A program made the position numbers and the translations under genes. Of a stretch of 64,000 bases of DNA, positions 1 through 64,000 are shown piece by piece. Position 1 is the stretch's first letter. Every line of letters starts with the position of its first letter. The stretch is from Comamonadaceae bacterium OS-1 (GTDB lineage Bacteria > Pseudomonadota > Gammaproteobacteria > Burkholderiales > Burkholderiaceae_C): assembly GCA_027923965.1 (NCBI GenBank), contig AP026969.1, positions 1,054,001-1,118,000 of the forward strand, written 5' to 3'. The notes under the pieces were generated by a model. It ran no database searches and was not told the origin of the DNA. It was given only the letters and a program-made list of their open reading frames with translations.

Positions 1-415
1 ATGCGCCGTGCGCCGCAAGTCGCAAGCCGTGCGCGCCATCGACGAAATCGGCGGCGGCAGCACCTTCCAACTGGTGCACGACACCTTCCACCACCACCTC
101 GCGGGCGAAGGCCTGTTCTTCCCCGAGCACACCGGCCTCATCCACATCTCGGGTGTGGAAGACACCGCCCTCACCCCCAACCAGATGCGCGACAACCACC
201 GCGTGCTGGTAGGTGCCAGCGACCGCCTGGGCAACGCTGCCCAGCTCGGCACCCTGCTGGACGCAGGCTATGCAGGCTTTGTGTCGTTCGAGCCCTTCGC
301 CGAAGAAATCGCCGCCGCGTCCGAGGCCGAGATCGAGCAGCAACTGGCCTCCAGCATGGCCTACCTGACGAAGGCCGTGGCGGCAGCCCGCAAAAAAGAA
401 GCACAGCCTGCCTGA
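1..415 (+). CDS. Sugar phosphate isomerase/epimerase, TIM barrel (C-terminal part, cut by window edge)
   Basis: The reading frame is open from base 2 and enters from outside the window; about 137 C-terminal residues are visible. They read like the last strands of an AP-endonuclease-2-type TIM barrel: a DTFHHHL segment, HISGVED, the substrate-loop word GASDRLGN and a closing GFVSFEPFAEE. Family members isomerise or epimerise sugars and inositol derivatives (IolE/IolI/Hyi type) in the cytosol. The next gene, 14 bases downstream on the same strand, is a LacI-type sugar regulator, which fits a carbohydrate-use operon. The exact substrate cannot be read from this fragment. Confidence 0.8.
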   Translation, partial: CAVRRKSQAVRAIDEIGGGSTFQLVHDTFHHHLAGEGLFFPEHTGLIHISGVEDTALTPNQMRDNHRVLVGASDRLGNAAQLGTLLDAGYAGFVSFEPFAEEIAAASEAEIEQQLASSMAYLTKAVAAARKKEAQPA

Positions 416-429
416 TCTACAGTGCGGGC

Positions 430-1506
430 ATGCCCGACATGCCCGCACCCCGTAGAAAATCCAGCGCCCGCTTTATCGACATTGCCGCGCTGGCCCAGGT
501 CAGCCCGGCCACTGTCAACCGGGTGCTGAACGACCGGGGCAGCGTCTCCACCGCCACGCGCGAAAAGGTTATCCGCGCAGCGCAGCAGCTTGCCGTGCCG
601 CGCCTGATGCCCGAGGTGCACCGGGGCCTGACCCGGCTGGATGTCGTGTTTGCACGCAGCCAGACCCCGTTTTTCCGGCGCATGGAGCTGGCCCTGGAGC
701 GCTTTATGCCGCTGCTGGACCGGCGCATCGTGGTGCACCGCCACACGTTTGCGCCCGGCGACGACGAACGCACCGCGCAGTTCATCCGCCAGCCCCCGCA
801 TCCCCGCCACGGCCTGCTGCTGGCCGTGCACGACACCCCGGTGCTGCGCGCCGCCGTGCAACAGGTCAGCCAGCAAGGCGTACCGGTGGTCACCTTGATG
901 AGCGACATCAGCGATGTGTCACGCCTGCATTACGCGGGCATAGATAACCTGCACGCAGGCCGCACCGCCGGGCACTTCATCGGGCGATTCGCCCGGCAAG
1001 GTGGACGTTTGCTGCTGCTCACCAACGACCTGCACTTCCGCGCCCACCGCGACCGCACCGCCGGGTTTCTGGACGTGGTGCAGGAAAAATGGGGCCAGTT
1101 CCCCTGCGCTCCCGCCGTCCCCTGCTTCGACGACCCCGACCAGGCCTTCCAGGCCGTTGATGCCGCCTGCAAGCAGGGCCCGCTGGCGGGCATTTACCAC
1201 AGCGGTGCGGGATCGGCGGGCATCCACCAGGCCCTGCAGCGCCATGGTTTGACCGGCCAGGTGGTGTGGATAGGGCACGAACTGTCCGACGAGCACCGCC
1301 GCTGGCTGCAGCAGGGCGCGATGGACCTGGTGATCGACCAGGACCCGGATGGCCAGGTGCTCTCGGGCATGCAGCACCTGCTGTTCCAGAACAAATGGCT
1401 GGCGCAAAAACCCGTGTCCGGGCCGAACGAGTTCCGCCTGTTCTGTGCCGAAAACCTGCCCAGCCAGCCGTACCTGCCGGGCAGCGGCTTGTTGCCGCAT
1501 ACATAG
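430..1506 (+). CDS. LacI-family transcriptional regulator
   Basis: A 358-residue regulator. Residues about 14-60 form the LacI helix-turn-helix and hinge (FIDIAALAQVSPATVNRVLN, then VSTATREKVIRAAQQL). The rest is a periplasmic-binding-like sugar domain, with AGIDNLHAGRTAG and VIDQDPDGQV as typical strand/loop words. ATG at 430 is chosen because the helix-turn-helix begins right after it; the same frame is open further upstream but overlaps the isomerase gene. It probably senses a sugar or polyol and controls the catabolic genes to its left. No operator could be assigned inside the window. Confidence 0.9.
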   Translation: MPDMPAPRRKSSARFIDIAALAQVSPATVNRVLNDRGSVSTATREKVIRAAQQLAVPRLMPEVHRGLTRLDVVFARSQTPFFRRMELALERFMPLLDRRIVVHRHTFAPGDDERTAQFIRQPPHPRHGLLLAVHDTPVLRAAVQQVSQQGVPVVTLMSDISDVSRLHYAGIDNLHAGRTAGHFIGRFARQGGRLLLLTNDLHFRAHRDRTAGFLDVVQEKWGQFPCAPAVPCFDDPDQAFQAVDAACKQGPLAGIYHSGAGSAGIHQALQRHGLTGQVVWIGHELSDEHRRWLQQGAMDLVIDQDPDGQVLSGMQHLLFQNKWLAQKPVSGPNEFRLFCAENLPSQPYLPGSGLLPHT

Positions 1507-1514
1507 CGGCTGGC

Positions 1515-1547
1515 CAGCACAAGCAGCTCTTTTTTCAATAGCAATCT
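1515..1547. repeat. Partial copy of the dispersed AGCTAT/AAGCAC repeat
   Basis: The short gap between the LacI gene and the convergent PhzF-like gene holds a degraded copy: CAGCACAAGCAGCT, a T-run, then CAATAGCAA. It matches the right arm of the better copies at about 28160 and 56197. It sits between convergent genes, where several of the better copies also lie. Confidence 0.5.
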
Positions 1548-2379
1548 AGTCCGCCATCACCCGCGCCGTGCCGGACACGCGCACCGAGCTGCCTGGCGTG
1601 TCGGACAGTTCGGCCCGCAGCAGTGAGCGCATGCCCATGTCTTCGCCTTGCACCACGTCGATGCGGCCACCATGCGGCCAGGCGATGTCGCGCAGGTAGC
1701 CGGATAAGGCGGCGGTGGCGGCCCCGGTGGCGGGGTCTTCCAGCACGCCGCCCGAGGCAAAGGCGTTGCGGGTGTGCAGGCGCTGGGCGGATTCGGCGAA
1801 CACCAGCACGATGGTGGTCAGGCCTGCGTCGCGCATCAGCGTACGGCCCGCGGCCAGGTCGTAGTGCATGGCGGCCAGGGCGGAGCGGGTTTTGAGCGCC
1901 AGCACCAGGTGGTCGGCACCGCCGTGGGCCAGGGCGGGCGGGATGCGCGGGTCCAGGTGGTCCGCCGTGTAGCCGAACAGCGCCAGTGCGGCATCCACCA
2001 GCGCTGCCGCGGCGGGCTGGCTGCGGGTAGGAGGGGACTGCAGCGCGGCTTGCACGGTGGCATCTTCACGGCGGCCTTCGACGGTGATCTGGGCGTGGTT
2101 CAGCGCCAGCGCAAATACGCCGTCGCCCTGCTGCAGCGCCAGGGCCGCGCCCAGCGCAATCGTGGCGTGGCCGCAGAAGGCGACTTCGCTCTCGGGCGAG
2201 AAGTAGCGCACGCGCCAGCCGTCGCCCACCGGTGTGGCGAACACGGTCTCAGAAAAGCCCACCTGTGCGGCAATGCGCTGCATGTCGGCATCGGGCGGCA
2301 GTGCGTCGGCCAGCACCACACCGGCCGGGTTGCCGCCGCTGGGGCCGTCGGAGAAGGCGGCGATTTTCTGGATGTGCAT
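1546..2379 (-). CDS. PhzF-family phenazine-biosynthesis-like isomerase/epimerase
   Basis: A 277-residue member of the PhzF fold, a duplicated diaminopimelate-epimerase-like hot-dog protein. Visible family words are the N-terminal AFSDGPSGGNPAGVVL, GFSETVF, FSPESEVAFCGHATIA (the GHAT motif) and the second-half FASGGVLEDPATGAATAALSGYL, where DPATG is the family signature. Length matches the family. Most bacterial members are cytosolic isomerases of unknown substrate, so a role in phenazine synthesis should not be assumed: no other phz gene is present. It reads in the same direction as the downstream-numbered zinc-ribbon gene, 10 bases away, and may share its transcript. Confidence 0.88.
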   Translation of the reverse strand: MHIQKIAAFSDGPSGGNPAGVVLADALPPDADMQRIAAQVGFSETVFATPVGDGWRVRYFSPESEVAFCGHATIALGAALALQQGDGVFALALNHAQITVEGRREDATVQAALQSPPTRSQPAAAALVDAALALFGYTADHLDPRIPPALAHGGADHLVLALKTRSALAAMHYDLAAGRTLMRDAGLTTIVLVFAESAQRLHTRNAFASGGVLEDPATGAATAALSGYLRDIAWPHGGRIDVVQGEDMGMRSLLRAELSDTPGSSVRVSGTARVMAD

Positions 2380-2389
2380 GGGGGTCTTT

Positions 2390-3379
2390 CTAGAGAAGGT
2401 GGGCGACGTGCGGGCCCAGCGAAGCCAGGTTCACAAAGCTCAGTGCGTGCAGGGCCGACAGACCGGCGGCTTGCGCGTCGCTGAGGTCGGCGGCGCACAG
2501 GATGAAGCGGCTGCGGTCCAGGCCCAGGCGGTGGCGCAGGCGCAGGCAGGTGTCGATGTCGCTGCGGGATGCGCCGGTAGTGCAGGCCACGCACACCGGC
2601 GGCTGGCCTGGCGACAGGAACAGCACGTCTACCGTGTGCTGCACCTCGTGGCTGGGCACCAGCTTGGCGCTGCGGGCGCACGCATAGCCGGGTGCGCGGT
2701 GGGTGAACAGGTCTTGCAGGCGTAAAAATACCGCCCGTTGCAGCCAGCCGCCGTCGAAGAAGTCGCGGATGGTGACGGACGGGCGCAGCGTCAGCTGGAT
2801 GGTTTTCTCGGGCTTTTGGTAGTGGTAGCGGGCAAAGAAGCTGCGCACATACAGCCAGCCGCACAGGGCGTTGACGGCCTGCGCATCCTGCGGGGCCTGG
2901 CTGCTCAGGTCCAGGTGCACCACGGTGTGGCTGTTGCGGTAGGCGTAGCCAATGCGTTCTATCAGCTCGGCAAACCGGTTGTACTGCGCGCCGATCTGGC
3001 GCGCTGCGTCGTCGAAATAGCCGTGGGTATCGACCTGGGCGTGCTCGAAGCGGATGTCGATCTGGCGGGCGGCGAACCAGGCGGTGAGGGGGGCGGTGTG
3101 CTGGCTGTCTTGGTCGGCTAGCGTGGGGAGCAGGGTGGCGGGCAGGGTGTACGGGGCTGGGGAAATGGGTGCCGTGGGGAGGTCGGCGCTGTCGAGTGCC
3201 TGCAGGGCCTTGATGTCGCGCATTGCTGCAGCGTAGCGCTTGACCAGCCTCTCCACAAAAAACACCGTGCCGTAGACCACGCAGGGTGTGCCGCAGCGGG
3301 CGCAGGCGATGGTGTCGCCTACCGGGGTGGACGCGTCTTCCGCCACGAAGCTGCACTGCTTGCATCGGTAGATCGGCAT
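2390..3379 (-). CDS. Zinc-ribbon protein with degenerate Card1/DUF1887-like nuclease domain
   Basis: A 329-residue protein that I do not recognise as a named family. The N-terminus is a zinc ribbon (C6xxC9 ... C26xxC29). The C-terminal third follows the layout of Card1/DUF1887-type PD-(D/E)xK nucleases: a GGWLQRAVF helix near 210, then HEVQHTVDVLFL (245-255), a strand VCVACTTG (262-269) and LRLRHRLGLDRSRFILCAAD. In active relatives the strand reads xxECKTG; here Glu and Lys are replaced (ACT), so catalysis is probably lost. The middle part (about 100-190) shows no motif I can name. It precedes the PhzF-like gene on the same strand. The fold assignment is inference from motif order only. Confidence 0.5.
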   Translation of the reverse strand: MPIYRCKQCSFVAEDASTPVGDTIACARCGTPCVVYGTVFFVERLVKRYAAAMRDIKALQALDSADLPTAPISPAPYTLPATLLPTLADQDSQHTAPLTAWFAARQIDIRFEHAQVDTHGYFDDAARQIGAQYNRFAELIERIGYAYRNSHTVVHLDLSSQAPQDAQAVNALCGWLYVRSFFARYHYQKPEKTIQLTLRPSVTIRDFFDGGWLQRAVFLRLQDLFTHRAPGYACARSAKLVPSHEVQHTVDVLFLSPGQPPVCVACTTGASRSDIDTCLRLRHRLGLDRSRFILCAADLSDAQAAGLSALHALSFVNLASLGPHVAHLL

Positions 3380-3391
3380 GGCAGGTTTACT

Positions 3392-3454
3392 CTATTTTTG
3401 ATAGCTGCTTACGCTGATGGAATGGGCGTAGAGGCCTCATTTGGCTATATTTTT
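3392..3454. repeat. Dispersed Comamonadaceae-type repeat, copy between mogA and the zinc-ribbon gene
   Basis: The copy reads ATAGCTGCTTACGCTGATGG, then AATGGGCGTAGAGGCCTCAT, then a T-rich end with TATATTTTTA. It overlaps the mogA stop codon: the last codons of MogA are encoded by the AT-rich arm. The core order (AGCTGCT, GCT-AT, palindromic centre, TAGAGGCCT) is shared with copies at about 21423 and 49620. Confidence 0.8.
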
Positions 3455-4038
3455 AGGGCCCGCAACGCCGACTTGGGCCGAAATGCCTTGCACACCGCGT
3501 CATGGCTTTCCAGGTAGGGGCCGCCAATCAGGTCGATGCAGTAGGGCACGGCCGCAAAGATACCGGGCACGCCCCGCTCGTGCAGACCTTCCAGCGTCTC
3601 GGCGATGGCCTTGGGCTGGCCGGGCAGGTTGAGGATCAGCGCCTGGTCGCGGACCACAGCGGTTTGCCGCGACAGGATGGCGGTGGGCACAAACTGCAGG
3701 CTGATCTGGCGCATCTGTTCGCCAAAGCCGGGCATTACCTTGTGGGCCACGGCCAAGGTGGCCTCGGGGGTCACGTCGCGCAGGGCCGGGCCGGTGCCGC
3801 CGGTGGTCAGCACCAGGCTGCAACCAGCGTCGACCAGCTCCACCAGCGTGGCGCTGATGGTGGCCTGCTCGTCAGGAATCAAGCGGGGGAGGAATTCAAT
3901 CGGGTTCTTCAGGGCGCGTGTCAGCCAGTCTTGCAGGGCGGGCAGGCCCTTGTCTTCGTACACGCCGCTGCTGGCCCGGTCGCTGACCGAGACGATGCCG
4001 ATCTTGACCGGATCGAACATGTCGATGGAGATGCTCAT
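3445..4038 (-). CDS. mogA: Molybdopterin adenylyltransferase MogA
   Basis: A 197-residue protein that adenylylates molybdopterin ahead of molybdenum insertion in cytosolic Moco synthesis. The N-terminal KIGIVSVSDRASSGVYEDKG and central LTTGGTGPALRDVTPEAT (the TGGTG loop with following Asp) are the MogA/MoaB signature. The C-terminal LNLPGQPKAIAETLEGL is also typical. ATG at 4038 is preferred because the SISIDMFDPVKIGIVSVSD start aligns with MogA proteins and overlaps the darP stop by four bases (ATGA), so the two genes are translationally coupled. MogA rather than MoaB is favoured by the overall motif fit and length. Confidence 0.93.
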   Translation of the reverse strand: MSISIDMFDPVKIGIVSVSDRASSGVYEDKGLPALQDWLTRALKNPIEFLPRLIPDEQATISATLVELVDAGCSLVLTTGGTGPALRDVTPEATLAVAHKVMPGFGEQMRQISLQFVPTAILSRQTAVVRDQALILNLPGQPKAIAETLEGLHERGVPGIFAAVPYCIDLIGGPYLESHDAVCKAFRPKSALRALKI

Positions 4039-4679
4039 TCTTCTGTCTCGTCGATGGTGCCGTCGTTCAGCGGGCCGTCGATGTCGGCCAACTGCTCGCG
4101 CACCAGCTGGAAAATCTCGCGGTAGGCGCGGCCATGGCGGGGCAGGGCACCGGGCTTTTCGGGCACCAGGTCTTTGCGGGCCTGGCGCACCAGGGCGCGC
4201 AGTTGCTGGGAGTCGGTTTGCGGGAACTCGGCGATCCAAACGCCTACGGCATCGTCTTCGGCGATCAGGCGGTTGCGCCAGGTTTCGGCCTTGTGCAGGG
4301 CCAGGTTTTCCTGCGCCGAGCCCGAGTGCTGGATCTTCAGCGCGCCGCGGATTTCTTCGAGCTTTTCGGGCTCTTGTTTGCGCATGAGTTTGCCGATGAA
4401 CTGCATCTGGCGGCGCTTGCCTTCGAAGTTGGTGATGCGCTTGGCTTCGAGCACCGCGTCATGCAGCTTCTCGGTGAGTTGCAGCTTGGTGAGCAGGTCC
4501 AGGCGCAGGGTCAGCAGGCTTTCGCCCAGGGCTTGCAGTTCATCGCTTTCTTTCTTCAGGTCGGTGCGGCTGGAGGCATCCGTGCCCTTGAGTTCGGCTT
4601 TGAGCTGGATGTCCAGTTCGCTCCCTTCGGCAACGAATTTGCCCTGGACGTAGTAGCCTTTGGTGAGTTTGCGTGACAT
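4035..4679 (-). CDS. darP: DarP/YjgA, dual-action ribosomal maturation protein (DUF615)
   Basis: A 214-residue acidic and helical protein of the DUF615 family, which binds late 50S precursors during ribosome assembly. The N-terminal MSRKLTKGYYVQGKFVAEGS is shorter than the E. coli acidic arm, and the C-terminus ends in a Glu-rich GTIDETEE. Central helices carry KRITNFEGKRRQMQFIGKLM and ALVRQARKD, typical of the family. It overlaps mogA by four bases and is divergent from pmbA with an 87-base shared promoter gap, the same darP/pmbA pairing seen in many proteobacteria. Confidence 0.9.
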   Translation of the reverse strand: MSRKLTKGYYVQGKFVAEGSELDIQLKAELKGTDASSRTDLKKESDELQALGESLLTLRLDLLTKLQLTEKLHDAVLEAKRITNFEGKRRQMQFIGKLMRKQEPEKLEEIRGALKIQHSGSAQENLALHKAETWRNRLIAEDDAVGVWIAEFPQTDSQQLRALVRQARKDLVPEKPGALPRHGRAYREIFQLVREQLADIDGPLNDGTIDETEE

Positions 4680-4766
4680 GTTTTTGTGTGTAGTGCGCGC
4701 GGTGCGCGGGGTATCCGATGGGGGTGCAGCAGAGGGGGCTGCGTGGCAAGTATCATAGCCGCCAAC

Positions 4767-6158
4767 ATGAAAAAACCAGTTTCCCCTTCTGCCAGCGACA
4801 ATCGCCAGCCCGCCACCGGCTTCGCCTACAGCCGTCCCTTCTTTGAAGAGCTCGTCGACAGCGCCCTGGCACATGCCAAAAAACTCGGTGCCACCAACGC
4901 CGGTGCCGAGGCGTCCGAGGGTTGCGGCCTGAGCGTCTCGGTGCGCAAGGGCGCGCTGGAAACGGTGGAACGCAACCGCGACAAATCGCTAGGCATCACC
5001 GTCTACCTGGGCAAGCGCCGGGGCAATGCCAGCACCTCCGACTTCTCCAAGGCCGCCATCCAGCAAACCGTGCAGGCGGCGTACGACATTGCCCGCTTCA
5101 CCGCCGAAGACCCGTTTGCCGGTTTGCCGGACGCCAAGAACATTGCCAAGCGCCAGGTCGATCTGGACCTGTTCCACCCCTGGGCCATCACCAGCGAAGA
5201 CGCGGCCCAGATCGCCATGGAATGCGAGGCTGCGGCCCTGCAGACCAGCAAGCACATCACCAACAGCGAAGGCGCGGGCGTGTCGGCCCAGCAGTCGCAC
5301 TTCTTCAGCGCCCACACCAACGGCTTTCGCGGCGGCTACGCCAGCTCGCGCCATTCCTTGTCGGTGGCCCCCATCGCGGGCAAGGGCAGCGGCATGCAGC
5401 GCGACTCGTGGTACAGCTCGATGCGCAGCGCCGAGGAACTGGCCTCGCCGCAAGCCGTGGGCCGCTACGCCGCCCAGCGCGCCCTGAGCCGCCTGAAGTC
5501 GCGCAAGATCCCCACGGTGGAATGCCCGGTGCTGTTCGAGTCACCGCTGGCCGCCGGGCTGCTGGGGGGCTTTGTGCAGGCCGTCAGCGGCGGTGCGCTG
5601 TACCGCAAGAGCACGTTTTTGCTGGACTCGATGGGCAAGCAGATCTTTCCCAAGCACATCCAGCTGCTGGAAGACCCGTTTGTGAAGCGCGGCAAAGGCA
5701 GCTCGCCGTTTGACGACGAAGGCGTTCGCGTCAAGGCCCGCACCGTGGTGGACGCAGGCCGCGTCGAAGGTTACTTTTTGAGCAGCTATTCGGCCCGCAA
5801 GCTGGGCATGCAAACCACCGGCAACGCAGGCGGCTCGCACAACCTGGTGCTGACTTCCAGCCGCACCCGTCCCGGCGACGACCTGGACGCGATGCTGAAG
5901 AAGTTGGGCACCGGCCTGTTCGTCATCGAGCTGATGGGCCAGGGCGTGAACTACGTGACCGGTGACTACTCGCGCGGTGCCAGCGGCTTCTGGGTGGAAA
6001 ACGGCGAAATCGCCTTCCCCGTGGAAGAGATCACCATCGCCGGCAATCTGAAAGACATGTTCAAGGGCATCCAGGCGATTGGCGCGGATACCTACAACTA
6101 TGGGGCCAAAACCGTGGGCTCCATTCTCATCAACAAGATGAAGGTGGCGGGGAGCTGA
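4767..6158 (+). CDS. pmbA: Metalloprotease PmbA/TldE
   Basis: A 463-residue TldE subunit, which works with TldD as a cytosolic zinc protease on unfolded peptides, microcin precursors and CcdA-type antitoxins. Family words visible are AGAEASEGCGLSVSVRKGALET near residue 45, the AYDIARFTAEDPFAGLPD stretch, and the C-terminal GMQTTGNAGGSHNLV and FVIELMGQGVNYVTGDYSRGASG. As usual for TldE, the HExxxH zinc motif of TldD is absent. ATG at 4767 follows an A/T-rich leader and precedes a variable, disordered N-terminus. tldD is not in the window. A strong hairpin with a T-run follows the stop. Confidence 0.93.
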   Translation: MKKPVSPSASDNRQPATGFAYSRPFFEELVDSALAHAKKLGATNAGAEASEGCGLSVSVRKGALETVERNRDKSLGITVYLGKRRGNASTSDFSKAAIQQTVQAAYDIARFTAEDPFAGLPDAKNIAKRQVDLDLFHPWAITSEDAAQIAMECEAAALQTSKHITNSEGAGVSAQQSHFFSAHTNGFRGGYASSRHSLSVAPIAGKGSGMQRDSWYSSMRSAEELASPQAVGRYAAQRALSRLKSRKIPTVECPVLFESPLAAGLLGGFVQAVSGGALYRKSTFLLDSMGKQIFPKHIQLLEDPFVKRGKGSSPFDDEGVRVKARTVVDAGRVEGYFLSSYSARKLGMQTTGNAGGSHNLVLTSSRTRPGDDLDAMLKKLGTGLFVIELMGQGVNYVTGDYSRGASGFWVENGEIAFPVEEITIAGNLKDMFKGIQAIGADTYNYGAKTVGSILINKMKVAGS

Positions 6159-6190
6159 TGTAAGCTTTTTAGGCCTCTCGCGCTGATTCC

Positions 6191-6238
6191 ATAAGCGCCA
6201 CCAGCTATTGAAATGATAGCTGGTGGCGTTTTTGCGTG
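6191..6238 (+). repeat. 48-bp hairpin repeat, left copy bracketing the PRTase island (also pmbA terminator)
   Basis: Reads ATAAGCGCCACCAGCTATTG, AAATGATAGC, TGGTGGCGTTTTTGCGTG. It forms a 12-bp stem (GCCACCAGCTAT with ATAGCTGGTGGC) followed by GTTTTTG, a good rho-independent terminator for pmbA. The left half (AGGCCTCTCGCGCTGATTCC from 6171) extends it to the full dispersed repeat. An almost identical copy lies at 8210-8257 with two mismatches, both in the loop region. Confidence 0.9.
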
Positions 6239-6263
6239 GGGCGCACTGCGATATGCTGCCAAT

Positions 6264-7049
6264 ATGTCAACTACTACTGCATTCAGCCATTCGCACCTGC
6301 GCCAGCATGGGTTCGGTGCGGATGTGGATATTCCATTCTCTGTGTTGAGTGACCTTGCCGTCCTGAAAGCACACAGAGACTACCAGGCTGCCAAAGCAGG
6401 AGATATTTCCGCAGCTATGAATCTGGTCTGGGATTTGGCTGCGATGTCTATCGTTGAATACACGCATCGGTTTCCATCCCACTGCATTTTTGTTGCGCCG
6501 CACGCCCAAGAGGCCAGTGGCGACAATGCGATTCCCCAGGTGCTAGCGGAGGTGTGCGCGTTGGTGAGAATGGCAACCGCCGACACTGACATTGTGCAGA
6601 CGACGCGGGTCTTTCACACAGGTGCAGATCCGATGGAACGCATGGCCTTGCGAGCGCAGTTCGAAGGTGCGGTGCTGGCACAGGGACAATATGTCTTGGT
6701 AGACGATGTGAGCAATATGGGTGGGACGCTGGCAGAATTGGCCAACTACATCTATTCCCACGGTGGATATGTCGTCGGTGTTATGGTGCTTGTGAATGCG
6801 GGCAGAAGCCCTCACTTAAAACCTGATGCAAAGTCCATTCGTAAATTAGAAACGAGGTACGGCCATGAAATCACCCAACTCTTCGGAATCGAACCCTCTG
6901 CCCTCACGGCCAATGAAGCCCATTACCTCATCGGTTTCAGAACAATTGACGAGATCAGAAATCGACTCGCTAAGGCAAGGCAAGAAACACATCTCCGACT
7001 GCGTTCAAAAGGTATTGGGTCCGAAGATCCGGGCCAGGCAGCTGGCTGA
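6264..7049 (+). CDS. Phosphoribosyltransferase-like protein of mobile-element type
   Basis: A 261-residue protein with a type-I PRTase core. The PRPP-binding loop is YVLVDDVSNMGGTLAELANY at about 140-160 (VLVDD followed by a GGT loop). An N-terminal LSDLAVLKAHRDYQAAKAGD segment and a C-terminal ALTANEAHYLIGFRTIDEIRNR segment resemble the PRTase-like domains I know from polyvalent proteins of phages and conjugative elements; that link is from memory of the motif pattern. The substrate is unknown. Base composition is clearly more AT-rich than the neighbours, the gene is bracketed by direct hairpin repeats and sits next to an IS30 element, so recent transfer is likely. ATG at 6264 is the first in-frame start that precedes the conserved region. 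Confidence 0.75.
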   Translation: MSTTTAFSHSHLRQHGFGADVDIPFSVLSDLAVLKAHRDYQAAKAGDISAAMNLVWDLAAMSIVEYTHRFPSHCIFVAPHAQEASGDNAIPQVLAEVCALVRMATADTDIVQTTRVFHTGADPMERMALRAQFEGAVLAQGQYVLVDDVSNMGGTLAELANYIYSHGGYVVGVMVLVNAGRSPHLKPDAKSIRKLETRYGHEITQLFGIEPSALTANEAHYLIGFRTIDEIRNRLAKARQETHLRLRSKGIGSEDPGQAAG

Positions 7050-7068
7050 CGCGGTGGTGTCTCACTAG
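6865..7068 (+). CDS. Small protein overlapping the 3' end of the PRTase gene in another frame
   Basis: A 67-residue ORF whose first 185 bases overlap the PRTase gene in a different frame; it ends 19 bases after it. The C-terminal half, LTRSEIDSLRQGKKHISDCV, looks like a real charged helical peptide rather than a shadow: it has an ExxxLR pattern and no GC-biased low-complexity run. In the same bases the PRTase frame encodes IDEIRNRLAKA, which also looks conserved, so both frames seem to be under protein-level constraint. The ATG lies inside PRTase codons, so translation by reinitiation or coupling would be needed. Function unknown. Confidence 0.5.
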   Translation: MKSPNSSESNPLPSRPMKPITSSVSEQLTRSEIDSLRQGKKHISDCVQKVLGPKIRARQLADAVVSH

Positions 7069-7089
7069 CGTTTCCTGCCTCCTGCGCCC

Positions 7090-7116
7090 GGCGGGTTCAA
7101 ATCTGAAGTGCAACAC
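7090..7116 (+). repeat. IS30-family left inverted repeat
   Basis: The left terminus runs from GGCGGGTTCAA to AAGTGCAACAC and matches the right terminus at 8176-8201 with two substitutions and one single-base gap. Confidence 0.85.
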
Positions 7117-7138
7117 CTTATTCAACTAAGGTGCAGAA

Positions 7139-8170
7139 ATGACAAAAGTCCCCCAGTACCAGCAACTTCAGTCGGACGAACGTATCGCGCCGGCGCAGTA
7201 CCGCGAGCAAGGCTTGGGCATTCGGGCCATTGCCCGACTGCTTCACCGCTCGCCTTCCACCATCAGCCGTGAGATCGAGCGCAATGCCCCGTTGCTCGCC
7301 TACAGCGGCACTTTTGCCCATCAGCGCTGTACCCGCAGGCGCAGACTCTGCCGCCCAGCCCCTAAACTTGCCCGCACGGGGGCCTTGTTTGCCCAGGTCT
7401 GCGTACTGCTCAAACGCAAATGGTCACCCGAGCAGATCTCCCTCCACTTAGCTCGGCAATCCCCTTCTGATTGGACCCAACGCGTGTCCTTTGAAACCAT
7501 CTACAACGCCATCTACGCCCAACCCCGAGGCGAGCTACGCAAAGACCTGATTGCCTGCTTGCGCCATGCACGCTCCAAACGCATGCCGCGCACCCGGGGC
7601 ATAGACCGCAAAGCCCGAAGCGCCGACATGCTCAGCATCCATGTTCGCCCACCCGAGGTCAACGATCGGCTGTTTCCCGGCCACTGGGAGGGGGACTTGA
7701 TCAAGGGCCGCGCTAACGCCAGTGCCGTAGGCACGCTGGTAGAGCGTTCCTCACGCTTATTGATTCTGGTGCACCTGCCGCACCCCAAACCCGCCAGTGC
7801 GGCCAATGTATTGCAGGCTTTCACAGACAAGCTGCGCTGCATTGCCCAGCCCATGCGCCAGAGCATGACGTATGACCAGGGCAGCGAGATGGCGCGCCAC
7901 AAGGAGCTCAGCGCCAACACCGGCATTGCGGTGTACTTCTGCGACCCCCACAGCCCTTGGCAGCGCGGCACCAACGAGAACACCAATGGCTTGGTGCGCC
8001 AGTACCTGCCCAAAGGCATGGATCTCTCAGATGTGAGCCAGGAGCAACTCGATGCCATTGCCGATGAGATCAACAACCGCCCCCGTAAGACATTGAATGC
8101 GTACTCGCCTATCGAGGCCTATCGCGACCTCTTGCTCAAACACCATCCCCAGCACGCTACCATTCAATGA
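7139..8170 (+). CDS. IS30-family transposase
   Basis: A 343-residue DDE transposase. The N-terminus carries the IS30 helix-turn-helix (GLGIRAIARLLHRSPSTISREIERN). The catalytic core has the first Asp in GHWEGDLIKG, the second in MTYDQGSEM, and the Glu in SPWQRGTNENTNGLVRQYLP, the canonical IS30 spacing with its conserved NG.RQ.LPKG tail. ATG at 7139 is 22 bases inside the left inverted repeat. The frame is intact, so the element may still be active. Confidence 0.95.
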   Translation: MTKVPQYQQLQSDERIAPAQYREQGLGIRAIARLLHRSPSTISREIERNAPLLAYSGTFAHQRCTRRRRLCRPAPKLARTGALFAQVCVLLKRKWSPEQISLHLARQSPSDWTQRVSFETIYNAIYAQPRGELRKDLIACLRHARSKRMPRTRGIDRKARSADMLSIHVRPPEVNDRLFPGHWEGDLIKGRANASAVGTLVERSSRLLILVHLPHPKPASAANVLQAFTDKLRCIAQPMRQSMTYDQGSEMARHKELSANTGIAVYFCDPHSPWQRGTNENTNGLVRQYLPKGMDLSDVSQEQLDAIADEINNRPRKTLNAYSPIEAYRDLLLKHHPQHATIQ

Positions 8171-8175
8171 TCCTT

Positions 8176-8201
8176 GTGTTGCACTTGGACTTGAATCCGC
8201 C
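8176..8201 (-). repeat. IS30-family right inverted repeat
   Basis: The right terminus reads GTGTTGCACTT ... TTGAATCCGCC, the inverted partner of 7090-7116, beginning five bases after the transposase stop codon. Confidence 0.85.
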
Positions 8202-8209
8202 CCCTTTGC

Positions 8210-8257
8210 ATAAGCGCCACCAGCTATTAAAATAATAGCTGGTGGCGTTTTTGCGTG
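8210..8257 (+). repeat. 48-bp hairpin repeat, right copy bracketing the PRTase island
   Basis: Identical to 6191-6238 except for two A-for-G changes near the loop. The changes turn the stem into a perfect 14-bp helix with an AAA loop (GCCACCAGCTATTA / TAATAGCTGGTGGC), again followed by GTTTTTGCGTG. It lacks the left half of the full dispersed repeat, starting abruptly at ATAAGCG. It lies between the IS30 element and the convergent dctP gene. Confidence 0.9.
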
Positions 8258-8272
8258 CGGGCCTGGGTTGGC

Positions 8273-9292
8273 TTACTTGCCGCGCTTCTTGGCCAGCTCG
8301 GCCTGCGTTTCCTGCCACAGCTCCATGCCCACATTGGTCGCAACCTGGGCATTGATCTTGGTGAGTTTGTCGCGCATGCGGGCGGTCTCGGCGGGGGCCA
8401 GTTCGTTGATTTGCATGCCTTTGGACTTCAGGTCGGCCAGGGCCTTGGCCGCTTCATCGCGGGTGTCCTTGCGTTCGAAGTCGCGGCTGGCTTTGGCGGC
8501 GTCGAGCAGCACTTTTTGCTCGTCCTTGCTCAAGCCGTCCCACCACTTCTTGCTGGCCAGCACGATCCAGGGGCTGTAGACGTGGTTGGTCACGCTGAGG
8601 TACTTTTGCACCTCGTAGAACTTGCTGGAGACGATGGTGTTGAACGGGTTTTCCTGGCCGTCCACGGTCTTGGTTTCCAGGGCGCTGAAGAGTTCGCTAA
8701 ACGGCAGGGGGATGGCGTTGGCACCCAGCGATTTGAAGCTGTTGAGGAAGACCTCGTTTTGCATCACCCGCAGTTTCACGCCGTCCATGTCTTCCAGCTT
8801 GGTGATGGGGCGCTTGTTGTTGGTCAGGTTGCGGAAGCCGTTTTCCCAGTAGACCAGGCCAACCAGGCCTTTTTCTTGCAGCTTGGCCATGACTTTCTGG
8901 CCGATGGGGCCGTCCAGCACGGCATCGGCTTCGGCGGCGTTGTTGAACAGGAAGGGTGTGTCCCACAGCGCCATTTCCTTGGTGATGCCGACCAGGGTGG
9001 CGGTGGAGCCGACCATCATTTCCTGCGCGCCGCCCACCAGGGCCTGCTGCATTTGGGTGTCGGGGCCGAGGGCGGCGGCACCGATGGCGCGCAGCTTCAT
9101 CTTGCCTCCCGAGGCCTTGTCTACCGCATCGGCAAACACCTTGGACGCGCGGCCCTGGTTGCTTTGCTCATTCAGGCCGTAGCCAAAGCGGATCAGGCGG
9201 GGTTTGATGTCTTGTGCCAGTGCGCTGGTGGCAGCACCGAGGGTGAGGGCGGCCAAAGTGGCCAGGGCGGTGCGGCGAAGAAGGGTTTGCAT
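8273..9292 (-). CDS. dctP: TRAP transporter substrate-binding protein DctP
   Basis: A 339-residue periplasmic receptor of a tripartite ATP-independent transporter. A Sec signal peptide with cleavage after ATSALA-Q (about residue 26) is clear. The DctP fold is marked by the VFADAVDKASGGKMKLRAIG segment, LWDTPFLF, the ligand-binding region GVKLRVMQNEVFLNSFKSLG (conserved Arg), and GQENPFNTIVSSKFYEVQKY. It is the last gene of gntK-dctQ-dctM-dctP, 21 bases after dctM. With gluconokinase at the head of the unit the ligand is probably gluconate or a related sugar acid; that is inference. Confidence 0.93.
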   Translation of the reverse strand: MQTLLRRTALATLAALTLGAATSALAQDIKPRLIRFGYGLNEQSNQGRASKVFADAVDKASGGKMKLRAIGAAALGPDTQMQQALVGGAQEMMVGSTATLVGITKEMALWDTPFLFNNAAEADAVLDGPIGQKVMAKLQEKGLVGLVYWENGFRNLTNNKRPITKLEDMDGVKLRVMQNEVFLNSFKSLGANAIPLPFSELFSALETKTVDGQENPFNTIVSSKFYEVQKYLSVTNHVYSPWIVLASKKWWDGLSKDEQKVLLDAAKASRDFERKDTRDEAAKALADLKSKGMQINELAPAETARMRDKLTKINAQVATNVGMELWQETQAELAKKRGK

Positions 9293-9313
9293 GGTGTCTC
9301 CTAGGGTAAAAAA

Positions 9314-10606
9314 TTAACGCATCCACGCCACCGGCGCGATGACGATCTGCGGGAAGATGACGAACAAAATCAAAATCAGCGTGTAGGTAATGAGGAAGGG
9401 GTTCACGCCCTTGATCACCGTGTGCATGGGCAGGCGGCCCACCCCGGCAATCACGTTGAGCACGGTGCCCACCGGCGGGGTGATCAGGCCGATGGCACCG
9501 TTGAGCACAAACATCAGGCCGAAATACACCGGGTCGATGCCCGCCTTCACGGCGATGGGCAGCATTACCGGGGCGAAGATCAGGATGGTGGGGGTCAGGT
9601 CCAGTGCGGTGCCGATCAGCACCAACACAATCATCATCACCGCCATCAGCAGGCGCGGGCTGTCCACCAGCGGGCCGAGCCAGTTCGATAGGGTGCTGGG
9701 CAGGTCAGCCAGGGTGATCATGTAGCTGGCCACGGCGGCTCCGGCGCACAGGAACATCACCACCGAGGTGGTCTTGGCGGCCCGCACCAGTACGGCATAC
9801 AGCTCGGGCACACGCATTTCGCGGTGGATGAACAGGGCCACGATGAGGGCGTAGAACGCGGCCACCACGGCGGCTTCGGTGGGGGTGAAGAAGCCGGTCT
9901 TCATGCCGCCGATGATGATGATGGGCATCAGCAGCGCCCAAAAGGCTTTGCCGGTGGCGCGCACGCGCTCGGCCAGGGGCAGCGGCTGGCCCATGGGCAG
10001 GTCGATCTTGCGCAGCACCAGTTTCCAGGCCACGATCAGGCCTACGCCCATGATCAGGCCAGGCACGATGCCCGAGACGAACAGGGCGGAGATGGAGGTG
10101 TTGGTGGTCACGCCGTAGATCACAAACGGCATCGACGGCGGAATGATGGGGGCGATGATGCCGCCCGCGGCCAGCAGACCTGCCGATGCGGGCAGCGGGT
10201 AGCCGTTGTTGCGCATCATGGGCAGCAGGATGGTGGCCAGCGCGGCGGTGTCGGCCAGGGCCGAGCCGCTCATGCTGGCCATCAGCACCGCAGCGCCAAT
10301 CGCCACATAGCCCAGGCCGCCGCGGATGTGGCCCACCCAGGCTTGGGCCATGGCGATGATGCGGCGACTGATGCCACCCGAGTTCATCAGCTCGCCCGCC
10401 AGGATGAAAAACGGCACGGCCAGCAGCGGAAAGCTGTCTACCCCGGCCACCAGGTTCTGCGCCAGCAGCTGGGTATCCCAAAACCCCAGGACCCAGGCCA
10501 TACCGGCCCCGGTAAGCACCAGCGCCAGCGCCATGTTCATGCCGATACCCATCAGCAGCAACATGCCTGCCGAGAAAACGACGAAAGCTTGACCTTCTGC
10601 GGACAT
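9314..10606 (-). CDS. dctM: TRAP transporter large permease DctM
   Basis: A 430-residue integral membrane protein, the sodium-coupled transport subunit of the TRAP system. A dozen or so hydrophobic segments are visible. Family words are LLAVPFFILAGELMNSGGIS near residue 55, MASMSGSALADTAALATILLP (the conserved SGSA.AD.AA loop), PIIPPSMPFVIYG, and NGAIGLITPPVGTVLNVIAG near the C-terminus. ATG at 10606 gives the usual DctM length; the frame is open upstream but that sequence overlaps dctQ. The start is 5 bases after the dctQ stop, so the two subunits are translated together. Confidence 0.95.
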   Translation of the reverse strand: MSAEGQAFVVFSAGMLLLMGIGMNMALALVLTGAGMAWVLGFWDTQLLAQNLVAGVDSFPLLAVPFFILAGELMNSGGISRRIIAMAQAWVGHIRGGLGYVAIGAAVLMASMSGSALADTAALATILLPMMRNNGYPLPASAGLLAAGGIIAPIIPPSMPFVIYGVTTNTSISALFVSGIVPGLIMGVGLIVAWKLVLRKIDLPMGQPLPLAERVRATGKAFWALLMPIIIIGGMKTGFFTPTEAAVVAAFYALIVALFIHREMRVPELYAVLVRAAKTTSVVMFLCAGAAVASYMITLADLPSTLSNWLGPLVDSPRLLMAVMMIVLVLIGTALDLTPTILIFAPVMLPIAVKAGIDPVYFGLMFVLNGAIGLITPPVGTVLNVIAGVGRLPMHTVIKGVNPFLITYTLILILFVIFPQIVIAPVAWMR

Positions 10607-10611
10607 AGCGA

Positions 10612-11121
10612 TTACTCCATCTCGACGCTGTGACCGAGGTCCAGCGTCTGGTTGCGAACCAGCTCCCACAGCGCCATCAGTCCGATGGTGGCAGAGCACA
10701 AAAAGGCGGGCAGGGGCAGCAGCGCGCTGGAATAGCCCAGCACCACCGAATGGCTGCCCAGGCCCACGACCACCTGCAGCCAGGCCCCCCAGGCCAGGAA
10801 GGCGCAGCCCAGCACCACCAGCACCCGGATCAGCACCGCCATGGCGGTGAGCATGGCGGGCTTGTCGCGCAGGGCCAGCAGCAGGCTGGTGAAGGCCATG
10901 TGCTCGCCCATGGGGTAGGCGGCGGTGGCACCGATAAACACCATCCACACAAACAGCAGGCGCGAGAGTTCTTCGCTGGCGGCTACGCCGCTGCCAAAGC
11001 CGTAGCGCAGCACTACGTTGATGAACACCGACGAGGCCATGACGGCCAGGCACAGCGCCATGGCGGCATTGGCCAGGCGCACCAGCTTCGGTGGGACGGG
11101 TGGGGTTTCAGAGTTTTGCAT
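10612..11121 (-). CDS. dctQ: TRAP transporter small permease DctQ
   Basis: A 169-residue four-helix membrane protein that docks on DctM. Helix 1 (MALCLAVMASSVFINVVLRY) and the conserved SEELSRLLFVWMVFIGAT segment of helix 2 identify the family, and GEHMAFTSL follows as usual. It overlaps the 3' end of gntK by 14 bases and is followed by dctM after 5 bases, which shows tight operon packing. Confidence 0.93.
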   Translation of the reverse strand: MQNSETPPVPPKLVRLANAAMALCLAVMASSVFINVVLRYGFGSGVAASEELSRLLFVWMVFIGATAAYPMGEHMAFTSLLLALRDKPAMLTAMAVLIRVLVVLGCAFLAWGAWLQVVVGLGSHSVVLGYSSALLPLPAFLCSATIGLMALWELVRNQTLDLGHSVEME

Positions 11122-11617
11122 CGGGGGTCTCCTGCGTCCAGCGGACGGCGTGGGGGGTAAGTTCGGCCAGGGTCTGGGTGGCATCCAGCGTCAGCACGCC
11201 GGGCTCGCCCTGCGGGTCCTCGAGCGTGGCGAACTGGCTGTCGACGAGGTTCGCCTGGAAGTAATGACCACCCGCGCGCTGCGCCACGCGGGTGCGGGCG
11301 GCATCGATGCTGAGGGCCAGGTGCACAAAGCGCAGGCCGGGCAGGGCGGCGCGCAACTGGTCGCGGTAGGTCTTTTTCAGGGCCGAGCAGGTCAGCACCG
11401 CACCACCGGGGTGGCCTTGCAACTCGGCCCCCAGCAGCGCCAGCCAGCCCACGCGGTCGGCATCGACCAGCGGAATGCCGGCGCGCATTTTTTCCACGTT
11501 GGCGGCGGGGTGGAAATCGTCCCCCTCCACCAACGGCCAGCCCAGCGCCAGGGCGACTGCGTGGCCCAAGCTGGATTTGCCGCATCCGGCAACGCCCATA
11601 ACAACCAGAGAAACCAT
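11108..11617 (-). CDS. gntK: Gluconokinase
   Basis: A 169-residue cytosolic kinase that phosphorylates D-gluconate to 6-phosphogluconate for the Entner-Doudoroff or pentose-phosphate pathway. Walker A is VMGVAGCGKSSLG at residues 7-19, followed by the substrate loop EGDDFHPAANVEKMRAGIPL and VLTCSALKKTYRDQLR, all diagnostic for GntK. ATG at 11617 places the P-loop at the normal distance; it lies four bases from an operator palindrome (11621-11634), so repressor binding would directly block the start region. First gene of the TRAP operon. Confidence 0.95.
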   Translation of the reverse strand: MVSLVVMGVAGCGKSSLGHAVALALGWPLVEGDDFHPAANVEKMRAGIPLVDADRVGWLALLGAELQGHPGGAVLTCSALKKTYRDQLRAALPGLRFVHLALSIDAARTRVAQRAGGHYFQANLVDSQFATLEDPQGEPGVLTLDATQTLAELTPHAVRWTQETPDAKL

Positions 11618-11620
11618 GTT

Positions 11621-11634
11621 GGACAGCGCTATCC
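11621..11634. promoter_or_regulatory. LacI-type operator, copy next to gntK
   Basis: GGACAGCGCTATCC is a 14-bp palindrome with one mismatch and the central GC typical of LacI-family sites. It begins four bases upstream of the gntK start codon. A second identical site is at 11711-11724, 90 bp away. Confidence 0.75.
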
Positions 11635-11710
11635 CAAAAAGGTTGAAAAATGCAGGCCACCACGTGAACGCAGGGCCTGCGGAAAATCCAGGTTTGCGGT
11701 TTGCAAATTT

Positions 11711-11724
11711 GGACAGCGCTATCC
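11711..11724. promoter_or_regulatory. LacI-type operator, copy next to the repressor gene
   Basis: A second exact GGACAGCGCTATCC, with similar flanks (a T-rich left side and an AAA right side). Two identical sites in the 224-bp gap between gntK and the divergent LacI gene, 90 bp apart, suggest co-operative or looping repression of both promoters. Confidence 0.75.
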
Positions 11725-11841
11725 TAAAGGCGATGCAGGCCATTCGCGCTCAGGGTTTTCACCAGCCTCAGCCGTTTATTTGGGGGCGTGTGGAAGGCGT
11801 TCCAGCGGTGGGTGGCGTGGTTAGAATCGCGTCCAAATCCC

Positions 11842-12876
11842 ATGGACAGCCCCTCCAACCCTCCTCTGCGCCGCCGCGCCACGGGCCGCGCCACCCTCAG
11901 CGATGTGGCTGTGGCCGCGGGTGTCAGTGCCATCACGGCATCCCGGGCACTGCGCGGCGCGCGGGCGGTAGACCCACTGCTGGTGGAGCGCGTGCAGGTG
12001 GCGGCGCAGCAACTGGGCTACGTGCCCGACCCCGCCGCCCGCGCCTTGGCCTCTGCCCGCAGCACACACGTGGCGGTGCTGATTCCGTTGCTGTCCAACG
12101 CCTTGTTTGTGGAGCTGCTGGAGGCCGTACAGAACACCCTGGCCCCGGCGGGCTACCAGACGCTGATGGGGGTCACGCACTACCAGCCCGCCGAAGAAGA
12201 TGCCCTCTTGCGCAGCTACCTGGCGCACCGCCCGGCGGGCCTGCTGGTCACTGGCCTGGACCGCAGCGATGCCGCCCGCCAGATGATTGCGGCCAGCGGC
12301 GTGCCCTGCGTGCATTTGATGGAGATCGCGCCCACCCCCGGGGTGTACGGCGTGGGCTTGTCGCAAATGGACGCGGCACGCACCCTCACCGAGCATTTGC
12401 TGCAGCGGGGCCGCCGCCGCATCGCCTACGTGGCGGGCCAACTCGACCCGCGGGTGATGCAGCGGGCCGAGGGCTACCGGGCGGCCTTGCGCGCAGCCGG
12501 TTGCTACGACCCGCAGCTGGAGGTGCTGGACCCAGCGCCCACCTCGATGGCATTGGGCGCGCGTTTGCTGGAAGACCTGCTGGCGCGCCACCCCGACGTG
12601 GATGCGGTGTTTTTCTGCAACGACGACCTGGCCCAGGGCGGGCTGCTGGCGGCGCTGCGTTTGCAGGTGGCCGTGCCACAGCGGATTGCGGTGGTGGGTT
12701 TCAATGATTTGGCGGGCAGCGACCAGATGCTGCCGCCACTGACCACCATCCGCACCCCACGCGCCGAGATTGGCACCCAGGCCGCCCGCATGCTGCTGGC
12801 CCTGATGCGCGGCGAAACCGTGCCGCAGAGCACGGTAGACCTCGGTTTTGAATTGGTGGTGCGCGGCAGCAGCTGA
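11842..12876 (+). CDS. LacI-family repressor of the gluconate/TRAP operon (GntR-like)
   Basis: A 344-residue regulator divergent from gntK. The helix-turn-helix is ATLSDVAVAAGVSAITASRA at about residues 18-37, with hinge VQVAAQQLGYVPDPAARALAS. The sugar-binding core has VAVLIPLLSNALFVELLEAV and the C-terminal FFCNDDLAQGGLLAAL and VGFNDLAGSDQMLPPLTTI words. The arrangement suggests it represses gntK-dctQMP and itself through the two identical palindromes in the intergenic gap and is released by gluconate or 6-phosphogluconate; ligand identity is inference. ATG at 11842 is chosen over the longer frame because the basic linker before the HTH starts here. Confidence 0.9.
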   Translation: MDSPSNPPLRRRATGRATLSDVAVAAGVSAITASRALRGARAVDPLLVERVQVAAQQLGYVPDPAARALASARSTHVAVLIPLLSNALFVELLEAVQNTLAPAGYQTLMGVTHYQPAEEDALLRSYLAHRPAGLLVTGLDRSDAARQMIAASGVPCVHLMEIAPTPGVYGVGLSQMDAARTLTEHLLQRGRRRIAYVAGQLDPRVMQRAEGYRAALRAAGCYDPQLEVLDPAPTSMALGARLLEDLLARHPDVDAVFFCNDDLAQGGLLAALRLQVAVPQRIAVVGFNDLAGSDQMLPPLTTIRTPRAEIGTQAARMLLALMRGETVPQSTVDLGFELVVRGSS

Positions 12877-12886
12877 CGGTCAAGCG

Positions 12887-14506
12887 TCAGTCTCCGGGGT
12901 GTTGGCCCGGAAACGGAAAGCGCCGACGCGGGTCTGGCGAAGCGGGCTGGGGTTCCTGCATCTGGGGGCGCGGCAAGGGGCGTGCTTGCTCTACGCGCTG
13001 GCGGTCTTGCTGCTGTTGTTGGGCTTGGGCGTCGCGCTGGCTTTGCTCACGTTGTTGTTGCTGCTGCTGGCGGTTTTGCTGTTCACGCATTTGCTGCTGT
13101 TGCTGCATTTGCTGTTGCGAGGCCTCGCGCTGGCGCTGCATTTGCTCGCGCTGGCCCTGTTGCTGCATCTGGTTGCGGTTTTGCTCTTGCTGCTGGCGTT
13201 CGCGGTCCATCTGCTGCTGGCGCTGCATTTGCGCCCGCTGCTCCAGCTCGGCCTGGTTGCGGGGGGTATCCTGCATACGCAATTCAGGGCGTGGATGGGG
13301 AATCGCCTGCTGCTGTGGCCAGACCGGTGGGGGGGGTGGTTGCACCATGGGCTCCACCCGCATGGGTCGCTGGTCGTTGTAGGGGCGCGGGGCGCGGTTC
13401 CAGTCTTGTGGCTGGGGGCGGTTGTTCTGGTTGTCGTTGGGGCGCTGAAACTGCGGGTAGCTCGGCCGCCAGGGTTGGCCGGGGGCCAGCGGAGTCCAGT
13501 TGCCTTGCGGCGGGTTGCGGCGGTCGTGGTCAAAGCGGTGGAGGCCGTCAAACTGCACCAGGGCAGGCGCGTAGCTGGGGCGCTGCTGCATCGGCCCGGG
13601 CACCCAGGCCCACTGCGCGCCAATCTGCGCCCAGCGCCCGTAGTGGAAGGGCGCGAAGCCCCAGGGGGCGTTATCGACCCAGGTCCAGCCCCAGGGGGCC
13701 ACCCAGCGCCATTGGCCGTTTTGGTAGGGGGCCCACTGGCCCGCGGTGACGCGCGGAAACCACACTGCGCCGTAGGCGCTGTCATTGCGCCAGTCGCCAT
13801 AGCCGTCCAGTTGCTGGTAGCCAATGACCTCGCGGGATACATAGCGGGCGCTTTGCGACTGGTCCTCGGCCCGGTCGCGGGCGAAGGTCCAGAGATCGAA
13901 GTTGTCGCGTTGCAGGTTGGCGTGGATCTCTTCCTGGCCCAGTTTGCGGTCAAAGAAGCGAGCCTGCTGCTGGCTGCCCAAGGTGCGCGACGCGCCGTTT
14001 TCGCCGTACACCACGGCACTGCCGCTGCGCACGGTAACAGCGGTGGTGCCAAAACTGGCATCCACATCCAGCCGGTACTCACCGGGCTCGCTGGCGGTGA
14101 AGGCCAGGTTGGGGGTGTTGACCTCCAGGGTTTCGCCGGGGTAGAGGTTGCGTACCCGCAGGGCCAAGCTGCCCTGGGTCAGGGTGAGGCGGGTGTTGTT
14201 GTCGTCTTGTTCGCTGATTTCCAGCGCGGTTTGGCCATTCAGGCGCAAGGCGGTGGAGCCGCTGTGCAACTCGGCCCGTGCGCCGGGCGCGGTTTGCAGC
14301 CGGTCGCCGCTGGTCAGGGGGCGGTTGAATTCGGCCGGGCTCCACTCGTCGCTACCGGCCGCTGCCAAGCTGACCCCGCCTTCCATCAGGCTCAGGCGCG
14401 CTATCCGGCCCGGCGGGGCGGCTTGCGCCAGGGCGTGGGTGGTGGCCAGAGCAATGACCAGCGCGCCCAGCAGGTGGGCGGCTTTTTGCAAAAAGGTAGA
14501 CGGCAT
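12887..14506 (-). CDS. Secreted FecR-domain protein with YXWV/DUF6600 region and Gln/Arg-rich tail
   Basis: A 539-residue exported protein. A signal peptide (LLGALVIALATTHALAQA) is followed by a FecR-type beta domain (RLQTAPGARAELHSGSTALR, then TLTQGSLALRVRNLYPGE). A tryptophan-rich module at about 250-320 has repeated words GAVWFPR, GQWAPYQNGQWRW, WGWTWVDNAPWGFAPFHYGRW, as in DUF6600. The last 170 residues are extremely rich in Gln, Arg and Pro with long Q runs and a predicted coiled-coil-like periodicity. The role is not known; FecR domains without a sigma-factor partner are common in secreted betaproteobacterial proteins. No sigma or TonB gene is adjacent. ATG at 14506 gives the best signal peptide. 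Confidence 0.8.
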   Translation of the reverse strand: MPSTFLQKAAHLLGALVIALATTHALAQAAPPGRIARLSLMEGGVSLAAAGSDEWSPAEFNRPLTSGDRLQTAPGARAELHSGSTALRLNGQTALEISEQDDNNTRLTLTQGSLALRVRNLYPGETLEVNTPNLAFTASEPGEYRLDVDASFGTTAVTVRSGSAVVYGENGASRTLGSQQQARFFDRKLGQEEIHANLQRDNFDLWTFARDRAEDQSQSARYVSREVIGYQQLDGYGDWRNDSAYGAVWFPRVTAGQWAPYQNGQWRWVAPWGWTWVDNAPWGFAPFHYGRWAQIGAQWAWVPGPMQQRPSYAPALVQFDGLHRFDHDRRNPPQGNWTPLAPGQPWRPSYPQFQRPNDNQNNRPQPQDWNRAPRPYNDQRPMRVEPMVQPPPPPVWPQQQAIPHPRPELRMQDTPRNQAELEQRAQMQRQQQMDRERQQQEQNRNQMQQQGQREQMQRQREASQQQMQQQQQMREQQNRQQQQQQREQSQRDAQAQQQQQDRQRVEQARPLPRPQMQEPQPASPDPRRRFPFPGQHPGD

Positions 14507-14579
14507 GGCTTTTACGACGTTTGCGAGAGTGATCACTCTTGTGTTAACGCGACAGCATGCCATTCGGTTGGCTTGAGGC

Positions 14580-15041
14580 TTACCCTGCCAGTGCGGCCTT
14601 CACCGCAGCCGATACCTGGCCCATCTCGGCCTTGCCCGCCAATTGCGCCTTGGCGGCACCCATCAGCTTGCCCATGTCGCCCGCACCCAGGGCGCGGCCC
14701 AGTTCGGCCACCATGGCTGCGGCCAGGGTGCGCACCTCGGCTGCCACCTGCTCGGCATCCAGGCGCTGGGGCAGGTAGGCGGAAAGTACGGTCAACTCGG
14801 CTTTTTCGATGTCGGCCAGGTCGGCACGCTCGGCCTTGGTGAAGGCATCGATGGAGTCCTTGCGCTGCTTGATCAGCTTGTCGACGATGGCGACCACGGC
14901 TGCGTCGTCCAGCACCACACGCTCGTCCACCTCTTTTTGCTTCAAGGCGGCCAGCAGCAGGCGCACCGTGCCCAGGCGAACGCTGTCCTTGGCCCGCATG
15001 GCGGTTTTCATGTCTTCGGTGATTTGTTCTTTGAGGGACAT
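14580..15041 (-). CDS. GatB/YqeY-domain protein
   Basis: A 153-residue helical protein of the YqeY family. The start MSLKEQITEDMKTAMRAKDS, the conserved RLGTVRLLLAALKQKEVDER, the EKAELTVLSAYLPQ linker and the GDMGKLMGAAK tail are standard. YqeY resembles the tRNA-binding tail of the amidotransferase GatB; its own role is unproven. It lies downstream of rpsU on the same strand, the ancestral rpsU-yqeY-dnaG order, but a strong terminator separates the two and dnaG is not here. Confidence 0.92.
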   Translation of the reverse strand: MSLKEQITEDMKTAMRAKDSVRLGTVRLLLAALKQKEVDERVVLDDAAVVAIVDKLIKQRKDSIDAFTKAERADLADIEKAELTVLSAYLPQRLDAEQVAAEVRTLAAAMVAELGRALGAGDMGKLMGAAKAQLAGKAEMGQVSAAVKAALAG

Positions 15042-15212
15042 TGTGATTCCTGGTATTTGAAAGCCAATTACGTCCCCCATGTCGCAGCCATAACGTGAGC
15101 TTTCCAGAAACACCGTGGAACCGGCTTTGCCGGGCCACTGGTGTTGCCCCCTGCAAGGGGGTTGGAGGAAAGTGCGCAGTACTGGAGCCTGGGGGTGAGC
15201 CTAAAAGTCAAA

Positions 15213-15242
15213 AAGCCCGCCCTGGCGTCCCTGGGCGGGCTT
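15213..15242 (-). terminator. Rho-independent terminator after rpsU
   Basis: On the minus strand the stem AAGCCCGCCC / GGGCGGGCTT (10 bp, 10-base loop) is followed by a short T-run. It lies 84 bases past the rpsU stop and about 170 bases before yqeY. The rest of the 285-base rpsU-yqeY gap shows no ORF I can support. Confidence 0.8.
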
Positions 15243-15326
15243 GTCAAACTGCGGACAGTTTGAAAAGGCGCTTAGCGTGTAACAACTTTCATGGCTCGGG
15301 ATGCTCTGCACCCGAGTCCATGCAAA

Positions 15327-15539
15327 TTAGTACAGCTTTTTAGGCAGCTGCATGGAACGCACGCGCTTGTAGTGGCGCTTGACAGCGGCCGACTTCTTGC
15401 GCTTGCGCTCGGTGGTGGGCTTTTCGTAGAACTCGCGCGCACGCAGGTCGGTCAGCAGGCCGAGCTTTTCAATGGTGCGCTTGAAACGGCGCAGGGCGAC
15501 GTCAAAGGGTTCGTTTTCTTTTACACGGATGGTTGTCAT
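15327..15539 (-). CDS. rpsU: 30S ribosomal protein S21
   Basis: A 70-residue basic protein. The start [20 protein letters not shown] and the very basic [17 protein letters not shown] end match S21 over its full length. It binds the 30S platform near the 3' end of 16S rRNA. It is followed on the same strand by a terminator and the yqeY gene. Confidence 0.97.
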
Positions 15540-15669
15540 GACAGGAATGGGTTCCGATTTAGGTGCAGGTCTTGTCGAAAGGAAGATCAGGCCGTTGGAC
15601 GCAACATCTGCGGTGTTCCCCTGCTATTAAATTGATCAGGCAGCAGGGGTTTGCCAGCAAAGCCTTGGA

Positions 15670-16443
15670 TTATAGCCTGTAACCTGCCCGATTTGCGCGT
15701 GCTTCCATCTGGGTGATGGCATCATAGTCGGCCAGCGGGATCTCGGCGAAATCCTGGATCAGCAGCGCCGCGCGGGCATCGGCCAGGGCCGGGTCGCGCA
15801 TGGCGTGCTGCAGGGCCTGGCGCAGGGCGAGCAGCAGCTCGCGCGGAGTCTCTATGGATGTGATCAGCGGCAGGCCCGGGGCCGGTGCGGTGTGGCCGCA
15901 GACCTGCACACCGCGCACCGCCTCAGGCTGGTCACGCTGCAGCAGCGCCAGGGTGACGCAGTCGATGGCGGCCAGGTCGGCCTTGCCACTGCGCACGCTC
16001 TCTACCGAGGCGTGGTGCGAGCCGGTGGCCACGGCGTTACCAAAAAAATGGCCGTTGCGCGCCAGCGGGGCTACCAGTGCCCGCAGGCTGTTGTGGCCCG
16101 ACTGCGAGTCTTCCGAGTTGTAGGCCACGGTGCGGCCCCGGAACCCGGCCAGCGGCAGCCCGGCATCGGCACTGCGGCACACCAGCTGGCTGCGGTAGCG
16201 CAGGCCGTCGCAGCCGGGGGCGGTGTAGCTAAAAGCGCCCACCAGTTGCACCCGCCCGGCCAGCGCGTGGGTCAGGGGGTAGCCGCAGGTTTGGCTGAGC
16301 AATAGTTTCGGGTCCAGCCAGTGGGCCAGCAGATCGGTGGGCTGCGCCAGCGTGGCGGGGAGGTTCAACTGCGCGGCCACAGATTGCCATAGCGCCGCAT
16401 TGGCTGCCGACCCGGCCGCGTACATCGGGAAAGAACTCAGCAT
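15670..16443 (-). CDS. PhnD/transferrin-like solute-binding domain protein without signal peptide (paralog 1)
   Basis: A 257-residue protein that starts directly in the fold (MLSSFPMYAAG) with no leader peptide. Motifs: LLLSQTCGYPLTHALAGRVQLVG, TAPGCDGLRYRSQLVCR, VAYNSEDSQSGHNSLRALV and the pocket strand GKADLAAIDCVTLALLQR, as in PhnD/ThiY-type type-II binding proteins. About 40 percent of positions look shared with the gene at 21492-22292 by eye. The lack of a signal peptide means a cytosolic sensor or enzyme-like role, or export by another route; unresolved. It lies 15 bases after the desaturase gene on the same strand. Confidence 0.75.
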   Translation of the reverse strand: MLSSFPMYAAGSAANAALWQSVAAQLNLPATLAQPTDLLAHWLDPKLLLSQTCGYPLTHALAGRVQLVGAFSYTAPGCDGLRYRSQLVCRSADAGLPLAGFRGRTVAYNSEDSQSGHNSLRALVAPLARNGHFFGNAVATGSHHASVESVRSGKADLAAIDCVTLALLQRDQPEAVRGVQVCGHTAPAPGLPLITSIETPRELLLALRQALQHAMRDPALADARAALLIQDFAEIPLADYDAITQMEARANRAGYRL

Positions 16444-16458
16444 CGGATGCAGTGCGTG

Positions 16459-17394
16459 TCAGTGTGTAGCGTGGCTCTTGGGGTGCAGCACCAGTTCTTC
16501 GGGCAAAACCGGCGAATCGATGGGCGACAGCGCAAACCGGCGCACCAGATGGCCATAGCCGGGCACCAGAAAGCCGCCGTTGCGCCGCAGGTAGCCCGCG
16601 CGGTCAGCCAGGTAGGTGGTGCGCAGCCGGTACCAGGGCATGGTGGGCGTTTCATGGTGCACCACGTGGAAGTTGTTGTTCAGGTAGAGCAGGCGCCAAA
16701 AGATGCCTGCCTCGTTGATGGCGATGCGGTGCGCGGGGCGGTCGGCCGGGCGGTGTTCGTACAGCGAGCGCAGCATGGCCAGGCCCAGCGCCGGGTAGGT
16801 GATGAGCAGGTAGTGCAGCGGGTGGATACCGGCCCAGTGCTGCAAGGCCCACAGCATGCCCGCCAGCAGCAGCAGGTGCTCGGCCCAACTGGCGGTTTGC
16901 GACCAGTCGCCGCGCAGCGGCTTGCGCACGATATCGGCCCAGGTGGGCACGATGGCCAGCGCCGGACCCACCACCAGGCGGCCCAGCACCGAGCGCTGCC
17001 AGCGCCAGCAGAGCTTTTGCCAGGCGGGCAGGGCGGCAAACTGGGCGGCGGTGAGGTAGTTGCTTTCGGGGTCGATGCCGGGGCGGGTCAGGTGCTCGTC
17101 CTGGTGGTGGACCAGGTGGCTATGCAGATACAGGTCAAACGGGTACCACACGGCCAACGGCGCCAGGCCCAGCAGGCGGTTGATCTTGGGCGATGCCGTG
17201 GGGTGGCCGTGCACCAGTTCGTGCTGCAGGCTCATGTACCAGCAGGTCAGCAGCAGCAACGCAGCACTGCCCCAGCCGGCACCCAACACCGACCAGTAGC
17301 CCACCACCAGACCCCAGCCCAGGTACACACATGCCGCCAAAAGCCAGGTCGGCCATTCAAAGCCGTGGGATGCTGCGTCGCTGGGGCGGGTCAT
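16459..17394 (-). CDS. Membrane fatty-acid desaturase
   Basis: A 311-residue integral membrane di-iron enzyme. The three histidine boxes are present: HELVHGH at about 58-64, HLVHHQDEH at about 93-101, and FHVVHHETPTMPW at about 240-252. Between them are four hydrophobic spans (LLAACVYLGWGLVVGYW and others). Such enzymes insert a double bond into acyl chains or hydroxylate carotenoid-like substrates using O2; which one cannot be told. ATG at 17394 begins before the first helix. The PhnD-like gene follows it closely. Confidence 0.87.
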   Translation of the reverse strand: MTRPSDAASHGFEWPTWLLAACVYLGWGLVVGYWSVLGAGWGSAALLLLTCWYMSLQHELVHGHPTASPKINRLLGLAPLAVWYPFDLYLHSHLVHHQDEHLTRPGIDPESNYLTAAQFAALPAWQKLCWRWQRSVLGRLVVGPALAIVPTWADIVRKPLRGDWSQTASWAEHLLLLAGMLWALQHWAGIHPLHYLLITYPALGLAMLRSLYEHRPADRPAHRIAINEAGIFWRLLYLNNNFHVVHHETPTMPWYRLRTTYLADRAGYLRRNGGFLVPGYGHLVRRFALSPIDSPVLPEELVLHPKSHATH

Positions 17395-17595
17395 GGCGGT
17401 ACTTGTATAGGGTAGTATGGACAGGTGATGCTAATGGACTTCACTGGGATAGCGCAACTGAATTATTCACATAAGCATATTCAATGCCAGCCAAGCTTCT
17501 GAAATGTATGCAAACCGGTGGCTAGAATGTTTGCACATGCTGGCTGGCACCGGCTGCAGCCCGCTCACTTCCACCCCTCGTTTCAAAGGTATTCC

Positions 17596-18369
17596 ATGCT
17601 GAAAAAAATCTGCGCCGCAGTACTGTGCTTCGGTCTGGCCCATGCGGCCCTGGCCGACGACCTGCTCGACACCATCAAGTCCAAAGGCGTGGTGAAGATC
17701 GCCATGGAAGGCACCTACCCGCCGTTCAACTTCAAGGATGCCAAAACCGGCGCGCTGCAGGGTTTTGACGTGGACATCTCCAACGCCATCGCCGCCAAGC
17801 TGGGCGTGAAGCCCGAGTTCGTGGCCACCGAATGGGCCACCATCCTGGCCGGTTTGCAGGTGGGCAAGTACGACCTGGTGGTGTCGCAGGTCACCATGAC
17901 CGAAAAGCGCGCCATGGAATTTGACTTCTCGGTGCCCTACACCGTGTCGTTCGCGCAAATTATCCTGCGCAAGGACGACAAGGCCGAGTACGCCAACCTG
18001 GATGCCCTCAAGGGCAAGAAGGTCGGCGCGGGCCAGGGCAGCATTTATGCCGAAACCCTGGCCAAGGTGGGCGGTATCGACATCAAGGCCTACACCTCCG
18101 CGCCGCTGAACCTGCAAGACCTGGCCAATGGCCGCATCGATGCCGCGCTGAACGACCGCCTGCTGGTGCCCTACATGATCCAGGAAGCCAAGCTGCCCCT
18201 GCGCCCGTCCACCGTGCTGCTGGACAACCCGCAAAAGCAGGGCATCGCCTTCCGCAAGGGCAGCCCCAAGCTGAAAGACGCGCTGGACAAGGCCCTGGGC
18301 GAGCTGGTCAAGGACGGCAGCTACGCCAAGATTTCCATGAAATGGTTTGGCGTGGACGCATCCAAGTAA
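17596..18369 (+). CDS. Amino-acid ABC transporter periplasmic receptor
   Basis: A 257-residue family-3 solute-binding protein. Signal peptide MLKKICAAVLCFGLAHAALA with cleavage before DDLL. The mature start VVKIAMEGTYPPFNFKD, then GFDVDISNAIAAKLG, the ligand strand VSQVTMTEKRAMEFDFS(V)PY and the DALKGKKVGAGQGSIY segment are canonical polar-amino-acid receptor words. ATG at 17596 has a weak A/G-rich site before it. It is followed by a hairpin with T-run and then a single permease gene; no ATP-binding subunit is in the window. Confidence 0.92.
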   Translation: MLKKICAAVLCFGLAHAALADDLLDTIKSKGVVKIAMEGTYPPFNFKDAKTGALQGFDVDISNAIAAKLGVKPEFVATEWATILAGLQVGKYDLVVSQVTMTEKRAMEFDFSVPYTVSFAQIILRKDDKAEYANLDALKGKKVGAGQGSIYAETLAKVGGIDIKAYTSAPLNLQDLANGRIDAALNDRLLVPYMIQEAKLPLRPSTVLLDNPQKQGIAFRKGSPKLKDALDKALGELVKDGSYAKISMKWFGVDASK

Positions 18370-18393
18370 CCCAAAGCCAATTCCTGTGACAAT

Positions 18394-18419
18394 GCGCCCG
18401 CCCACCAGCGGGCGTTTTT
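18394..18419 (+). terminator. Hairpin between receptor and permease genes
   Basis: CGCCCGC / GCGGGCG arms around CACCA are followed by TTTTTC. It probably terminates most transcripts after the receptor gene, giving the high receptor-to-permease ratio usual for ABC importers. Confidence 0.7.
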
Positions 18420-18437
18420 CTTGCTAGGCCTACTTTT

Positions 18438-19103
18438 GTGATCGACTACCTCCAACCCATCTGGGATTCCGCGCCGCTCATCGCCTGGGGCACGGCCTAC
18501 ACCATTGGCTACGCCTTGCTGGGCATGGTGTTTGGCCTGCCGGTGGCGCTGTTCATCACCTGGGCGCGGTTTGAAAAAGTCCCGGTGCTGGCGGGGCTGT
18601 TCAGTCTGTACGTGAGCTTCATGCGCGGCACGCCGCAGCTGATCCAGGCATTCTTGATTTACTTTGGGATCGGCTCCATGGGGCTGGACCTGCCGCTGGT
18701 GGTGATTGGCACCCTGGTGCTGATCGTCAACGCCAGCGCTTATTTGTCCGAGACGCTGCGCGGGGCGCTCAACGGCATCACCCACGGCCAGTGGAGCGCG
18801 GGCCTGAGCCTGGGGCTGACCCAATTCCAGACCCTGCGCTACGTGGTCACGCCCCAGGCGCTGCGGCTGGCGATTCCGGGCATCAGCAACACCTTGATCG
18901 GCCTGTTCAAAGACACCTCGGTGCTGTCGGTGATCACCGTGGCCGAGCTGCTGAAGATCATCAACGACGTGATCTCGGCCACCTTCAAGCCCTTCACCTT
19001 CTACCTGCTGGCGGCGATGATTTATTGGTCGCTGTGCCTGGTCTACGAATACGCGGTGCACCGCCGCCTGGAAGCGCGCTACAGCAAAGCCTACGCGCGC
19101 TGA
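18438..19103 (+). CDS. Amino-acid ABC transporter permease (HisM/GlnP type)
   Basis: A 221-residue inner-membrane permease with five predicted helices. The His/Glu/Gln/Arg permease family TM domain is marked by GTAYTIGYALLGMVFGLPVA, YVSFMRGTPQLIQAFLIYFG and the EAA loop (SLGLTQFQTLRYVVTPQALRLAIPGISN). The start is a GTG at 18438. The cognate ATPase is absent from the neighbourhood, so it must be encoded elsewhere or shared. Confidence 0.92.
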   Translation: MIDYLQPIWDSAPLIAWGTAYTIGYALLGMVFGLPVALFITWARFEKVPVLAGLFSLYVSFMRGTPQLIQAFLIYFGIGSMGLDLPLVVIGTLVLIVNASAYLSETLRGALNGITHGQWSAGLSLGLTQFQTLRYVVTPQALRLAIPGISNTLIGLFKDTSVLSVITVAELLKIINDVISATFKPFTFYLLAAMIYWSLCLVYEYAVHRRLEARYSKAYAR

Positions 19104-19104
19104 A

Positions 19105-19165
19105 TATATAAAAAATAAGCCGCTAGCGCTCATGGGGTAAGCGCAAGCAGCTATCAAACCGATAG
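19105..19165. repeat. Dispersed repeat between the convergent permease and GNAT genes
   Basis: Reads ATATAAAAAATAAGCCGCTA, GCGCTCATGGGGTAAGCGC, AAGCAGCTATCAAACCGATAG. A palindromic GCGCT...AGCGC centre with AT-rich arms allows termination from either side. It overlaps the GNAT stop codon region. Confidence 0.8.
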
Positions 19166-19867
19166 TGAACGCAGTTGTGTAAGCGACTGCCGCTGCTGCC
19201 CCTGCGCGTCAAAATTGTCCGCCGCCAGCCACTGCGTAAAGGCCGAGCGCAGCACCGGCCATTCGATGTCGATGATGGAAAACCAGGCGGTATCGCGGTT
19301 GCGCGCCTTGTACACCACGGCCTGGCGGAAGATGCCCTCGTACTGGAAACCCAGCCGTTTGGCCGCCACCATGGACGGCGCGTTCAGGCTGTCGCACTTC
19401 CATTCAAAGCGCCGGTAGCCCAGGCCGTCGAAGGCGTACCGCATCAGCAAAAACTGCGCCTCGGTGGAAATCGGCGTGCGTTTGAGCAGGGGCGAGAACG
19501 CCACAAAGCCCACCTCGATCACGCCGTTGGCCGGGTCCATGCGCATCAGCGCCAGCGTGCCCACGGCGCGCTCGGTGCGCAGGTCGATCACCGCGTAGTG
19601 GAGGAATCCGGGGGCTACCGCCGCCTGCGTGGCATGGGCGCGGTAGTCGGCCAGGGTGGCAAACGGGCCCACCGGCATGTAGGTCCAGTCGCGGCCATCC
19701 GGGGCCTGGCTGTAGGCGGCGAACAGGTCGTCGGCGTGGCGGGCGGCATCCAGCGGCTCCAGGCGACAAAAGCGCCCCGGAAGGGGGGCGGGTGCGGGCA
19801 GGGCGCGGGCCGTCCAGACGGGCAGGGCATCGCCGATAGGCTGGTCGTAGGTGTTGGTGGTGGGCAT
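19154..19867 (-). CDS. GNAT-family N-acetyltransferase (RimJ/RimL-like)
   Basis: A 237-residue cytosolic acetyltransferase. The N-terminal RFCRLEPLDAARHADDLFAAY is typical of RimJ/RimL-type enzymes; the acetyl-CoA region shows VGTLALMRMDPANGVIEVGFVAF and the partner-strand words LGYRRFEWKCDSLNAPSMVAAKRLGFQYEG. The C-terminal DTAWFSIIDIEWP is also a family hallmark. Substrate unknown (protein N-terminus, amino acid or antibiotic are all possible). It is divergent from the MocR gene with a gap of about 50-85 bases, so MocR may regulate it. Confidence 0.88.
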   Translation of the reverse strand: MPTTNTYDQPIGDALPVWTARALPAPAPLPGRFCRLEPLDAARHADDLFAAYSQAPDGRDWTYMPVGPFATLADYRAHATQAAVAPGFLHYAVIDLRTERAVGTLALMRMDPANGVIEVGFVAFSPLLKRTPISTEAQFLLMRYAFDGLGYRRFEWKCDSLNAPSMVAAKRLGFQYEGIFRQAVVYKARNRDTAWFSIIDIEWPVLRSAFTQWLAADNFDAQGQQRQSLTQLRSLSV

Positions 19868-19952
19868 GGTGCGGTCTGGGTGGCTAAAAGACTAAAGTTA
19901 CGCCATCCGTGGCTGCATGAAAAGCACCACAAACCCTGCATTTCATGGTGCC

Positions 19953-21416
19953 ATGATGACCCCCCACGCCTTGTTTGACACTCCGCTGGACAAAGACAGC
20001 GCCGCCGCGCCCCTGCAGCGCCAGCTGCACCACCGCCTGAAAACCGCCATTCTGGACAACCGCCTGGCCCCCGGCAGCCGCCTGCCCGCCTCGCGCGGCT
20101 TGGCCGAAGTGCTGTCCATCTCGCGCAACACCGTCACCGCCGCTTACGAGCATCTGGCGGCCGAGGGCTATGTGCAGCAAGACCGCCAGGGCACGCGGGT
20201 GGCGGCCTTGTCTGGCAGCCGCCCGGCCCGGCCCCGCGTGGCGCGGGAGCCCACCGCGCCCCCGGTCACGGCACGGCGGCTGGCGCAGATCCGCCCCACC
20301 GTGCCGCCCAGCGCCACCGGCAACGCCTTGCGGCCCGGCATCCCGGCCTTGTCGCACTTTCCGCTGGCCGCCTGGCGGCGCGCCTGCGACCAGGCCATCC
20401 GCCGCGCCGGGCCCAGCGCCCTGGGCTACGGCGACCCGCTGGGTGAGCCTGCACTGCGCACCGCCATCGCCCGGCACCTGGCCGTGGCCCGTGGTGTGCG
20501 CTGCGCGCCGGAGCAAATCGTGATCACCGAAGGCGCGCAAGAAGCCTTGGCCCTGTGTGTGCGCCTGCTGTCCAACTCCGGCGACACCGCCTGGGTGGAA
20601 GACCCCGGCTACCGCGGTGCCAAGGTGGCGATGCAGGGCGGCGACCTGCGCATCGTGCCGCTGCGGGTGGATGCCGACGGCCTGCTCGCCACCGAGGCCG
20701 ACTGGGCCCGCCAGCCGCCGCGCCTGGTCTACACCACGCCCTCGCACCAGTACCCGGTGGGGGCCGTGCTGACGGTGGCGCGCCGCCTGGCCCTGATCGC
20801 CCAGGCCCGCGCCCAGGGGGCCTGGATCCTGGAGGACGACTACGACAGCGAATTCCGCCACGCGGGCGAGCCCATCGGCGCGATGCAGGGCCTGGTGGCG
20901 CAGGCCCCGGTGCTGTACCTGGGCACCTTCAGCAAAACCATGTTTCCGTCCCTGCGCCTGGGTTTTCTGGTGCTGCCCGAGGCCCTGCTGGAGCCCACCC
21001 GCACCCCGCTGCAGGAGATGCTGCGCGGCGGCCACCGCTTTGAGCAGCTGGCCCTGGCCGAGTTCATCGCAAGCGGCCAGTTCAGCCGCCACCTGGGCCG
21101 CATGCGCCGCCTCTACCGCGACCGCCAGCAGGCCCTGCGCGAGGCCCTGACCCAGCACCTGGGCGTGCCCCACCGCATCGAAGGCGGCCACTGCGGCCTG
21201 CACCTCACCGTGCGCCTGCCCAGCGAATACCCCGATGCCGCCATCGCCCAGGCCGCCCAGCGTTACGGCATCGCGCCCACCCCGCTGTCCGGCTTTGCGC
21301 TGCAACCGCAGCCGCAGGACAACGGGCTGGTGCTGGGCTACGGCAACACCTCGGCCGAGCTGTTTGCGCCACTGGTGCAGCGGCTGGGGGCGCTGGCGCG
21401 GGAACTGCGGGTGTAG
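19953..21416 (+). CDS. MocR-family regulator (GntR helix-turn-helix fused to aminotransferase-like domain)
   Basis: A 487-residue PLP-dependent regulator. The winged HTH is at about 15-75 (LQRQLHHRLKTAILDNRLAPGSRLPASRGLAEVLSISRNTVTAAYE, family pattern). The rest is a fold-type-I aminotransferase domain: GYGDPLGEPALRTAIARHL, TEGAQEALAL, TPSHQYPVG, ILEDDYDSEFR (PLP ring Asp) and GTFSKTMFPSLRLGF with the Schiff-base Lys. PdxR, GabR and TauR are members; which applies is not visible. An in-frame ATG at 19917 would add 12 residues. It is divergent from the GNAT gene, the usual position of a MocR target. Confidence 0.9.
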   Translation: MMTPHALFDTPLDKDSAAAPLQRQLHHRLKTAILDNRLAPGSRLPASRGLAEVLSISRNTVTAAYEHLAAEGYVQQDRQGTRVAALSGSRPARPRVAREPTAPPVTARRLAQIRPTVPPSATGNALRPGIPALSHFPLAAWRRACDQAIRRAGPSALGYGDPLGEPALRTAIARHLAVARGVRCAPEQIVITEGAQEALALCVRLLSNSGDTAWVEDPGYRGAKVAMQGGDLRIVPLRVDADGLLATEADWARQPPRLVYTTPSHQYPVGAVLTVARRLALIAQARAQGAWILEDDYDSEFRHAGEPIGAMQGLVAQAPVLYLGTFSKTMFPSLRLGFLVLPEALLEPTRTPLQEMLRGGHRFEQLALAEFIASGQFSRHLGRMRRLYRDRQQALREALTQHLGVPHRIEGGHCGLHLTVRLPSEYPDAAIAQAAQRYGIAPTPLSGFALQPQPQDNGLVLGYGNTSAELFAPLVQRLGALARELRV

Positions 21417-21422
21417 CGGATT

Positions 21423-21487
21423 GCTATATTTACAGTAGCTGCTCGTGCTTATGGAATAAGCGTTAGAGGCTTATTTTCTATAAATTC
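21423..21487. repeat. Dispersed repeat between convergent mocR-like and PhnD-like genes
   Basis: Reads GCTATATTTACAGTAGCTGC, TCGTGCTTATGGAATAAGCG, TTAGAGGCTTATTTTCTATA. It closely matches the copy at 49620-49684 in the same orientation. Confidence 0.85.
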
Positions 21488-21491
21488 AGCA

Positions 21492-22292
21492 TTACAGCCC
21501 TGCCAGCCCCAGCGCCTTGGCTTTTTGGTCCATGTCTTTCATCCCCGCGTAGGCGGCCGCATCGACCACTTCAAATCCGCCGATCAACAACTCCGCCCGC
21601 GTGGCGGCCAGGGCCGGGTCGGCCATCGCCTGGTGCAGGCTCTGGCGCAGCAGGGCCAGCAGTGCGGGCGGGGTGCCCAGGGCGGTGATCAGTGGCGTGC
21701 CCGGAGCCGACGCGGTACGGCCCAGGATGCGGATGCCTTCCACCACCTCGGTTTGGTAGCGCTGGAACTGCGCAAAGCTGATGCAGTCGATCGCCGCAAT
21801 ATCCGCCTGCCCGCTGCGCACCAGGGCCAGCGAATCGACGTGCGCGCCCGAAGCCATGGCCTTGGCAAAGAACCGCCCACCTTCCGCCAGCGGCACTACC
21901 ATGTCGCGCAGGCTGCGGTAGCCCGACTGCGAATCGATGGAGTTGAAAGCCGCCACCCGGTGGCGAAAAGCCTCCAGGCTGCTCCCCGGGTCGTCGGCGC
22001 GACACACCAGGTGGCTGCTGTAATTGATGCCGTCGCAGCCCGGCGCGGTGTAGCGCAACGCGCCCACCAGTTGCACCCGCCCCTCCAGCGCATCCACCAT
22101 CTGGTAGCCGCAGCATTGGCTCAGCAGCAGGTCGGGCCCCAGCCAATGGGCGGTGAGGTCGGCGTTGGTGGGTACCGTCAATTCGGCAGGTACATCGCCC
22201 ACCCCCGCTTGCTGCAGGGACCGGGCGATGGTGCGCCACAGCGCGGCGCTGCCTGCGGGGTGGGACAGGTACATGGGGAGGGAGGCGATCAT
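21492..22292 (-). CDS. PhnD/transferrin-like solute-binding domain protein without signal peptide (paralog 2)
   Basis: A 266-residue paralog of the protein at 15670-16443. The shared words in the same order are HWL.P.LLLSQ.CGY, GRVQLVGA, YTAPGCDG, LVCR, DSQSG..SLR and AAIDCI. No leader peptide is present: the protein starts MIASLPMYLSHPAG. It also lacks adjacent permease or ATPase genes. The two copies lie about 5 kb apart with unrelated genes between. Ligand and role unknown. Confidence 0.75.
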   Translation of the reverse strand: MIASLPMYLSHPAGSAALWRTIARSLQQAGVGDVPAELTVPTNADLTAHWLGPDLLLSQCCGYQMVDALEGRVQLVGALRYTAPGCDGINYSSHLVCRADDPGSSLEAFRHRVAAFNSIDSQSGYRSLRDMVVPLAEGGRFFAKAMASGAHVDSLALVRSGQADIAAIDCISFAQFQRYQTEVVEGIRILGRTASAPGTPLITALGTPPALLALLRQSLHQAMADPALAATRAELLIGGFEVVDAAAYAGMKDMDQKAKALGLAGL

Positions 22293-22317
22293 GGGGTGGT
22301 GTCAGGGGGGCTTATAC

Positions 22318-22331
22318 GTGCCAAAATGCAC
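22318..22331. promoter_or_regulatory. Inverted repeat before the RHH antitoxin gene, possible autoregulatory site
   Basis: GTGC-CAAAAT-GCAC lies 26 bases before the antitoxin start codon and next to a TTATAC box. Ribbon-helix-helix antitoxins normally repress their own promoter; the short arms keep this tentative. Confidence 0.35.
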
Positions 22332-22357
22332 TTTGTTTGTAACACATGGAGGCTGCC

Positions 22358-22648
22358 ATGACCGAAGCCACTTTTACCTTCCGGGTAGATGCCGCGTTGA
22401 AAGACGATTTCTCCACTGCTGCCAAGGGGCGCGACCGCAGTGGTGCCCAGCTTTTGCGCGACTTTATGCGCGATTTTGTGAAGCAGCAGCAGGAAGCCAG
22501 CGCACACGACGCGTGGTTTCAAAGACAGGTGCAATTGGGCGTGTACGCGGCGAACGCGGGCGATGTGCTCTCCTCCGAAGAGGTGGAAGCAGAGGCATTG
22601 GCCTGGCGTGAACAAACCCGGCGGAAGGCACAAGGTTCTGGCGCGTGA
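22358..22648 (+). CDS. Ribbon-helix-helix antitoxin of a ParE/RelE-type pair
   Basis: A 96-residue protein with an N-terminal RHH strand-helix-helix (ATFTFRVDAALKDDFSTAAKG, then AQLLRDFMRDFVKQQ) and an acidic C-terminal arm (SAHDAWFQRQVQLG, SSEEVEAEALAWREQ) of the type that wraps a ParE toxin. ATG at 22358 follows a GGAGG site. The stop codon overlaps the GTG start of the toxin gene (GTGA), the usual coupling in such modules. Confidence 0.85.
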   Translation: MTEATFTFRVDAALKDDFSTAAKGRDRSGAQLLRDFMRDFVKQQQEASAHDAWFQRQVQLGVYAANAGDVLSSEEVEAEALAWREQTRRKAQGSGA

Positions 22649-22926
22649 AATTGGTTTGGACCCGGCCCGCCCACCAGGACCGTAAAGCCATCCGGGAATA
22701 CATCGCTGCCGATAACCCAATAGCGGCTATCGATCTGGACACCTTGTTTTCCCAAAAAGCCGCCTACCTGATCGACCATCCCGGCCTGGGTCGACCGGGC
22801 CGCGTGCCAGGCACGCGCGAGCTGGTGGTGCACCGCAATTACATCCTCATTTACGACGTGGTGGACGTGCAGGTCCGGGTACTGCGGGTGCTGCATGCGG
22901 CGCGGATGTGGCCGCCGGGGCCTTGA
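22645..22926 (+). CDS. ParE/RelE-superfamily toxin
   Basis: A 93-residue basic toxin with the ParE layout: KLVWTRPAHQDRKAIREYI, then AYLIDHPGLGRPGRVPGTRELVVHRNYILIYDV and VRVLRVLHAARMWP. The RELVVHRNYILIYDV strand pair and the final VLHAARxWP are ParE hallmarks. ParE toxins poison DNA gyrase; RelE members cut mRNA, and the sequence fits ParE better. GTG start at 22645. It faces the convergent TacT-type gene 28 bases downstream. Confidence 0.87.
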   Translation: MKLVWTRPAHQDRKAIREYIAADNPIAAIDLDTLFSQKAAYLIDHPGLGRPGRVPGTRELVVHRNYILIYDVVDVQVRVLRVLHAARMWPPGP

Positions 22927-22954
22927 GCGTCACTGCGAAGCAAGCAACCCAATT

Positions 22955-23440
22955 TCAAACGCTGAGCCGCAACATCAATGTCAACGGATGCAAAGGCGAG
23001 CCCTGAAATCCATAGTGCGCATAAAACGCCCTGGCCGGTTCGTTCAGCGCATGGACCAGCAGCGCCCGTACACCGGCGTTCTGCGCAACCGCCAGCGCCC
23101 GGTTCACGGCATCTTGCAACAGCGAGGCACCCAGCTTCAGCCCTTGGGCGCGCTGATCCACCGCCAGCCGGGCCAGTACCATCACGGGCACCGGGTCGGG
23201 CATGTTGCGCCGCACCGCGCTGGTGGCATCCTGGTGCGCCACGGCACCGGCGGCCAGGGCGTAGTAGCCGAAAACCTGGCCTTCCGGGTTGGCCACCACA
23301 AAGCTGCGGCTGGCTCCGCTGAGGTGGTTTGTCAGGGCCCGGCGCTTGAGCCAGTCGTCCAGCGAGGCCTCGCCGCAGGCAAACTGGCGGAGTTGGTGGT
23401 TTGCAGTCAGCGGCTGCGGGGCTGACAACTGCAAACTCAT
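22955..23440 (-). CDS. GNAT toxin of TacT/AtaT type
   Basis: A 161-residue acetyltransferase. The order LRQFACGEASLDDWLKRRAL, SFVVANPEGQVFGYYALAAG, VPVMVLARLAVDQRAQGLKLGASLLQDAV (acetyl-CoA pyrophosphate loop Q-R-A-Q-G-x-x-x-G) and LLVHALNEPARAFYAHYGF matches TacT-like toxins, which acetylate aminoacyl-tRNA and stop translation. It overlaps by four bases the DUF1778 antitoxin gene at 23437-23709. The combination makes the toxin-antitoxin assignment firm; the tRNA target is not visible. Confidence 0.9.
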   Translation of the reverse strand: MSLQLSAPQPLTANHQLRQFACGEASLDDWLKRRALTNHLSGASRSFVVANPEGQVFGYYALAAGAVAHQDATSAVRRNMPDPVPVMVLARLAVDQRAQGLKLGASLLQDAVNRALAVAQNAGVRALLVHALNEPARAFYAHYGFQGSPLHPLTLMLRLSV

Positions 23441-23709
23441 GCGGCTTTGCTATCCCAAGGAGGCTGCACCTCCATCAGCCGCGCCAGCCCAGGGTTGGGG
23501 CTGGCAGGTGCATCCAGCAGGGCGGTGAAGGCCTGGAAGCGGTCTGCGTCCAGGCCAAAAAACACCTGGTCCAGCACCACCGCCTGGGCGCGTTCACAGG
23601 CGGCCTCCAGCATGAAGTCCGAGCGGTTCTTGCCCAGCAAAACCGCCGCCTGGTCGATCAGGTCGCGCTGGGCGGGTAGGGCGCGCAGGTTGATGGGGGC
23701 GTCACGCAT
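23437..23709 (-). CDS. DUF1778 (TacA-type) antitoxin
   Basis: A 90-residue protein with a ribbon-helix-helix start (APINLRALPAQRDLIDQAAVLLGKNRSDFMLEAACERA), followed by the C-terminal toxin-binding stretch FFGLDADRFQAFTALLD. An AGGAG site lies seven bases before ATG 23709. It binds and neutralises the GNAT toxin encoded directly after it and is expected to repress its own promoter. Confidence 0.92.
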   Translation of the reverse strand: MRDAPINLRALPAQRDLIDQAAVLLGKNRSDFMLEAACERAQAVVLDQVFFGLDADRFQAFTALLDAPASPNPGLARLMEVQPPWDSKAA

Positions 23710-23743
23710 GGGGATCTCCTGGTGTGTGGACGATAGATATACG

Positions 23744-23771
23744 ATTTTAGGTGATGTGTAGCTGTTGTCAA
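23744..23771 (-). promoter_or_regulatory. Sigma-70-type promoter of the DUF1778/GNAT module
   Basis: On the minus strand TTGACA (23766-23771) is followed after 16 bases by TAAAAT (23744-23749), ahead of the antitoxin start at 23709. The AT-rich TATAC stretch just downstream is a plausible autoregulatory site. Confidence 0.65.
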
Positions 23772-23779
23772 TACGCCGT

Positions 23780-25006
23780 TTAGGTTGAAGCTACCCTCAA
23801 CGCCCCCCCACAAGCAAACCCACTCGCCCAGGCCCACTGGAAGTTATACCCCCCCAGCCACCCGGTCACATCCACCACCTCGCCAATGAAAAACAGCCCC
23901 GGCTGCTTGGACTCCATCGTCTGCGACGACAAATCCCGCGTGTCCACACCCCCGGCAGTCACTTCGGCTTTTTTGTAGCCTTCCGAGCCGTTGGGGGAGA
24001 GCTCCCAGCGGGCGAGTTTTTCGGCCAACTGGGCCAGGGCCTTGTCGGTGGCATCGCAGATGGGTTTTTGCCAGGCAGGGTCCTGGCCGGCCCAGGCATC
24101 GGCCAGGCGCGAGGGGACGAGCTGGGCGAGTTCATTGGCAATCAGCTTGCGCGAGGTGGCCTTGGCGCGCGCCAGGGCGGGGGGCAGGTCGACCTCGGGG
24201 GCCAGGTTCAGGCGGATGGGGGTGCCCTCGCGCCAGTAGCTGGAGATTTGCAGCACGGCCGGGCCGCTGAGGCCCCGGTGGGTGAAGAGCAGGTCTTCCA
24301 GGAAGGCGGTTTTGGTTTTTTTGGCACCCACCTCGATCTGCACCGGCAGCGCCAGACCGGACAGATGGGCATACGGTGCCCAGGCTTCGCTGTCGAAGGT
24401 CAGGGGCACCAGGGCCGGGCGGGGGGTGACCATGCGCAGGCCGAACTGCTGGGCGATGCGGTAACCGAAGTCGGTGGCGCCGATCTTGGGGATGGACAGG
24501 CCGCCGGTGGCCACCACGATCTGCGGCGTGGTGATGTGGCCATGGCTGCTATCGATGGTGTAGCTGCCTGCGCCAGTGCCATCAGCGCCAGCGGCCGAAA
24601 AGGCTATATTTTTGACGGTGCACGGCTGCCATCGCGTAACGTTGCCTGCGGCGCATTCGGCCAGCAGCATGGTGACCAGGTCTTCGGCGCTGCGGTCGCA
24701 AAAGAGTTGGCCTTTGTGCTTTTCGTGGAAGGCAATGCCGTGCCTTGTCATCAAGGCAGTGAAGTCCTTGGGCGTGTAGCGGCTCAGGGCGCTGCGGCAG
24801 AAATGCGGGTTGTCGCTGAGGAAGTTGGCGGGGGTGACATCCTTGTTGGTGAAGTTGGCCCGGCCGCCGCCCGAGATGCGGATTTTCTCGGCGACCTTTT
24901 CGCTGTGGTCAATCACCAGCACCTTCAAACCGCGTTGCCCGGCGATACCGGCACAAAACAGACCGGCGGCACCTGCGCCGATGATGACGGCATCATATTT
25001 ATGCAT
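23780..25006 (-). CDS. BaiN/HI0933-like flavoprotein (NAD(P)/FAD-dependent oxidoreductase)
   Basis: A 408-residue cytosolic FAD protein. The Rossmann start DAVIIGAGAAGLFCAGIAGQRG, the family word KIRISGGGRANFTN, the VVATGGLSIPKIGATDFGY segment and the C-terminal GLFFIGEVVDVTGWLGGYNFQWAWASG define the HI0933/YhiN/BaiN family. The reaction of most members is unknown. ATG at 25006 puts the GAGAAG loop near residue 10; a possible start 27 bases upstream lies in the repeat element before the gene. Confidence 0.92.
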   Translation of the reverse strand: MHKYDAVIIGAGAAGLFCAGIAGQRGLKVLVIDHSEKVAEKIRISGGGRANFTNKDVTPANFLSDNPHFCRSALSRYTPKDFTALMTRHGIAFHEKHKGQLFCDRSAEDLVTMLLAECAAGNVTRWQPCTVKNIAFSAAGADGTGAGSYTIDSSHGHITTPQIVVATGGLSIPKIGATDFGYRIAQQFGLRMVTPRPALVPLTFDSEAWAPYAHLSGLALPVQIEVGAKKTKTAFLEDLLFTHRGLSGPAVLQISSYWREGTPIRLNLAPEVDLPPALARAKATSRKLIANELAQLVPSRLADAWAGQDPAWQKPICDATDKALAQLAEKLARWELSPNGSEGYKKAEVTAGGVDTRDLSSQTMESKQPGLFFIGEVVDVTGWLGGYNFQWAWASGFACGGALRVAST

Positions 25007-25022
25007 GAAATCGGCCTTCTGT

Positions 25023-25056
25023 GCTGATTCCATGGGCGTGAGAAGCTATCAAATTC
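25023..25056. repeat. Partial dispersed repeat between hemH and the flavoprotein gene
   Basis: Contains GCTGATTCCATGGGCGTGAG then AAGCTATCAAATTC, matching the central and right arms of the full element. It overlaps the hemH stop codon. Confidence 0.6.
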
Positions 25057-26161
25057 ATTGCACGGCTCCCAGCGCCTTGGCGCGCGCTTGGGTATCCGCC
25101 AGGGCCTGGGCATCCGGCGCGGCCTGCGTGGGCCAGCCTTGCAGATGGGTTTGCACGAGGGTGCTCAAGGCGGTGATCCAGTCCGGTTCGCCGTTCAGGC
25201 AGGGGATGTAGTGGAATTCCTTGCCGCCCGCGTTCAGGAACGCGGCTTTGCCTTCCATGGCAATCTCTTCCAGCGTCTCCAGGCAGTCGCTGGTGAAGCC
25301 GGGGCAGACCACGTCCACGCGTTGGACTCCGGCTTTGCCCATGGCAATCAGGCTGGGCTCGGTGTAGGGCTCCAGCCATTTGGCGCGGCCCAGGCGGGAC
25401 TGGAAGGTGAGTTTGTACTGCTCTTTGGTCAGGTCGAGTGCGTTGGCCAGCAGGCGGGCGGTTTTTTGGCATTCGCAGTGGTAGGGGTCGCCCAGCGCCA
25501 GAGTGCGCGCGGGCACGCCGTGGAAGCTCATCACCAGCTGGTCGGGCCGGCCGTGCTGCTGCCAGTGGCTGCGGATGCGGCGCGCCAGGGCGGCGATGTA
25601 GCCGGGGTCGTCATGGTAGCGGTTGACGAAGCGCAGCTCGGGGATGTTGCGGGTCTGGCGCGCCCAGTCGTACACCGCGTCGAACACGCTGGCGGTGCTG
25701 GTGGCCGAATACTGCGGGTAGGCAGGCACGATGAGCACGCGGGTCACGCCATTGGCCTTGAACTTGTCGAGTTGCTCGGCGATGGACGGGCTGCCGTAGC
25801 GCATGGCGTAGTCCACCTGCACCCGGTGGCCGCGCTCGCCCAGCCAGCCTTGGAGCAGGGTGGCCTGCTGGGCCGTGCCGGTGCGCAGCGGCGAGCCCTG
25901 CGGTGTCCAGATGCTGGCGTATTTGGCGGCCGACTGTTTGGGGCGGGTGCGCAAAATGATGCCGTGCAGGATCACATTCCAGATGACTTTGGGGATTTCG
26001 ATGACGCGGTGGTCGCTTAAGAATTGCCTCAGGTAAGGGCGCACCGCCGCTGCCGTGGCTGCGTCGGGCGTGCCCAGGTTGCAGTACAGCACGCCGGTGC
26101 GGGCGGTCTGGGCGTGGTTGAAAGGGGGTTCTGGCTTGAAGGGCGATGCGAGTAGGGACAT
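25055..26161 (-). CDS. hemH: Ferrochelatase
   Basis: A 368-residue enzyme that inserts ferrous iron into protoporphyrin IX, the last step of haem synthesis, at the inner face of the membrane. Family landmarks are [64 protein letters not shown] (metal-binding His) and [15 protein letters not shown] with the catalytic Glu. Length is normal for proteobacterial HemH. It is divergent from the HAD hydrolase gene across only 20 bases. Confidence 0.96.
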
Positions 26162-26181
26162 GGCGGTATTCTCCTGTACCT

Positions 26182-26877
26182 ATGCTGCACCTCGCCCCCA
26201 TCCAAGCCATATCCCTCGACCTGGACGACACCCTGTGGCCCGTCTGGCCCGCCATTGAGCGGGCCGAGGCCACTTTGTTGCAGTGGCTGGGCGACCACGC
26301 TCCAGCTACCGCTGCGCGCTACCCCACCACGCTGGCGCTGCGTGCCGTGCGTGAAGAACTGGAGACCCAGCGGCCCGATCTGCGCCACGACCTGAGCACC
26401 CTGCGCCGTGAATCCATCCGCCTGGCGCTGCGCCACGCGGGCGAAGACCCGGCCCTGGCCGAGCCCGCGTTCGAGACCTTTTTTGCCGCCCGCCAGCGGG
26501 TGGATTTCTACCCGGATGCCTTGCCCGCGCTGGCCCGGCTGGCGGCGCGCTACCCGCTGGTGGCCTTGAGCAACGGCAACGCCGATGTGCACCGCGTCGG
26601 TATCGGCCACCTGTTCCACGCCGCGGTCAGCGCCCGCGAATTCGGCGTGGCCAAGCCCGACCCGCGCATCTTCCACGCCGCCGCCAGCGCCGCCCAGGTC
26701 GCTCCGCACCAGGTGCTGCACGTGGGCGACGACCCGCTGATGGACGTGGTGGGCGGTGTCAACGCCGGCATGCAGACCGTGTGGGTGAACCGCGGCGACC
26801 ACACCTGGGACCACCCGGTCCAGCCACATCTGCATGTGGTGGAGCTGGGCGCGCTGTGCCAAGTGCTGGGAATTTGA
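26182..26877 (+). CDS. HAD-superfamily hydrolase (YigB/YjjG-like phosphatase)
   Basis: A 231-residue phosphatase. HAD motif I is SLDLDDTLWP, motif II VALSNGNA, motif III FGVAKPDPRIFHAAA (Lys) and motif IV HVGDDPLMDVVGGVNAG. The cap is a small helical bundle. Motif II with SNGN resembles YigB-type FMN/nucleotide phosphatases. ATG at 26182 fits the usual distance to motif I. Physiological substrate not determinable. Confidence 0.9.
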   Translation: MLHLAPIQAISLDLDDTLWPVWPAIERAEATLLQWLGDHAPATAARYPTTLALRAVREELETQRPDLRHDLSTLRRESIRLALRHAGEDPALAEPAFETFFAARQRVDFYPDALPALARLAARYPLVALSNGNADVHRVGIGHLFHAAVSAREFGVAKPDPRIFHAAASAAQVAPHQVLHVGDDPLMDVVGGVNAGMQTVWVNRGDHTWDHPVQPHLHVVELGALCQVLGI

Positions 26878-26942
26878 ATTTATATAAAAAGTGCCCCTCG
26901 TGCTGAATCCACCAGCACGAGCAGCTATCAAATCGATAGTTT
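26878..26942. repeat. Dispersed repeat between HAD and amidohydrolase genes
   Basis: Reads TTTATATAAAAAGTGCCCCT, CGTGCTGAATCCACCAGCAC, GAGCAGCTATCAAATCGATAG. The CTCGTGCT / AGCACGAG arms form an 8-bp stem. Confidence 0.85.
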
Positions 26943-26967
26943 TGGATTTACCGACACCTTGCAGCCC

Positions 26968-28161
26968 ATGCTTCTTTCTGCCGTTGCCATCCCCCCGTAC
27001 CTGCGCGGTTTTGCGTCCGACGCGCCGCCCGGCCAGGCCTTTGACGTGGTCTTGGACGGCCCGCTGGTCGCCCGCATCCAGCCTGTGCCCGGCCCGGTGC
27101 AGGGCACGCTGCTCAGCGCCTTCGTCGATGCCCACGTGCACCTGGACAAAAACTACGCCGCCGACAGCGTGGGCGGGGCTGAGGGCGATCTGCTCACCGC
27201 CATTGCCCGCATGGACCACTTTCTGGCCGGGGAGGGCGCGCCCACCCTGCAAGCCCGCATGGAGCGTGGCCTGGCAGATGCCTACGCCTGCGGCAGCCGC
27301 GCCCTGCGCACCCACTTGAACTGGGACGGTGCCACGCCGCCACCGTCCCTGGCGGTGTTCACCGCGCTGCAAGAAGCCTGGCGCGGGCGGCTGGAGCTGC
27401 AGTGGGTGTCGCTGATCCGGCTGGACTTTTTTGCCGATGCGGTTGCAGCCGATGCCGCTGCCCGGGCCGTGCGCGAGGGCGGCGGCGTGCTGGCGGCTTT
27501 TGTGTACCGCAATGCCAATATCGAGGCCCTGCTGCACCGCGTCTTCACCCTGGCCCAGCGCTACGGCCTGGCGCTGGACTTCCATGTGGACGAGGGGCTG
27601 GATGCCGATGCCACCGGCGTGCACAGCATCGCCCGGCTGACCCAGGCGTTTGGCCTGCAGGGCCGGGTGGTTTGCGGCCATGGCTGTTCGCTGTCGGCCC
27701 AGCCCGCAGCACAGGCGCAGGCCACCCTGGCCCTGTGCGCCCAGGCTGGCGTGCACCTGGTGGCGCTGCCCACCACCAATTTGTACCTGCAGGGCGCGTG
27801 GGATGCCACCCCGCAAGAGCGCGGCATTACCCGGCTCAAAGAGGCGCTGGCGCTGGGTGTGTCTGCGTCTATAGCTACCGATAACGTAGCAGACGCGTTC
27901 TACCCCTACGGCAGCTACGACCTGTTCGACAGCTTCAGCCTGGGCGTACAAATGGCCCACCTGGCCCCGGCGCAGGACGCGCTGGCCACCATCACCACCC
28001 ACCCCGCCGCGGCGCTGGGCCTGGCCTGGGACGGGCGCATCGCCTCCGGCTGCCCGGCCGACCTGGTGTTGTTGGCCGCACGCAACGGCAACGCACTGCT
28101 CACGCCCCAGGGCCGCCAGCGCAAGGTGGTGCGGGCGGGAGTGGTCTTGTCATTGAATTAA
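26968..28161 (+). CDS. Cytosine-deaminase-like metal-dependent amidohydrolase
   Basis: A 397-residue TIM-barrel hydrolase. Metal ligands appear as AFVDAHVHLDKNY (HxH strand), LDFHVDEGLDADATGVHSI, VCGHGCSLS and the late SIATDNVADAFYPYG Asp. This order and the HVDEG motif resemble CodA-type cytosine/isoguanine deaminases more than urease-type enzymes; substrate could be another cyclic amidine. ATG at 26968; a TTG three codons upstream (26959) is an alternative. It stands alone, with repeats on both sides. Confidence 0.85.
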   Translation: MLLSAVAIPPYLRGFASDAPPGQAFDVVLDGPLVARIQPVPGPVQGTLLSAFVDAHVHLDKNYAADSVGGAEGDLLTAIARMDHFLAGEGAPTLQARMERGLADAYACGSRALRTHLNWDGATPPPSLAVFTALQEAWRGRLELQWVSLIRLDFFADAVAADAAARAVREGGGVLAAFVYRNANIEALLHRVFTLAQRYGLALDFHVDEGLDADATGVHSIARLTQAFGLQGRVVCGHGCSLSAQPAAQAQATLALCAQAGVHLVALPTTNLYLQGAWDATPQERGITRLKEALALGVSASIATDNVADAFYPYGSYDLFDSFSLGVQMAHLAPAQDALATITTHPAAALGLAWDGRIASGCPADLVLLAARNGNALLTPQGRQRKVVRAGVVLSLN

Positions 28162-28223
28162 TATAAAAAGTGGCTTCCGTGCTTATTCCACAAGCACGAA
28201 AAGCTATCAAATAAATAGCAATT
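28159..28223. repeat. Dispersed repeat between amidohydrolase and DUF2383 genes
   Basis: Reads TTAATATAAAAAGTGGCTTC, CGTGCTTATTCCACAAGCAC, GAAAAGCTATCAAATAAATAGC. It overlaps the amidohydrolase stop codon. The rest of the gap to 28369 shows no ORF I can support. Confidence 0.85.
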
Positions 28224-28369
28224 AAAAACCCATCCTGCGGCGCATGCTCCTGCACACAGGATATGGCTTGGCTGACGTACAAGCCACGCTCCCGGCAGGA
28301 AGATGGATGCACTTGCCGAGGTGCCGATGGCGGCTCGGATTCCATTCCCTGAATCGAAGGAGTATTTAC

Positions 28370-28912
28370 ATGGCTAACGAAATCAACCTCAACCCTGGTC
28401 TGTTGGGGGGCTTGGCGGTTCCTGTGGGAGGCATGGCCGATGCCGGGCTGCCCATGCACAACGACGACGTGGTCGACACCTTGAACGACCTGATCGAAAC
28501 CTGCTACGACGGCGAGTACGGTTTCCAGGCCTGTATCGAACGCACCAACACCCAGAGCCTGCAAGCCGTCTTCGGCGAGCGGATGCGCGAATGCGCCGGC
28601 GCAGCCGCCGAGCTGGCCAGCGAAGTGGTGCGACTGGGCGGCACGCCCGAAGACAGCGGCACCGTCGGCGGCACGGTGCACCGGGGCTGGGTGGCTGTGC
28701 GCGACATGCTGAGCAGCGACGAGGGCAACGACCTGGCCGTGCTGGAAGAGTGCGAACGCGGCGAAGATCTGGCCCTGGGCAGCTACCGCAAAGCGCTCAA
28801 GGGCGCGTTGCCGATCGAGATCCGCGCCCTGGTAGAGCGGCAGATGGTGGGCGTGCAGAAGAACCACGACATGCTCAAGCAGCTGCGCGACAGCTACAAG
28901 CTACAGCGGTAA
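28370..28912 (+). CDS. DUF2383 / PA2169-type four-helix bundle protein
   Basis: A 180-residue helical protein. The start of the conserved region, HNDDVVDTLNDLIETCYDGEYGF, then FGERMRECAGAAAELASEVVRLGGTPEDSG and HRGWVAVRDMLSSDEGNDLAVLEECERGED match the ferritin-like PA2169 family. Metal binding is possible (Glu/His on facing helices) but not proven; family members are often stress-induced. AAGGAG at 28358-28363 precedes ATG 28370 by 6 bases. The glycine-rich N-terminal 25 residues are unusual and probably disordered. Confidence 0.85.
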   Translation: MANEINLNPGLLGGLAVPVGGMADAGLPMHNDDVVDTLNDLIETCYDGEYGFQACIERTNTQSLQAVFGERMRECAGAAAELASEVVRLGGTPEDSGTVGGTVHRGWVAVRDMLSSDEGNDLAVLEECERGEDLALGSYRKALKGALPIEIRALVERQMVGVQKNHDMLKQLRDSYKLQR

Positions 28913-29030
28913 TCCCGTTACGCGCCTTCTGCCAGCGATGACGCTGGGTGCGCTGTGCGACGGGCGGGGAGCCCCATAGGGGGGCCTGGCCAAGGCTCTC
29001 AACGCCCAGCGCGGTTTTTGCAAATATTGT

Positions 29031-29044
29031 ATGATGCACATCAT
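29031..29044. promoter_or_regulatory. TetR operator at its own start
   Basis: ATGATG-CA-CATCAT is a perfect 14-bp palindrome. Its last bases overlap the ATG at 29043. The same palindrome with a different centre lies before the quinone oxidoreductase gene (29669-29682). Confidence 0.8.
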
Positions 29045-29630
29045 GCGAAACTCGAAGCCCAACGTCAGAACCACGGCCAAGGAGGCCTCCCACGAGCGCA
29101 TCGTGTCCGCTGCCGCGCGGGCGATCCGCCGCAGCGGGTACGGTGGCACCGGCGTGGCGGACATCATGCAGGAGGCGGGCCTGACCCATGGTGCCTTCTA
29201 TGCCCACTTTGCGTCGCGCGAGGCCATGCTGGCGGAAGCGGCAGGGCGGGCGTGCGCAGAGTCCGCCGCCGTCGCGGCGGAGGTGGCCGCCAGCGCACCG
29301 CCTGCGCAGGCTTTGGCATCCATGCTGCAGGCTTACCTCTCCAGGGAACACCTGGCGCAGGTGGAGTTGGGGTGCCCGCTGGTCGCGCTGGGCTCGGAGA
29401 CGGCGCGCCAGGCCCCCGAAGTCCGCCAGGTGACCACCCGGCACATCAAGGCCATGGTCGATCTGGTCGCCCGCCAGTTGCCTGATTGGGGGCAACCGGA
29501 GGCGCACGAACAGGCCCTCGTCACCGTCGCCACCATGGTCGGCAGCTTGCTGCTGGCCCGTGCCGTGGACGAGCCCGCGCTGGCCGACAGCCTGTGCGCG
29601 GCTGCCTTGAAGCACCTGAGCCCCGCCTGA
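29043..29630 (+). CDS. TetR-family transcriptional repressor
   Basis: A 195-residue regulator. The HTH is at about 17-60 (HERIVSAAARAIRRSGYGGTGVADIMQEAGLTHGAFYAHFASREAMLAEA), typical TetR with the GAFYAHF recognition helix. The ligand domain is all helical with CPLVALGSETARQAPEVR near 110, as in NemR/AcrR-like repressors of electrophile responses. Starts at 29031 and 29034 are also possible; 29043 is preferred because the earlier ones would put the operator palindrome inside the gene. It probably represses itself and the oxidoreductase 85 bases downstream. Confidence 0.88.
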   Translation: MRNSKPNVRTTAKEASHERIVSAAARAIRRSGYGGTGVADIMQEAGLTHGAFYAHFASREAMLAEAAGRACAESAAVAAEVAASAPPAQALASMLQAYLSREHLAQVELGCPLVALGSETARQAPEVRQVTTRHIKAMVDLVARQLPDWGQPEAHEQALVTVATMVGSLLLARAVDEPALADSLCAAALKHLSPA

Positions 29631-29668
29631 ATCTGCACCCGCACCGCGTTTTCTGCACGTCAAAAAAT

Positions 29669-29682
29669 ATGATGATCATCAT
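29669..29682. promoter_or_regulatory. TetR operator before the quinone oxidoreductase gene
   Basis: ATGATG-AT-CATCAT, a perfect 14-bp palindrome, 33 bases before the start codon at 29716 and just upstream of a TATAAG box. Same half-sites as 29031-29044. Confidence 0.8.
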
Positions 29683-29715
29683 GCCAAAATTCTATAAGCA
29701 AGACCAGGAAAACCC

Positions 29716-30717
29716 ATGAAAGCATTTGTTCTCGACCGGTACGGCAAACAGGGCGCGCTGCGCCTGGCCGACATGCCGCGGCCCGAGCTGCGTGACGACG
29801 AGGTGCTGGTCCAGGTCCATGCCGCTGGCGTGAACCTGCTGGACTCCAAGATCCGGGACGGCGCGTTCAAGCTCATCCTGCCCTACCGCCTGCCGCTCAT
29901 CTTGGGGCATGACGTGGCCGGGGTGGTGGTGCAGGTGGGCCCGGGTGTGCGGCAGTTCCGGCTGGGCGACGAAGTCTATGCGCGGGCGGATGATTTTCGG
30001 ATCGGCAGCTTCGCCGAATATGTGCCGGTCAGGGAGGCATCCCTGGCGCTTAAGCCTAAAAACCTCACCATGGAAGAGGCCGCGTCCCTTCCCCTGGTAG
30101 CGTTGACGGCCTGGCAGGTGTTGGTGGAAAAGGCCGGGCTGCAGAAAGGGCAGAAGATCTTCATCCAGGCGGGCTCTGGCGGTGTCGGCACGGTGGCGAT
30201 CCAATTGGCCAAGCACCTGGGCGCTGTGGTGGCCACGACCACGGGCACCCGCAATCTCGCGCTCGTACAAAGCCTGGGTGCCGATGTCGCCATCGACTAC
30301 AAGACGCAGGACTTTGAGGATGTCTTGCACGGCTACGACGTGGTGCTGAACAGCCAGGACGGCACAACGCTGGCCAAATCCCTGCGCGTGCTCCAAAGCG
30401 GCGGCCAGCTCATCTCCATCTCCGGGCCGCCAGACCCTGCATTTGGCCAGCGCATAGGCGCACCGGGGTTTGTGCGGCTGCTCCTGCGGCTCTTGAGCGC
30501 GGGCATCCGGCGCAAGGCCCAGCGCCTGGGGGTGGACTACGGGTTCCTCTTTATGCGGGCGGACGGCAGCCAGCTGGGCGAGATCACCCGGCTCGTCGAG
30601 GCGGGTGCCATCCACCCCGTGGTGGACCGGGTCTTTATGTTCGAGCACACCAACGAGGCCCTGGCCTACGTGGAAGCGGGCCGTGCCAAAGGCAAGGTCG
30701 TCATCAAAATGAAGTAA
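29716..30717 (+). CDS. Zinc-independent quinone oxidoreductase / alkenal reductase-like (MDR family)
   Basis: A 333-residue NADPH-dependent medium-chain reductase. The start MKAFVLDRYGKQGALRLADM, the GroES-like VHAAGVNLLDSKIRDGAF and LPLILGHDVAGVVVQVG, then the Rossmann QAGSGGVGTVAIQLAKHLGA are standard for QOR proteins. No catalytic or structural zinc cysteines are present. Such enzymes reduce quinones or reactive carbonyls. Regulation by the TetR gene upstream through the shared palindrome is likely, which suggests induction by an electrophile or quinone. Confidence 0.9.
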   Translation: MKAFVLDRYGKQGALRLADMPRPELRDDEVLVQVHAAGVNLLDSKIRDGAFKLILPYRLPLILGHDVAGVVVQVGPGVRQFRLGDEVYARADDFRIGSFAEYVPVREASLALKPKNLTMEEAASLPLVALTAWQVLVEKAGLQKGQKIFIQAGSGGVGTVAIQLAKHLGAVVATTTGTRNLALVQSLGADVAIDYKTQDFEDVLHGYDVVLNSQDGTTLAKSLRVLQSGGQLISISGPPDPAFGQRIGAPGFVRLLLRLLSAGIRRKAQRLGVDYGFLFMRADGSQLGEITRLVEAGAIHPVVDRVFMFEHTNEALAYVEAGRAKGKVVIKMK

Positions 30718-30721
30718 GTGC

Positions 30722-30778
30722 GAAAAGTGGCGTTTGTGCTTATGCCATCACCATGAAAAGCTACTGAATAGATAGCAA
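30722..30778. repeat. Dispersed repeat between convergent oxidoreductase and hpnE genes
   Basis: Reads GAAAAGTGGCGTTTGTGCTT, ATGCCATCACCATGAAAAGC, TACTGAATAGATAGCAA. It overlaps the hpnE stop codon; centre is more diverged than in other copies. Confidence 0.7.
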
Positions 30779-32002
30779 TGCCGCCATGCCGCTGCGCACC
30801 GCGCCTTCGAGCGTGGCCGGGTACGGCCCGTCCACATAGTCGCCGCAGGCCGCCAGGCCGGGCGCGATGTGCTGAGCGGGCCGCTGCAGGCCGGGCGTGC
30901 AGGCGAAGGTAGCGCGTTTTTCCACCACGGTGCGCAGAGGCTGCAGATCGGGCAGGCCCAACTGGGCGCGGCCCTGGGCGATGACCGCATCCTCCAACGT
31001 TTGCCGGTCGCCCTGGCTGGCGCTGGCCACCAACGCCAGCAGGCCCGCCGTGCCGCCGAGCTGGCCCCGGTCGAAGACGAATTGCGCAGGGCCACCGCGT
31101 AGCGAGAGCATGGGCTGGGAAAGCCGGTAAAGCGGGGTAGGGCTGGTGGCGTAGACGGTGGCGATGGACTCGAATTGCAGGGCGTGGGCCTGCGCCAGCC
31201 ACACGTCTGCCGCCACGCCGCTACTTTCCACCAGGCGGGCGGCATCCCATGGCGGGCAGGCGAGCAGCACCTGGTCGAACACGGCACCATCGACTTGCCA
31301 TTGCGTGTCCTGGGGTTCCACCTTCAGCACCCGGTGGCCCAGCGTGACGGTGGCCCCGTGGGATTCCAGCCAGCGTACGGCGGGGCTGGGAAAGAGGGCG
31401 CTCAAGTCCACTTTGGGCAGCAACAGGTTCGAACCGCCGGGGGCTCCGAACAGCGAATCCTGGATCACCCGCAAAAACACCTGGCCGCTGGAGCGGTGGG
31501 CGGGTGTGTTTAGCGCCGCCACGCACAGGGGCTCTACCAGTTCATCCACCACCCGCGGCGTGAGCCCGGCGCACAGGTCGGCCACGGATTGCTGGGGGCT
31601 GCATTGGAAGCGCGCCAGTTGCCAGTCCAGCGCCGTGCGCAGCAGGCTGGCTTTGTCACGCCAGCCCCAACCACGGGCTTGCAGAATGCCGACCAAGGCA
31701 TCGAAAGGCGCGGGCAGGGTGGGCAGACGCAGGCCGTCGCCGTTGGGGAACAGCAGGGTCAGCGGCAGGCGCAGCAGGGCTTGGTCGGGGTCTACACCCA
31801 CGGTGCGCATCAGCCGCAGCGTGTCGGTATAGGCCCCGATCAGAATGTGCTGGCCGTTGTCGAGTTCGGTGCCCAAAATGGCCCTGGCGCGCCCCCCAAC
31901 GGCACGGGATGCTTCAAAAACCGTAGCATGGTGCCCGGCCTGGGTGGCGGTGACGGCGGCTGCCAGTCCGGCCCAGCCTGCGCCGATCACCGCAATCTTC
32001 AT
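30761..32002 (-). CDS. hpnE: Hydroxysqualene dehydroxylase HpnE
   Basis: A 413-residue FAD enzyme that reduces hydroxysqualene to squalene. The dinucleotide fold is KIAVIGAGWAGLAAAVTATQAGHHATVFEAS, then GGRARAILGTELDNGQHILIGAY, VEPLCVAALNTPAHRSSGQVFL and a C-terminal ACGDYVDGPYPATLEGAVRSG FAD word, matching squalene-associated desaturases. Start overlaps the hpnD stop by four bases. Third gene of hpnC-hpnD-hpnE, the bacterial squalene route toward hopanoids. No squalene-hopene cyclase is in the window. Confidence 0.93.
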   Translation of the reverse strand: MKIAVIGAGWAGLAAAVTATQAGHHATVFEASRAVGGRARAILGTELDNGQHILIGAYTDTLRLMRTVGVDPDQALLRLPLTLLFPNGDGLRLPTLPAPFDALVGILQARGWGWRDKASLLRTALDWQLARFQCSPQQSVADLCAGLTPRVVDELVEPLCVAALNTPAHRSSGQVFLRVIQDSLFGAPGGSNLLLPKVDLSALFPSPAVRWLESHGATVTLGHRVLKVEPQDTQWQVDGAVFDQVLLACPPWDAARLVESSGVAADVWLAQAHALQFESIATVYATSPTPLYRLSQPMLSLRGGPAQFVFDRGQLGGTAGLLALVASASQGDRQTLEDAVIAQGRAQLGLPDLQPLRTVVEKRATFACTPGLQRPAQHIAPGLAACGDYVDGPYPATLEGAVRSGMAALLSIQ

Positions 32003-32838
32003 AGTTTGTTCAAGGCTTGGACCTTCCAAGCCAGCCAGAGCTTGCGCAGCGGCGTGAGGCTGACGCGCTGGTGCAGCACCTGGAAGTTGTCGGCCTCGAT
32101 CTCGCGCAGCAGGGTGCGGTAGATGCTGGCCATCATCAGGCCCGGCTTCTGGGCGCGGCGGTCGGCTGCGGGCAGCATGGCAAAGGCTTCTTCGTACAGG
32201 GCGTGCGCGCGCTGGGCCTGGAAGCGCATCAGGGCGGTGAAGCGGTCGGAGTAGGTGCGCTTGAGGATCTCGTGGGCTTTTACGTCGAACTGCTGCAGCT
32301 CGCCCACCGGCAGGTAGATGCGGCCCATCAGCGCGTCTTCGCCCACGTCGCGGATGATGTTGGTGAGCTGGAAGGCCAGGCCCAGGGTGTGGGCGTAGGC
32401 GGTGGTGGCGGGGTCGGTCTGGCCGAAGATGCGGGCCGACACCTCGCCCACCACGCCCGCCACCAGGTGGCAGTAGCGCTGCAGGCCGGGGAAATCCAGG
32501 TAGCGGGTCTGCTCCAGGTCCATGTGGCAGCCTTCGATGATGGCCTGCAGGTGGCGTTGCTCGATCTGGTAGTCGGCGGCCAGCGGCATCAGGGCTTTCA
32601 TCACGGGGTGCGTGGGTTGGCCCGCATAGGCGTTGGCCACTTCGCTTTGCCACCAGGCTAATTTGGTGCGGGCGACGCTGGCATCGGCTATTTCGTCCAC
32701 CACGTCATCCACCTCGCGGCAGAAGGCATAAAAGGCGGTGATGGCGGCCCGGCGCGGCTTGGGCAGGAATAGAAAGGCGTAGTAGAAGCTGCTGCCAGAA
32801 GACGCGGCTTTGTTTTGGACGTATTGCTCAGGGGTCAT
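31999..32838 (-). CDS. hpnD: Presqualene diphosphate synthase HpnD
   Basis: A 279-residue trans-isoprenyl transferase that joins two farnesyl diphosphates. The first aspartate-rich motif is FYAFCREVDDVVDE, the second QLTNIIRDVGEDALMGRIYLP; GSSFYYAFLFLPKPRR at the start is the HpnD pattern. ATG at 32838 follows an AT-rich leader; hpnC ends 14 bases upstream. It overlaps hpnE by four bases, so the two are co-translated. Confidence 0.95.
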   Translation of the reverse strand: MTPEQYVQNKAASSGSSFYYAFLFLPKPRRAAITAFYAFCREVDDVVDEIADASVARTKLAWWQSEVANAYAGQPTHPVMKALMPLAADYQIEQRHLQAIIEGCHMDLEQTRYLDFPGLQRYCHLVAGVVGEVSARIFGQTDPATTAYAHTLGLAFQLTNIIRDVGEDALMGRIYLPVGELQQFDVKAHEILKRTYSDRFTALMRFQAQRAHALYEEAFAMLPAADRRAQKPGLMMASIYRTLLREIEADNFQVLHQRVSLTPLRKLWLAWKVQALNKL

Positions 32839-32852
32839 ATAGATAACGATTG

Positions 32853-33704
32853 TTACATCCACAGCGCGCGCCACAGCATCACGGGGATGTCGGCTTTGCC
32901 GACCGTGGGCCGGACGTGGCGGGTGGCACAACCCAAGGCTTCAATCTTGTCCAAGATGCGCAGGCCGCCTTGCACCACCAGGCGCAGCTCCCACCCGGCA
33001 CGGCCCGGCACGCGGTGCACCAGGGGCGCGCCGCTGCGCATCAGGGCACGGGCCCAGGCCAGGTTTTCTTCCATCAGGCGGGTCAGGGCGGGGCTTTGGG
33101 GGTTGTGGGCCAGGGCGGCAGCATCCACGCCATGGTGCTGGCTGCGGTCTTGCGGCAGGTAGAAGCGGCCGCGCGGCAGGTCCCGGCTCAGGTCTTGCCA
33201 GAAGTTGATGAGTTGCAAGGCGTTGCAAATGGCATCGCTGTGTTGCAGCGACTGCGCGTCCTCCACACCATACAGGTGCAGCAGCAGGCGGCCTACGGGC
33301 GCGGCGGAGCGTTGGCAGTAGTCCAGCAGCTCGGCGCGGTCGGCATAACCACTTTCTTCATCATTTTTGATGACGTCTTGCTTGAAGGCGCTCAGCAGGT
33401 CGGCCAGCAGCGGCTCGGGCAGCTTCCAGGCGGCGATGGCGGCCTGCAAGGGGCCGAACACCTGGGGCCAGCGGCTTGACGCGCTGCGGCCCGCGGCGGC
33501 ATCGGCCAGGTCGGCTCTGAATGCGGCCAGGTCGGCCAGCCGCTGGGCGGCCGGGGCATCGCCCTCGTCGGCCAGGTCGTCTGCGGTGCGCGCAAACCAG
33601 TAGATGGCGGCAATGGGCGGGCGCAAATGGGCCGGGCACAAGACCGATGCCACCGGAAAATTTTCATAGTGGTCCACGGTTTGTGGGATAGCATTTTGTT
33701 TCAA
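32853..33704 (-). CDS. hpnC: Hydroxysqualene synthase HpnC
   Basis: A 283-residue protein of the squalene/phytoene synthase family. HYENFPVASVLCPAHLRPPIAAIYWFARTADDLADEG with the DDLADE motif and QLINFWQDLSRDLPRGRFYLP with NFWQDLSRD are the HpnC signature; it turns presqualene diphosphate into hydroxysqualene. The start is a TTG at 33704: the nearby ATG is out of frame, and the next in-frame start would remove the conserved N-terminus. First gene of the operon. Confidence 0.94.
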   Translation of the reverse strand: MKQNAIPQTVDHYENFPVASVLCPAHLRPPIAAIYWFARTADDLADEGDAPAAQRLADLAAFRADLADAAAGRSASSRWPQVFGPLQAAIAAWKLPEPLLADLLSAFKQDVIKNDEESGYADRAELLDYCQRSAAPVGRLLLHLYGVEDAQSLQHSDAICNALQLINFWQDLSRDLPRGRFYLPQDRSQHHGVDAAALAHNPQSPALTRLMEENLAWARALMRSGAPLVHRVPGRAGWELRLVVQGGLRILDKIEALGCATRHVRPTVGKADIPVMLWRALWM

Positions 33705-33904
33705 AGTGATATCAACATGGGTAGGGCGTTCATGCCGGGATTGTCGCCTGCCCCGTTTTGGGTTTCTTTTGGTTCACTAACCCGCGAGTCAGTAATAATA
33801 GTTCTTGGCTATTTTTGTAGTTTTCACGACTTTTGCAGTGCCACGGTGTGGGGCCCCCGGTCCGCTGGCGGACGCTGCGCCAGTCCTATTTTCTTAGGCT
33901 CGCT

Positions 33905-35101
33905 ATGTCTCATCAATTCTCGTCGCCGCCCAATCTGCGTTCCCTGTTCCGTGCCAGCGTGTGCTGCTTCGGCGTGGCGGTGGTGCTGGCTGCGTGTTCC
34001 AAGCCCGAGCCTGCGCCTGAGCCCGTCCGTGCCGTCAAGGTCCTGACCGTGGCCCCCAGTGGCATGCAGGCGACGCTGGAGTTTGCCGGTGAAGTGCGTG
34101 CGCAGACCGAGTCGGCCCTGGGTTTTCGGGTGGCGGGCAAGATCACCCGGCGCCAGGCCGAGCTGGGCCAGCGCGTCAAGGTGGGCCAGGTGCTGGCGCA
34201 GCTGGACCCCAAGGACTACCAGTTGGCCGCCGACGCGGCCCGCGCGCAACTGGCCTCGGCCACCACCAACCGCGACCTGGCCAGTGCCGACTACAAGCGT
34301 TACAAAGAGCTGAAAGAGCAGAACTTCATCAGCGGTGCCCAGCTGGAGCAGCGCGAGAGCGCCCTCAAATCGGCCCAGGCCCAGGTGCAGCAGGCGCAGG
34401 CGCAGCTGTCGTCCCAGGGCAACCAGGCGGCCTACACCCAGTTGGTCTCGGACGTGGCGGGGGTGGTCACCGCCGTGGCCGCCGAGCCGGGCCAGGTGGT
34501 GGCGGCCGGTGCGCCGGTGGTGCGCGTGGCCCGTGACGGGGCCCGCGACGTGGTGTTTGTGGTGCCGGAAGACCGGGTGGCGGCGGTGACGCTGGGCTCG
34601 GCGGTGGAGGTGCGGGTGTGGGCCAGCAAGACCACGCTGGAGGGCAAGGTGCGCGAAGTGGCGGCCAGCGCCGACCCGGTCACCCGTACCTTCCAGGTGA
34701 AGGTGGCGATCAATGCCAAGACCGCCCCTGGGCTGGGCACCACGGTAAGCGTGCTACCCAAGGCGCTAAGCCTTGTGGGCACGCGGGTCATCAAGCTGCC
34801 GACCAGCGCACTCAAGCAAGAGGCCGACGGCACCACAGCGGTGTGGCTGGTAGACCCTGCCACGATGACGGTCAGACCCCAGCAGGTGGTGGTGGCCACG
34901 GCGGATGGCAACGAGGCCGTGATTGCCAGCGGCTTGCAACCCGGCATGCAGGTGGTGTCCGCCGGTGTGCATGTGCTGACCGCGGGACAAAAGGTGTCTA
35001 TTTACCAACAAAAACCGACTCCTGAGCAGACTGGATCAGCACAAGAAGCTACTGAAAGTGTAGTGCCACCCGTGGCTGCGTCCGCATCTGCCGCACAGTG
35101 A
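33905..35101 (+). CDS. RND efflux periplasmic adaptor lipoprotein (membrane fusion protein)
   Basis: A 398-residue lipoprotein; the lipobox is VVLAAC at residue 31, then a Pro/Glu linker. The lipoyl half-motifs are ALGFRVAGKITRRQAELGQRVKVGQVLAQLDPKDY and VAGVVTAVAAEPGQVVAAGAPVVRVA, around a coiled-coil hairpin (about 105-165). It joins the inner-membrane pump to an outer-membrane TolC-type channel. The last 20 codons contain a copy of the dispersed repeat (about 35018-35065), so the C-terminal tail is repeat-derived. No outer-membrane factor gene follows. Confidence 0.93.
   Translation: MSHQFSSPPNLRSLFRASVCCFGVAVVLAACSKPEPAPEPVRAVKVLTVAPSGMQATLEFAGEVRAQTESALGFRVAGKITRRQAELGQRVKVGQVLAQLDPKDYQLAADAARAQLASATTNRDLASADYKRYKELKEQNFISGAQLEQRESALKSAQAQVQQAQAQLSSQGNQAAYTQLVSDVAGVVTAVAAEPGQVVAAGAPVVRVARDGARDVVFVVPEDRVAAVTLGSAVEVRVWASKTTLEGKVREVAASADPVTRTFQVKVAINAKTAPGLGTTVSVLPKALSLVGTRVIKLPTSALKQEADGTTAVWLVDPATMTVRPQQVVVATADGNEAVIASGLQPGMQVVSAGVHVLTAGQKVSIYQQKPTPEQTGSAQEATESVVPPVAASASAAQ
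35018..35065. repeat. Dispersed repeat copy inside the efflux adaptor gene
   Basis: Within the coding sequence: CTCCTGAGCAGACTGGATCA, GCACAAGAAGCTACTGAAAG, TGTAG. It matches the right arm (CAAGCAC..AAAGCTAT..) in reading frame and encodes the tail PEQTGSAQEATES. Confidence 0.5.
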
Positions 35102-35108
35102 GTTTCTG

Positions 35109-38100
35109 ATGACGCAACCCCATACCCCTGAGCAGCCCAAGTCGGGCTTCAATTTGTCCCAATGGGCGCTGGAACACCCTGCGCTGACCCGCTACCTGCT
35201 GGTGGTGCTGATGGTGATGGGCTTTGCCTCTTACTTCCAGCTCGGCCAGGACGAAGACCCGCCGTTCACCTTCCGCGTGATGGTGGTCAAGACCTTCTGG
35301 CCGGGTGCCACCGCCCAGCAGGTGGCCGAGCAGGTCACCGACCGGCTGGAGCGCACCCTGCAGGAAGTGCCGTTTGCCGAAAAGATCCGCAGCTATTCCA
35401 AACCGGGTGAGTCGCTGATCACCTTCCAGGTCAAGGATTCGATCAAGGGCAGCGAAGTCGCCAACCTTTGGTACGTGGTGCGCAAGAAGATCGGCGACAT
35501 GACCTACACCCTGCCGTCGGGCGTGCAAGGGCCGTTTTTCAACGACGATTTTGGCGATGTGTACGGCGTGATCTACGCGCTGGAGTCCGACGGCTTCAGC
35601 AATGCCGAGCTCAAGGTGTTTGCCGACGAGGTGCGCCAGAAGCTGCTGCGCGTGCCCGACGTAGGCAAGGTCGAGTTGTTTGGCGTGCAGGACGAAAAAG
35701 TCTATGTCGAGGTGTCGCAAAAGCGCCTGGCCCAGCTCGGGCTGGACCTGAACCAGGTGCTGGCCCAGCTGGGCCAGCAAAACGCAGTGGAAAGCGCCGG
35801 CGCGGTGCAAACCCCGCTGGACGTGGTGCAGGTGCGGGTGGGCGGGCAGTTCCAGTCGGTGGAGCAGCTGCGGGCCATGCCCATCCGCGGGGCCACCAGC
35901 GCCACGGCGGGCGCGGGCCAGCTGCGGCTGGGCGATATCGCCGAGATCACCCGCGGCTACATCGACCCTCCCAGCGTGAAGGTGCGCTTCCAGGGCAAGG
36001 AAGTGATTGCCCTGGGCGTGTCCATGGCCAAGGGCGGCGACATCATCGTGCTGGGCAAGGCCATGGATGCCATGGCGCTGCAGATCGGCAAAAGCCTGCC
36101 CGCCGGGGTCAAGCTGGTGCAGGTGCAAGACCAGCCCAAGACCGTCAGCACCTCGGTGAACGAGTTCATCCATGTGCTGATCGAGGCGGTGGTCATCGTG
36201 CTGGCGGTCAGCTTCATCAGCCTGGGCCTGCACAAGCGGCCCGGTAAGAACCCGCTGTGGCGGCGCTACACGCTGGACATGCGGCCCGGCCTGGTGGTGG
36301 GAATCACCATTCCGCTGGTGTTGGGCGTGACCTTTCTGGGCATGTGGTACTGGGGCATCGGCCTGCACAAGATTTCGCTGGGCTCGCTGATCATTGCGCT
36401 GGGCCTGCTGGTGGACGATGCCATCATCGCCGTGGAAATGATGGTGCGCAAAATGGAAGAGGGCTATGACAAGGTGCGTGCCGCCACCTTCGCCTACGAG
36501 ATCACCGCCATGCCCATGCTGACCGGCACGCTGATCACGGCGGCGGGCTTTTTGCCCATCGGCCTGGCCAAGTCCACCACCGGCGAATACACCTTTGCGA
36601 TCTTTGCCGTCACCGTGATGGCCCTGCTGCTGAGCTGGGTGGTGTCGGTGTACTTCGTGCCCTACCTGGGCGTGGTGCTGCTCAAAGCCCCGCCGCACGC
36701 CAAGGTGCTGCCGGGCGATGGCCAGCCGCAAGGACACGGGCATGACAGCTTTGACACCCCGTTCTACCAGCGCTTTCGGCGTCTGGTGGGCTGGTGCGTG
36801 CTGCACCGCTGGATCACCATCGCCCTGACCTTACTGATTTTTGCCCTGGGCATCGTGGGCATGGGCAAGGTGCAGCAGCAGTTCTTCCCTGACTCCAGCC
36901 GACCGGAAATCCTGGTGGACCTGTGGTTCCCCGAAGGCACCTCGTTTGAGGCCAACGAGGCCACGGCCAAACTGGTGGAGGCGAGTCTGCTGAAGGAGCC
37001 GGGCGTGGCTTCGGTGGTGTCCTGGGTGGGTTCGGGCGTGCCGCGCTTCTTCCTGCCGTTGGACCAGGTGTTTCCGCAGACCAATGTGTCGCAGCTCATC
37101 GTCATGACCAAGGATCTGAAAGCCCGGGATGTCTTGCGCAACAAGCTGCCCACCCTGCTGGCCACCGAGTTCCCCGAGGTCCGCGGGCGGGCCAAGCTCT
37201 TGTCTACCGGCCCGCCGGTGGCGTATCCGGTGCAGTTCCGCGTCATCGGTACCGACCCCGGTGTACTGCGGTTGCGGGCCGACGAGGTCAAGGCCGCGAT
37301 GCGCCAGAACGCCAACACCCGCGGGGTGAATGACAACTGGAACGAGTCGGTCAAGGTGATGCGCCTGGAAGTGGACCAGACCAAGGCGCGTGCGCTGGGT
37401 GTCACCAGCCAGTCGATCGCCCAGGCTGCCAAGGTCATCCTGACCGGTTCCACCGTGGGCCAGTTCCGCGAGAACGACAAGCTCATCGACATCGTGCTGC
37501 GCCAGCCGCTGGACGAGCGCAGCGCCATCACCGACATCGGCAACGCCTACCTGCCCACCGCCTCCGGGCAGTCGATTCCGCTGCTGCAGATCGCCAAACC
37601 GGTGTTCGAGTGGGAGCCCGGCGTGATGTGGCGCGAAAACCGCGACTACGCCATCACCGTGCAGGCCGACATCACCGAGGGCTTGCAGGGTGCCACCGTC
37701 ACCAATGCGCTGCTGCCCACCCTGCGCGCCCTGGAGGCGCAGTGGGCGGGCAAAGGCATGGGGGCCTACCGTATCGAAGTCGCCGGTGCCGTGGAGGAGA
37801 GCAGCAAGGGTTCTTCGTCCATCGCCGCGGGCATTCCCATCATGCTGTTCCTCACCTTCACCTTGCTGATGCTGCAACTGCAAAGCTTCAGCCGGGCCAT
37901 GCTGGTGTTCCTGACCGGCCCGCTGGGTATTGCCGGGGTGGCCGGAGCCTTGATTCTGCTGGGCCGCCCGTTTGGCTTTGTGGCGCTGTTGGGGGTGATT
38001 GCGCTGATGGGCATGATCCAGCGCAACTCGGTGATCCTGATCGACCAGATCGAGCACGAACGTGCAAGGGGCGTACCCACCTGGGACGCGATCGTGGAGT

Positions 38101-38300
38101 CGGCCGTGGGGCGCTTGCGTCCGATCGTGCTGACCGCGGCGGCGGCCGTGCTGGCCATGATCCCGCTGTCGCGCTCGGTGTTCTGGGGGCCGATGGCCGT
38201 GGCCATCATGGGCGGCCTGATCGTGGCCACCGTGCTGACCTTGTTGGCCTTGCCCGCCATGTACGCGGCCTGGTTCCGGGTCAAGCGCGACTCCCACTGA
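35109..38300 (+). CDS. RND efflux pump, inner-membrane permease
   Basis: A 1063-residue proton-driven pump of the AcrB/HAE1 superfamily. Twelve TM helices in two halves with two large periplasmic loops. The TM4 proton-relay pair is in LGLLVDDAIIAVEMMVRKME (two adjacent Asp). The other conserved words are WPGATAQQVAEQVTDRLERTL near the N-terminus and GVIALMGMIQRNSVILIDQIE in the second half. It starts eight bases after the adaptor stop. The substrate class cannot be read; absence of the aromatic multidrug pocket pattern cannot be judged by eye. Confidence 0.94.
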   Translation: MTQPHTPEQPKSGFNLSQWALEHPALTRYLLVVLMVMGFASYFQLGQDEDPPFTFRVMVVKTFWPGATAQQVAEQVTDRLERTLQEVPFAEKIRSYSKPGESLITFQVKDSIKGSEVANLWYVVRKKIGDMTYTLPSGVQGPFFNDDFGDVYGVIYALESDGFSNAELKVFADEVRQKLLRVPDVGKVELFGVQDEKVYVEVSQKRLAQLGLDLNQVLAQLGQQNAVESAGAVQTPLDVVQVRVGGQFQSVEQLRAMPIRGATSATAGAGQLRLGDIAEITRGYIDPPSVKVRFQGKEVIALGVSMAKGGDIIVLGKAMDAMALQIGKSLPAGVKLVQVQDQPKTVSTSVNEFIHVLIEAVVIVLAVSFISLGLHKRPGKNPLWRRYTLDMRPGLVVGITIPLVLGVTFLGMWYWGIGLHKISLGSLIIALGLLVDDAIIAVEMMVRKMEEGYDKVRAATFAYEITAMPMLTGTLITAAGFLPIGLAKSTTGEYTFAIFAVTVMALLLSWVVSVYFVPYLGVVLLKAPPHAKVLPGDGQPQGHGHDSFDTPFYQRFRRLVGWCVLHRWITIALTLLIFALGIVGMGKVQQQFFPDSSRPEILVDLWFPEGTSFEANEATAKLVEASLLKEPGVASVVSWVGSGVPRFFLPLDQVFPQTNVSQLIVMTKDLKARDVLRNKLPTLLATEFPEVRGRAKLLSTGPPVAYPVQFRVIGTDPGVLRLRADEVKAAMRQNANTRGVNDNWNESVKVMRLEVDQTKARALGVTSQSIAQAAKVILTGSTVGQFRENDKLIDIVLRQPLDERSAITDIGNAYLPTASGQSIPLLQIAKPVFEWEPGVMWRENRDYAITVQADITEGLQGATVTNALLPTLRALEAQWAGKGMGAYRIEVAGAVEESSKGSSSIAAGIPIMLFLTFTLLMLQLQSFSRAMLVFLTGPLGIAGVAGALILLGRPFGFVALLGVIALMGMIQRNSVILIDQIEHERARGVPTWDAIVESAVGRLRPIVLTAAAAVLAMIPLSRSVFWGPMAVAIMGGLIVATVLTLLALPAMYAAWFRVKRDSH

Positions 38301-38369
38301 GGCCCAGGTTAGCCCGTACGAAAACCGGTCTGCGAGCACGCTAAAATAGCGGGCTGACCGATTTCACAC

Positions 38370-38401
38370 AAACGGTCTTGGCGTAACAACCAAGACCGTT
38401 T
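38370..38401 (+). terminator. Hairpin between the efflux operon and tRNA-Leu
   Basis: AAACGGTCTTGG and CCAAGACCGTTT form a 12-bp stem with an eight-base loop. A weak T-rich tail follows. It may end the efflux transcript, or act as the tRNA leader structure. Confidence 0.5.
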
Positions 38402-38416
38402 GTTAGTTCTGAATCT

Positions 38417-38503
38417 GCGCGGGTGGCGAAATTGGTAGACGCACCAGGTTTAGGTCCTGACGTCCGCAAGGATGTGGGGGTTCGAGTCCCCCCCCGCGCA
38501 CCA
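38417..38503 (+). tRNA. tRNA-Leu (UAG)
   Basis: An 87-base type-II tRNA with encoded CCA. The acceptor GCGCGGG pairs with CCCGCGC, the D-arm has GGTGGCGAAATTGGTAGAC, the anticodon loop TTTAGGT gives anticodon TAG, the variable arm is long, as for Leu, and the T-arm contains GGTTCGAGTCC. It sits 28 bases upstream of tig and is probably co-transcribed with or just ahead of it. Confidence 0.95.
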
Positions 38504-38531
38504 CACTTTTTTATACGAGACCGAGACCAAG

Positions 38532-39842
38532 ATGGCTGTTACTGTTGAAACCCTTGAAAAGCTGGAACGCAAAATCACGCTGTCCCTGCCTGTGGATGTG
38601 ATCCAGAACGAAGTGGCTACCCGTCTCAAGAAGATGGCCCGCACCGTCAAGATGGACGGCTTCCGTCCAGGCAAAGTGCCCATGAACGTGGTCGCCCAGC
38701 GCTACGGCTATTCGGTCCACTACGAAGTCATGAACGACAAGGTGGGCGAGGCTTTTGCCGTGGCCGCCAACGAAGCCAAGCTGCGTGTCGCAGGCCAGCC
38801 CCGCATCAGCGAAAACGAATCCTCGCCCGAAGGCCAAATGGCTTTCGACGCGGTTTTCGAAGTCTTCCCCGATGTCAAGATCGGCGACCTGGGCACCGCC
38901 GAAGTCGAAAAAATCACCACCGCCGTGGACGACGGCGCGATTGACAAGACCGTCGAAATCCTGCGCAAGCAACGCCGTACCTTCGCTCAGCGCGCTCTCG
39001 AAGCCGCTGCCGAAGACGGTGACCGCGTGACGGTGGACTTCGAAGGCAAGATCGACGGCGAAACCTTCGAAGGCGGCAAGGCCGAAGCCTTCCAGTTTCT
39101 GGTCGGCGAAGGCCAGATGCTCAAAGAATTCGAAGATGCCGTGCGTGGCATGAAGTCCGGCGAAAGCCGCACTTTCCCGCTGGCATTCCCGGCCGACTAC
39201 CACGGCAAGGACGTGGCTGGCAAGCAAGCCGACTTCATGGTCACCGTGAAGAAGATCGAAGCCGCCCACCTGCCTGCCGTGGACGAAACCCTGGCCAAGT
39301 CGCTCGGCATTGCCGACGCTACGGTCGAAGGCCTGCGCGCCGACATCCGTAAAAACCTGGAGCGCGAAGTCAAGTTCCGCGTGCTGGCCCGCAACAAGCA
39401 GGCCGCCATGGACGCCTTGGTGTCCAAGTCGGAACTCGACCTGCCCAACTCCAGCGTGCAGTCCGAACTGAACCGCCTGGTCGAAAACGCCCGCGCCGAT
39501 TTGAAGAAGCGTGGCATCAAGGACGCAGACAAGGCCCCGATTCCTGACGACCTGTTCCGCCCACAGGCCGAGCGCCGCGTGCGCCTGGGTCTGGTCGTGG
39601 CCGAGCTGGTGCGCAGCAACACGCTGCAAGCTACCACCGAGCAGATCAAGGCCCACATCGAAGAGCTGGCCGCCAGCTACGAGAAGCCCACCGACGTGGT
39701 CCGTTGGTACTACAGCGACAACCAGCGCCTGGCCGAAGTCGAAGCCATCGTGATCGAAAGCAATGTCACCGAATTCGTCCTGGGCAAAGCCCAAGTGGTG
39801 GAAAAAGCGGTTGCCTTTGACGAACTGATGGCGCAGAACTGA
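38532..39842 (+). CDS. tig: Trigger factor
   Basis: A 436-residue ribosome-bound chaperone and peptidyl-prolyl isomerase. The N-terminal ribosome-docking signature FRPGKVPMNVVAQRYG is present, the FKBP-like PPIase domain starts near 160 (EDGDRVTVDFEGKIDGETFEGGKAEAF, LVGEGQMLKEFEDAVRGMKSGE), and the helical C-terminal arms follow. Length is typical. ATG at 38532 starts the conserved MAVTVETLEKLERKI. First gene of the tig-clpP-clpX-lon block; a terminator follows. Confidence 0.97.
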   Translation: MAVTVETLEKLERKITLSLPVDVIQNEVATRLKKMARTVKMDGFRPGKVPMNVVAQRYGYSVHYEVMNDKVGEAFAVAANEAKLRVAGQPRISENESSPEGQMAFDAVFEVFPDVKIGDLGTAEVEKITTAVDDGAIDKTVEILRKQRRTFAQRALEAAAEDGDRVTVDFEGKIDGETFEGGKAEAFQFLVGEGQMLKEFEDAVRGMKSGESRTFPLAFPADYHGKDVAGKQADFMVTVKKIEAAHLPAVDETLAKSLGIADATVEGLRADIRKNLEREVKFRVLARNKQAAMDALVSKSELDLPNSSVQSELNRLVENARADLKKRGIKDADKAPIPDDLFRPQAERRVRLGLVVAELVRSNTLQATTEQIKAHIEELAASYEKPTDVVRWYYSDNQRLAEVEAIVIESNVTEFVLGKAQVVEKAVAFDELMAQN

Positions 39843-39862
39843 AGATTTTGAATTTTTAAAGC

Positions 39863-39914
39863 AATGGGGTTGGTGTGTGGATTGAACTCCCGCGCACCAG
39901 CCCCATTTGTTTTG
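39863..39914 (+). terminator. Rho-independent terminator after tig
   Basis: AATGGGGTTGGTG pairs with CACCAGCCCCATT (13 bp with one wobble, about 19-base loop) and is followed by TGTTTTGT. Its right arm also contains the CCCCATTT of the candidate sigma-32 promoter of clpP. Confidence 0.75.
39882..39908 (+). promoter_or_regulatory. Candidate sigma-32 (heat-shock) promoter of clpP
   Basis: TTGAA at 39882-39886 is followed after 14 bases by CCCCATTT (39901-39908), close to the CTTGAA/CCCCATTT consensus of groE-type heat-shock promoters. clpP starts 113 bases downstream. It overlaps the tig terminator hairpin. Confidence 0.6.
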
Positions 39915-39927
39915 TCTAAAGTAACAC

Positions 39928-39989
39928 AGGACTTACGCAAGCGCCTCCTGTCAGCCCGCAGGGCGATGCAGGGGCACCGCGTAAGTCCT
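39928..39989. repeat. Short inverted-repeat element between tig and clpP
   Basis: AGGACTTACGC and GCGTAAGTCCT form a perfect 11-bp inverted repeat enclosing 40 bases. It looks like a miniature (MITE-like) element or IS relic lying in the clpP leader. No ORF inside. Confidence 0.6.
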
Positions 39990-40020
39990 ATAACATCTGT
40001 TCAAACTTCGGAGTCACCCC

Positions 40021-40668
40021 ATGTACAGAAACCAAGCTGACAGCATCCCGTTCGGCGCTTACGATTCATTGCAAACCGAGGCCCTGGGACTGGTGCCCAT
40101 GGTGATTGAGCAGTCCGGCCGTGGCGAGCGCTCGTACGACATCTACTCGCGCCTGCTCAAAGAGCGCGTGATTTTCCTGGTGGGCCCGGTCGAAGACTAC
40201 ATGGCCAACCTGGTGGTGGCCCAGTTGTTGTTCCTGGAAAGCGAAAACCCGGACAAAGACATTTCGCTCTACATCAATTCGCCTGGCGGCTCCGTCAGCG
40301 CAGGTTTGGCGATCTTTGACACCATGAACTTCATCAAGCCCGATGTGTCCACGCTGTGCACCGGTATGTCGGCCAGCATGGGCTCTTTCCTGTTGGCCGC
40401 CGGTGCCAAAGGCAAGCGCTTTGCGCTGCCCAACTCCAGCGTCATGATCCACCAGCCCTCGGGTGGAGCACGCGGCATGGCCAGCGACATCGAGATTTCG
40501 GCGCGTGAAATTCTGAAAACCCGTGAGCAGCTCAACAAGATCTACGCCGAGCGTACCGGCCAGCCCGTAGAAAAGATTGCGCGCGACATGGAGCGCGACT
40601 ACTGGCTGTCGGCCAATGAAGCGAAAGAATACGGCCTGGTGGACCAGGTCATCGCCAAACGTTCCTAG
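40021..40668 (+). CDS. clpP: ATP-dependent Clp protease, proteolytic subunit
   Basis: A 215-residue serine protease that forms a double seven-ring barrel and degrades substrates unfolded by ClpX or ClpA. The catalytic triad is Ser119 (GMSASMGS), His144 (MIHQP) and Asp193 (ERDYWLS). The oxyanion region SPGGSVSAG is present, and the C-terminus is of normal length. ATG at 40021 follows a GGAG site. ClpX is encoded 104 bases downstream after a terminator. Confidence 0.98.
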
Positions 40669-40696
40669 CCTAGAAATAGGGGGCTAAGAAGTCCAT

Positions 40697-40734
40697 AACG
40701 GCGTTTTCTGCAACAGAAAGCGCCGTTTTTATTT
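40697..40734 (+). terminator. Terminator/attenuator between clpP and clpX
   Basis: AACGGCGTTTTCTG pairs with CAGAAAGCGCCGTT (14 bp, one wobble, CAA loop) and is followed by TTTATTT. It should end most clpP transcripts and so set the ratio of ClpP to ClpX. Confidence 0.85.
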
Positions 40735-40772
40735 GGTTATCATTCAGTAACGACTGAAAAGGCATTCCTCCC

Positions 40773-42038
40773 ATGGCCGAGAAAAAAGGCTCCTCCAGCG
40801 AAAAAACCCTGTACTGCTCCTTCTGCGGCAAAAGCCAGCACGAAGTGAAAAAGCTGATTGCAGGGCCTTCGGTGTTTATTTGCGACGAATGCATTGACCT
40901 GTGCAACGACATCATCCGTGATGAACTGCCCGCAGGTACCGAAGCCCGCGATGCCGGTGCCGCGCTGCCCACGCCGGTAGACATCAAGAACAATCTGGAC
41001 AACTACGTCATCGGCCAAGAGGTCGCCAAGCGCACTCTGGCCGTGGCGGTGTACAACCACTACAAGCGCCTGCGCCACAAGGAAACCGCCAAAAAAGACG
41101 AGGTCGAGCTGACCAAGAGCAACATCCTGCTGATTGGTCCCACCGGTTCCGGCAAAACGCTATTGGCGCAAACCCTGGCCCGCATGCTCGACGTGCCCTT
41201 TGTGATGGCCGACGCCACCACCCTGACCGAAGCCGGTTATGTGGGCGAAGACGTGGAAAACATCGTCGCCAAGCTGCTGCAAAGCTGCAACTACGAAGTC
41301 GAACGCGCCCAGCGTGGCATTGTCTACATCGACGAGATCGACAAGATCTCGCGCAAGTCCGACAACCCCTCCATCACCCGCGACGTGTCGGGCGAGGGCG
41401 TGCAGCAGGCCTTGCTCAAGCTGATCGAAGGCACGATGGCCAGCGTGCCGCCGCAAGGCGGGCGCAAGCACCCCAACCAGGACTTCCTGCAGGTTGATAC
41501 CACCAACATTCTGTTCATTCTGGGCGGCGCGTTCTCGGGGCTGGAAAAAGTCATCGGCAACCGCACCGAATCGTCGGGTATCGGGTTTGGTGCTTCGGTC
41601 AAAAGCAAGGCGCAGCGCAGCCTGACCGAAGTGTTCCGCGATGTCGAACCCGAAGATCTGATCAAGTTCGGCCTGATTCCCGAGCTGGTGGGCCGTATGC
41701 CGGTGGTCGCCACCCTGGCCGAGCTCAGCGAAGATGCGCTGGTGCAGATCCTGACCGAGCCTAAAAACGCCCTGGTCAAGCAGTACAGCAAGCTGCTGGC
41801 CATGGAGGGCGTGGACCTGGAAATCCGTCCGTCGGCGCTCAAAGCCATTGCCAAAAAGGCGCTGGCCCGCAAGACCGGCGCGCGCGGCCTGCGCTCGATT
41901 CTGGAGCTGTCCCTGATCGACACCATGTTCGATCTACCCACCAACCACAATGTGGATAAAGTGGTGGTGGACGAGTCGACGATTGACGAAAACAAGCCAC
42001 CGCTGCTGGTGTACCGCGAAGCCGCCAAGAAGGCCTGA
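40773..42038 (+). CDS. clpX: ATP-dependent Clp protease, ATP-binding subunit ClpX
   Basis: A 421-residue AAA+ unfoldase. The N-terminal zinc-binding domain uses Cys15, Cys18, Cys37 and Cys40; Walker A is GPTGSGKT at 122-129, Walker B VYIDEID, with sensor words further on. The IGF loop that docks on ClpP (SSGIGFGAS) is present. It starts at 40773 with a good A/G-rich upstream. Length and order after clpP are standard. Confidence 0.98.
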
Positions 42039-42082
42039 CAGGAGTCAACCGGCCCCCGCTGCAAAATAGGCAGCCGGGTCGG

Positions 42083-42110
42083 TTGAAAATTACCGCAAGA
42101 AGTCCATATT
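42083..42110 (+). promoter_or_regulatory. Candidate heat-shock promoter of lon
   Basis: TTGAAA (42083-42088), 15 bases, then CCATAT (42104-42109), resembling the sigma-32 pattern with a weaker -10. lon starts 25 bases further on. Confidence 0.4.
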
Positions 42111-42134
42111 CAACAGGTTACTCAAAGGATCTTC

Positions 42135-44561
<2,427 letters not shown>

Positions 44562-44580
44562 GATCTGCAGGCTGCAACAG

Positions 44581-44613
44581 AAGGCCGATGGGGCGTTGGC
44601 TCCATCGGCCTTT
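44581..44613 (+). terminator. Terminator after lon
   Basis: AAGGCCGATGG pairs with CCATCGGCCTT (11 bp, 10-base loop) and is followed by a short T-rich tail. Confidence 0.8.
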
Positions 44614-44719
44614 CGTCGTTTCAGACCCGGATTTGCAATTTCAGAGATAATGGGGGTTTACCCACGCCACGTGGGTGCAATTTGCTATTGTTTGAATAGC
44701 CACAACCCTTCCGGAATTG

Positions 44720-46177
44720 ATGAGCGATACCCCCCTGGATTCTTTCTCGCAGCTGCAGCTTGCAGAACCCCTGTCACGTGCTGTGGCCGACATGGGCTAC
44801 ACCGCCATGACACCCATCCAGGCGCAAGCCATTCCGGTGGTGTTGCAAGGCCGTGACGTGATGGGCGCGGCCCAGACCGGCACCGGCAAGACGGCGGCTT
44901 TTTCGCTGCCCTTGCTGCAACGCATGCTCAAGCATGAAAACGCATCCACTTCGCCCGCCCGCCACCCGGTGCGCGCCCTGGTGCTCCTGCCCACGCGTGA
45001 GCTGGCCGACCAGGTGGCCCAGGCGGTCAAGTCGTATGCCAAGCACACCAACCTGCGCAGTGCCGTGGTGTTTGGCGGCATGGACATGAAGCCGCAAACG
45101 CTGGAGCTTAAAAAAGGCGTGGAAATTCTGGTCGCCACCCCCGGCCGCCTGCTGGACCACATCGAAGCCAAAAACGCAGTGCTGAACCAGGTGGAATACG
45201 TGGTGCTGGACGAAGCCGACCGCATGCTCGACATCGGCTTTTTGCCCGATCTGCAACGCATCCTGAGCTACCTGCCCAAGCAGCGCACCACCTTGCTGTT
45301 TTCGGCCACGTTCTCGCCCGAAATCAAGCGTCTGGCCAGCAGCTACCTGCAAGACCCGGTCACCATCGAAGTGGCCCGCTCCAACGCCACCGCCTCTACG
45401 GTGGAGCAGCATTTCTACAGCGTCAACGCCGACGACAAGCGCCGTGCCCTGCACCAGGTGCTCAAGTCGCGCGGCATGAAGCAGGCCTTTGTGTTTGTGA
45501 ACAGCAAGCTGGGCTGCGCCCGCCTGGCCCGTTCGCTGGAAAAAGAAGGCCTGAAAACCACCGCTTTGCACGGCGACAAGAGCCAGGACGAGCGCCTGAA
45601 AGCCCTGGACGCGTTCAAAAAGGGCGAAGTCGATCTGCTGGTGTGTACCGATGTGGCCGCCCGCGGCCTGGACATCAAGGACGTGCCTGCGGTGTTCAAC
45701 TTTGACGTGCCTTTCAACGCCGAAGACTATGTGCACCGCATTGGCCGCACGGGCCGCGCAGGCGCATCCGGCCTGGCGGTGAGCTTTGTGGCGGGCAGCG
45801 ATGCACGCCTGGTGGCCGATATCGAGAAGCTGATCAAGACCAAGATCGAACTCGAACCCATGGAGTTCGAAGAAGACACCCCCAAGATCCGCGAACAAGG
45901 CCGTATCAACGACGGTCGCCGCGCCTGGGGTGGTGACGATCCACGCGATGTGATCGACGCGCCGCGCCCCCCACAACACATCGCGCGTCCCCAGCGCCAC
46001 AGTGCACCGCGCGATCCGTTCTTTGACAAGCCCTACGAGGCCCCTGCAGCCACCGCCGCACCCACCTGGGAAGCCTCGGCCAAGCACGCCACCGTGCGCG
46101 GCATCTCGGCCAACATCAAGCCCAAGCGCAAGGTTGCGGCCCTGTTCAAGGCCGTTGCCCAGCCTGTAGCCGCGTAG
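44720..46177 (+). CDS. rhlE: DEAD-box RNA helicase RhlE-like
   Basis: A 485-residue helicase. Q motif (YTAMTPIQAQAIP), motif I AQTGTGKT, Ia PTRELADQ, Ib TPGRLLD, II DEAD, III SATF, IV VFVNSK, V DVAARGLDI, VI HRIGRTGRAG are all present. The C-terminal about 100 residues are basic, proline-rich and disordered, with a short conserved end, as in proteobacterial RhlE. Role: RNA unwinding in ribosome assembly and mRNA decay, often cold-related. ATG at 44720; a TTG one codon upstream is possible. Confidence 0.93.
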   Translation: MSDTPLDSFSQLQLAEPLSRAVADMGYTAMTPIQAQAIPVVLQGRDVMGAAQTGTGKTAAFSLPLLQRMLKHENASTSPARHPVRALVLLPTRELADQVAQAVKSYAKHTNLRSAVVFGGMDMKPQTLELKKGVEILVATPGRLLDHIEAKNAVLNQVEYVVLDEADRMLDIGFLPDLQRILSYLPKQRTTLLFSATFSPEIKRLASSYLQDPVTIEVARSNATASTVEQHFYSVNADDKRRALHQVLKSRGMKQAFVFVNSKLGCARLARSLEKEGLKTTALHGDKSQDERLKALDAFKKGEVDLLVCTDVAARGLDIKDVPAVFNFDVPFNAEDYVHRIGRTGRAGASGLAVSFVAGSDARLVADIEKLIKTKIELEPMEFEEDTPKIREQGRINDGRRAWGGDDPRDVIDAPRPPQHIARPQRHSAPRDPFFDKPYEAPAATAAPTWEASAKHATVRGISANIKPKRKVAALFKAVAQPVAA

Positions 46178-46184
46178 TTTCGTA

Positions 46185-47030
46185 TCAAGCTCCGGGGCGC
46201 TGCGCCTGCTCGCAGCGCACCTGGATGAGCTCGTTGGCCGCCGGGCTGGCCGCTATCTTCAGCGCACTCAGCGACCCGCCCCACACGCAGCCGGTGTCCA
46301 TCGACAGCACGTCGCTGCGGCCCAACCAGCCCAGCGTGGACCAATGGCCAAAGGCCACGGCCATGGGGGCAGTTTTTCGGCCCGGCACGTCAAACCACGG
46401 CAGGTAGCCCTCGGGGCGGATGCCCGCGCCTTCCTTGCTGTCGAATTCCATCACCCCGTCGGCAGTGCAAAAGCGCATCCGGGTGAGCGCGTTCACAATC
46501 ACCCGCAGGCGGTCGGCCCCCTGCAAGGACTCGCTCCACTGCGCCGGGGTATTGCCGTACATCTGGCCTAAAAATGCTGCCAGGTTGGGGCCGCGCAGCA
46601 CAGCCTCCACTTCGCCCGCCAGCGCCATGGTCTGGGCCGCGCTCCAGCCGGGCAGCACCCCGGCGTGCACCATCAGGATGTCCTGGCCCTCCAGCGTCTC
46701 GCGCATGGCCATGCGCTGGTGGCGTAGCCAGTCGAGCAGCGCGGCGCGGTCTGGGGCCTGCAGGATGCCTTGCAGCGTGTCCTGGCGGTGGGTGGGGCGT
46801 ATGCCGTGGGCGGCGGCCAGCAAATGCAGGTCGTGGTTGCCCAGCAGGCAGCGGGCGGCATCGCCGTAGCCCCTCAGGCGGCGCAGCACTTCCAAAGACG
46901 ACGGGCCCCGGTTCACCAGGTCGCCCAGGAAAAAAAGCGTGTCGCGGCTGGGCGAAAAGTCCAGCCGGTCCAAAAGGCGTTGCAGCGGGCTGTCGCAGCC
47001 CTGCAAGTCCCCAATCAAGTAAAGTGCCAT
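46185..47030 (-). CDS. apaH: Symmetrical bis(5'-nucleosyl)-tetraphosphatase
   Basis: A 281-residue calcineurin-like phosphoesterase that splits Ap4A into two ADP. Metal-binding words: YLIGDLQGCDSPLQRLL, FFLGDLVNRGPSSLEVL, LLGNHDLHLLA and MVHAGVLPGWSAAQT, the ApaH variant of GD(x)HG / GDxxDRG / GNHD / HGG. Normal length. It converges with rhlE with a seven-base gap, and its start is 23 bases from the divergent CNNM gene. Confidence 0.96.
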   Translation of the reverse strand: MALYLIGDLQGCDSPLQRLLDRLDFSPSRDTLFFLGDLVNRGPSSLEVLRRLRGYGDAARCLLGNHDLHLLAAAHGIRPTHRQDTLQGILQAPDRAALLDWLRHQRMAMRETLEGQDILMVHAGVLPGWSAAQTMALAGEVEAVLRGPNLAAFLGQMYGNTPAQWSESLQGADRLRVIVNALTRMRFCTADGVMEFDSKEGAGIRPEGYLPWFDVPGRKTAPMAVAFGHWSTLGWLGRSDVLSMDTGCVWGGSLSALKIAASPAANELIQVRCEQAQRPGA

Positions 47031-47053
47031 GTGTTTATTTTCTGTGAAGATCC

Positions 47054-48352
47054 ATGGATTTATTGCTGATTTTGCTGTTGACCTTGCTCAACGGCGTGTT
47101 TTCGATGTCGGAGCTGGCGCTGGCTTCCAGCCGCAAGGCGCGGCTGACGGCCATGGCCGAGTCGGGCGACAAAGGGGCCAAGGCGGCGCTGGCGCTGCTG
47201 GACAACCCCACGCAGTTTTTGTCGTCGGTGCAGGTGGGCATTACATCGATCGGCATGGTCAACGGCATCTTGGGCGAGGCCGCGTTCAGCGATGGCGTGT
47301 CGGCCTGGCTGCAGCGTTGGGGCGTGGCGCTGGGCGCGGCCGATGTGTCGGCCACGGTGATTGTGGTCACGGTCATTACCTTCATCACCATCGTGTTTGG
47401 TGAGCTGGTGCCCAAGCGCATTGGCCAGTTGTACCCCGAGCTGGTGGCGCGCCACGTCTCGCGCCCCATGACCTATGTGGCTACCGGGGCCAAACCCTTT
47501 GTGCGCCTGCTGTCGGTCAGCACCCACGCGGTGCTGAAGCTGCTGCGCATCGACAACGCGGCGGGCCGGGCCGTCACCGAAGAAGAAATCGTGGCCAGCC
47601 TGGAGGAGGGCGTGGACGCGGGCGTGATCGAAGAGCATGAGCACCAGATGGTGCAAAACGTGTTCCGCCTGGACGAGCGCCCCCTGACCTCGCTGATGGT
47701 GCCGCGCACCGACGTGGAATGGCTGGAGGCCTCGGACACCGTGGCGCAGTGCCTGCAAAAGGCCAGCAGCAGCGCGGGCCAGGGTTCGCACTCCTGGTAC
47801 CCGGTGTGCCGGGGCTCGCTGGACGACGTGGTGGGTGTGATCAGCGTGGGCCGCCTGCTGGAGCTGGGGGCCGACCTGCCTGGCCCGGTGGAGCCGCATG
47901 TGCTGCCCGCCGCGTTCTTGCCCGAAACCCTGAGCGGCATGGAGCTGCTGGAGCAGTTTCGCGCCAAGTCGGGCCGCATGGTGTTTGTGGTGGACGAATA
48001 CGGCGTGGTGCAGGGCCTGATGACCCCGCGCGACCTGCTGGAGGCCATCACCGGCGAGCTGCAGCCCGGTGCGCAGGCCGATGCCTGGGCCACCCAGCGC
48101 GAAGACGGTTCCTGGCTGCTGGATGGGCTGATGCCCGTCAGCGAGCTGAAATCGCGGCTGGACATCAAAGACCTGCCGGAAGAAGACCGGGGCCGCTACA
48201 ACACCGTGGCGGGGCTGCTGATGTCGGTGTCGGGCCGCATGCTGGCCACGGCCGAGCGCATCGAGTGCGCGGGCTGGGTGTTTGAGGTGGTGGACCTGGA
48301 CGGCAAGCGCATCGACAAGGTGCTGGCCACCGCCCTGTCGGTCATCGACTAG
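47054..48352 (+). CDS. CNNM/CBS-pair/CorC-HlyC membrane protein (hemolysin-family transporter)
   Basis: A 432-residue inner-membrane protein. Domain order: DUF21/CNNM with three or four helices (1-180; FSMSELALASSRKARL, GITSIGMVNGILGEAA, GELVPKRIGQLYPE), a linker with the acidic EEEIVASLEEGVDAGVIEEHEHQMV, a CBS pair (about 210-335; LMVPRTDVEWL, MVFVVDEYGVVQGLMTPRDLLEAI) and the C-terminal CorC_HlyC beta domain. Relatives are Mg/Co efflux proteins; the hemolysin name is historical. It converges with pilU with a four-base overlap of the stop regions. Confidence 0.92.
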   Translation: MDLLLILLLTLLNGVFSMSELALASSRKARLTAMAESGDKGAKAALALLDNPTQFLSSVQVGITSIGMVNGILGEAAFSDGVSAWLQRWGVALGAADVSATVIVVTVITFITIVFGELVPKRIGQLYPELVARHVSRPMTYVATGAKPFVRLLSVSTHAVLKLLRIDNAAGRAVTEEEIVASLEEGVDAGVIEEHEHQMVQNVFRLDERPLTSLMVPRTDVEWLEASDTVAQCLQKASSSAGQGSHSWYPVCRGSLDDVVGVISVGRLLELGADLPGPVEPHVLPAAFLPETLSGMELLEQFRAKSGRMVFVVDEYGVVQGLMTPRDLLEAITGELQPGAQADAWATQREDGSWLLDGLMPVSELKSRLDIKDLPEEDRGRYNTVAGLLMSVSGRMLATAERIECAGWVFEVVDLDGKRIDKVLATALSVID

Positions 48353-49605
48353 GTTTTTGCCTGGCGCAGCCGGGCCAGCTGCTCGTCTTCCAGCTGGCGG
48401 CGTTTTTGTTGCTGCTTGAGCAGCTCTTCGGCGCGCAGGGCCTCCACCTCTTCGGCGGTCAGGGCCTTGTCAAACGTCAGCTCCATGCCGCCTGCGGTGG
48501 CGGGCTCGCCCCGGGCGCTTTTGAGCTTCATGTTCAGGCGCAGCTCGTTGGTGGAGTCGGCGTTGCGCAGGGCTTCCTCGTAGGAAATCTGGCCGTCGTT
48601 GTACAGCTCGAACAGCGCCCAGTCGAAGGTGCGCATGCCCAGCTCGCGCGATTTTTCCATCAGCGCCTTGAGGTCGCCAAACTGGCCCTTGAAGATGCGG
48701 TCGGCCACCAACGGCGTGTTGAGCAAGATTTCTACCGCCGCGCGGCGGCCCTTGCCGTCTTCGGTGCGCACCAGCCGCTGCGACACGATGGCGCGCAGAT
48801 TGGCCGACAAATCCATCAGCAGCTGGTTGCGCCGCTCTTCGGGGAAGAAGTTGATGATGCGGTCCAGCGCCTGGTTGGCACTGTTGGCGTGCAGCGTGGC
48901 CAGGCACAAATGGCCGGTTTCGGCAAAGGCAATCGCGTGCTCCATGGTCTGCGGATCGCGGATTTCGCCAATCAGAATCACGTCCGGCGCCTGGCGCAGC
49001 GTGTTTTTCAGGGCGTGGTGCCAGGAATGCGTGTCCACCCCCACCTCGCGGTGGCTGACCAGCGACATCTTCGAGGTGTGCACGTACTCCACCGGGTCTT
49101 CCACGGTGATGATGTGGCCGCCCGAGCTGCTGTTGCGGTGGTCGATCATGGCCGCCAGGGAGGTGGACTTGCCCGAGCCCGTGCCGCCCACCACCAGCAC
49201 CAGCCCGCGCTTGTGCATGATGACTTCCTTCAGCACCGGCGGCAGCGACAGGGTGGCAAAGCTGGGAATTTCGGCCGCAATGGTGCGGATCACCATGCTG
49301 ACGTTTTGCTGCTGCACAAACACATTCACCCGAAACCGCGCCACGCCCGGCAGGGCCATGGCGAAGTTGCATTCCATTTCCTTGGCGAACTCGGCGTTTT
49401 GCCGCTCGTTCATCAGCGACTGGGCCAGCATGCGGGTGACATCGCCGCTGAGCTTTTGGGCCGACAGCGGCTTCATCTCGCCATGCGCCTTCATGCTGGG
49501 TGCGAAGTCGGCCGCGATGAACAGGTCCGAGCCGCCCGCCTGGTGCATCGCCGCCAGCAGCTTGTGCATGTAACTGCGGGCCTGGTCTTCGGTGAGTGCG
49601 GACAT
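48349..49605 (-). CDS. pilU: Type IV pilus retraction ATPase PilU
   Basis: A 418-residue hexameric ATPase. Walker A is VVGGTGSGKSTSLAAM, the Asp box ITVEDPVEYVH, Walker B PDVILIGEIRDPQTMEHAI, and the His box LCLATLHANSANQALDRI. The C-terminal GMRTFDWALFELYNDGQISYEEALRNADSTNELR marks PilU rather than PilT. An extra, charged, Gln/Lys/Glu-rich tail of about 40 residues lengthens it. PilT, usually the neighbour of pilU, is not adjacent here: the next gene on this strand is purM across a repeat. Confidence 0.92.
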   Translation of the reverse strand: MSALTEDQARSYMHKLLAAMHQAGGSDLFIAADFAPSMKAHGEMKPLSAQKLSGDVTRMLAQSLMNERQNAEFAKEMECNFAMALPGVARFRVNVFVQQQNVSMVIRTIAAEIPSFATLSLPPVLKEVIMHKRGLVLVVGGTGSGKSTSLAAMIDHRNSSSGGHIITVEDPVEYVHTSKMSLVSHREVGVDTHSWHHALKNTLRQAPDVILIGEIRDPQTMEHAIAFAETGHLCLATLHANSANQALDRIINFFPEERRNQLLMDLSANLRAIVSQRLVRTEDGKGRRAAVEILLNTPLVADRIFKGQFGDLKALMEKSRELGMRTFDWALFELYNDGQISYEEALRNADSTNELRLNMKLKSARGEPATAGGMELTFDKALTAEEVEALRAEELLKQQQKRRQLEDEQLARLRQAKT

Positions 49606-49619
49606 GGCTGCTTTCGGTT

Positions 49620-49684
49620 TGCTACAGTTTAAATAGCTGCTCGTGCTTACGGTATAAGCGCTAGAGGCCTATTTCTTATAAATT
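49620..49684. repeat. Dispersed repeat between purM and pilU
   Basis: Reads GCTACAGTTTAAATAGCTGC, TCGTGCTTACGGTATAAGCG, CTAGAGGCCTATTTCTTATA. One of the best-preserved copies; the last bases reach the purM stop codon. Confidence 0.9.
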
Positions 49685-50724
49685 TACGCGACGACCACCG
49701 CAGCGCCTTCGCCGCGCGCGCCGATCACGCCGATGGGGTACACCGACTCGCCCAGGCCGCGCAGAGTGGCTGCGGTGGCGTCAGCATTCGCCGCGTCCAC
49801 CACCACCACCATGCCGATGCCGTTGTTGAAGGTGCGGTTCATCTCAAAGTCGTCGATACCGGCGGTGGTTTGCAGCCAGGCAAACAGCTCGGTCTGCGGC
49901 CAGCTGCCCTTGACCAAATGCGCTGCCGTGCCTTCGGGCAGCACGCGGGGAATGTTCTCCAGCAGGCCGCCGCCGGTGATGTGGGCCAGGGCTTTGATGG
50001 GGTGCTCGGCCAGCGCGGCCAGCACGTTTTTCACGTACAGGCGGGTGGGCTCCATCAGGGCTTGCTTGAAGGGCTTGCCGTCCAGCGTGGCGGGGGCCGC
50101 GTCACCGGCGCGCTCGATGCACTTGCGCACCAGGCTGAAGCCATTGGAATGCACGCCGCTACTGGCCAGGCCCAGCACCACGTCGCCGGGCTGGATGTCG
50201 CGGCCCGTCAGGATTTTGGATTTTTCGACCGCGCCCACGGCAAAACCGGCCAGGTCGTACTCGCCTGCGGGGTACATGCCGGGCATTTCTGCGGTTTCGC
50301 CGCCGATCAGCGCGCAGCCGCTCAGCTCGCAGCCCTTGGCGATGCCGCCGACCACCGCAGCGGCGGTGTCCACGTCCAGCTTGCCGCAGGCAAAGTAGTC
50401 CAGAAAAAACAGCGGCTCGGCACCTTGCACCAGCACGTCGTTGACGCTCATGGCCACCAGGTCGATGCCCACGGTGTCGTGCATGTTCCATTCAAACGCC
50501 AGGCGCAGCTTGGTGCCCACGCCGTCGGTGCCGCTCACCAGCACCGGCTCTTTGTAGCGCTTGGGCACTTCAAACAGCGCGCCAAAGCCGCCAATGCCCG
50601 CCAGCACGCCTTCGCGCATGGTCTTTTTGGCCAGGGGTTTGATGCGCTCGACCAGTGCGTCGCCTGCGTCGATATCGACCCCTGCGTCTTTGTAGGAGAG
50701 GGGGGCGGTGTGGGAAGAAGTCAT
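49684..50724 (-). CDS. purM: Phosphoribosylformylglycinamidine cyclo-ligase
   Basis: A 346-residue AIR synthetase of purine synthesis. Conserved segments: [66 protein letters not shown] pattern, [26 protein letters not shown], and [17 protein letters not shown]. Normal length. ATG at 50724; upstream codons in the same frame are not conserved. It is divergent from the perM-like gene with a 200-base gap in which I see no gene. Confidence 0.97.
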
Positions 50725-50924
50725 GGTCAGGGCGTTCACACGGGGTGAATGGGGAGATGAATGGAGAGGTGAAGGGCGGCAAAAACAGCCCAGATATCGG
50801 GGCCCGCAGGATTCACCCGCGCAGCCCTCTACAATTTGCACGGATTTTAAGGGCAGGCGACATGCCGCCGCATCTGTCCACATCCTGGTTTCTGTTTCAC
50901 CCTGAGCCCCATACCCTCCACCCG

Positions 50925-51995
50925 ATGCAATTCACCTCTACCCAACGGCGTGCCCTGGCCTGGTTCTCCATCGCTGCCGTGGCCGTGCTGGCCCTGTGGC
51001 TGCTGGGGCCGGTGCTGACCCCGTTCGTAGTGGCAGCCGTGCTGGCCTACATGCTCACGCCCCTGGTAGACCGGCTCGACAGCCTGTGCCGGGGCCGCGT
51101 GCCGCGCGTGCTGGCCGTGGCCGTGGTGGAGCTGCTGTTCATCGTGGTGATGCTGGCCATCGTGCTGCTGATCGTGCCCATTCTGTTCAAGGAAGCGCCG
51201 CTGATGCGCGAGCAATTGCCGCTGCTGCTGGAGGGCCTGACCGGCTGGCTCAAGCCGCTGCTGGCCCAACTGGGCATCAAGGTGGCACTGGACCCGGTGA
51301 GCATCAAGGCCTTTGTGTTCAAGTACCTCAACGCCAACGTGGATGTGGCGCTGGGCTCCCTGCTGTCATCGGTCCAGCTGGGGGGCAGCCTGGCCATGGC
51401 GGTGCTGGGCAACCTGGTGCTGATCCCGGTGGCGCTGTTTTATTTGCTGATGGACTGGGACCGCTTCATCGCCCAGATGGTGTCCCTGGTGCCCACCCGT
51501 GCGCGCCCCGGTTTTGACAGCTTCATGGACGAGGCCGACCAGGTGCTGGGCCAGTACCTGCGCGGCCAGTTGCTGGTGATGCTGATCATGGCGGCCTTCT
51601 ACGCCATCGGCCTGGCGCTGTTTGGGCTGGACCTGGGCCTGCCCATCGGCCTGTTCACCGGGCTGGCCATGTTTGTGCCCTACCTGGGCTTTGGCGTGGG
51701 CCTGGTGCTGGCGGCGCTGGCCGGGCTGCTGCAGTTTGCGTCCATCAAGGCGGTGGTGATGGTGGCCGTGGTGTTCGGCATTGGCCAGTTTGTGGAGAGC
51801 CTGTTTCTCACGCCGCGGCTGGTGGGCGAGCGCATCGGCCTGCACCCGCTGGCGGTGATTTTTGCCTTGCTGGCCTTTGGCCAGGTGTTTGGCTTTGTGG
51901 GGATTTTGGTGGCGCTGCCCGCCAGCGCCGTGCTGCTGGTGGGCATACGCCGCATCCGCGACGGCTACCTGGCCAGCCGGCTGTACCAAGGCTAG
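50925..51995 (+). CDS. AI-2E family transporter / PerM-like permease
   Basis: A 356-residue inner-membrane protein of the PerM/TqsA superfamily with about eight helices. Landmarks: [21 protein letters not shown] after the first helix, [35 protein letters not shown], and the closing [48 protein letters not shown] family pattern. The natural substrate is uncertain. ATG at 50925 starts MQFTSTQRR; 50862 is an in-frame alternative. It ends two bases before hda, the perM-hda order seen in many proteobacteria. Confidence 0.9.
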
Positions 51996-51997
51996 GT

Positions 51998-52669
51998 ATG
52001 CAGCAACTGGTACTCGACATCGGCCTGGGCACCAGCCCCTCGTTGGCCAACTTTTTTGGCGGCCCCAACGCGGCTGCGCTGCAGCATGTGCAGCAAGCCG
52101 TGGTCGATACCGGTCGCCCGCTGCAAACCTACCTGTGGGGCGGCCCCGCCACCGGCAAAACCCATATGCTGCGCGCCGTGCGCGAGGCCTACCGGGTGCA
52201 GGCCGCCCGCGTGGGCTGGATGGACCCCAGCGTCTACGAGCCGCCTGAATTCGACGACACCTGGGCCGCCGTGCTGCTGGACGACGTGCACCTGTACAAC
52301 CCGGCGCAGCAGCACATGGCCTTCAAATGGTTTGTCAACGCGCAAACCTGCAGCTGCTGGGTGCTGGGCGCGGGCGACGTGCCCCCGGCCGATCTCCAGC
52401 TGCGCGAAGACCTGCGCACCCGCCTGGGCGGCGGCAACGTGTTTGCCCTGCAACTGCTCAGCGAGGCCGAGCTGCGCACCGTGCTGGCCCAGGAGGCACA
52501 GGCCCGTGGCGTGCATTTGAGCGCCGAGGTGGTGGACTACCTGCTGCGCCGCTTCAGCCGCGACCTGGGCAGCCTCATGCAACTGCTGGAGCACCTGGAC
52601 CGCTACGCCCTGCAAACCCAGCGCGCCATCACCATTCCTTTGGTTAAATCCATGCTGGAGACAATTTGA
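51998..52669 (+). CDS. hda: DnaA regulatory inactivator Hda
   Basis: A 223-residue AAA+ protein homologous to the ATPase domain of DnaA. The N-terminal clamp-binding peptide MQQLVLDIGL is present, Walker A is WGGPATGKTH, Walker B AVLLDDVHLY, and the C-terminal box VVDYLLRRFSRDLGSLMQLLEHLDRYALQTQR is typical. Hda with the sliding clamp promotes hydrolysis of DnaA-bound ATP and prevents re-initiation of replication. It is packed between the perM-like and HAD genes. Confidence 0.94.
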   Translation: MQQLVLDIGLGTSPSLANFFGGPNAAALQHVQQAVVDTGRPLQTYLWGGPATGKTHMLRAVREAYRVQAARVGWMDPSVYEPPEFDDTWAAVLLDDVHLYNPAQQHMAFKWFVNAQTCSCWVLGAGDVPPADLQLREDLRTRLGGGNVFALQLLSEAELRTVLAQEAQARGVHLSAEVVDYLLRRFSRDLGSLMQLLEHLDRYALQTQRAITIPLVKSMLETI

Positions 52670-52692
52670 AAGCCACCCCCGTGCAATCACCC

Positions 52693-53367
52693 ATGAAGCT
52701 GGCCCTGTTCGACCTGGACCACACCCTGCTGCCCCTGGACTCCGACTACGCCTGGGGCGACTACACCGCCACCATCGGCTGGGCCGACCCGGTGGCGTTC
52801 AAGCAGCGCAACGACTATTTCTACGCCCACTACAAGGCCGGCACGCTCGACATCAACGAGTACGTGCTGTTTGCCACCGAGGCCGCGCGTCGGCAGGGTG
52901 CTGCAAAATCCATAGCTGCTCACGCTGATTTCATGCGCACGGTGATCACTCCGGCCATACAGCCCGTGGCGCGCGATCTGCTCAAACAGCACCAGGATGC
53001 AGGCGACCAGATCATCATCGTCACCGCCACCAACGCCTTCGTCACCCGCCCGATTGCCGACGCTTTTGGGGTGGCCGAACTCATCGCGGTAGACCTGGAG
53101 CAGGGCGCCGACGGCTGGATGACCGGCCAGATCCAGGGCGTGCCGTCCTTCCGCGAAGGCAAGATCACCCGCGTCGAAGACTGGCTGGCCGCACGCGGTT
53201 TGGGCTGGAATGATGTGGAAGCCACCTTCTACTCCGACTCCATCAACGACCTGGCCCTGCTGGAAAAAGTCCAGCACCCCATCGCCACCAATCCCGATGC
53301 GCCCCTGCGCGCCATCGCCAGCCAGCGCGGATGGCGCATACTGGACTTGTTTACAAAGCAACCATGA
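52693..53367 (+). CDS. HAD-family SerB-like phosphatase
   Basis: A 224-residue phosphatase of the HAD-IB group. Motif I is LALFDLDHTLLPLDSDYAW, motif II IIIVTATNAFVTRPIADAFG, and motif IV ATFYSDSINDLALLE. The helical cap (about 35-85) includes a stretch encoded by a copy of the dispersed repeat at about 52904-52945 (KSIAAHADFM). Relatives hydrolyse phosphoserine-type or histidinol phosphate; substrate unknown. ATG at 52693 is preferred; a TTG at 52666 overlapping the hda stop is an alternative. Its stop overlaps the pcnB start (ATGA). Confidence 0.9.
   Translation: MKLALFDLDHTLLPLDSDYAWGDYTATIGWADPVAFKQRNDYFYAHYKAGTLDINEYVLFATEAARRQGAAKSIAAHADFMRTVITPAIQPVARDLLKQHQDAGDQIIIVTATNAFVTRPIADAFGVAELIAVDLEQGADGWMTGQIQGVPSFREGKITRVEDWLAARGLGWNDVEATFYSDSINDLALLEKVQHPIATNPDAPLRAIASQRGWRILDLFTKQP
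52904..52945. repeat. Dispersed repeat copy inside the HAD phosphatase gene
   Basis: CAAAATCCATAGCTGCTCAC then GCTGATTTCATGCGCA matches the left half and centre of the repeat (ATAGCTGCT-ACGCTGAT-) and is read in frame in the cap domain. Confidence 0.6.
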
Positions 53368-54899
53368 TCAAGACATTCATCGACAAAATTCTCGGCAAAA
53401 AGCCTGCCGCCAAAACGCCCAAGTTTGGCAAACGCGTCGAAATCCCCGTAACCGAGCACGGCATCAACCCCAACCTGGTGGACGAGCGCGCCCTCAACGT
53501 GGTCAGCACCCTGCAGCAAGCGGGTTTTGAGGCCTACATCGTGGGCGGTGCGGTGCGCGACCTGCTGGTCGGCCTGCGGCCCAAAGACTTCGACGTGGCC
53601 ACCAACGCCACGCCCGAGCAGGTCAAGGGCCTGTTTCGCCGCGCTTTCATCATCGGGCGGCGTTTTCGCATCGTCCACGTGGTCTATGGCCGGGGCCGCG
53701 AGAACGAAGTCATCGAAGTCTCCACCTTCCGCGCCTACATGGACAACGCCGCCGCCGAGCAGGTGGCGGGCAACGAACGCACCAGCAAGAGCGAGCTGGC
53801 CAACATGAAGCACGCGGTCGATTCCAGTGGCCGCGTCCTGCGCGACAACGTCTGGGGCCCGCAGGAAGAAGACGCGGTCCGCCGCGACTTCACCATCAAC
53901 GCCATGTACTACGACCCCAAGAGCCAGATCGTGGTCGACTACCACGGCGGCCTGAAGGACAGCAAAAACCACACCATCCGCATGATTGGCGACCCCGCCA
54001 CCCGCTACCGCGAAGACCCGGTGCGCATCATCCGCGCCGTGCGTTTTGCCGCCAAGCTGGGCCCGCTGGGCTTCACGCTAGAGCCCAAAACCGCCGCCCC
54101 GCTGGTCAACTCGCAAAAACTGCTGGCCGACGTGCCGCAAAGCCGCCTGTTTGACGAAATGCTCAAGCTGCTGCAAACCGGCCACGCCGTGGCCACCATC
54201 GCCCAGCTGCGCAAGCTCGGCATGGCCACCGGCATCTACCCGCTGCTGGATGTGGTGGTGGAGCGCGCCGACCAGCCCTTTGTGCTGGCCGCCCTGCAAG
54301 ACACCGACCGCCGCGTGGGCGAGGGCAAACCCGTCGCGCCCAGCTTCCTGCTGGCCTGCGTGCTGTGGGCCGACGTGCGTGACGGCTGGGCCGCCCGCTC
54401 GGGCCAGCAGCCCTCGTTTGCCGCGCTGCAAGACGCAGTGGAAGACGTGTTCAACGCCCGCATCGGCGACGTATCGGGCCGGGGCCGCCTGGCCGGGGAC
54501 ATGCGCGAAACCTGGCTGATGCAACCCCGCTTTGAAAAGCGCGTGGGCAGCGGCCCCTACGGCATGATCGACCAGCCGCGCTTCCGCGCCGCCTTTGACT
54601 TCATGCGCCTGCGCGCCGATGCCGGTGAGGTAGACCAGCTCATCGCCGACTGGTGGCAAGAGTTCACCACCGGCAGCGACGACCAGCGCGAAGACCTGCT
54701 GGCCCAGGCCCGCGAAGAGCAGGCCCGCCGCCAAAAGCCGGTGCGCGTGCCGCGTGTGGTGCCCGTGGCCCATGCCACCAGCGCCGAAGACGCCGCACCC
54801 CAGACCGACCCCGATGCCGCCCCCAAAAAACGCCGCCGCCGCCGCAAGCCCAGCGGTGGTGTTGGTAGTGGCGGTGCCGCGCCAGGCTCCGATGCCTGA
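53364..54899 (+). CDS. pcnB: Poly(A) polymerase I
   Basis: A 511-residue class-II nucleotidyltransferase that adds poly(A) tails to RNA and so speeds decay. The head motif is IVGGAVRDLLVGLRPKDFDVATNATPEQVKGLF, followed by GRRFRIVHVVYG, RRDFTINAMYYDP and DPATRYREDPVRIIRAVRFAAKLG. The C-terminal half carries the PcnB-type region (WLMQPRFEKRVGSGPYGMIDQPRFRAAFDFMRLRA pattern) and an extended basic tail with KKRRRRRKPS. These favour poly(A) polymerase over CCA-adding enzyme. It overlaps folK by eight bases. Confidence 0.95.
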   Translation: MIKTFIDKILGKKPAAKTPKFGKRVEIPVTEHGINPNLVDERALNVVSTLQQAGFEAYIVGGAVRDLLVGLRPKDFDVATNATPEQVKGLFRRAFIIGRRFRIVHVVYGRGRENEVIEVSTFRAYMDNAAAEQVAGNERTSKSELANMKHAVDSSGRVLRDNVWGPQEEDAVRRDFTINAMYYDPKSQIVVDYHGGLKDSKNHTIRMIGDPATRYREDPVRIIRAVRFAAKLGPLGFTLEPKTAAPLVNSQKLLADVPQSRLFDEMLKLLQTGHAVATIAQLRKLGMATGIYPLLDVVVERADQPFVLAALQDTDRRVGEGKPVAPSFLLACVLWADVRDGWAARSGQQPSFAALQDAVEDVFNARIGDVSGRGRLAGDMRETWLMQPRFEKRVGSGPYGMIDQPRFRAAFDFMRLRADAGEVDQLIADWWQEFTTGSDDQREDLLAQAREEQARRQKPVRVPRVVPVAHATSAEDAAPQTDPDAAPKKRRRRRKPSGGVGSGGAAPGSDA

Positions 54900-55380
54900 T
54901 TTGCAAGCCACCCCCACGGTCACCCCCGTTATCGCCTTCGTCGCCCTGGGTGCCAACCTGGGCGATGCTGCCAGCACGGTGCGCAAAGCCATGGACAGCA
55001 TCCACGCCCTGCCATGCACCGAGGTGGTGCGTAGGTCGTCGCTGTACCTCACCACGCCTATCGATTCAGACGGGCCCGACTACGTCAACGCGGTTGTAGA
55101 AGTTTTAACCACTTTGTGCCCGCCCGATCTGCTGGAGCAGCTACAAAATGTAGAGCGTTCAGCAGGCCGCAAGCGCCCCTACCGCAACGCGCCGCGCACG
55201 CTGGATCTGGACATTTTGTTGTTTGGCAGCGGGCAGATCGACAGCCCGGCCCTGGTGGTGCCGCACCCCCGCATGTGGCAGCGGGCCTTTGTGCTGCGCC
55301 CCTTGGCCGAGATTGCGCCGCAGCGCGTCAGCCCCAAACAGCTCCGGGCGGTGCGCGACCAGGACGTTGAGAAGTTGTAG
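54892..55380 (+). CDS. folK: 2-amino-4-hydroxy-6-hydroxymethyldihydropteridine pyrophosphokinase
   Basis: A 162-residue enzyme of folate synthesis. FVALGANLGDAASTVRKAMD at the start, YLTTPIDSDGPDYVNAVVEV, the catalytic loop RKRPYRNAPRTLDLDILLFG and PHPRMWQRAFVLRPLAEIAP are the HPPK signature. pcnB-folK adjacency is usual in proteobacteria. A fragment resembling the dispersed repeat (CAGCTACAAAATGTAGAGCG at about 55138) lies in frame inside the gene. The gene ends eight bases before an IS1-family insertion. Confidence 0.96.
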   Translation: MPDLQATPTVTPVIAFVALGANLGDAASTVRKAMDSIHALPCTEVVRRSSLYLTTPIDSDGPDYVNAVVEVLTTLCPPDLLEQLQNVERSAGRKRPYRNAPRTLDLDILLFGSGQIDSPALVVPHPRMWQRAFVLRPLAEIAPQRVSPKQLRAVRDQDVEKL

Positions 55381-55388
55381 ATAAAATA

Positions 55389-55411
55389 GGGGATTGCTAA
55401 ATAGGTATTGA
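55389..55411 (+). repeat. IS1-family terminal inverted repeat (left)
   Basis: Perfect 23-bp partner of 56174-56196. The transposase stop codon (55397-55399) lies inside it. Confidence 0.93.
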
Positions 55412-56142
55412 CACATCATCCTTCCAAAGCCTTGGGCAGATGATGGTTGAGACCTGTGAAACAAGTGGGCACTTGATACGGCGCTGAAAGACAAAGAGCA
55501 GCGAGTCGCGCAGGTTGCCGACGCTTTTGGAATAGCAATGTGTTTTACGACGCAGTCTGGCAAGGTAGCAGCGCAGTCGGTTATTCATGCTTTCGATGGT
55601 GTACGTGTGCGCTTTGCCTTTGAGGTGCTGCTCTGGGTTAAAGATGTGGTTGTAGCACTTGTATTCATCGGTGGCGTAAGTGATTGAAGGGCTGCGAGGA
55701 ATCTGCGCACCCAGCGCTTGGGCTGCAGGGGTGTCACGATCGCCCAGGACCCAGCCGAGAACTCTTTTGGCAGTGCGATCAACAGCCCACCAGAGCCAAA
55801 TTGCGCTTTTTTTTCGCCAACGTAGGTCCATAGCTCATCCGCTTCGATGTAGCGGATCTCACTGGTGTCCACTTTGGCCAGTGCTTTTCCCGCAACCTCT
55901 TGTTTGACCCAGTTCATCACCGAGTTGTGGCTGACTCCCACCAGTCTTTCAGTCGCTCGCAGCCCCACGCCTTCGGCGTAGTGCTGCAGAGCACTCTCTT
56001 TGAGTTCATTTGGCACAAGCCGTCGATCCAGATCGCCAAAGGTCGTGCCGCAACTCTTGCACCGGTAGCGCTGATATCCGTGACGACTGCGTCCGTTCTT
56101 GACTAATTGAGTGCTTGAGCAAGCGGTGCATTGATTTGTCAT
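55397..56142 (-). CDS. IS1-family transposase made by programmed -1 frameshift (InsA-InsB type)
   Basis: Two overlapping frames: 56142 down to 55585 (InsA-like start) and the InsB-like frame that ends at 55397. They join at an A8 run (plus-strand T8 at 55807-55814); slipping back one base gives about 248 residues with the join VGEKK-SAIWLWWAVD. The first part has a zinc ribbon (C5, C8, C28, C31) and a helix-turn-helix; the DDE residues are in ADELWTYVGE, WAVDRTAKRVLGW and YTIESMNNRLRCYLARLRR. SKSVGNLRDSL near the end is also InsB-like. Both frames are undamaged, so this is not a pseudogene. Confidence 0.9.
55807..55814 (-). promoter_or_regulatory. A8 slippery site for transposase frameshift
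   Basis: Eight A residues on the minus strand within GGCG-A8-GCGC, at the exact point where the two conserved halves of the transposase change frame. IS1 itself uses an A-rich heptamer in the same position. Confidence 0.85.
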
Positions 56143-56173
56143 CTGCTGATTTTGGTTGAACAGCCGATTAAAA

Positions 56174-56196
56174 TCAATACCTATTTAGCAATCCCC
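56174..56196 (-). repeat. IS1-family terminal inverted repeat (right)
   Basis: Perfect complement of 55389-55411, 31 bases upstream of the transposase start codon. Confidence 0.93.
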
Positions 56197-56257
56197 AAAA
56201 TAGGCCTCTCGTGCTTATTTCATAAGCGCAAGCAGCTATAAAATCAGTAGCGTACGT
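56197..56257. repeat. Dispersed repeat split by the IS1-family element
   Basis: Reads AAAATAGGCCTCTCGTGCTT, ATTTCATAAGCGCAAGCAGC, TATAAAATCAGTAG. The AAAATAGG edge is duplicated on the other side of the insertion. It separates convergent folK and the glycosyl-1-phosphate transferase gene. Confidence 0.88.
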
Positions 56258-56259
56258 GG

Positions 56260-57654
56260 TCAGTACGCTTTTTTGTCGTTCAAAACCACCAACACGGTTT
56301 TCACGATGATCCACAGGTCAAACCCCAACGACCAGTTGCGCAGGTACTCCAGGTCGTATTCGATGCGCTTTTCCATCTTGTCGATGGTGTCGGTCTCGCC
56401 CCGGTAGCCGCTTACCTGCGCCCAGCCGGTAATGCCGGGCTTCACCTTGTGCCGCACCATGTAGCCCTTGACCAGCTTGCGGTAGGTTTCGTTGTGCGCC
56501 ACAGCATGCGGGCGCGGCCCCACGATGCTCATGCGGCCCTGCAGCACGTTGAGGAACTGCGGCAGCTCATCCAGCGAAGTCTTGCGCAAAATCGCCCCCA
56601 GGCGGGTAATGCGCCTGTCGTTCTTGGTGGCCTGCTTCACCACCGAGCCGTTGTCTTCGGTGGTCATGGAGCGAAACTTGTAGACCAAAATCTCTTTGCC
56701 ATCCAGCCCGTAGCGGCGCTGTTTAAAGATCACCGGGCCGGGCGAAGTCAGCTTCACGGCCAGTGCCAGCAGCGCAAAAATAGGCGCACCCAGCAGCAAA
56801 ACCAGCAGCGAAATCACAATGTCAGAGATCCGCTTCACCAGCCCGCTGGTGCCGTTAAACGGGGTTTCACACACCGCCATCACCGGCATCGGCCCTACAT
56901 TCGTCAGCCGCCCCTGGATCAGGTCGGTCAAGAAGATGTCGGGCACAAAATAGATCGACGCCGTGGTGTCTTTCAGCTCGTCCAGCAGCGTCAAGATGCG
57001 CGGCTGCGAGGCCATGGGCAGCGCCAGGTAAATGGCCTCTACGTCGTGGTCCTTCATGTACTCGGCCAGTTCAGACATGCGCCCCAGCATGGGCACCTCG
57101 CCCAGTTCGTTCAGCCGGTCGGAGTTGCGGTCGTCAAAAAAGCCCATCACCTGCGTGTTCAGGTAGGGGTTGGACTCAAACTCACGCAGCAGGCGCAGGC
57201 CCACCTCGTTCACCCCGGTAATCACCACCCGGCGCTGCTGCGCGCTTTTCGCCAGCGCCATGGGCATGGCCCAACGCAGCAGCAAATGCGCACTGATTTG
57301 GGCAAACGGTGTCAGTACCGCCCAAGCCACCAGCACGGGCCGGGTAAAGGTGCGCGCATAGCCCGTCGCCAAGCCAAAGCCCAGCATGATCACCAAAAAA
57401 ACCAGCCAGTTGGTAAACAGCTTGCGCAGCATGCGCCGGGGCTTTTCGTAAAACCCCACATTGCCCGGGAACGACAGCGAAAACGCGATCACTCCCAAGA
57501 TCGTGTAGCGCGCAGACACTGGATGCCCAAACAGGGTCAGGCACGCCAGCAGGCTCAAAATAGTGACCAATGGGTCCAATAAAGCCTCTATTGCGCTGAT
57601 TAACGTGAAGCCAGGACGTAAAAAATTCTTCTGTCTGTCAAGGGCATTAATCAT
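56260..57654 (-). CDS. Undecaprenyl-phosphate glucose/galactose phosphotransferase (WcaJ-type)
   Basis: A 464-residue polyisoprenyl-phosphate hexose-1-phosphate transferase that starts repeat-unit synthesis on the lipid carrier. The N-terminus has four membrane helices (to about 135), then a CoA-binding-like Rossmann domain (VVITGVNEVGLRLLREFE), a further helix (ISDIVISLLVLLLGAPIFALLALAVKL) and the catalytic bac_transf domain: KQRRYGLDGKEILVYKFRSM, LGAILRKTSLDELPQFLNVLQGRMSIVGPRPH, KPGITGWAQVSGYRG. ATG at 57654; a TTG five codons upstream is possible. It faces away from the wza-wzc genes across the 289-base control region. Confidence 0.92.
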   Translation of the reverse strand: MINALDRQKNFLRPGFTLISAIEALLDPLVTILSLLACLTLFGHPVSARYTILGVIAFSLSFPGNVGFYEKPRRMLRKLFTNWLVFLVIMLGFGLATGYARTFTRPVLVAWAVLTPFAQISAHLLLRWAMPMALAKSAQQRRVVITGVNEVGLRLLREFESNPYLNTQVMGFFDDRNSDRLNELGEVPMLGRMSELAEYMKDHDVEAIYLALPMASQPRILTLLDELKDTTASIYFVPDIFLTDLIQGRLTNVGPMPVMAVCETPFNGTSGLVKRISDIVISLLVLLLGAPIFALLALAVKLTSPGPVIFKQRRYGLDGKEILVYKFRSMTTEDNGSVVKQATKNDRRITRLGAILRKTSLDELPQFLNVLQGRMSIVGPRPHAVAHNETYRKLVKGYMVRHKVKPGITGWAQVSGYRGETDTIDKMEKRIEYDLEYLRNWSLGFDLWIIVKTVLVVLNDKKAY

Positions 57655-57892
57655 AGGAAACGGGCGCAATAAACCGTCGTTAGCAAAAATTCACGGTACT
57701 GAAACTTCATTGGATAAATTCCCTCCACTGTAGCAAGCCGGTAGTGGCTGAATGTGTCGACTTTTTTTACACCATTTGACCAAACCGTCAATTTCAACAG
57801 GATTTACCCCAAGAAATAATCTGTTGCAATCTCATTTCTCTAGAGGGCTCACAGTCTTTTTTCACAGCTAGACTGAGGGTTTTCCATAGTGC

Positions 57893-57907
57893 TGGCACGC
57901 TTGTTGC
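57893..57907 (+). promoter_or_regulatory. Sigma-54 promoter upstream of the small EPS-locus protein
   Basis: TGGCACG-CTTG-TTGC matches the RpoN consensus at every conserved base, with GG and GC exactly 10 bases apart (57894-57895 and 57906-57907). The start point would be near 57919, giving a leader of about 25 bases to ATG 57944. The rest of the 57655-57943 gap holds AT-rich sequence suitable for an enhancer-binding protein but no ORF I can support. Confidence 0.85.
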
Positions 57908-57943
57908 GTTTTCCTGTCTATGAATCCAATACACAGGAATCCC

Positions 57944-58294
57944 ATGCAAAAACTGTTCCCAATTCTGGCTGGCGTGGTGCTGGGTCTGGCGTTGGCTACA
58001 GCCGCCCATGCCGACACCCTGCAAAGCAGCGTCGATGTGCGTGCCGCTGCCAGCCATCCGGCTGATTTGGTAGTGGCTGGGGCCGATGCCGCCCTGCGCA
58101 ACGGTTTGGTCAAAACCAGCACGGCGGCCAACTCCCGCTCCCGCCCGGGCGACCCACCCCCCAACCGCACTGCGGGGGTGCCCGCCGATGCCGAAGCGGC
58201 GGTAGCAGAAGACCCTGCCGACTTGGACCTCTTGGCCCTGTTTGCCGGGTTTGTGCTGGTGGTGGTGATCGCAGTTCGCCGTAGCAACTCGTAG
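57944..58294 (+). CDS. Small exported protein with C-terminal membrane anchor, unknown function
   Basis: A 116-residue protein. A signal peptide (LFPILAGVVLGLALATAAHA) is followed by about 70 residues rich in Ala, Asp and Pro, then a single hydrophobic span (LDLLALFAGFVLVVVIAV) ending in RRSNS. This layout, exported domain plus C-terminal anchor and Arg cluster, resembles sorting-tail proteins, but no PEP motif is present. I do not recognise a family. An AGGAA site precedes ATG 57944 by six bases. It is driven by a sigma-54 promoter and is the first gene on the strand carrying wza and wzc. Confidence 0.7.
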   Translation: MQKLFPILAGVVLGLALATAAHADTLQSSVDVRAAASHPADLVVAGADAALRNGLVKTSTAANSRSRPGDPPPNRTAGVPADAEAAVAEDPADLDLLALFAGFVLVVVIAVRRSNS

Positions 58295-58440
58295 CTAAAC
58301 CCATTGCTGGCCCCATTTTGCGGTGGTGCACAATGGGCACGTACAACGTACTGGCATATCCCCTTGTAGACCGGCTTGGTATATCTGCCAAATTTTTTGT
58401 AAAGATTTATGGCTCCAGGCCCGACAACCCAACACGCTTT

Positions 58441-59643
58441 ATGAAATTATTGAAGACCGATGCGCTTGCATCTGCCCGCATGCGCCGTCCAGCGGCATGG
58501 CTTGCTGCGGCGCTGGTAGCGGCCCTGCTGCCGGGTTGCGCAGCCTACAACGCCATCGTTCCCGGTTCTGACGGCCGCAGCATGCGCGAGCAATCTTCGG
58601 TCAAGCTGCCGGTCAAGTTCAACGACGAAGTCGTGCCCGCCAACGTGGCCGTCAAGCCCATCACCGCCGAACTCATCATCGCCCTGAACAAGGCCGCCAA
58701 AGACGCCGCCACCCCGGCCGACCCCAGCGTCAACCCCCGGGCCGCCCCCATCCCTCTGGGCCAAGACTACCGCGTGGGCCCTGGCGACGTGCTCACCATC
58801 ACCGTGTGGGACCACCCCGAGCTCACCACCCCTGCCGGCCAATACCGCTCTGCCAACGAAGCCGGCACCCTGGTCAATGAAGACGGCACCATCTTCTACC
58901 CCTATGTAGGCGTGCTCAAGATCACCGGCATGCGCCTGGCCGAAATTCGCAACCTCATCACCACCCGCCTGGCCAAGTACATTGAAAAAGTGCAACTGGA
59001 TGTGCGCGTTAACGCCTTTCGCAGCAAGCGGGTGTATGTGGTGGGCGAGGTCAAAACCCCCGGCCTGCAAGAAATCAACGACATCCCCATGACCATGCTG
59101 GAGGCCGTAAACCGCTCTGGCGGTTTTACGCTGGAGTCCGACCCCAGCCGCATCCTGATCACCCGCGGCGGCACCACCTACCGGGTCGACCTGCAGGCCC
59201 TGTACGAAGACGGTGCCACCTGGCAAAACATCCGCCTGGAGCCCGGCGACGTGGTCAACGTGCCCGACCGCCAGCAAAACAAAATCTTTGTGCTGGGCGA
59301 AGTCACCAAGCCCGGCTCTTACATCATGAACAAGCGCCGGTCTACCCTGGCCGAGGTGCTGTCAGACGCAGGCTGGGTCAACCAGCTCACCAGCAACCCA
59401 TCGTGGATCTTTGTGATGCGCGGCAATACCGACCAGCCCGAGCTCTTCAACCTCGACGCCCGCTCCCCCGATGCACTGCTGCTGGCCGACCAGTTTCCCT
59501 TGCGCCCGCGCGATATCGTCTATGTAGACGTGGCCGACGTAGCCCGCTGGAACCGCGTGATCAGCAATATCCTGCCCACCGCCACCTTGCTCAATACCGT
59601 CAGCACCACGCAGTTCCCACTGTTTGGTGGCCGCCAGCCTTAA
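58441..59643 (+). CDS. wza: Polysaccharide export outer-membrane lipoprotein (Wza-like)
   Basis: A 400-residue lipoprotein with lipobox LLPGC near residue 33. The poly_export domain is DYRVGPGDVLTITVWDHPEL, followed by the SLBB words VYVVGEVKTPGLQEINDIPMTMLEAVNRSGGF and IFVLGEVTKPGSYIMNKRRSTLAEVLSDAGW. It builds the octameric outer-membrane channel for capsule or exopolysaccharide. ATG at 58441 is chosen; an ATG 13 codons further on is possible. The 146-base gap before it is AT-rich and may hold its own promoter. Confidence 0.93.
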   Translation: MKLLKTDALASARMRRPAAWLAAALVAALLPGCAAYNAIVPGSDGRSMREQSSVKLPVKFNDEVVPANVAVKPITAELIIALNKAAKDAATPADPSVNPRAAPIPLGQDYRVGPGDVLTITVWDHPELTTPAGQYRSANEAGTLVNEDGTIFYPYVGVLKITGMRLAEIRNLITTRLAKYIEKVQLDVRVNAFRSKRVYVVGEVKTPGLQEINDIPMTMLEAVNRSGGFTLESDPSRILITRGGTTYRVDLQALYEDGATWQNIRLEPGDVVNVPDRQQNKIFVLGEVTKPGSYIMNKRRSTLAEVLSDAGWVNQLTSNPSWIFVMRGNTDQPELFNLDARSPDALLLADQFPLRPRDIVYVDVADVARWNRVISNILPTATLLNTVSTTQFPLFGGRQP

Positions 59644-59679
59644 TTTCAGCCGCACGCCAGACATAAGTATCCCCACCCC

Positions 59680-61929
59680 ATGGACCAAGACCAGTTAAAA
59701 GACCAGCTCCGCCTGGCCGGTGCCGCACCCGGCGGCGCAGCGCAAATCGACGACCCCGAAGAAGAATTCAACTTTGGCGAAATCATCGCCACGGTGCTGG
59801 AATACAAGTGGCTGATCGTCTCCATCACTGCGCTGGCCATTGCCCTGGGAATTGGGGCCGTGTTCGTAACCACCCCAATTTTTCAAGCTGATGCTGTTTT
59901 GCAGGTGGATGAAAAAGCTAAAGGCGGGTTGTCAGCACTGAAGGACCTCGAGCCACTGCTAGGCGAGTCCACGTCGGTTAGCGCCGAGCTAGAAATCTTG
60001 AATTCCCGCATGATTTTGGGCCGGGCGGTCAGCAAGCTTAACCTTGATATTGTCGCTAAGCCTCGTTATGCACCCCTGGTGGGGCGTGGTGTGGCGCGCC
60101 GCTTCAGTGGTGATGGCCTTAACACTCCGCTGCTGGGGCTTGCCCAATACGCCTGGGGTGGTGAAAAAATCAGCGTTACCACTCTCGATGTGTCAGCAGA
60201 TCGAGAAGATGATCTGCTGAAACTGGTGGCAGGTGTCGATGGTGCTTACCAGTTGTTCGATGAAGACGACGCCCTGATATTGAATGGAAAAGTTGGTACG
60301 TTAGCGACGGGTCAAGGTGTGTCCATTCGTGTGGCAGAGCTCAAGGCCCGACCCGGCACACAATTCAGGGTCACTCGATTGGCCGACGAAACATCTATAA
60401 AACAGCTTCGTGACCTATTTTCCGCCAAAGAACGCGGAAAAAAGTCAGGTATTTTGGAGGTTACTTTGCTGGGCCCCGATCGGGAGTTTCTACCTGTGGT
60501 GCTTGACGAAATAGTGAACACCTACTATCGCCAAAACGTGGAGCGTCGCGCCGCCGAGGCCGAAAACACGCTCAAGTTTCTGGAAGTGCAGCTGCCAGCC
60601 TTGAAGGCCCAGCTGGATGCCGCTGAAGCCGCCTATAACAACTACCGCCAAAGCCGTGGCTCAGTGGACTTGACCATTGAAACTGAGAGTGTGTTGCAGT
60701 CGGTTGTGCAGGTTGACACCGACATTGCCAAGCTGCGCCAAGAGCGTGAAGAGCTGCGCCAGGCTTTTACCTCCGAGCACCCCCGTGTGATTGCACTGGA
60801 TGCGAAGCTGGCCTTGCTAAAGCAACGTCGCGCAGGGTTTGATCAAGGCGTGGCTCGCTTGCCTGACACCCAGCAAACCGCGCTGCGCCTTAAGCGCGAT
60901 GTTGAGGTGTCTACCACTCTGTATATCGGCCTGCTCAGCGCTGCCCAGCAGCTGCGCGTTACCAAGGCGGGCACTGTGGGCGACGTGCGCATCATCGACA
61001 AACCCCTGGTCTACCGCCTGCCGGTGGAGCCGCGCACCAAGGTTATTTTGATACTGTCTGCTGTGCTGGGCCTGTTTGCCAGCCTAGCCCTGGTGTGGCT
61101 ATTGCGCATGCTGCGCGTGGCAGTTGACAACCCCGACATCATCGAAAAGCGCCTGGGCCTGCCCGTGTATGCCAGCATTCCGCATAGCAAGGCCGAAGAC
61201 GCGCTGGTGCTGCGCGCCAAAAAATCCAAAGAAGGGCAGGGCGAGTTGCTGGCCGTCACCCAGCCAGACGACGACGCCATCGAGAGCCTGCGCAGCCTGC
61301 GCACCACGCTGCACTTTGCCCTGCTTAACGCGCCGCGCAACTCGATTCTGGTTACCGGCCCCAGCCAGGGCATTGGCAAAAGCTTTGTGTCCAAAAACCT
61401 GGCCGCCGTGTTGGCCCAGTCGGGCAAGCGCGTGGTGGTGGTCGATGCCGACCTGCGCAAAGGCCACCTGCACAAAGAATTTGGCCTGCCCCGCAAGGGG
61501 GGCGTGTCGGAATACATTGGCGGCACGCTGGAGCTGGCGGCCACCATCCACCCCAGCAGCGTGCCGGGCCTGAGCGTGGTGACCACCGGCCAGCTGCCGC
61601 CCAACCCGTCCGAGCTGCTGATGCACCCCCGGTTTGAACAGCTGTTGATCGACCTGGAAGGCCTGTTTGACATCGTCATCGTCGATGCACCGCCCGTGCT
61701 GGCCGTGTCGGACGCGGCCATTGTGGGCCGCATGACCGGTGCCACCCTGCTGGTGGCCCGATCAGGCCGCCACCCCGTGCGCGAGCTGGAGCAAACCGTG
61801 AAGCGCCTTAACCAGGCCGGTGTGCAGGTCAAGGGCTTTGTGTTCAACGACCTGGACCTCAACCGCCAGCGCTACCGCTACGGCTACGAAGGCTATGTGT
61901 ACCGCTATTCGTACACCGAAAAATCTTGA
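59680..61929 (+). CDS. wzc: Polysaccharide co-polymerase / tyrosine autokinase (Wzc-like)
   Basis: A 749-residue inner-membrane BY-kinase. The Wzz domain has a first helix at about 45-65 ([20 protein letters not shown]) and a second at about 447-467, with a periplasmic coiled-coil region between. The cytosolic kinase has Walker [13 protein letters not shown], Walker A' [18 protein letters not shown] and Walker [16 protein letters not shown]. The tail [19 protein letters not shown] is the autophosphorylated Tyr cluster with seven tyrosines. The gene becomes noticeably less GC-biased at about 59870-60540. It controls chain length and export with Wza. Confidence 0.95.
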
Positions 61930-61963
61930 CCCACCCAACTCTTTACCCAAGAAACCCACCTCC

Positions 61964-62959
61964 ATGACATCTGGAACCACTGGTAAACGTATTTTTGTAG
62001 CAGGCCACCGCGGCATGGTGGGCGGCGCCATTGTGCGCAACCTGCTGGCCCAAGGCGTGCCCGCCAACCACATCATCACCCGCACCCATGCCGAGCTGGA
62101 CCTGACCGAGCAGGCCCAGGTGCGCGCCTTTTTTGCCACCGAGCGCATCGACCAGGTCTACCTGGCCGCGGCCAAGGTAGGCGGCATACACGCCAACAAC
62201 ACCTACCCCGCAGACTTTATCTACGCCAACCTTATGCTAGAGGCCAATGTGGTGCACGAAGCCTTTAAGGCCGGAGTGCAGCAGCTGCTGTTTTTAGGCT
62301 CTAGCTGCATCTACCCCCGCATGGCCCCCCAGCCCATGGCCGAAGACGCGCTGCTCACCGGCAAGCTGGAGCCCACCAACGAGCCCTACGCCATTGCCAA
62401 AATTGCCGGCATCAAGCTGTGTGAGAGCTACAACCGCCAGTACGCTGCCAGCCACGGCATCGACTACCGCAGCGTCATGCCCACCAACCTGTATGGCCCC
62501 GGCGACAACTACCACCCCCAAAACAGCCACGTACTGCCCGCGCTGATACGCCGCTTCCACGAAGCCCGCGAGGCAGGCGCCCCCAGTGTGCTGATTTGGG
62601 GCACCGGCACCCCTAAACGCGAGTTTTTGTATGTAGACGACATGGCCGCCGCCAGCATTTACGTGATGCAACTGGATGCCGCCACCTACCAGGCCCACAC
62701 CCAGCCCATGCAAAGCCACATCAACGTGGGCAGCGGGCAAGACCTGTCCATCGCCGAGCTGGCCGAGCTGGTGAAAGCCGTGGTGGGCTACCAGGGCCGC
62801 ATAGACTTTGACACTACCAAGCCCGACGGCCCCCCCCGCAAACTGATGGACGTGTCGCGCCTCACCCAGCTGGGCTGGCAGGCCAGCACCGGGCTGCAAG
62901 ATGGCGTGCGCCTTGCGTACCAAGACTTTTTAAAGTCCACCGCCCCTGCCGCCGCTTAG
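61964..62959 (+). CDS. fcl: GDP-L-fucose synthase
   Basis: A 331-residue SDR epimerase-reductase that makes GDP-L-fucose from GDP-4-keto-6-deoxy-mannose. Rossmann start [17 protein letters not shown], the family words [51 protein letters not shown], and [18 protein letters not shown] with the Tyr-Lys catalytic pair. ATG at 61964. gmd follows, so both steps from GDP-mannose to GDP-fucose are encoded here, in the order fcl-gmd. Confidence 0.96.
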
Positions 62960-62975
62960 CACCCCTGCCTTACCC

Positions 62976-62999
62976 CCCTCTCCCGCAAGCGGGAGAGGG
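62976..62999. repeat. Palindrome between fcl and gmd
   Basis: CCCTCTCCCGC-AA-GCGGGAGAGGG, a perfect 11-bp stem, followed by CCGGGGTGAGG. It resembles a REP-like motif common between genes of many proteobacteria. No T-run follows, so it is not a classical terminator. Confidence 0.7.
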
Positions 63000-63082
63000 C
63001 CGGGGTGAGGGCCTATAAGGCCACCGCCCCCGCAAATAAATAGCCCTTGAATCCTCTCCCTTCACAGAAAGAAGCCCAAAAC

Positions 63083-64000
63083 ATGACCAAACGCGCACTC
63101 ATCACCGGCATTACCGGCCAAGACGGCTCTTACCTGGCCGAGCTGCTGCTGGAAAAAGGCTACGAAGTGCACGGCATCAAGCGCCGTGCCTCGTCGCTCA
63201 ACACCGAGCGCATCGACCACCTGTACCAAGACCCCCACACCCAAAACCGCAACCTGCACCTGCACTACGGCGACCTTACCGACACCAGCAACCTGACCCG
63301 CATCGTGCAGCAGGTGCAGCCCGACGAGGTGTACAACCTGGGTGCCCAAAGCCACGTGGCCGTGAGCTTTGAAAGCCCCGAGTACACCGCTGACGTAGAC
63401 GCCATGGGCACCCTGCGCCTGCTGGAAGCCATTCGCCTGCTGGGCCTGGAAAAGAAAACCCGCTTCTACCAGGCCAGCACCTCCGAGCTGTACGGCCTGG
63501 TGCAAGAAATTCCCCAGCGCGAAAGCACCCCTTTCTACCCCCGTAGCCCCTACGGCGTGGCCAAGCTCTACGCCTACTGGATCACCAAAAACTACCGCGA
63601 AGCGTATGGCATGTACGCCTGCAACGGCGTGCTGTTTAACCACGAAAGCCCACGCCGGGGCGAAACCTTTGTCACCCGCAAAATCACCCGCGGCCTGGCC
63701 AACATTGCCCAGGGGCTGGAAAAGTGCCTGTACATGGGCAATATGGATTCGCTGCGCGACTGGGGCCACGCCAAAGACTACGTGCGCATGCAGTGGATGA
63801 TGTTGCAGCAGCAAGAAGCCAAAGACTACGTCATCGCTACCGGCGTGCAGTACAGCGTGCGCGAGTTCATCAGCAAGGCCGCCACCCAACTGGGCATCAC
63901 CCTGGAATTCACCGGCACCGGTGTGGACGAAAAGGCTGTTGTGGCTGCCGTGCAGGGCAATAAGGCGCCCGCCGTCAAGGTCGGCGATGTGCTGGTGCAA
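63083..64000 (+). CDS. gmd: GDP-mannose 4,6-dehydratase (cut by window edge)
   Basis: The first 306 codons are visible; the end lies outside. NAD-binding start [38 protein letters not shown], the QASTSELYG strand with catalytic Thr/Ser and Glu, and [15 protein letters not shown] with the Tyr-Lys pair, then [22 protein letters not shown]. It converts GDP-D-mannose to the 4-keto-6-deoxy sugar that Fcl reduces. ATG at 63083 follows GAAAGAAG. The sequence is typical and intact up to the edge. Confidence 0.96.

Follow-up and report, generated by a model that had tools for sequence, protein, structure and literature searches.

The phosphoribosyltransferase (PRTase) gene described here is related to two groups of proteins from mobile elements. 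In KfrC, encoded by IncP-1 and IncU plasmids, overproduction of the RA3 protein slowed growth, whereas an alanine-substituted DDT variant did not; kfrC1-249, a construct that the authors place in the context of deleting the KfrC C-terminal domain, could not be cloned cleanly (PMC8124265). The PRTase domains of polyvalent proteins carry a DD motif, are found in mobile elements both alone and fused, and resemble ComF (Iyer et al. 2017, PMC5512222). The main text of that paper does not contain the word 'overlapping', and thus a gene nested within the PRTase gene is apparently not described there.

Here we examine a PRTase gene lying between two host genes in a chromosomal window of 64,000 nucleotides, the whole stretch of DNA that was analysed. 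The PRTase gene and a small ORF overlapping its end make up a cargo of about 0.83 kb, from the PRTase start at 6264 to the small-ORF stop at 7068. What the first-pass annotation listed simply as a small overlapping ORF proved to be the most important part of this cargo: comparison with homologues identifies it as a real gene that lies within the PRTase gene in the +1 frame, with coding selection in both frames.

Results

The locus comprises the following features:

4767..6158, plus strand: pmbA (TldE/PmbA metallopeptidase), the left host gene (Pfam PmbA_TldD, best E 6.6e-66)
6170..6241 (start approximate), plus strand: left dispersed-repeat copy, made of the pmbA terminator-like hairpin and its upstream half
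6264..7049, plus strand: 261-aa PRTase of the type found in KfrC and polyvalent proteins, containing a PRPP-binding VDDV...GGT motif
6852..6860 (approximate), plus strand: Shine-Dalgarno-like GAGGT lying 6 nt ahead of the nested gene's ATG
6865..7068, plus strand: nested gene, 67 aa, +1 to the PRTase frame, with its end 19 nt past the PRTase stop
7069..7089 (about), plus strand: first part of the right repeat copy, through the target-site CCC, placed by aligning it with the left copy and with other members of the repeat family
7090..8201, plus strand: IS30-family element within the right repeat copy (NCBIfam transpos_IS30, E 9.9e-95)
7139-8170, plus strand: IS30 transposase, within the IS30 element
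8202..8260, plus strand: remainder of the right repeat copy, hairpin included
8273..9292, minus strand: dctP (TRAP transporter binding protein), the right host gene (Pfam DctP, E 2.5e-89)

The near-identical 48-bp hairpins that had been reported on either side of the cargo do bracket it. They differ at 2 of 48 nt, and across 55 nt (6187-6241 and 8206-8260) their identity is 93%. The cargo is also AT-richer than its surroundings, as claimed, with a GC content of 0.533 against 0.636 for the window; the interval 6239-7089, at 0.539, falls between the 1st (0.530) and the 5th (0.559) percentile of the window's 850-nt stretches. Both hairpins belong to a dispersed AGCTAT...ATAGC family that is common in the genome (88 + 83 strand matches, palindromic sites being scored on both strands, versus 1 + 0 for a reversed-pattern control), and this abundance would favor the view that they are independent terminators that bracket the cargo by accident. 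Such a coincidence is extremely unlikely: the long-arm form of the hairpin occurs only at these two sites in the 5.12-Mb genome, the left and right flanks align with a score of 92 where the top of 404 within-window control pairs reaches 72, and relatives have one hairpin. Like REP-like palindromes, the repeat is intergenic, multi-copy and hairpin-forming, yet it differs from them in its length of about 60-75 nt and its two stem-loops. The genome encodes one Y1_Tnp protein, with no demonstrated link to the repeat.

The right repeat copy is split by the IS30 element, whose ends and CCC duplication (7087-7089 and 8202-8204) agree with those given earlier. The right copy was then thought to start abruptly mid-element. 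This did not hold, as other copies of the dispersed repeat start about 30 nt before that supposed start (GCCTCTAGCGCTTATTCCATAAGCGC-like), and the corresponding first part is found at about 7069-7089, separated from the rest by the IS30. Though it is typical of its family in its transposase match and target duplication, the element has 1 copy in the genome and sits inside the right repeat. We reject it as mobiliser of the cargo; it represents an ordinary insertion, made in the right copy later than that of the cargo.

Six other genomes of the same genus carry a full-length pmbA (a seventh, G399, gives merely a weak, partial pmbA-like match). In L034, L036 and L037 pmbA is followed by one hairpin and then dctP, without an insert, as had been predicted for strains lacking the cargo; in L035 one hairpin is followed by a different gene, and in L038 and L039 the hairpin is absent directly after pmbA. 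Two hairpins without cargo were seen in none of the same-genus genomes compared, and the PRTase was absent from the 5/5 same-genus genomes searched. The single-hairpin genomes support the earlier proposal of an insertion with a duplicated hairpin, and the comparison indicates that the cargo entered between pmbA and dctP with one extra pmbA hairpin.

The same annotation had suggested a new type of module defined by the hairpin. This was not borne out: elsewhere the cargo occurs without this hairpin, and in a survey of 16 PRTase loci, which left out L022 and L014, nine have no flanking direct repeat. The other seven (window included) have one scoring at least 34; these repeats are of differing kinds, save at L023 and L026, and only those of the window, L025, L024 and L031 exceed same-locus controls. 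Flanking repeats at the remaining loci are different or absent, and the brackets accordingly belong to the site and not to the module. Nor do such hairpins appear to be general cassette brackets, as the three AGCTAT hairpins of L109 lie about 3 kb apart with no obvious module between them, judging from ORFs listed by length. An integron cassette was rejected likewise, with no attC-like pair in the module (a simple pattern search for RYYYAAC...GTTRRRY pairs 40-160 nt apart) and no integron integrase above cut-off (6 genome matches to TIGR02249).

How the second hairpin arose is a separate matter. Instead of duplication by transposition, recombination with incoming DNA that already bore the cargo beside a pmbA-type terminator may have produced the bracket, and we give this close to an even chance. 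The hairpin halves of the two copies are identical at 46/48 positions, yet their upstream halves are visibly more diverged; both copies have the arms of the genus's pmbA terminator; and the cargo has neither transposase nor integrase. Against this origin, we found no donor that combines the cargo with this hairpin, and the only close homologue among other genomes of the family (G385/L005) is without the hairpin.

The PRTase matches Pfam PF00156 at E 1.6e-4, which is below that family's cut-off, and phrog_22413 at E 2.3e-65. Its AlphaFold2 model (pLDDT 89) has ComF as best Foldseek match (E 2.1e-5), in line with the resemblance noted for polyvalent-protein PRTases, and PRTase structures are among its best PDB matches. 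The DD motif (D147 and D148) is invariant across 60 sequences. At E 1e-5 its relatives comprise 156 records from plasmids and 2 from phages, and viral contigs yield one weak relative covering residues 162-203 only; 16/399 genomes of the family have any PRTase match at E 0.001, counting remnants and generic PRTases. PADLOC gave no match for the PRTase or the nested protein. The window PRTase lies between pmbA and dctP, not on a phage or conjugative element, and the IS30 is its sole mobile neighbor. Because solo chromosomal members are common in the set, we do not regard this location as excluding family membership. The cargo very probably arrived by horizontal transfer, as one copy of a widespread mobile PRTase module with a dual-coded 3' quarter.

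Evidence for the dual coding comes from two sets of homologues. In 14 chromosomal genes (L021, L026 and L032 were excluded for a disrupted PRTase frame), identity at 4-fold sites rises from 1586/5119 (0.31) upstream to 822/1644 (0.50) in the overlap. The kfrC genes are longer, which puts the nested ORF in the gene interior. In 11 of them (L092 and L101 left out as near duplicates), 25-codon windows show 4-fold-site identity of 0.58-0.79 over the nested ORF and 0.28-0.54 elsewhere, so that constraint drops on both sides of it, and differences at the three codon positions are.22/.13/.56 before the nested ORF,.31/.22/.29 within it and.31/.21/.56 after it. Variation thus shifts to the third positions of the nested frame. 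The +2 frame has 2-6 stops within the overlap in 14/14 genes; the nested frame is scored as not open in 4/14, where the nested ORF ends before the PRTase, and 3/14 have no ATG at the tested column. Shine-Dalgarno-like sites precede 35/40 nested starts versus 961/4075 other ATGs, and are missing from the giant polyvalent genes L008, L010 and L012 and from L025 and L085. These homologues are related, so such counts are not independent, and conserved PRTase residues account for part of the start-site conservation. The nested protein is predicted to have a flexible N-terminus and a helix at residues 30-65; the window member has no Pfam match, and scattered weak ones occur among the 21 alignment members (best E 0.01).

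By profile, the nested ORF is present in 17/17 close chromosomal PRTase loci, 15 of which belonged to the alignment behind the profile, in 11/11 distant ones and in 8/8 plasmid or phage loci tested, including that of Moraxella phage Mcat8; the kfrC-type nested protein has no match in the phage collection at E 0.1. The association is thus old and spans chromosomes, plasmids and one phage, and the shared gene in plasmid and phage relatives suggests that it probably works with the PRTase. Among the loci inspected, none has an intact PRTase without the nested ORF; eight have an intact nested ORF with a truncated or broken PRTase (L014, the second copy of L020, L021, L026, L032, L114, L116 and L120), a bias that is weak evidence given that the PRTase is a roughly four times larger target. 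Both are damaged in three (L015 = L113, L018 and L019). Stand-alone relatives of the nested protein occur on Aeromonas miniplasmids, with five plasmids of 2.6-3.7 kb encoding them (E 1.6e-16 to 1.6e-13) without an annotated PRTase.

Discussion

Does the constraint on the overlap reflect a separately translated protein? DNA conservation of the gene's 3' part is strikingly high across phyla, as would be expected of an RNA or DNA signal such as a structured mRNA or a recombination site, with the +1 ORF untranslated. We consider this very improbable, as variation moves to the third positions of the nested codons, in many homologues the nested ORF extends, with conserved residues, past the PRTase stop, and relatives occur on their own. 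The consensus RNA structure is weak (2/13 pairs covarying, -7.15 kcal/mol), a known RNA is rejected by an Rfam search of 6000-8500 that gave no match, and the attC-like pair of a recombination site is lacking in the module. Hardly more probable is an alternative PRTase C-terminus made by programmed frameshifting, with no separate protein. By eye, internal deletions in P0161, P0163, P0164 and P0169 join a PRTase N-terminus in frame with nested sequence, which speaks for such a product. But 13/17 recounted rows with an ATG have an in-frame stop 5 to 9 codons before it, which leaves little room for a frameshift, and the Shine-Dalgarno-like sites and stand-alone copies argue against it as well.

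What, then, would a separately translated nested protein do? The PRTase is KfrC-like and probably growth-inhibiting: it would use PRPP and, if left unchecked, inhibit growth by analogy with its plasmid relative. The nested protein, a flexible tail and one long helix, would have its own Shine-Dalgarno site for translation from the shared mRNA, and may bind the PRTase and restrain or direct it in an antitoxin-like manner. Nesting would ensure that the two genes move as one and that a single message yields both proteins. It is conceivable, though rather doubtful, that the nested protein is the antitoxin of the PRTase. Equally tentative is the wider proposal of an addiction or conflict module, with an antitoxin or obligatory partner out of frame inside the toxin gene, an architecture that would be common to KfrC plasmids, phage MuF-type polyvalent proteins and chromosomal islands. 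The cloning result with kfrC1-249 is accounted for equally well by deletion of the C-terminal domain. A somewhat stronger candidate, if still short of an even chance, is a small mobile-element protein, with for example an anti-defence or conjugation-related role, that is independent of the PRTase and has no more than its DNA in common with it. Its relatives on MobV miniplasmids without an annotated PRTase suggest a role beyond restraining the PRTase, and in most plasmids examined kfrC has kfrB and traM as neighbors; then again, the miniplasmid copies could be orphan partners, and the presence of the nested ORF in 28/28 chromosomal PRTase loci examined by profile suggests a link between the two.

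Regardless of function, few long nested genes on the same strand have strong evolutionary support in bacteria, and annotation pipelines drop such genes. In the texts available to us we found no description of nested genes in kfrC or other PRTase genes, of nested antitoxins or of the hairpin, and PMC2701414, in its available text, does not mention 'phosphoribosyl'. The nested gene is old, being found on chromosomes, on IncP-1 and IncU plasmids and in a phage. Knock-outs and truncations of kfrC have been read as single-protein experiments; every kfrC deletion also deletes the nested gene.

KfrC belongs to the same family as the window PRTase, with about 30-36% identity (profile E 4.4e-39 to 2.4e-42 for seven plasmid loci), and its gene carries the same nested +1 ORF in the equivalent position. 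It differs in that kfrC, of 355-449 codons, is plasmid-borne within a kfr cluster, whereas the window copy is chromosomal and solo. Polyvalent-protein PRTases share the DD motif with the window PRTase. With type II toxin-antitoxin modules, families of which adjoin the PRTase module in five loci (L020, L023, L025, L026 and L031), this module has in common that it is a small mobile two-gene unit of patchy distribution. It departs from them in having its putative antitoxin gene inside the putative toxin gene, in another frame. If the nested protein restrains the PRTase, the module would be a clean, testable example of toxin and antitoxin written in one stretch of DNA, and would offer a handle on the unexplained plasmid and phage PRTases.

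A gene nested within the PRTase gene

The PRTase gene between pmbA and dctP overlaps a small ORF in the +1 frame, and we find that this arrangement recurs widely. Both hairpins, the cargo and the IS30 element were found where the first-pass annotation had placed them. In order, the features are:

6191-6238, left hairpin
6264-7049, PRTase gene
6865-7068, small nested ORF, +1 frame relative to the PRTase gene
7090-8201, IS30 element, splitting the right repeat copy
8210-8257, right hairpin

Relatives of the small ORF occupy the same position in all close loci (tblastn), and translation reveals a conserved +1 frame there that in many extends beyond the PRTase stop. A nested-ORF profile matches 17 of 17 close PRTase loci, 11 of 11 distant ones (E 8.6e-9 to 0.011), and seven plasmid loci and one phage locus (E 9.6e-9 to 7.8e-4); the protein core common to relatives is L-T-x-S-E-I-x-x-L-R. 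In Moraxella phage Mcat8 (L096) the ORF lies inside a 'coat protein' gene with a PRTase domain at its end.

At 4-fold degenerate sites, identity among 14 chromosomal genes whose PRTase frame is open rises from 1586/5119 upstream of the overlap to 822/1644 within it. Likewise, in 11 genes of kfrC, a longer relative on IncP-1 and IncU plasmids, it is 0.58-0.79 over the nested ORF versus 0.28-0.54 in the remaining windows to either side, where the top values come from the two windows adjoining the ORF and from the last one, which has thin coverage. kfrC differences at codon positions one, two and three are 0.219/0.130/0.558 before the ORF, 0.311/0.219/0.290 over it and 0.311/0.212/0.560 after it; because host third positions are nested second positions, this drop is what a nested frame predicts. 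A Shine-Dalgarno-like site precedes 35 of 40 nested starts versus 961 of 4075 background ATGs (24%). Over the 14 genes, the probabilities that the +1 frame stays open under synonymous shuffling multiply to 10^-15.7, a figure that assumes an independence the genes lack. Consensus RNA structure is weak.

The 261-aa PRTase matches Pfam PF00156 weakly, under the cut-off, and phrog_22413, of unknown function, strongly; its predicted structure is a high-confidence PRTase fold with ComF as top PDB match. Among 5.8 billion proteins it has 804 relatives at E 0.001. The close clade (53-62% identity), going by the organisms named in record titles, spans Desulfobacterota, a Verrucomicrobiota-type MAG, Betaproteobacteria and Gammaproteobacteria. 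Matches nevertheless occur in only 16 of 399 genomes of the family, 4 of 369 of the class and 4 of 398 of the phylum, counts obtained at different thresholds and including the window's own genome. Relatives at about 30-36% identity are KfrC and like plasmid proteins, from 156 plasmid records and two phages.

Insertion at the pmbA-dctP site

A PmbA query was run against eight genomes of the genus, including the window's own. Among six others with full-length pmbA, three (L034, L036, L037) have the order pmbA, one hairpin, dctP and one (L035) has pmbA, one hairpin and a different gene, the L034 and L035 hairpins being identified by eye rather than by the pattern; such a hairpin was not found immediately 3' of pmbA in L038 and L039. 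G399 gave only a weak, partial PmbA match. The PRTase was not found in five same-genus genomes searched. Together, the one-hairpin relatives and this absence indicate, as first proposed, that the cargo was inserted and one hairpin is additional. Cargo GC is 0.533, that of the window 0.636, and the PRTase gene starts only 22 nt (6242-6263) beyond the left hairpin. In L035 and L039, judged by eye, pmbA apparently runs straight into a relative of the 12887-14563 gene, so the TRAP-transporter block (8273-12880) itself looks like an insertion.

The two hairpins differ, as reported, at 2 of 48 positions, both A/G changes facing a T that by eye keep stem pairing. This long-arm form is confined to these two sites in the 5.12-Mb genome; the short AGCTAT...ATAGC core matches 88 times on the forward strand and 83 times on the reverse, versus 1 and 0 for a control. 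Across thirty core-bearing loci (L054-L083) the dispersed repeat extends beyond the hairpin, and in most a first stem-loop (GCCTCTAGCGCTTATTCCATAAGCGC-like) lies ahead of it, in either orientation. With IS30 removed the right copy also has this first part (GCCTCCTGCGCCC...TTTGCATAAGCGC); its supposed abrupt start is thus the IS30 insertion. The hairpin halves of the two copies are almost identical, the preceding halves clearly more diverged. Elsewhere the genome holds three hairpins with a common loop, AGCTATTTATTCAATAGC, about 3 kb apart (L109; G000:C1:1233384, 1236402, 1239298), and a sole Y1_Tnp (RAYT-like) protein (L122; G000:C1:161429-161755) that might mobilise the AGCTAT repeats.

Is the hairpin part of the module? 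When 400-nt flanks were compared at 16 loci, the window exceeded 404 of 404 own controls. L025 (heptamer repeats) and L024 (about 170 nt) stood out as well, and so did L031, whose 43-nt repeat is by eye the tail of one antitoxin-like gene plus a piece of a second; L023, L026 and L030 did so only weakly, and no flanking repeat was found at nine. The repeats are of different kinds, and the idea that a hairpin brackets this type of module is not upheld. A scan of 20 neighbouring proteins chosen by eye, descriptive rather than an enrichment test, places toxin-antitoxin families near the module in L020, L023, L025, L026 and L031; surface-polysaccharide genes or clusters adjoin or contain the module or a remnant in L005, L014, L027 and L028, and genes compatible with such a role lie beside it in L020 and L021. 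In Limnohabitans (L023) the module sits amid RHH/ParE and HigB/HTH pairs with seven ATTGGGGTCAGATCCCAAT-type palindromes in 7 kb. Given these surroundings and the mixed or absent flanking repeats, the module settles in regions rich in repeats and toxin-antitoxin genes, and the hairpin belongs to the local site. Both L023:4000-11000 and L026:4000-12717 look like an integrase-free cassette array, in which about seven AATTGGGGTCAGATCCCAATT palindromes lie between the PRTase module, toxin-antitoxin pairs and further genes.

Function and novelty

Our preferred reading is a PRTase accompanied by a nested partner; the main rival is that the nested protein is an independent small mobile-element protein. 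Five Aeromonas miniplasmids (2.6-3.7 kb) carry a relative that stands solo between other genes, unannotated in gene tables that are incomplete there. The nested ORF remains whole at loci where only the 3' end of the PRTase is left (L014, L020 second copy, L114, L116, L120) and at those where stops or a frameshift interrupt the PRTase (L021, L026, L032), although draft or metagenomic sequence errors could lie behind some of the latter; the loci inspected included none with the PRTase whole and the nested ORF broken. Parts of both genes are gone in L015/L113, L018 and L019, and in four metagenomic proteins (P0161, P0163, P0164, P0169) internal deletions join the PRTase N-terminus to the nested frame. 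On Aeromonas MobV plasmids (L103-L107, e.g. L106:1103-1348) a small unannotated LTPQEIEALREDM-type ORF, kin to the kfrC nested gene, starts at or overlaps the upstream gene's stop, with convergent mobV just after.

Within the favoured reading of a PRTase and its partner, an antitoxin-like role for the latter is a tentative extension, less likely than not. The predicted structure of the nested protein has a flexible N-terminus followed by a single helix (residues 30-65; pTM 0.42). The study of plasmid RA3 (PMC8124265) reports that KfrC overproduction slows growth, that an alanine variant of its DDT motif and a C-terminal fragment do not, and that cloning kfrC1-249 without rearrangements failed. 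In the IncU kfrC of L100, which at 355 codons is as long as that of RA3, the nested ORF spans about codons 206-258; a fragment that stops at 249 would therefore truncate it too. The kfrC1-249 result would fit a restraining nested protein without proving it, and is explained equally well by the missing C-terminal domain.

No earlier report of the nested gene was found in the literature searched. There are precedents for nested genes, for KfrC-type PRTases and for toxin-antitoxin pairs; their combination and its spread appear to be new.
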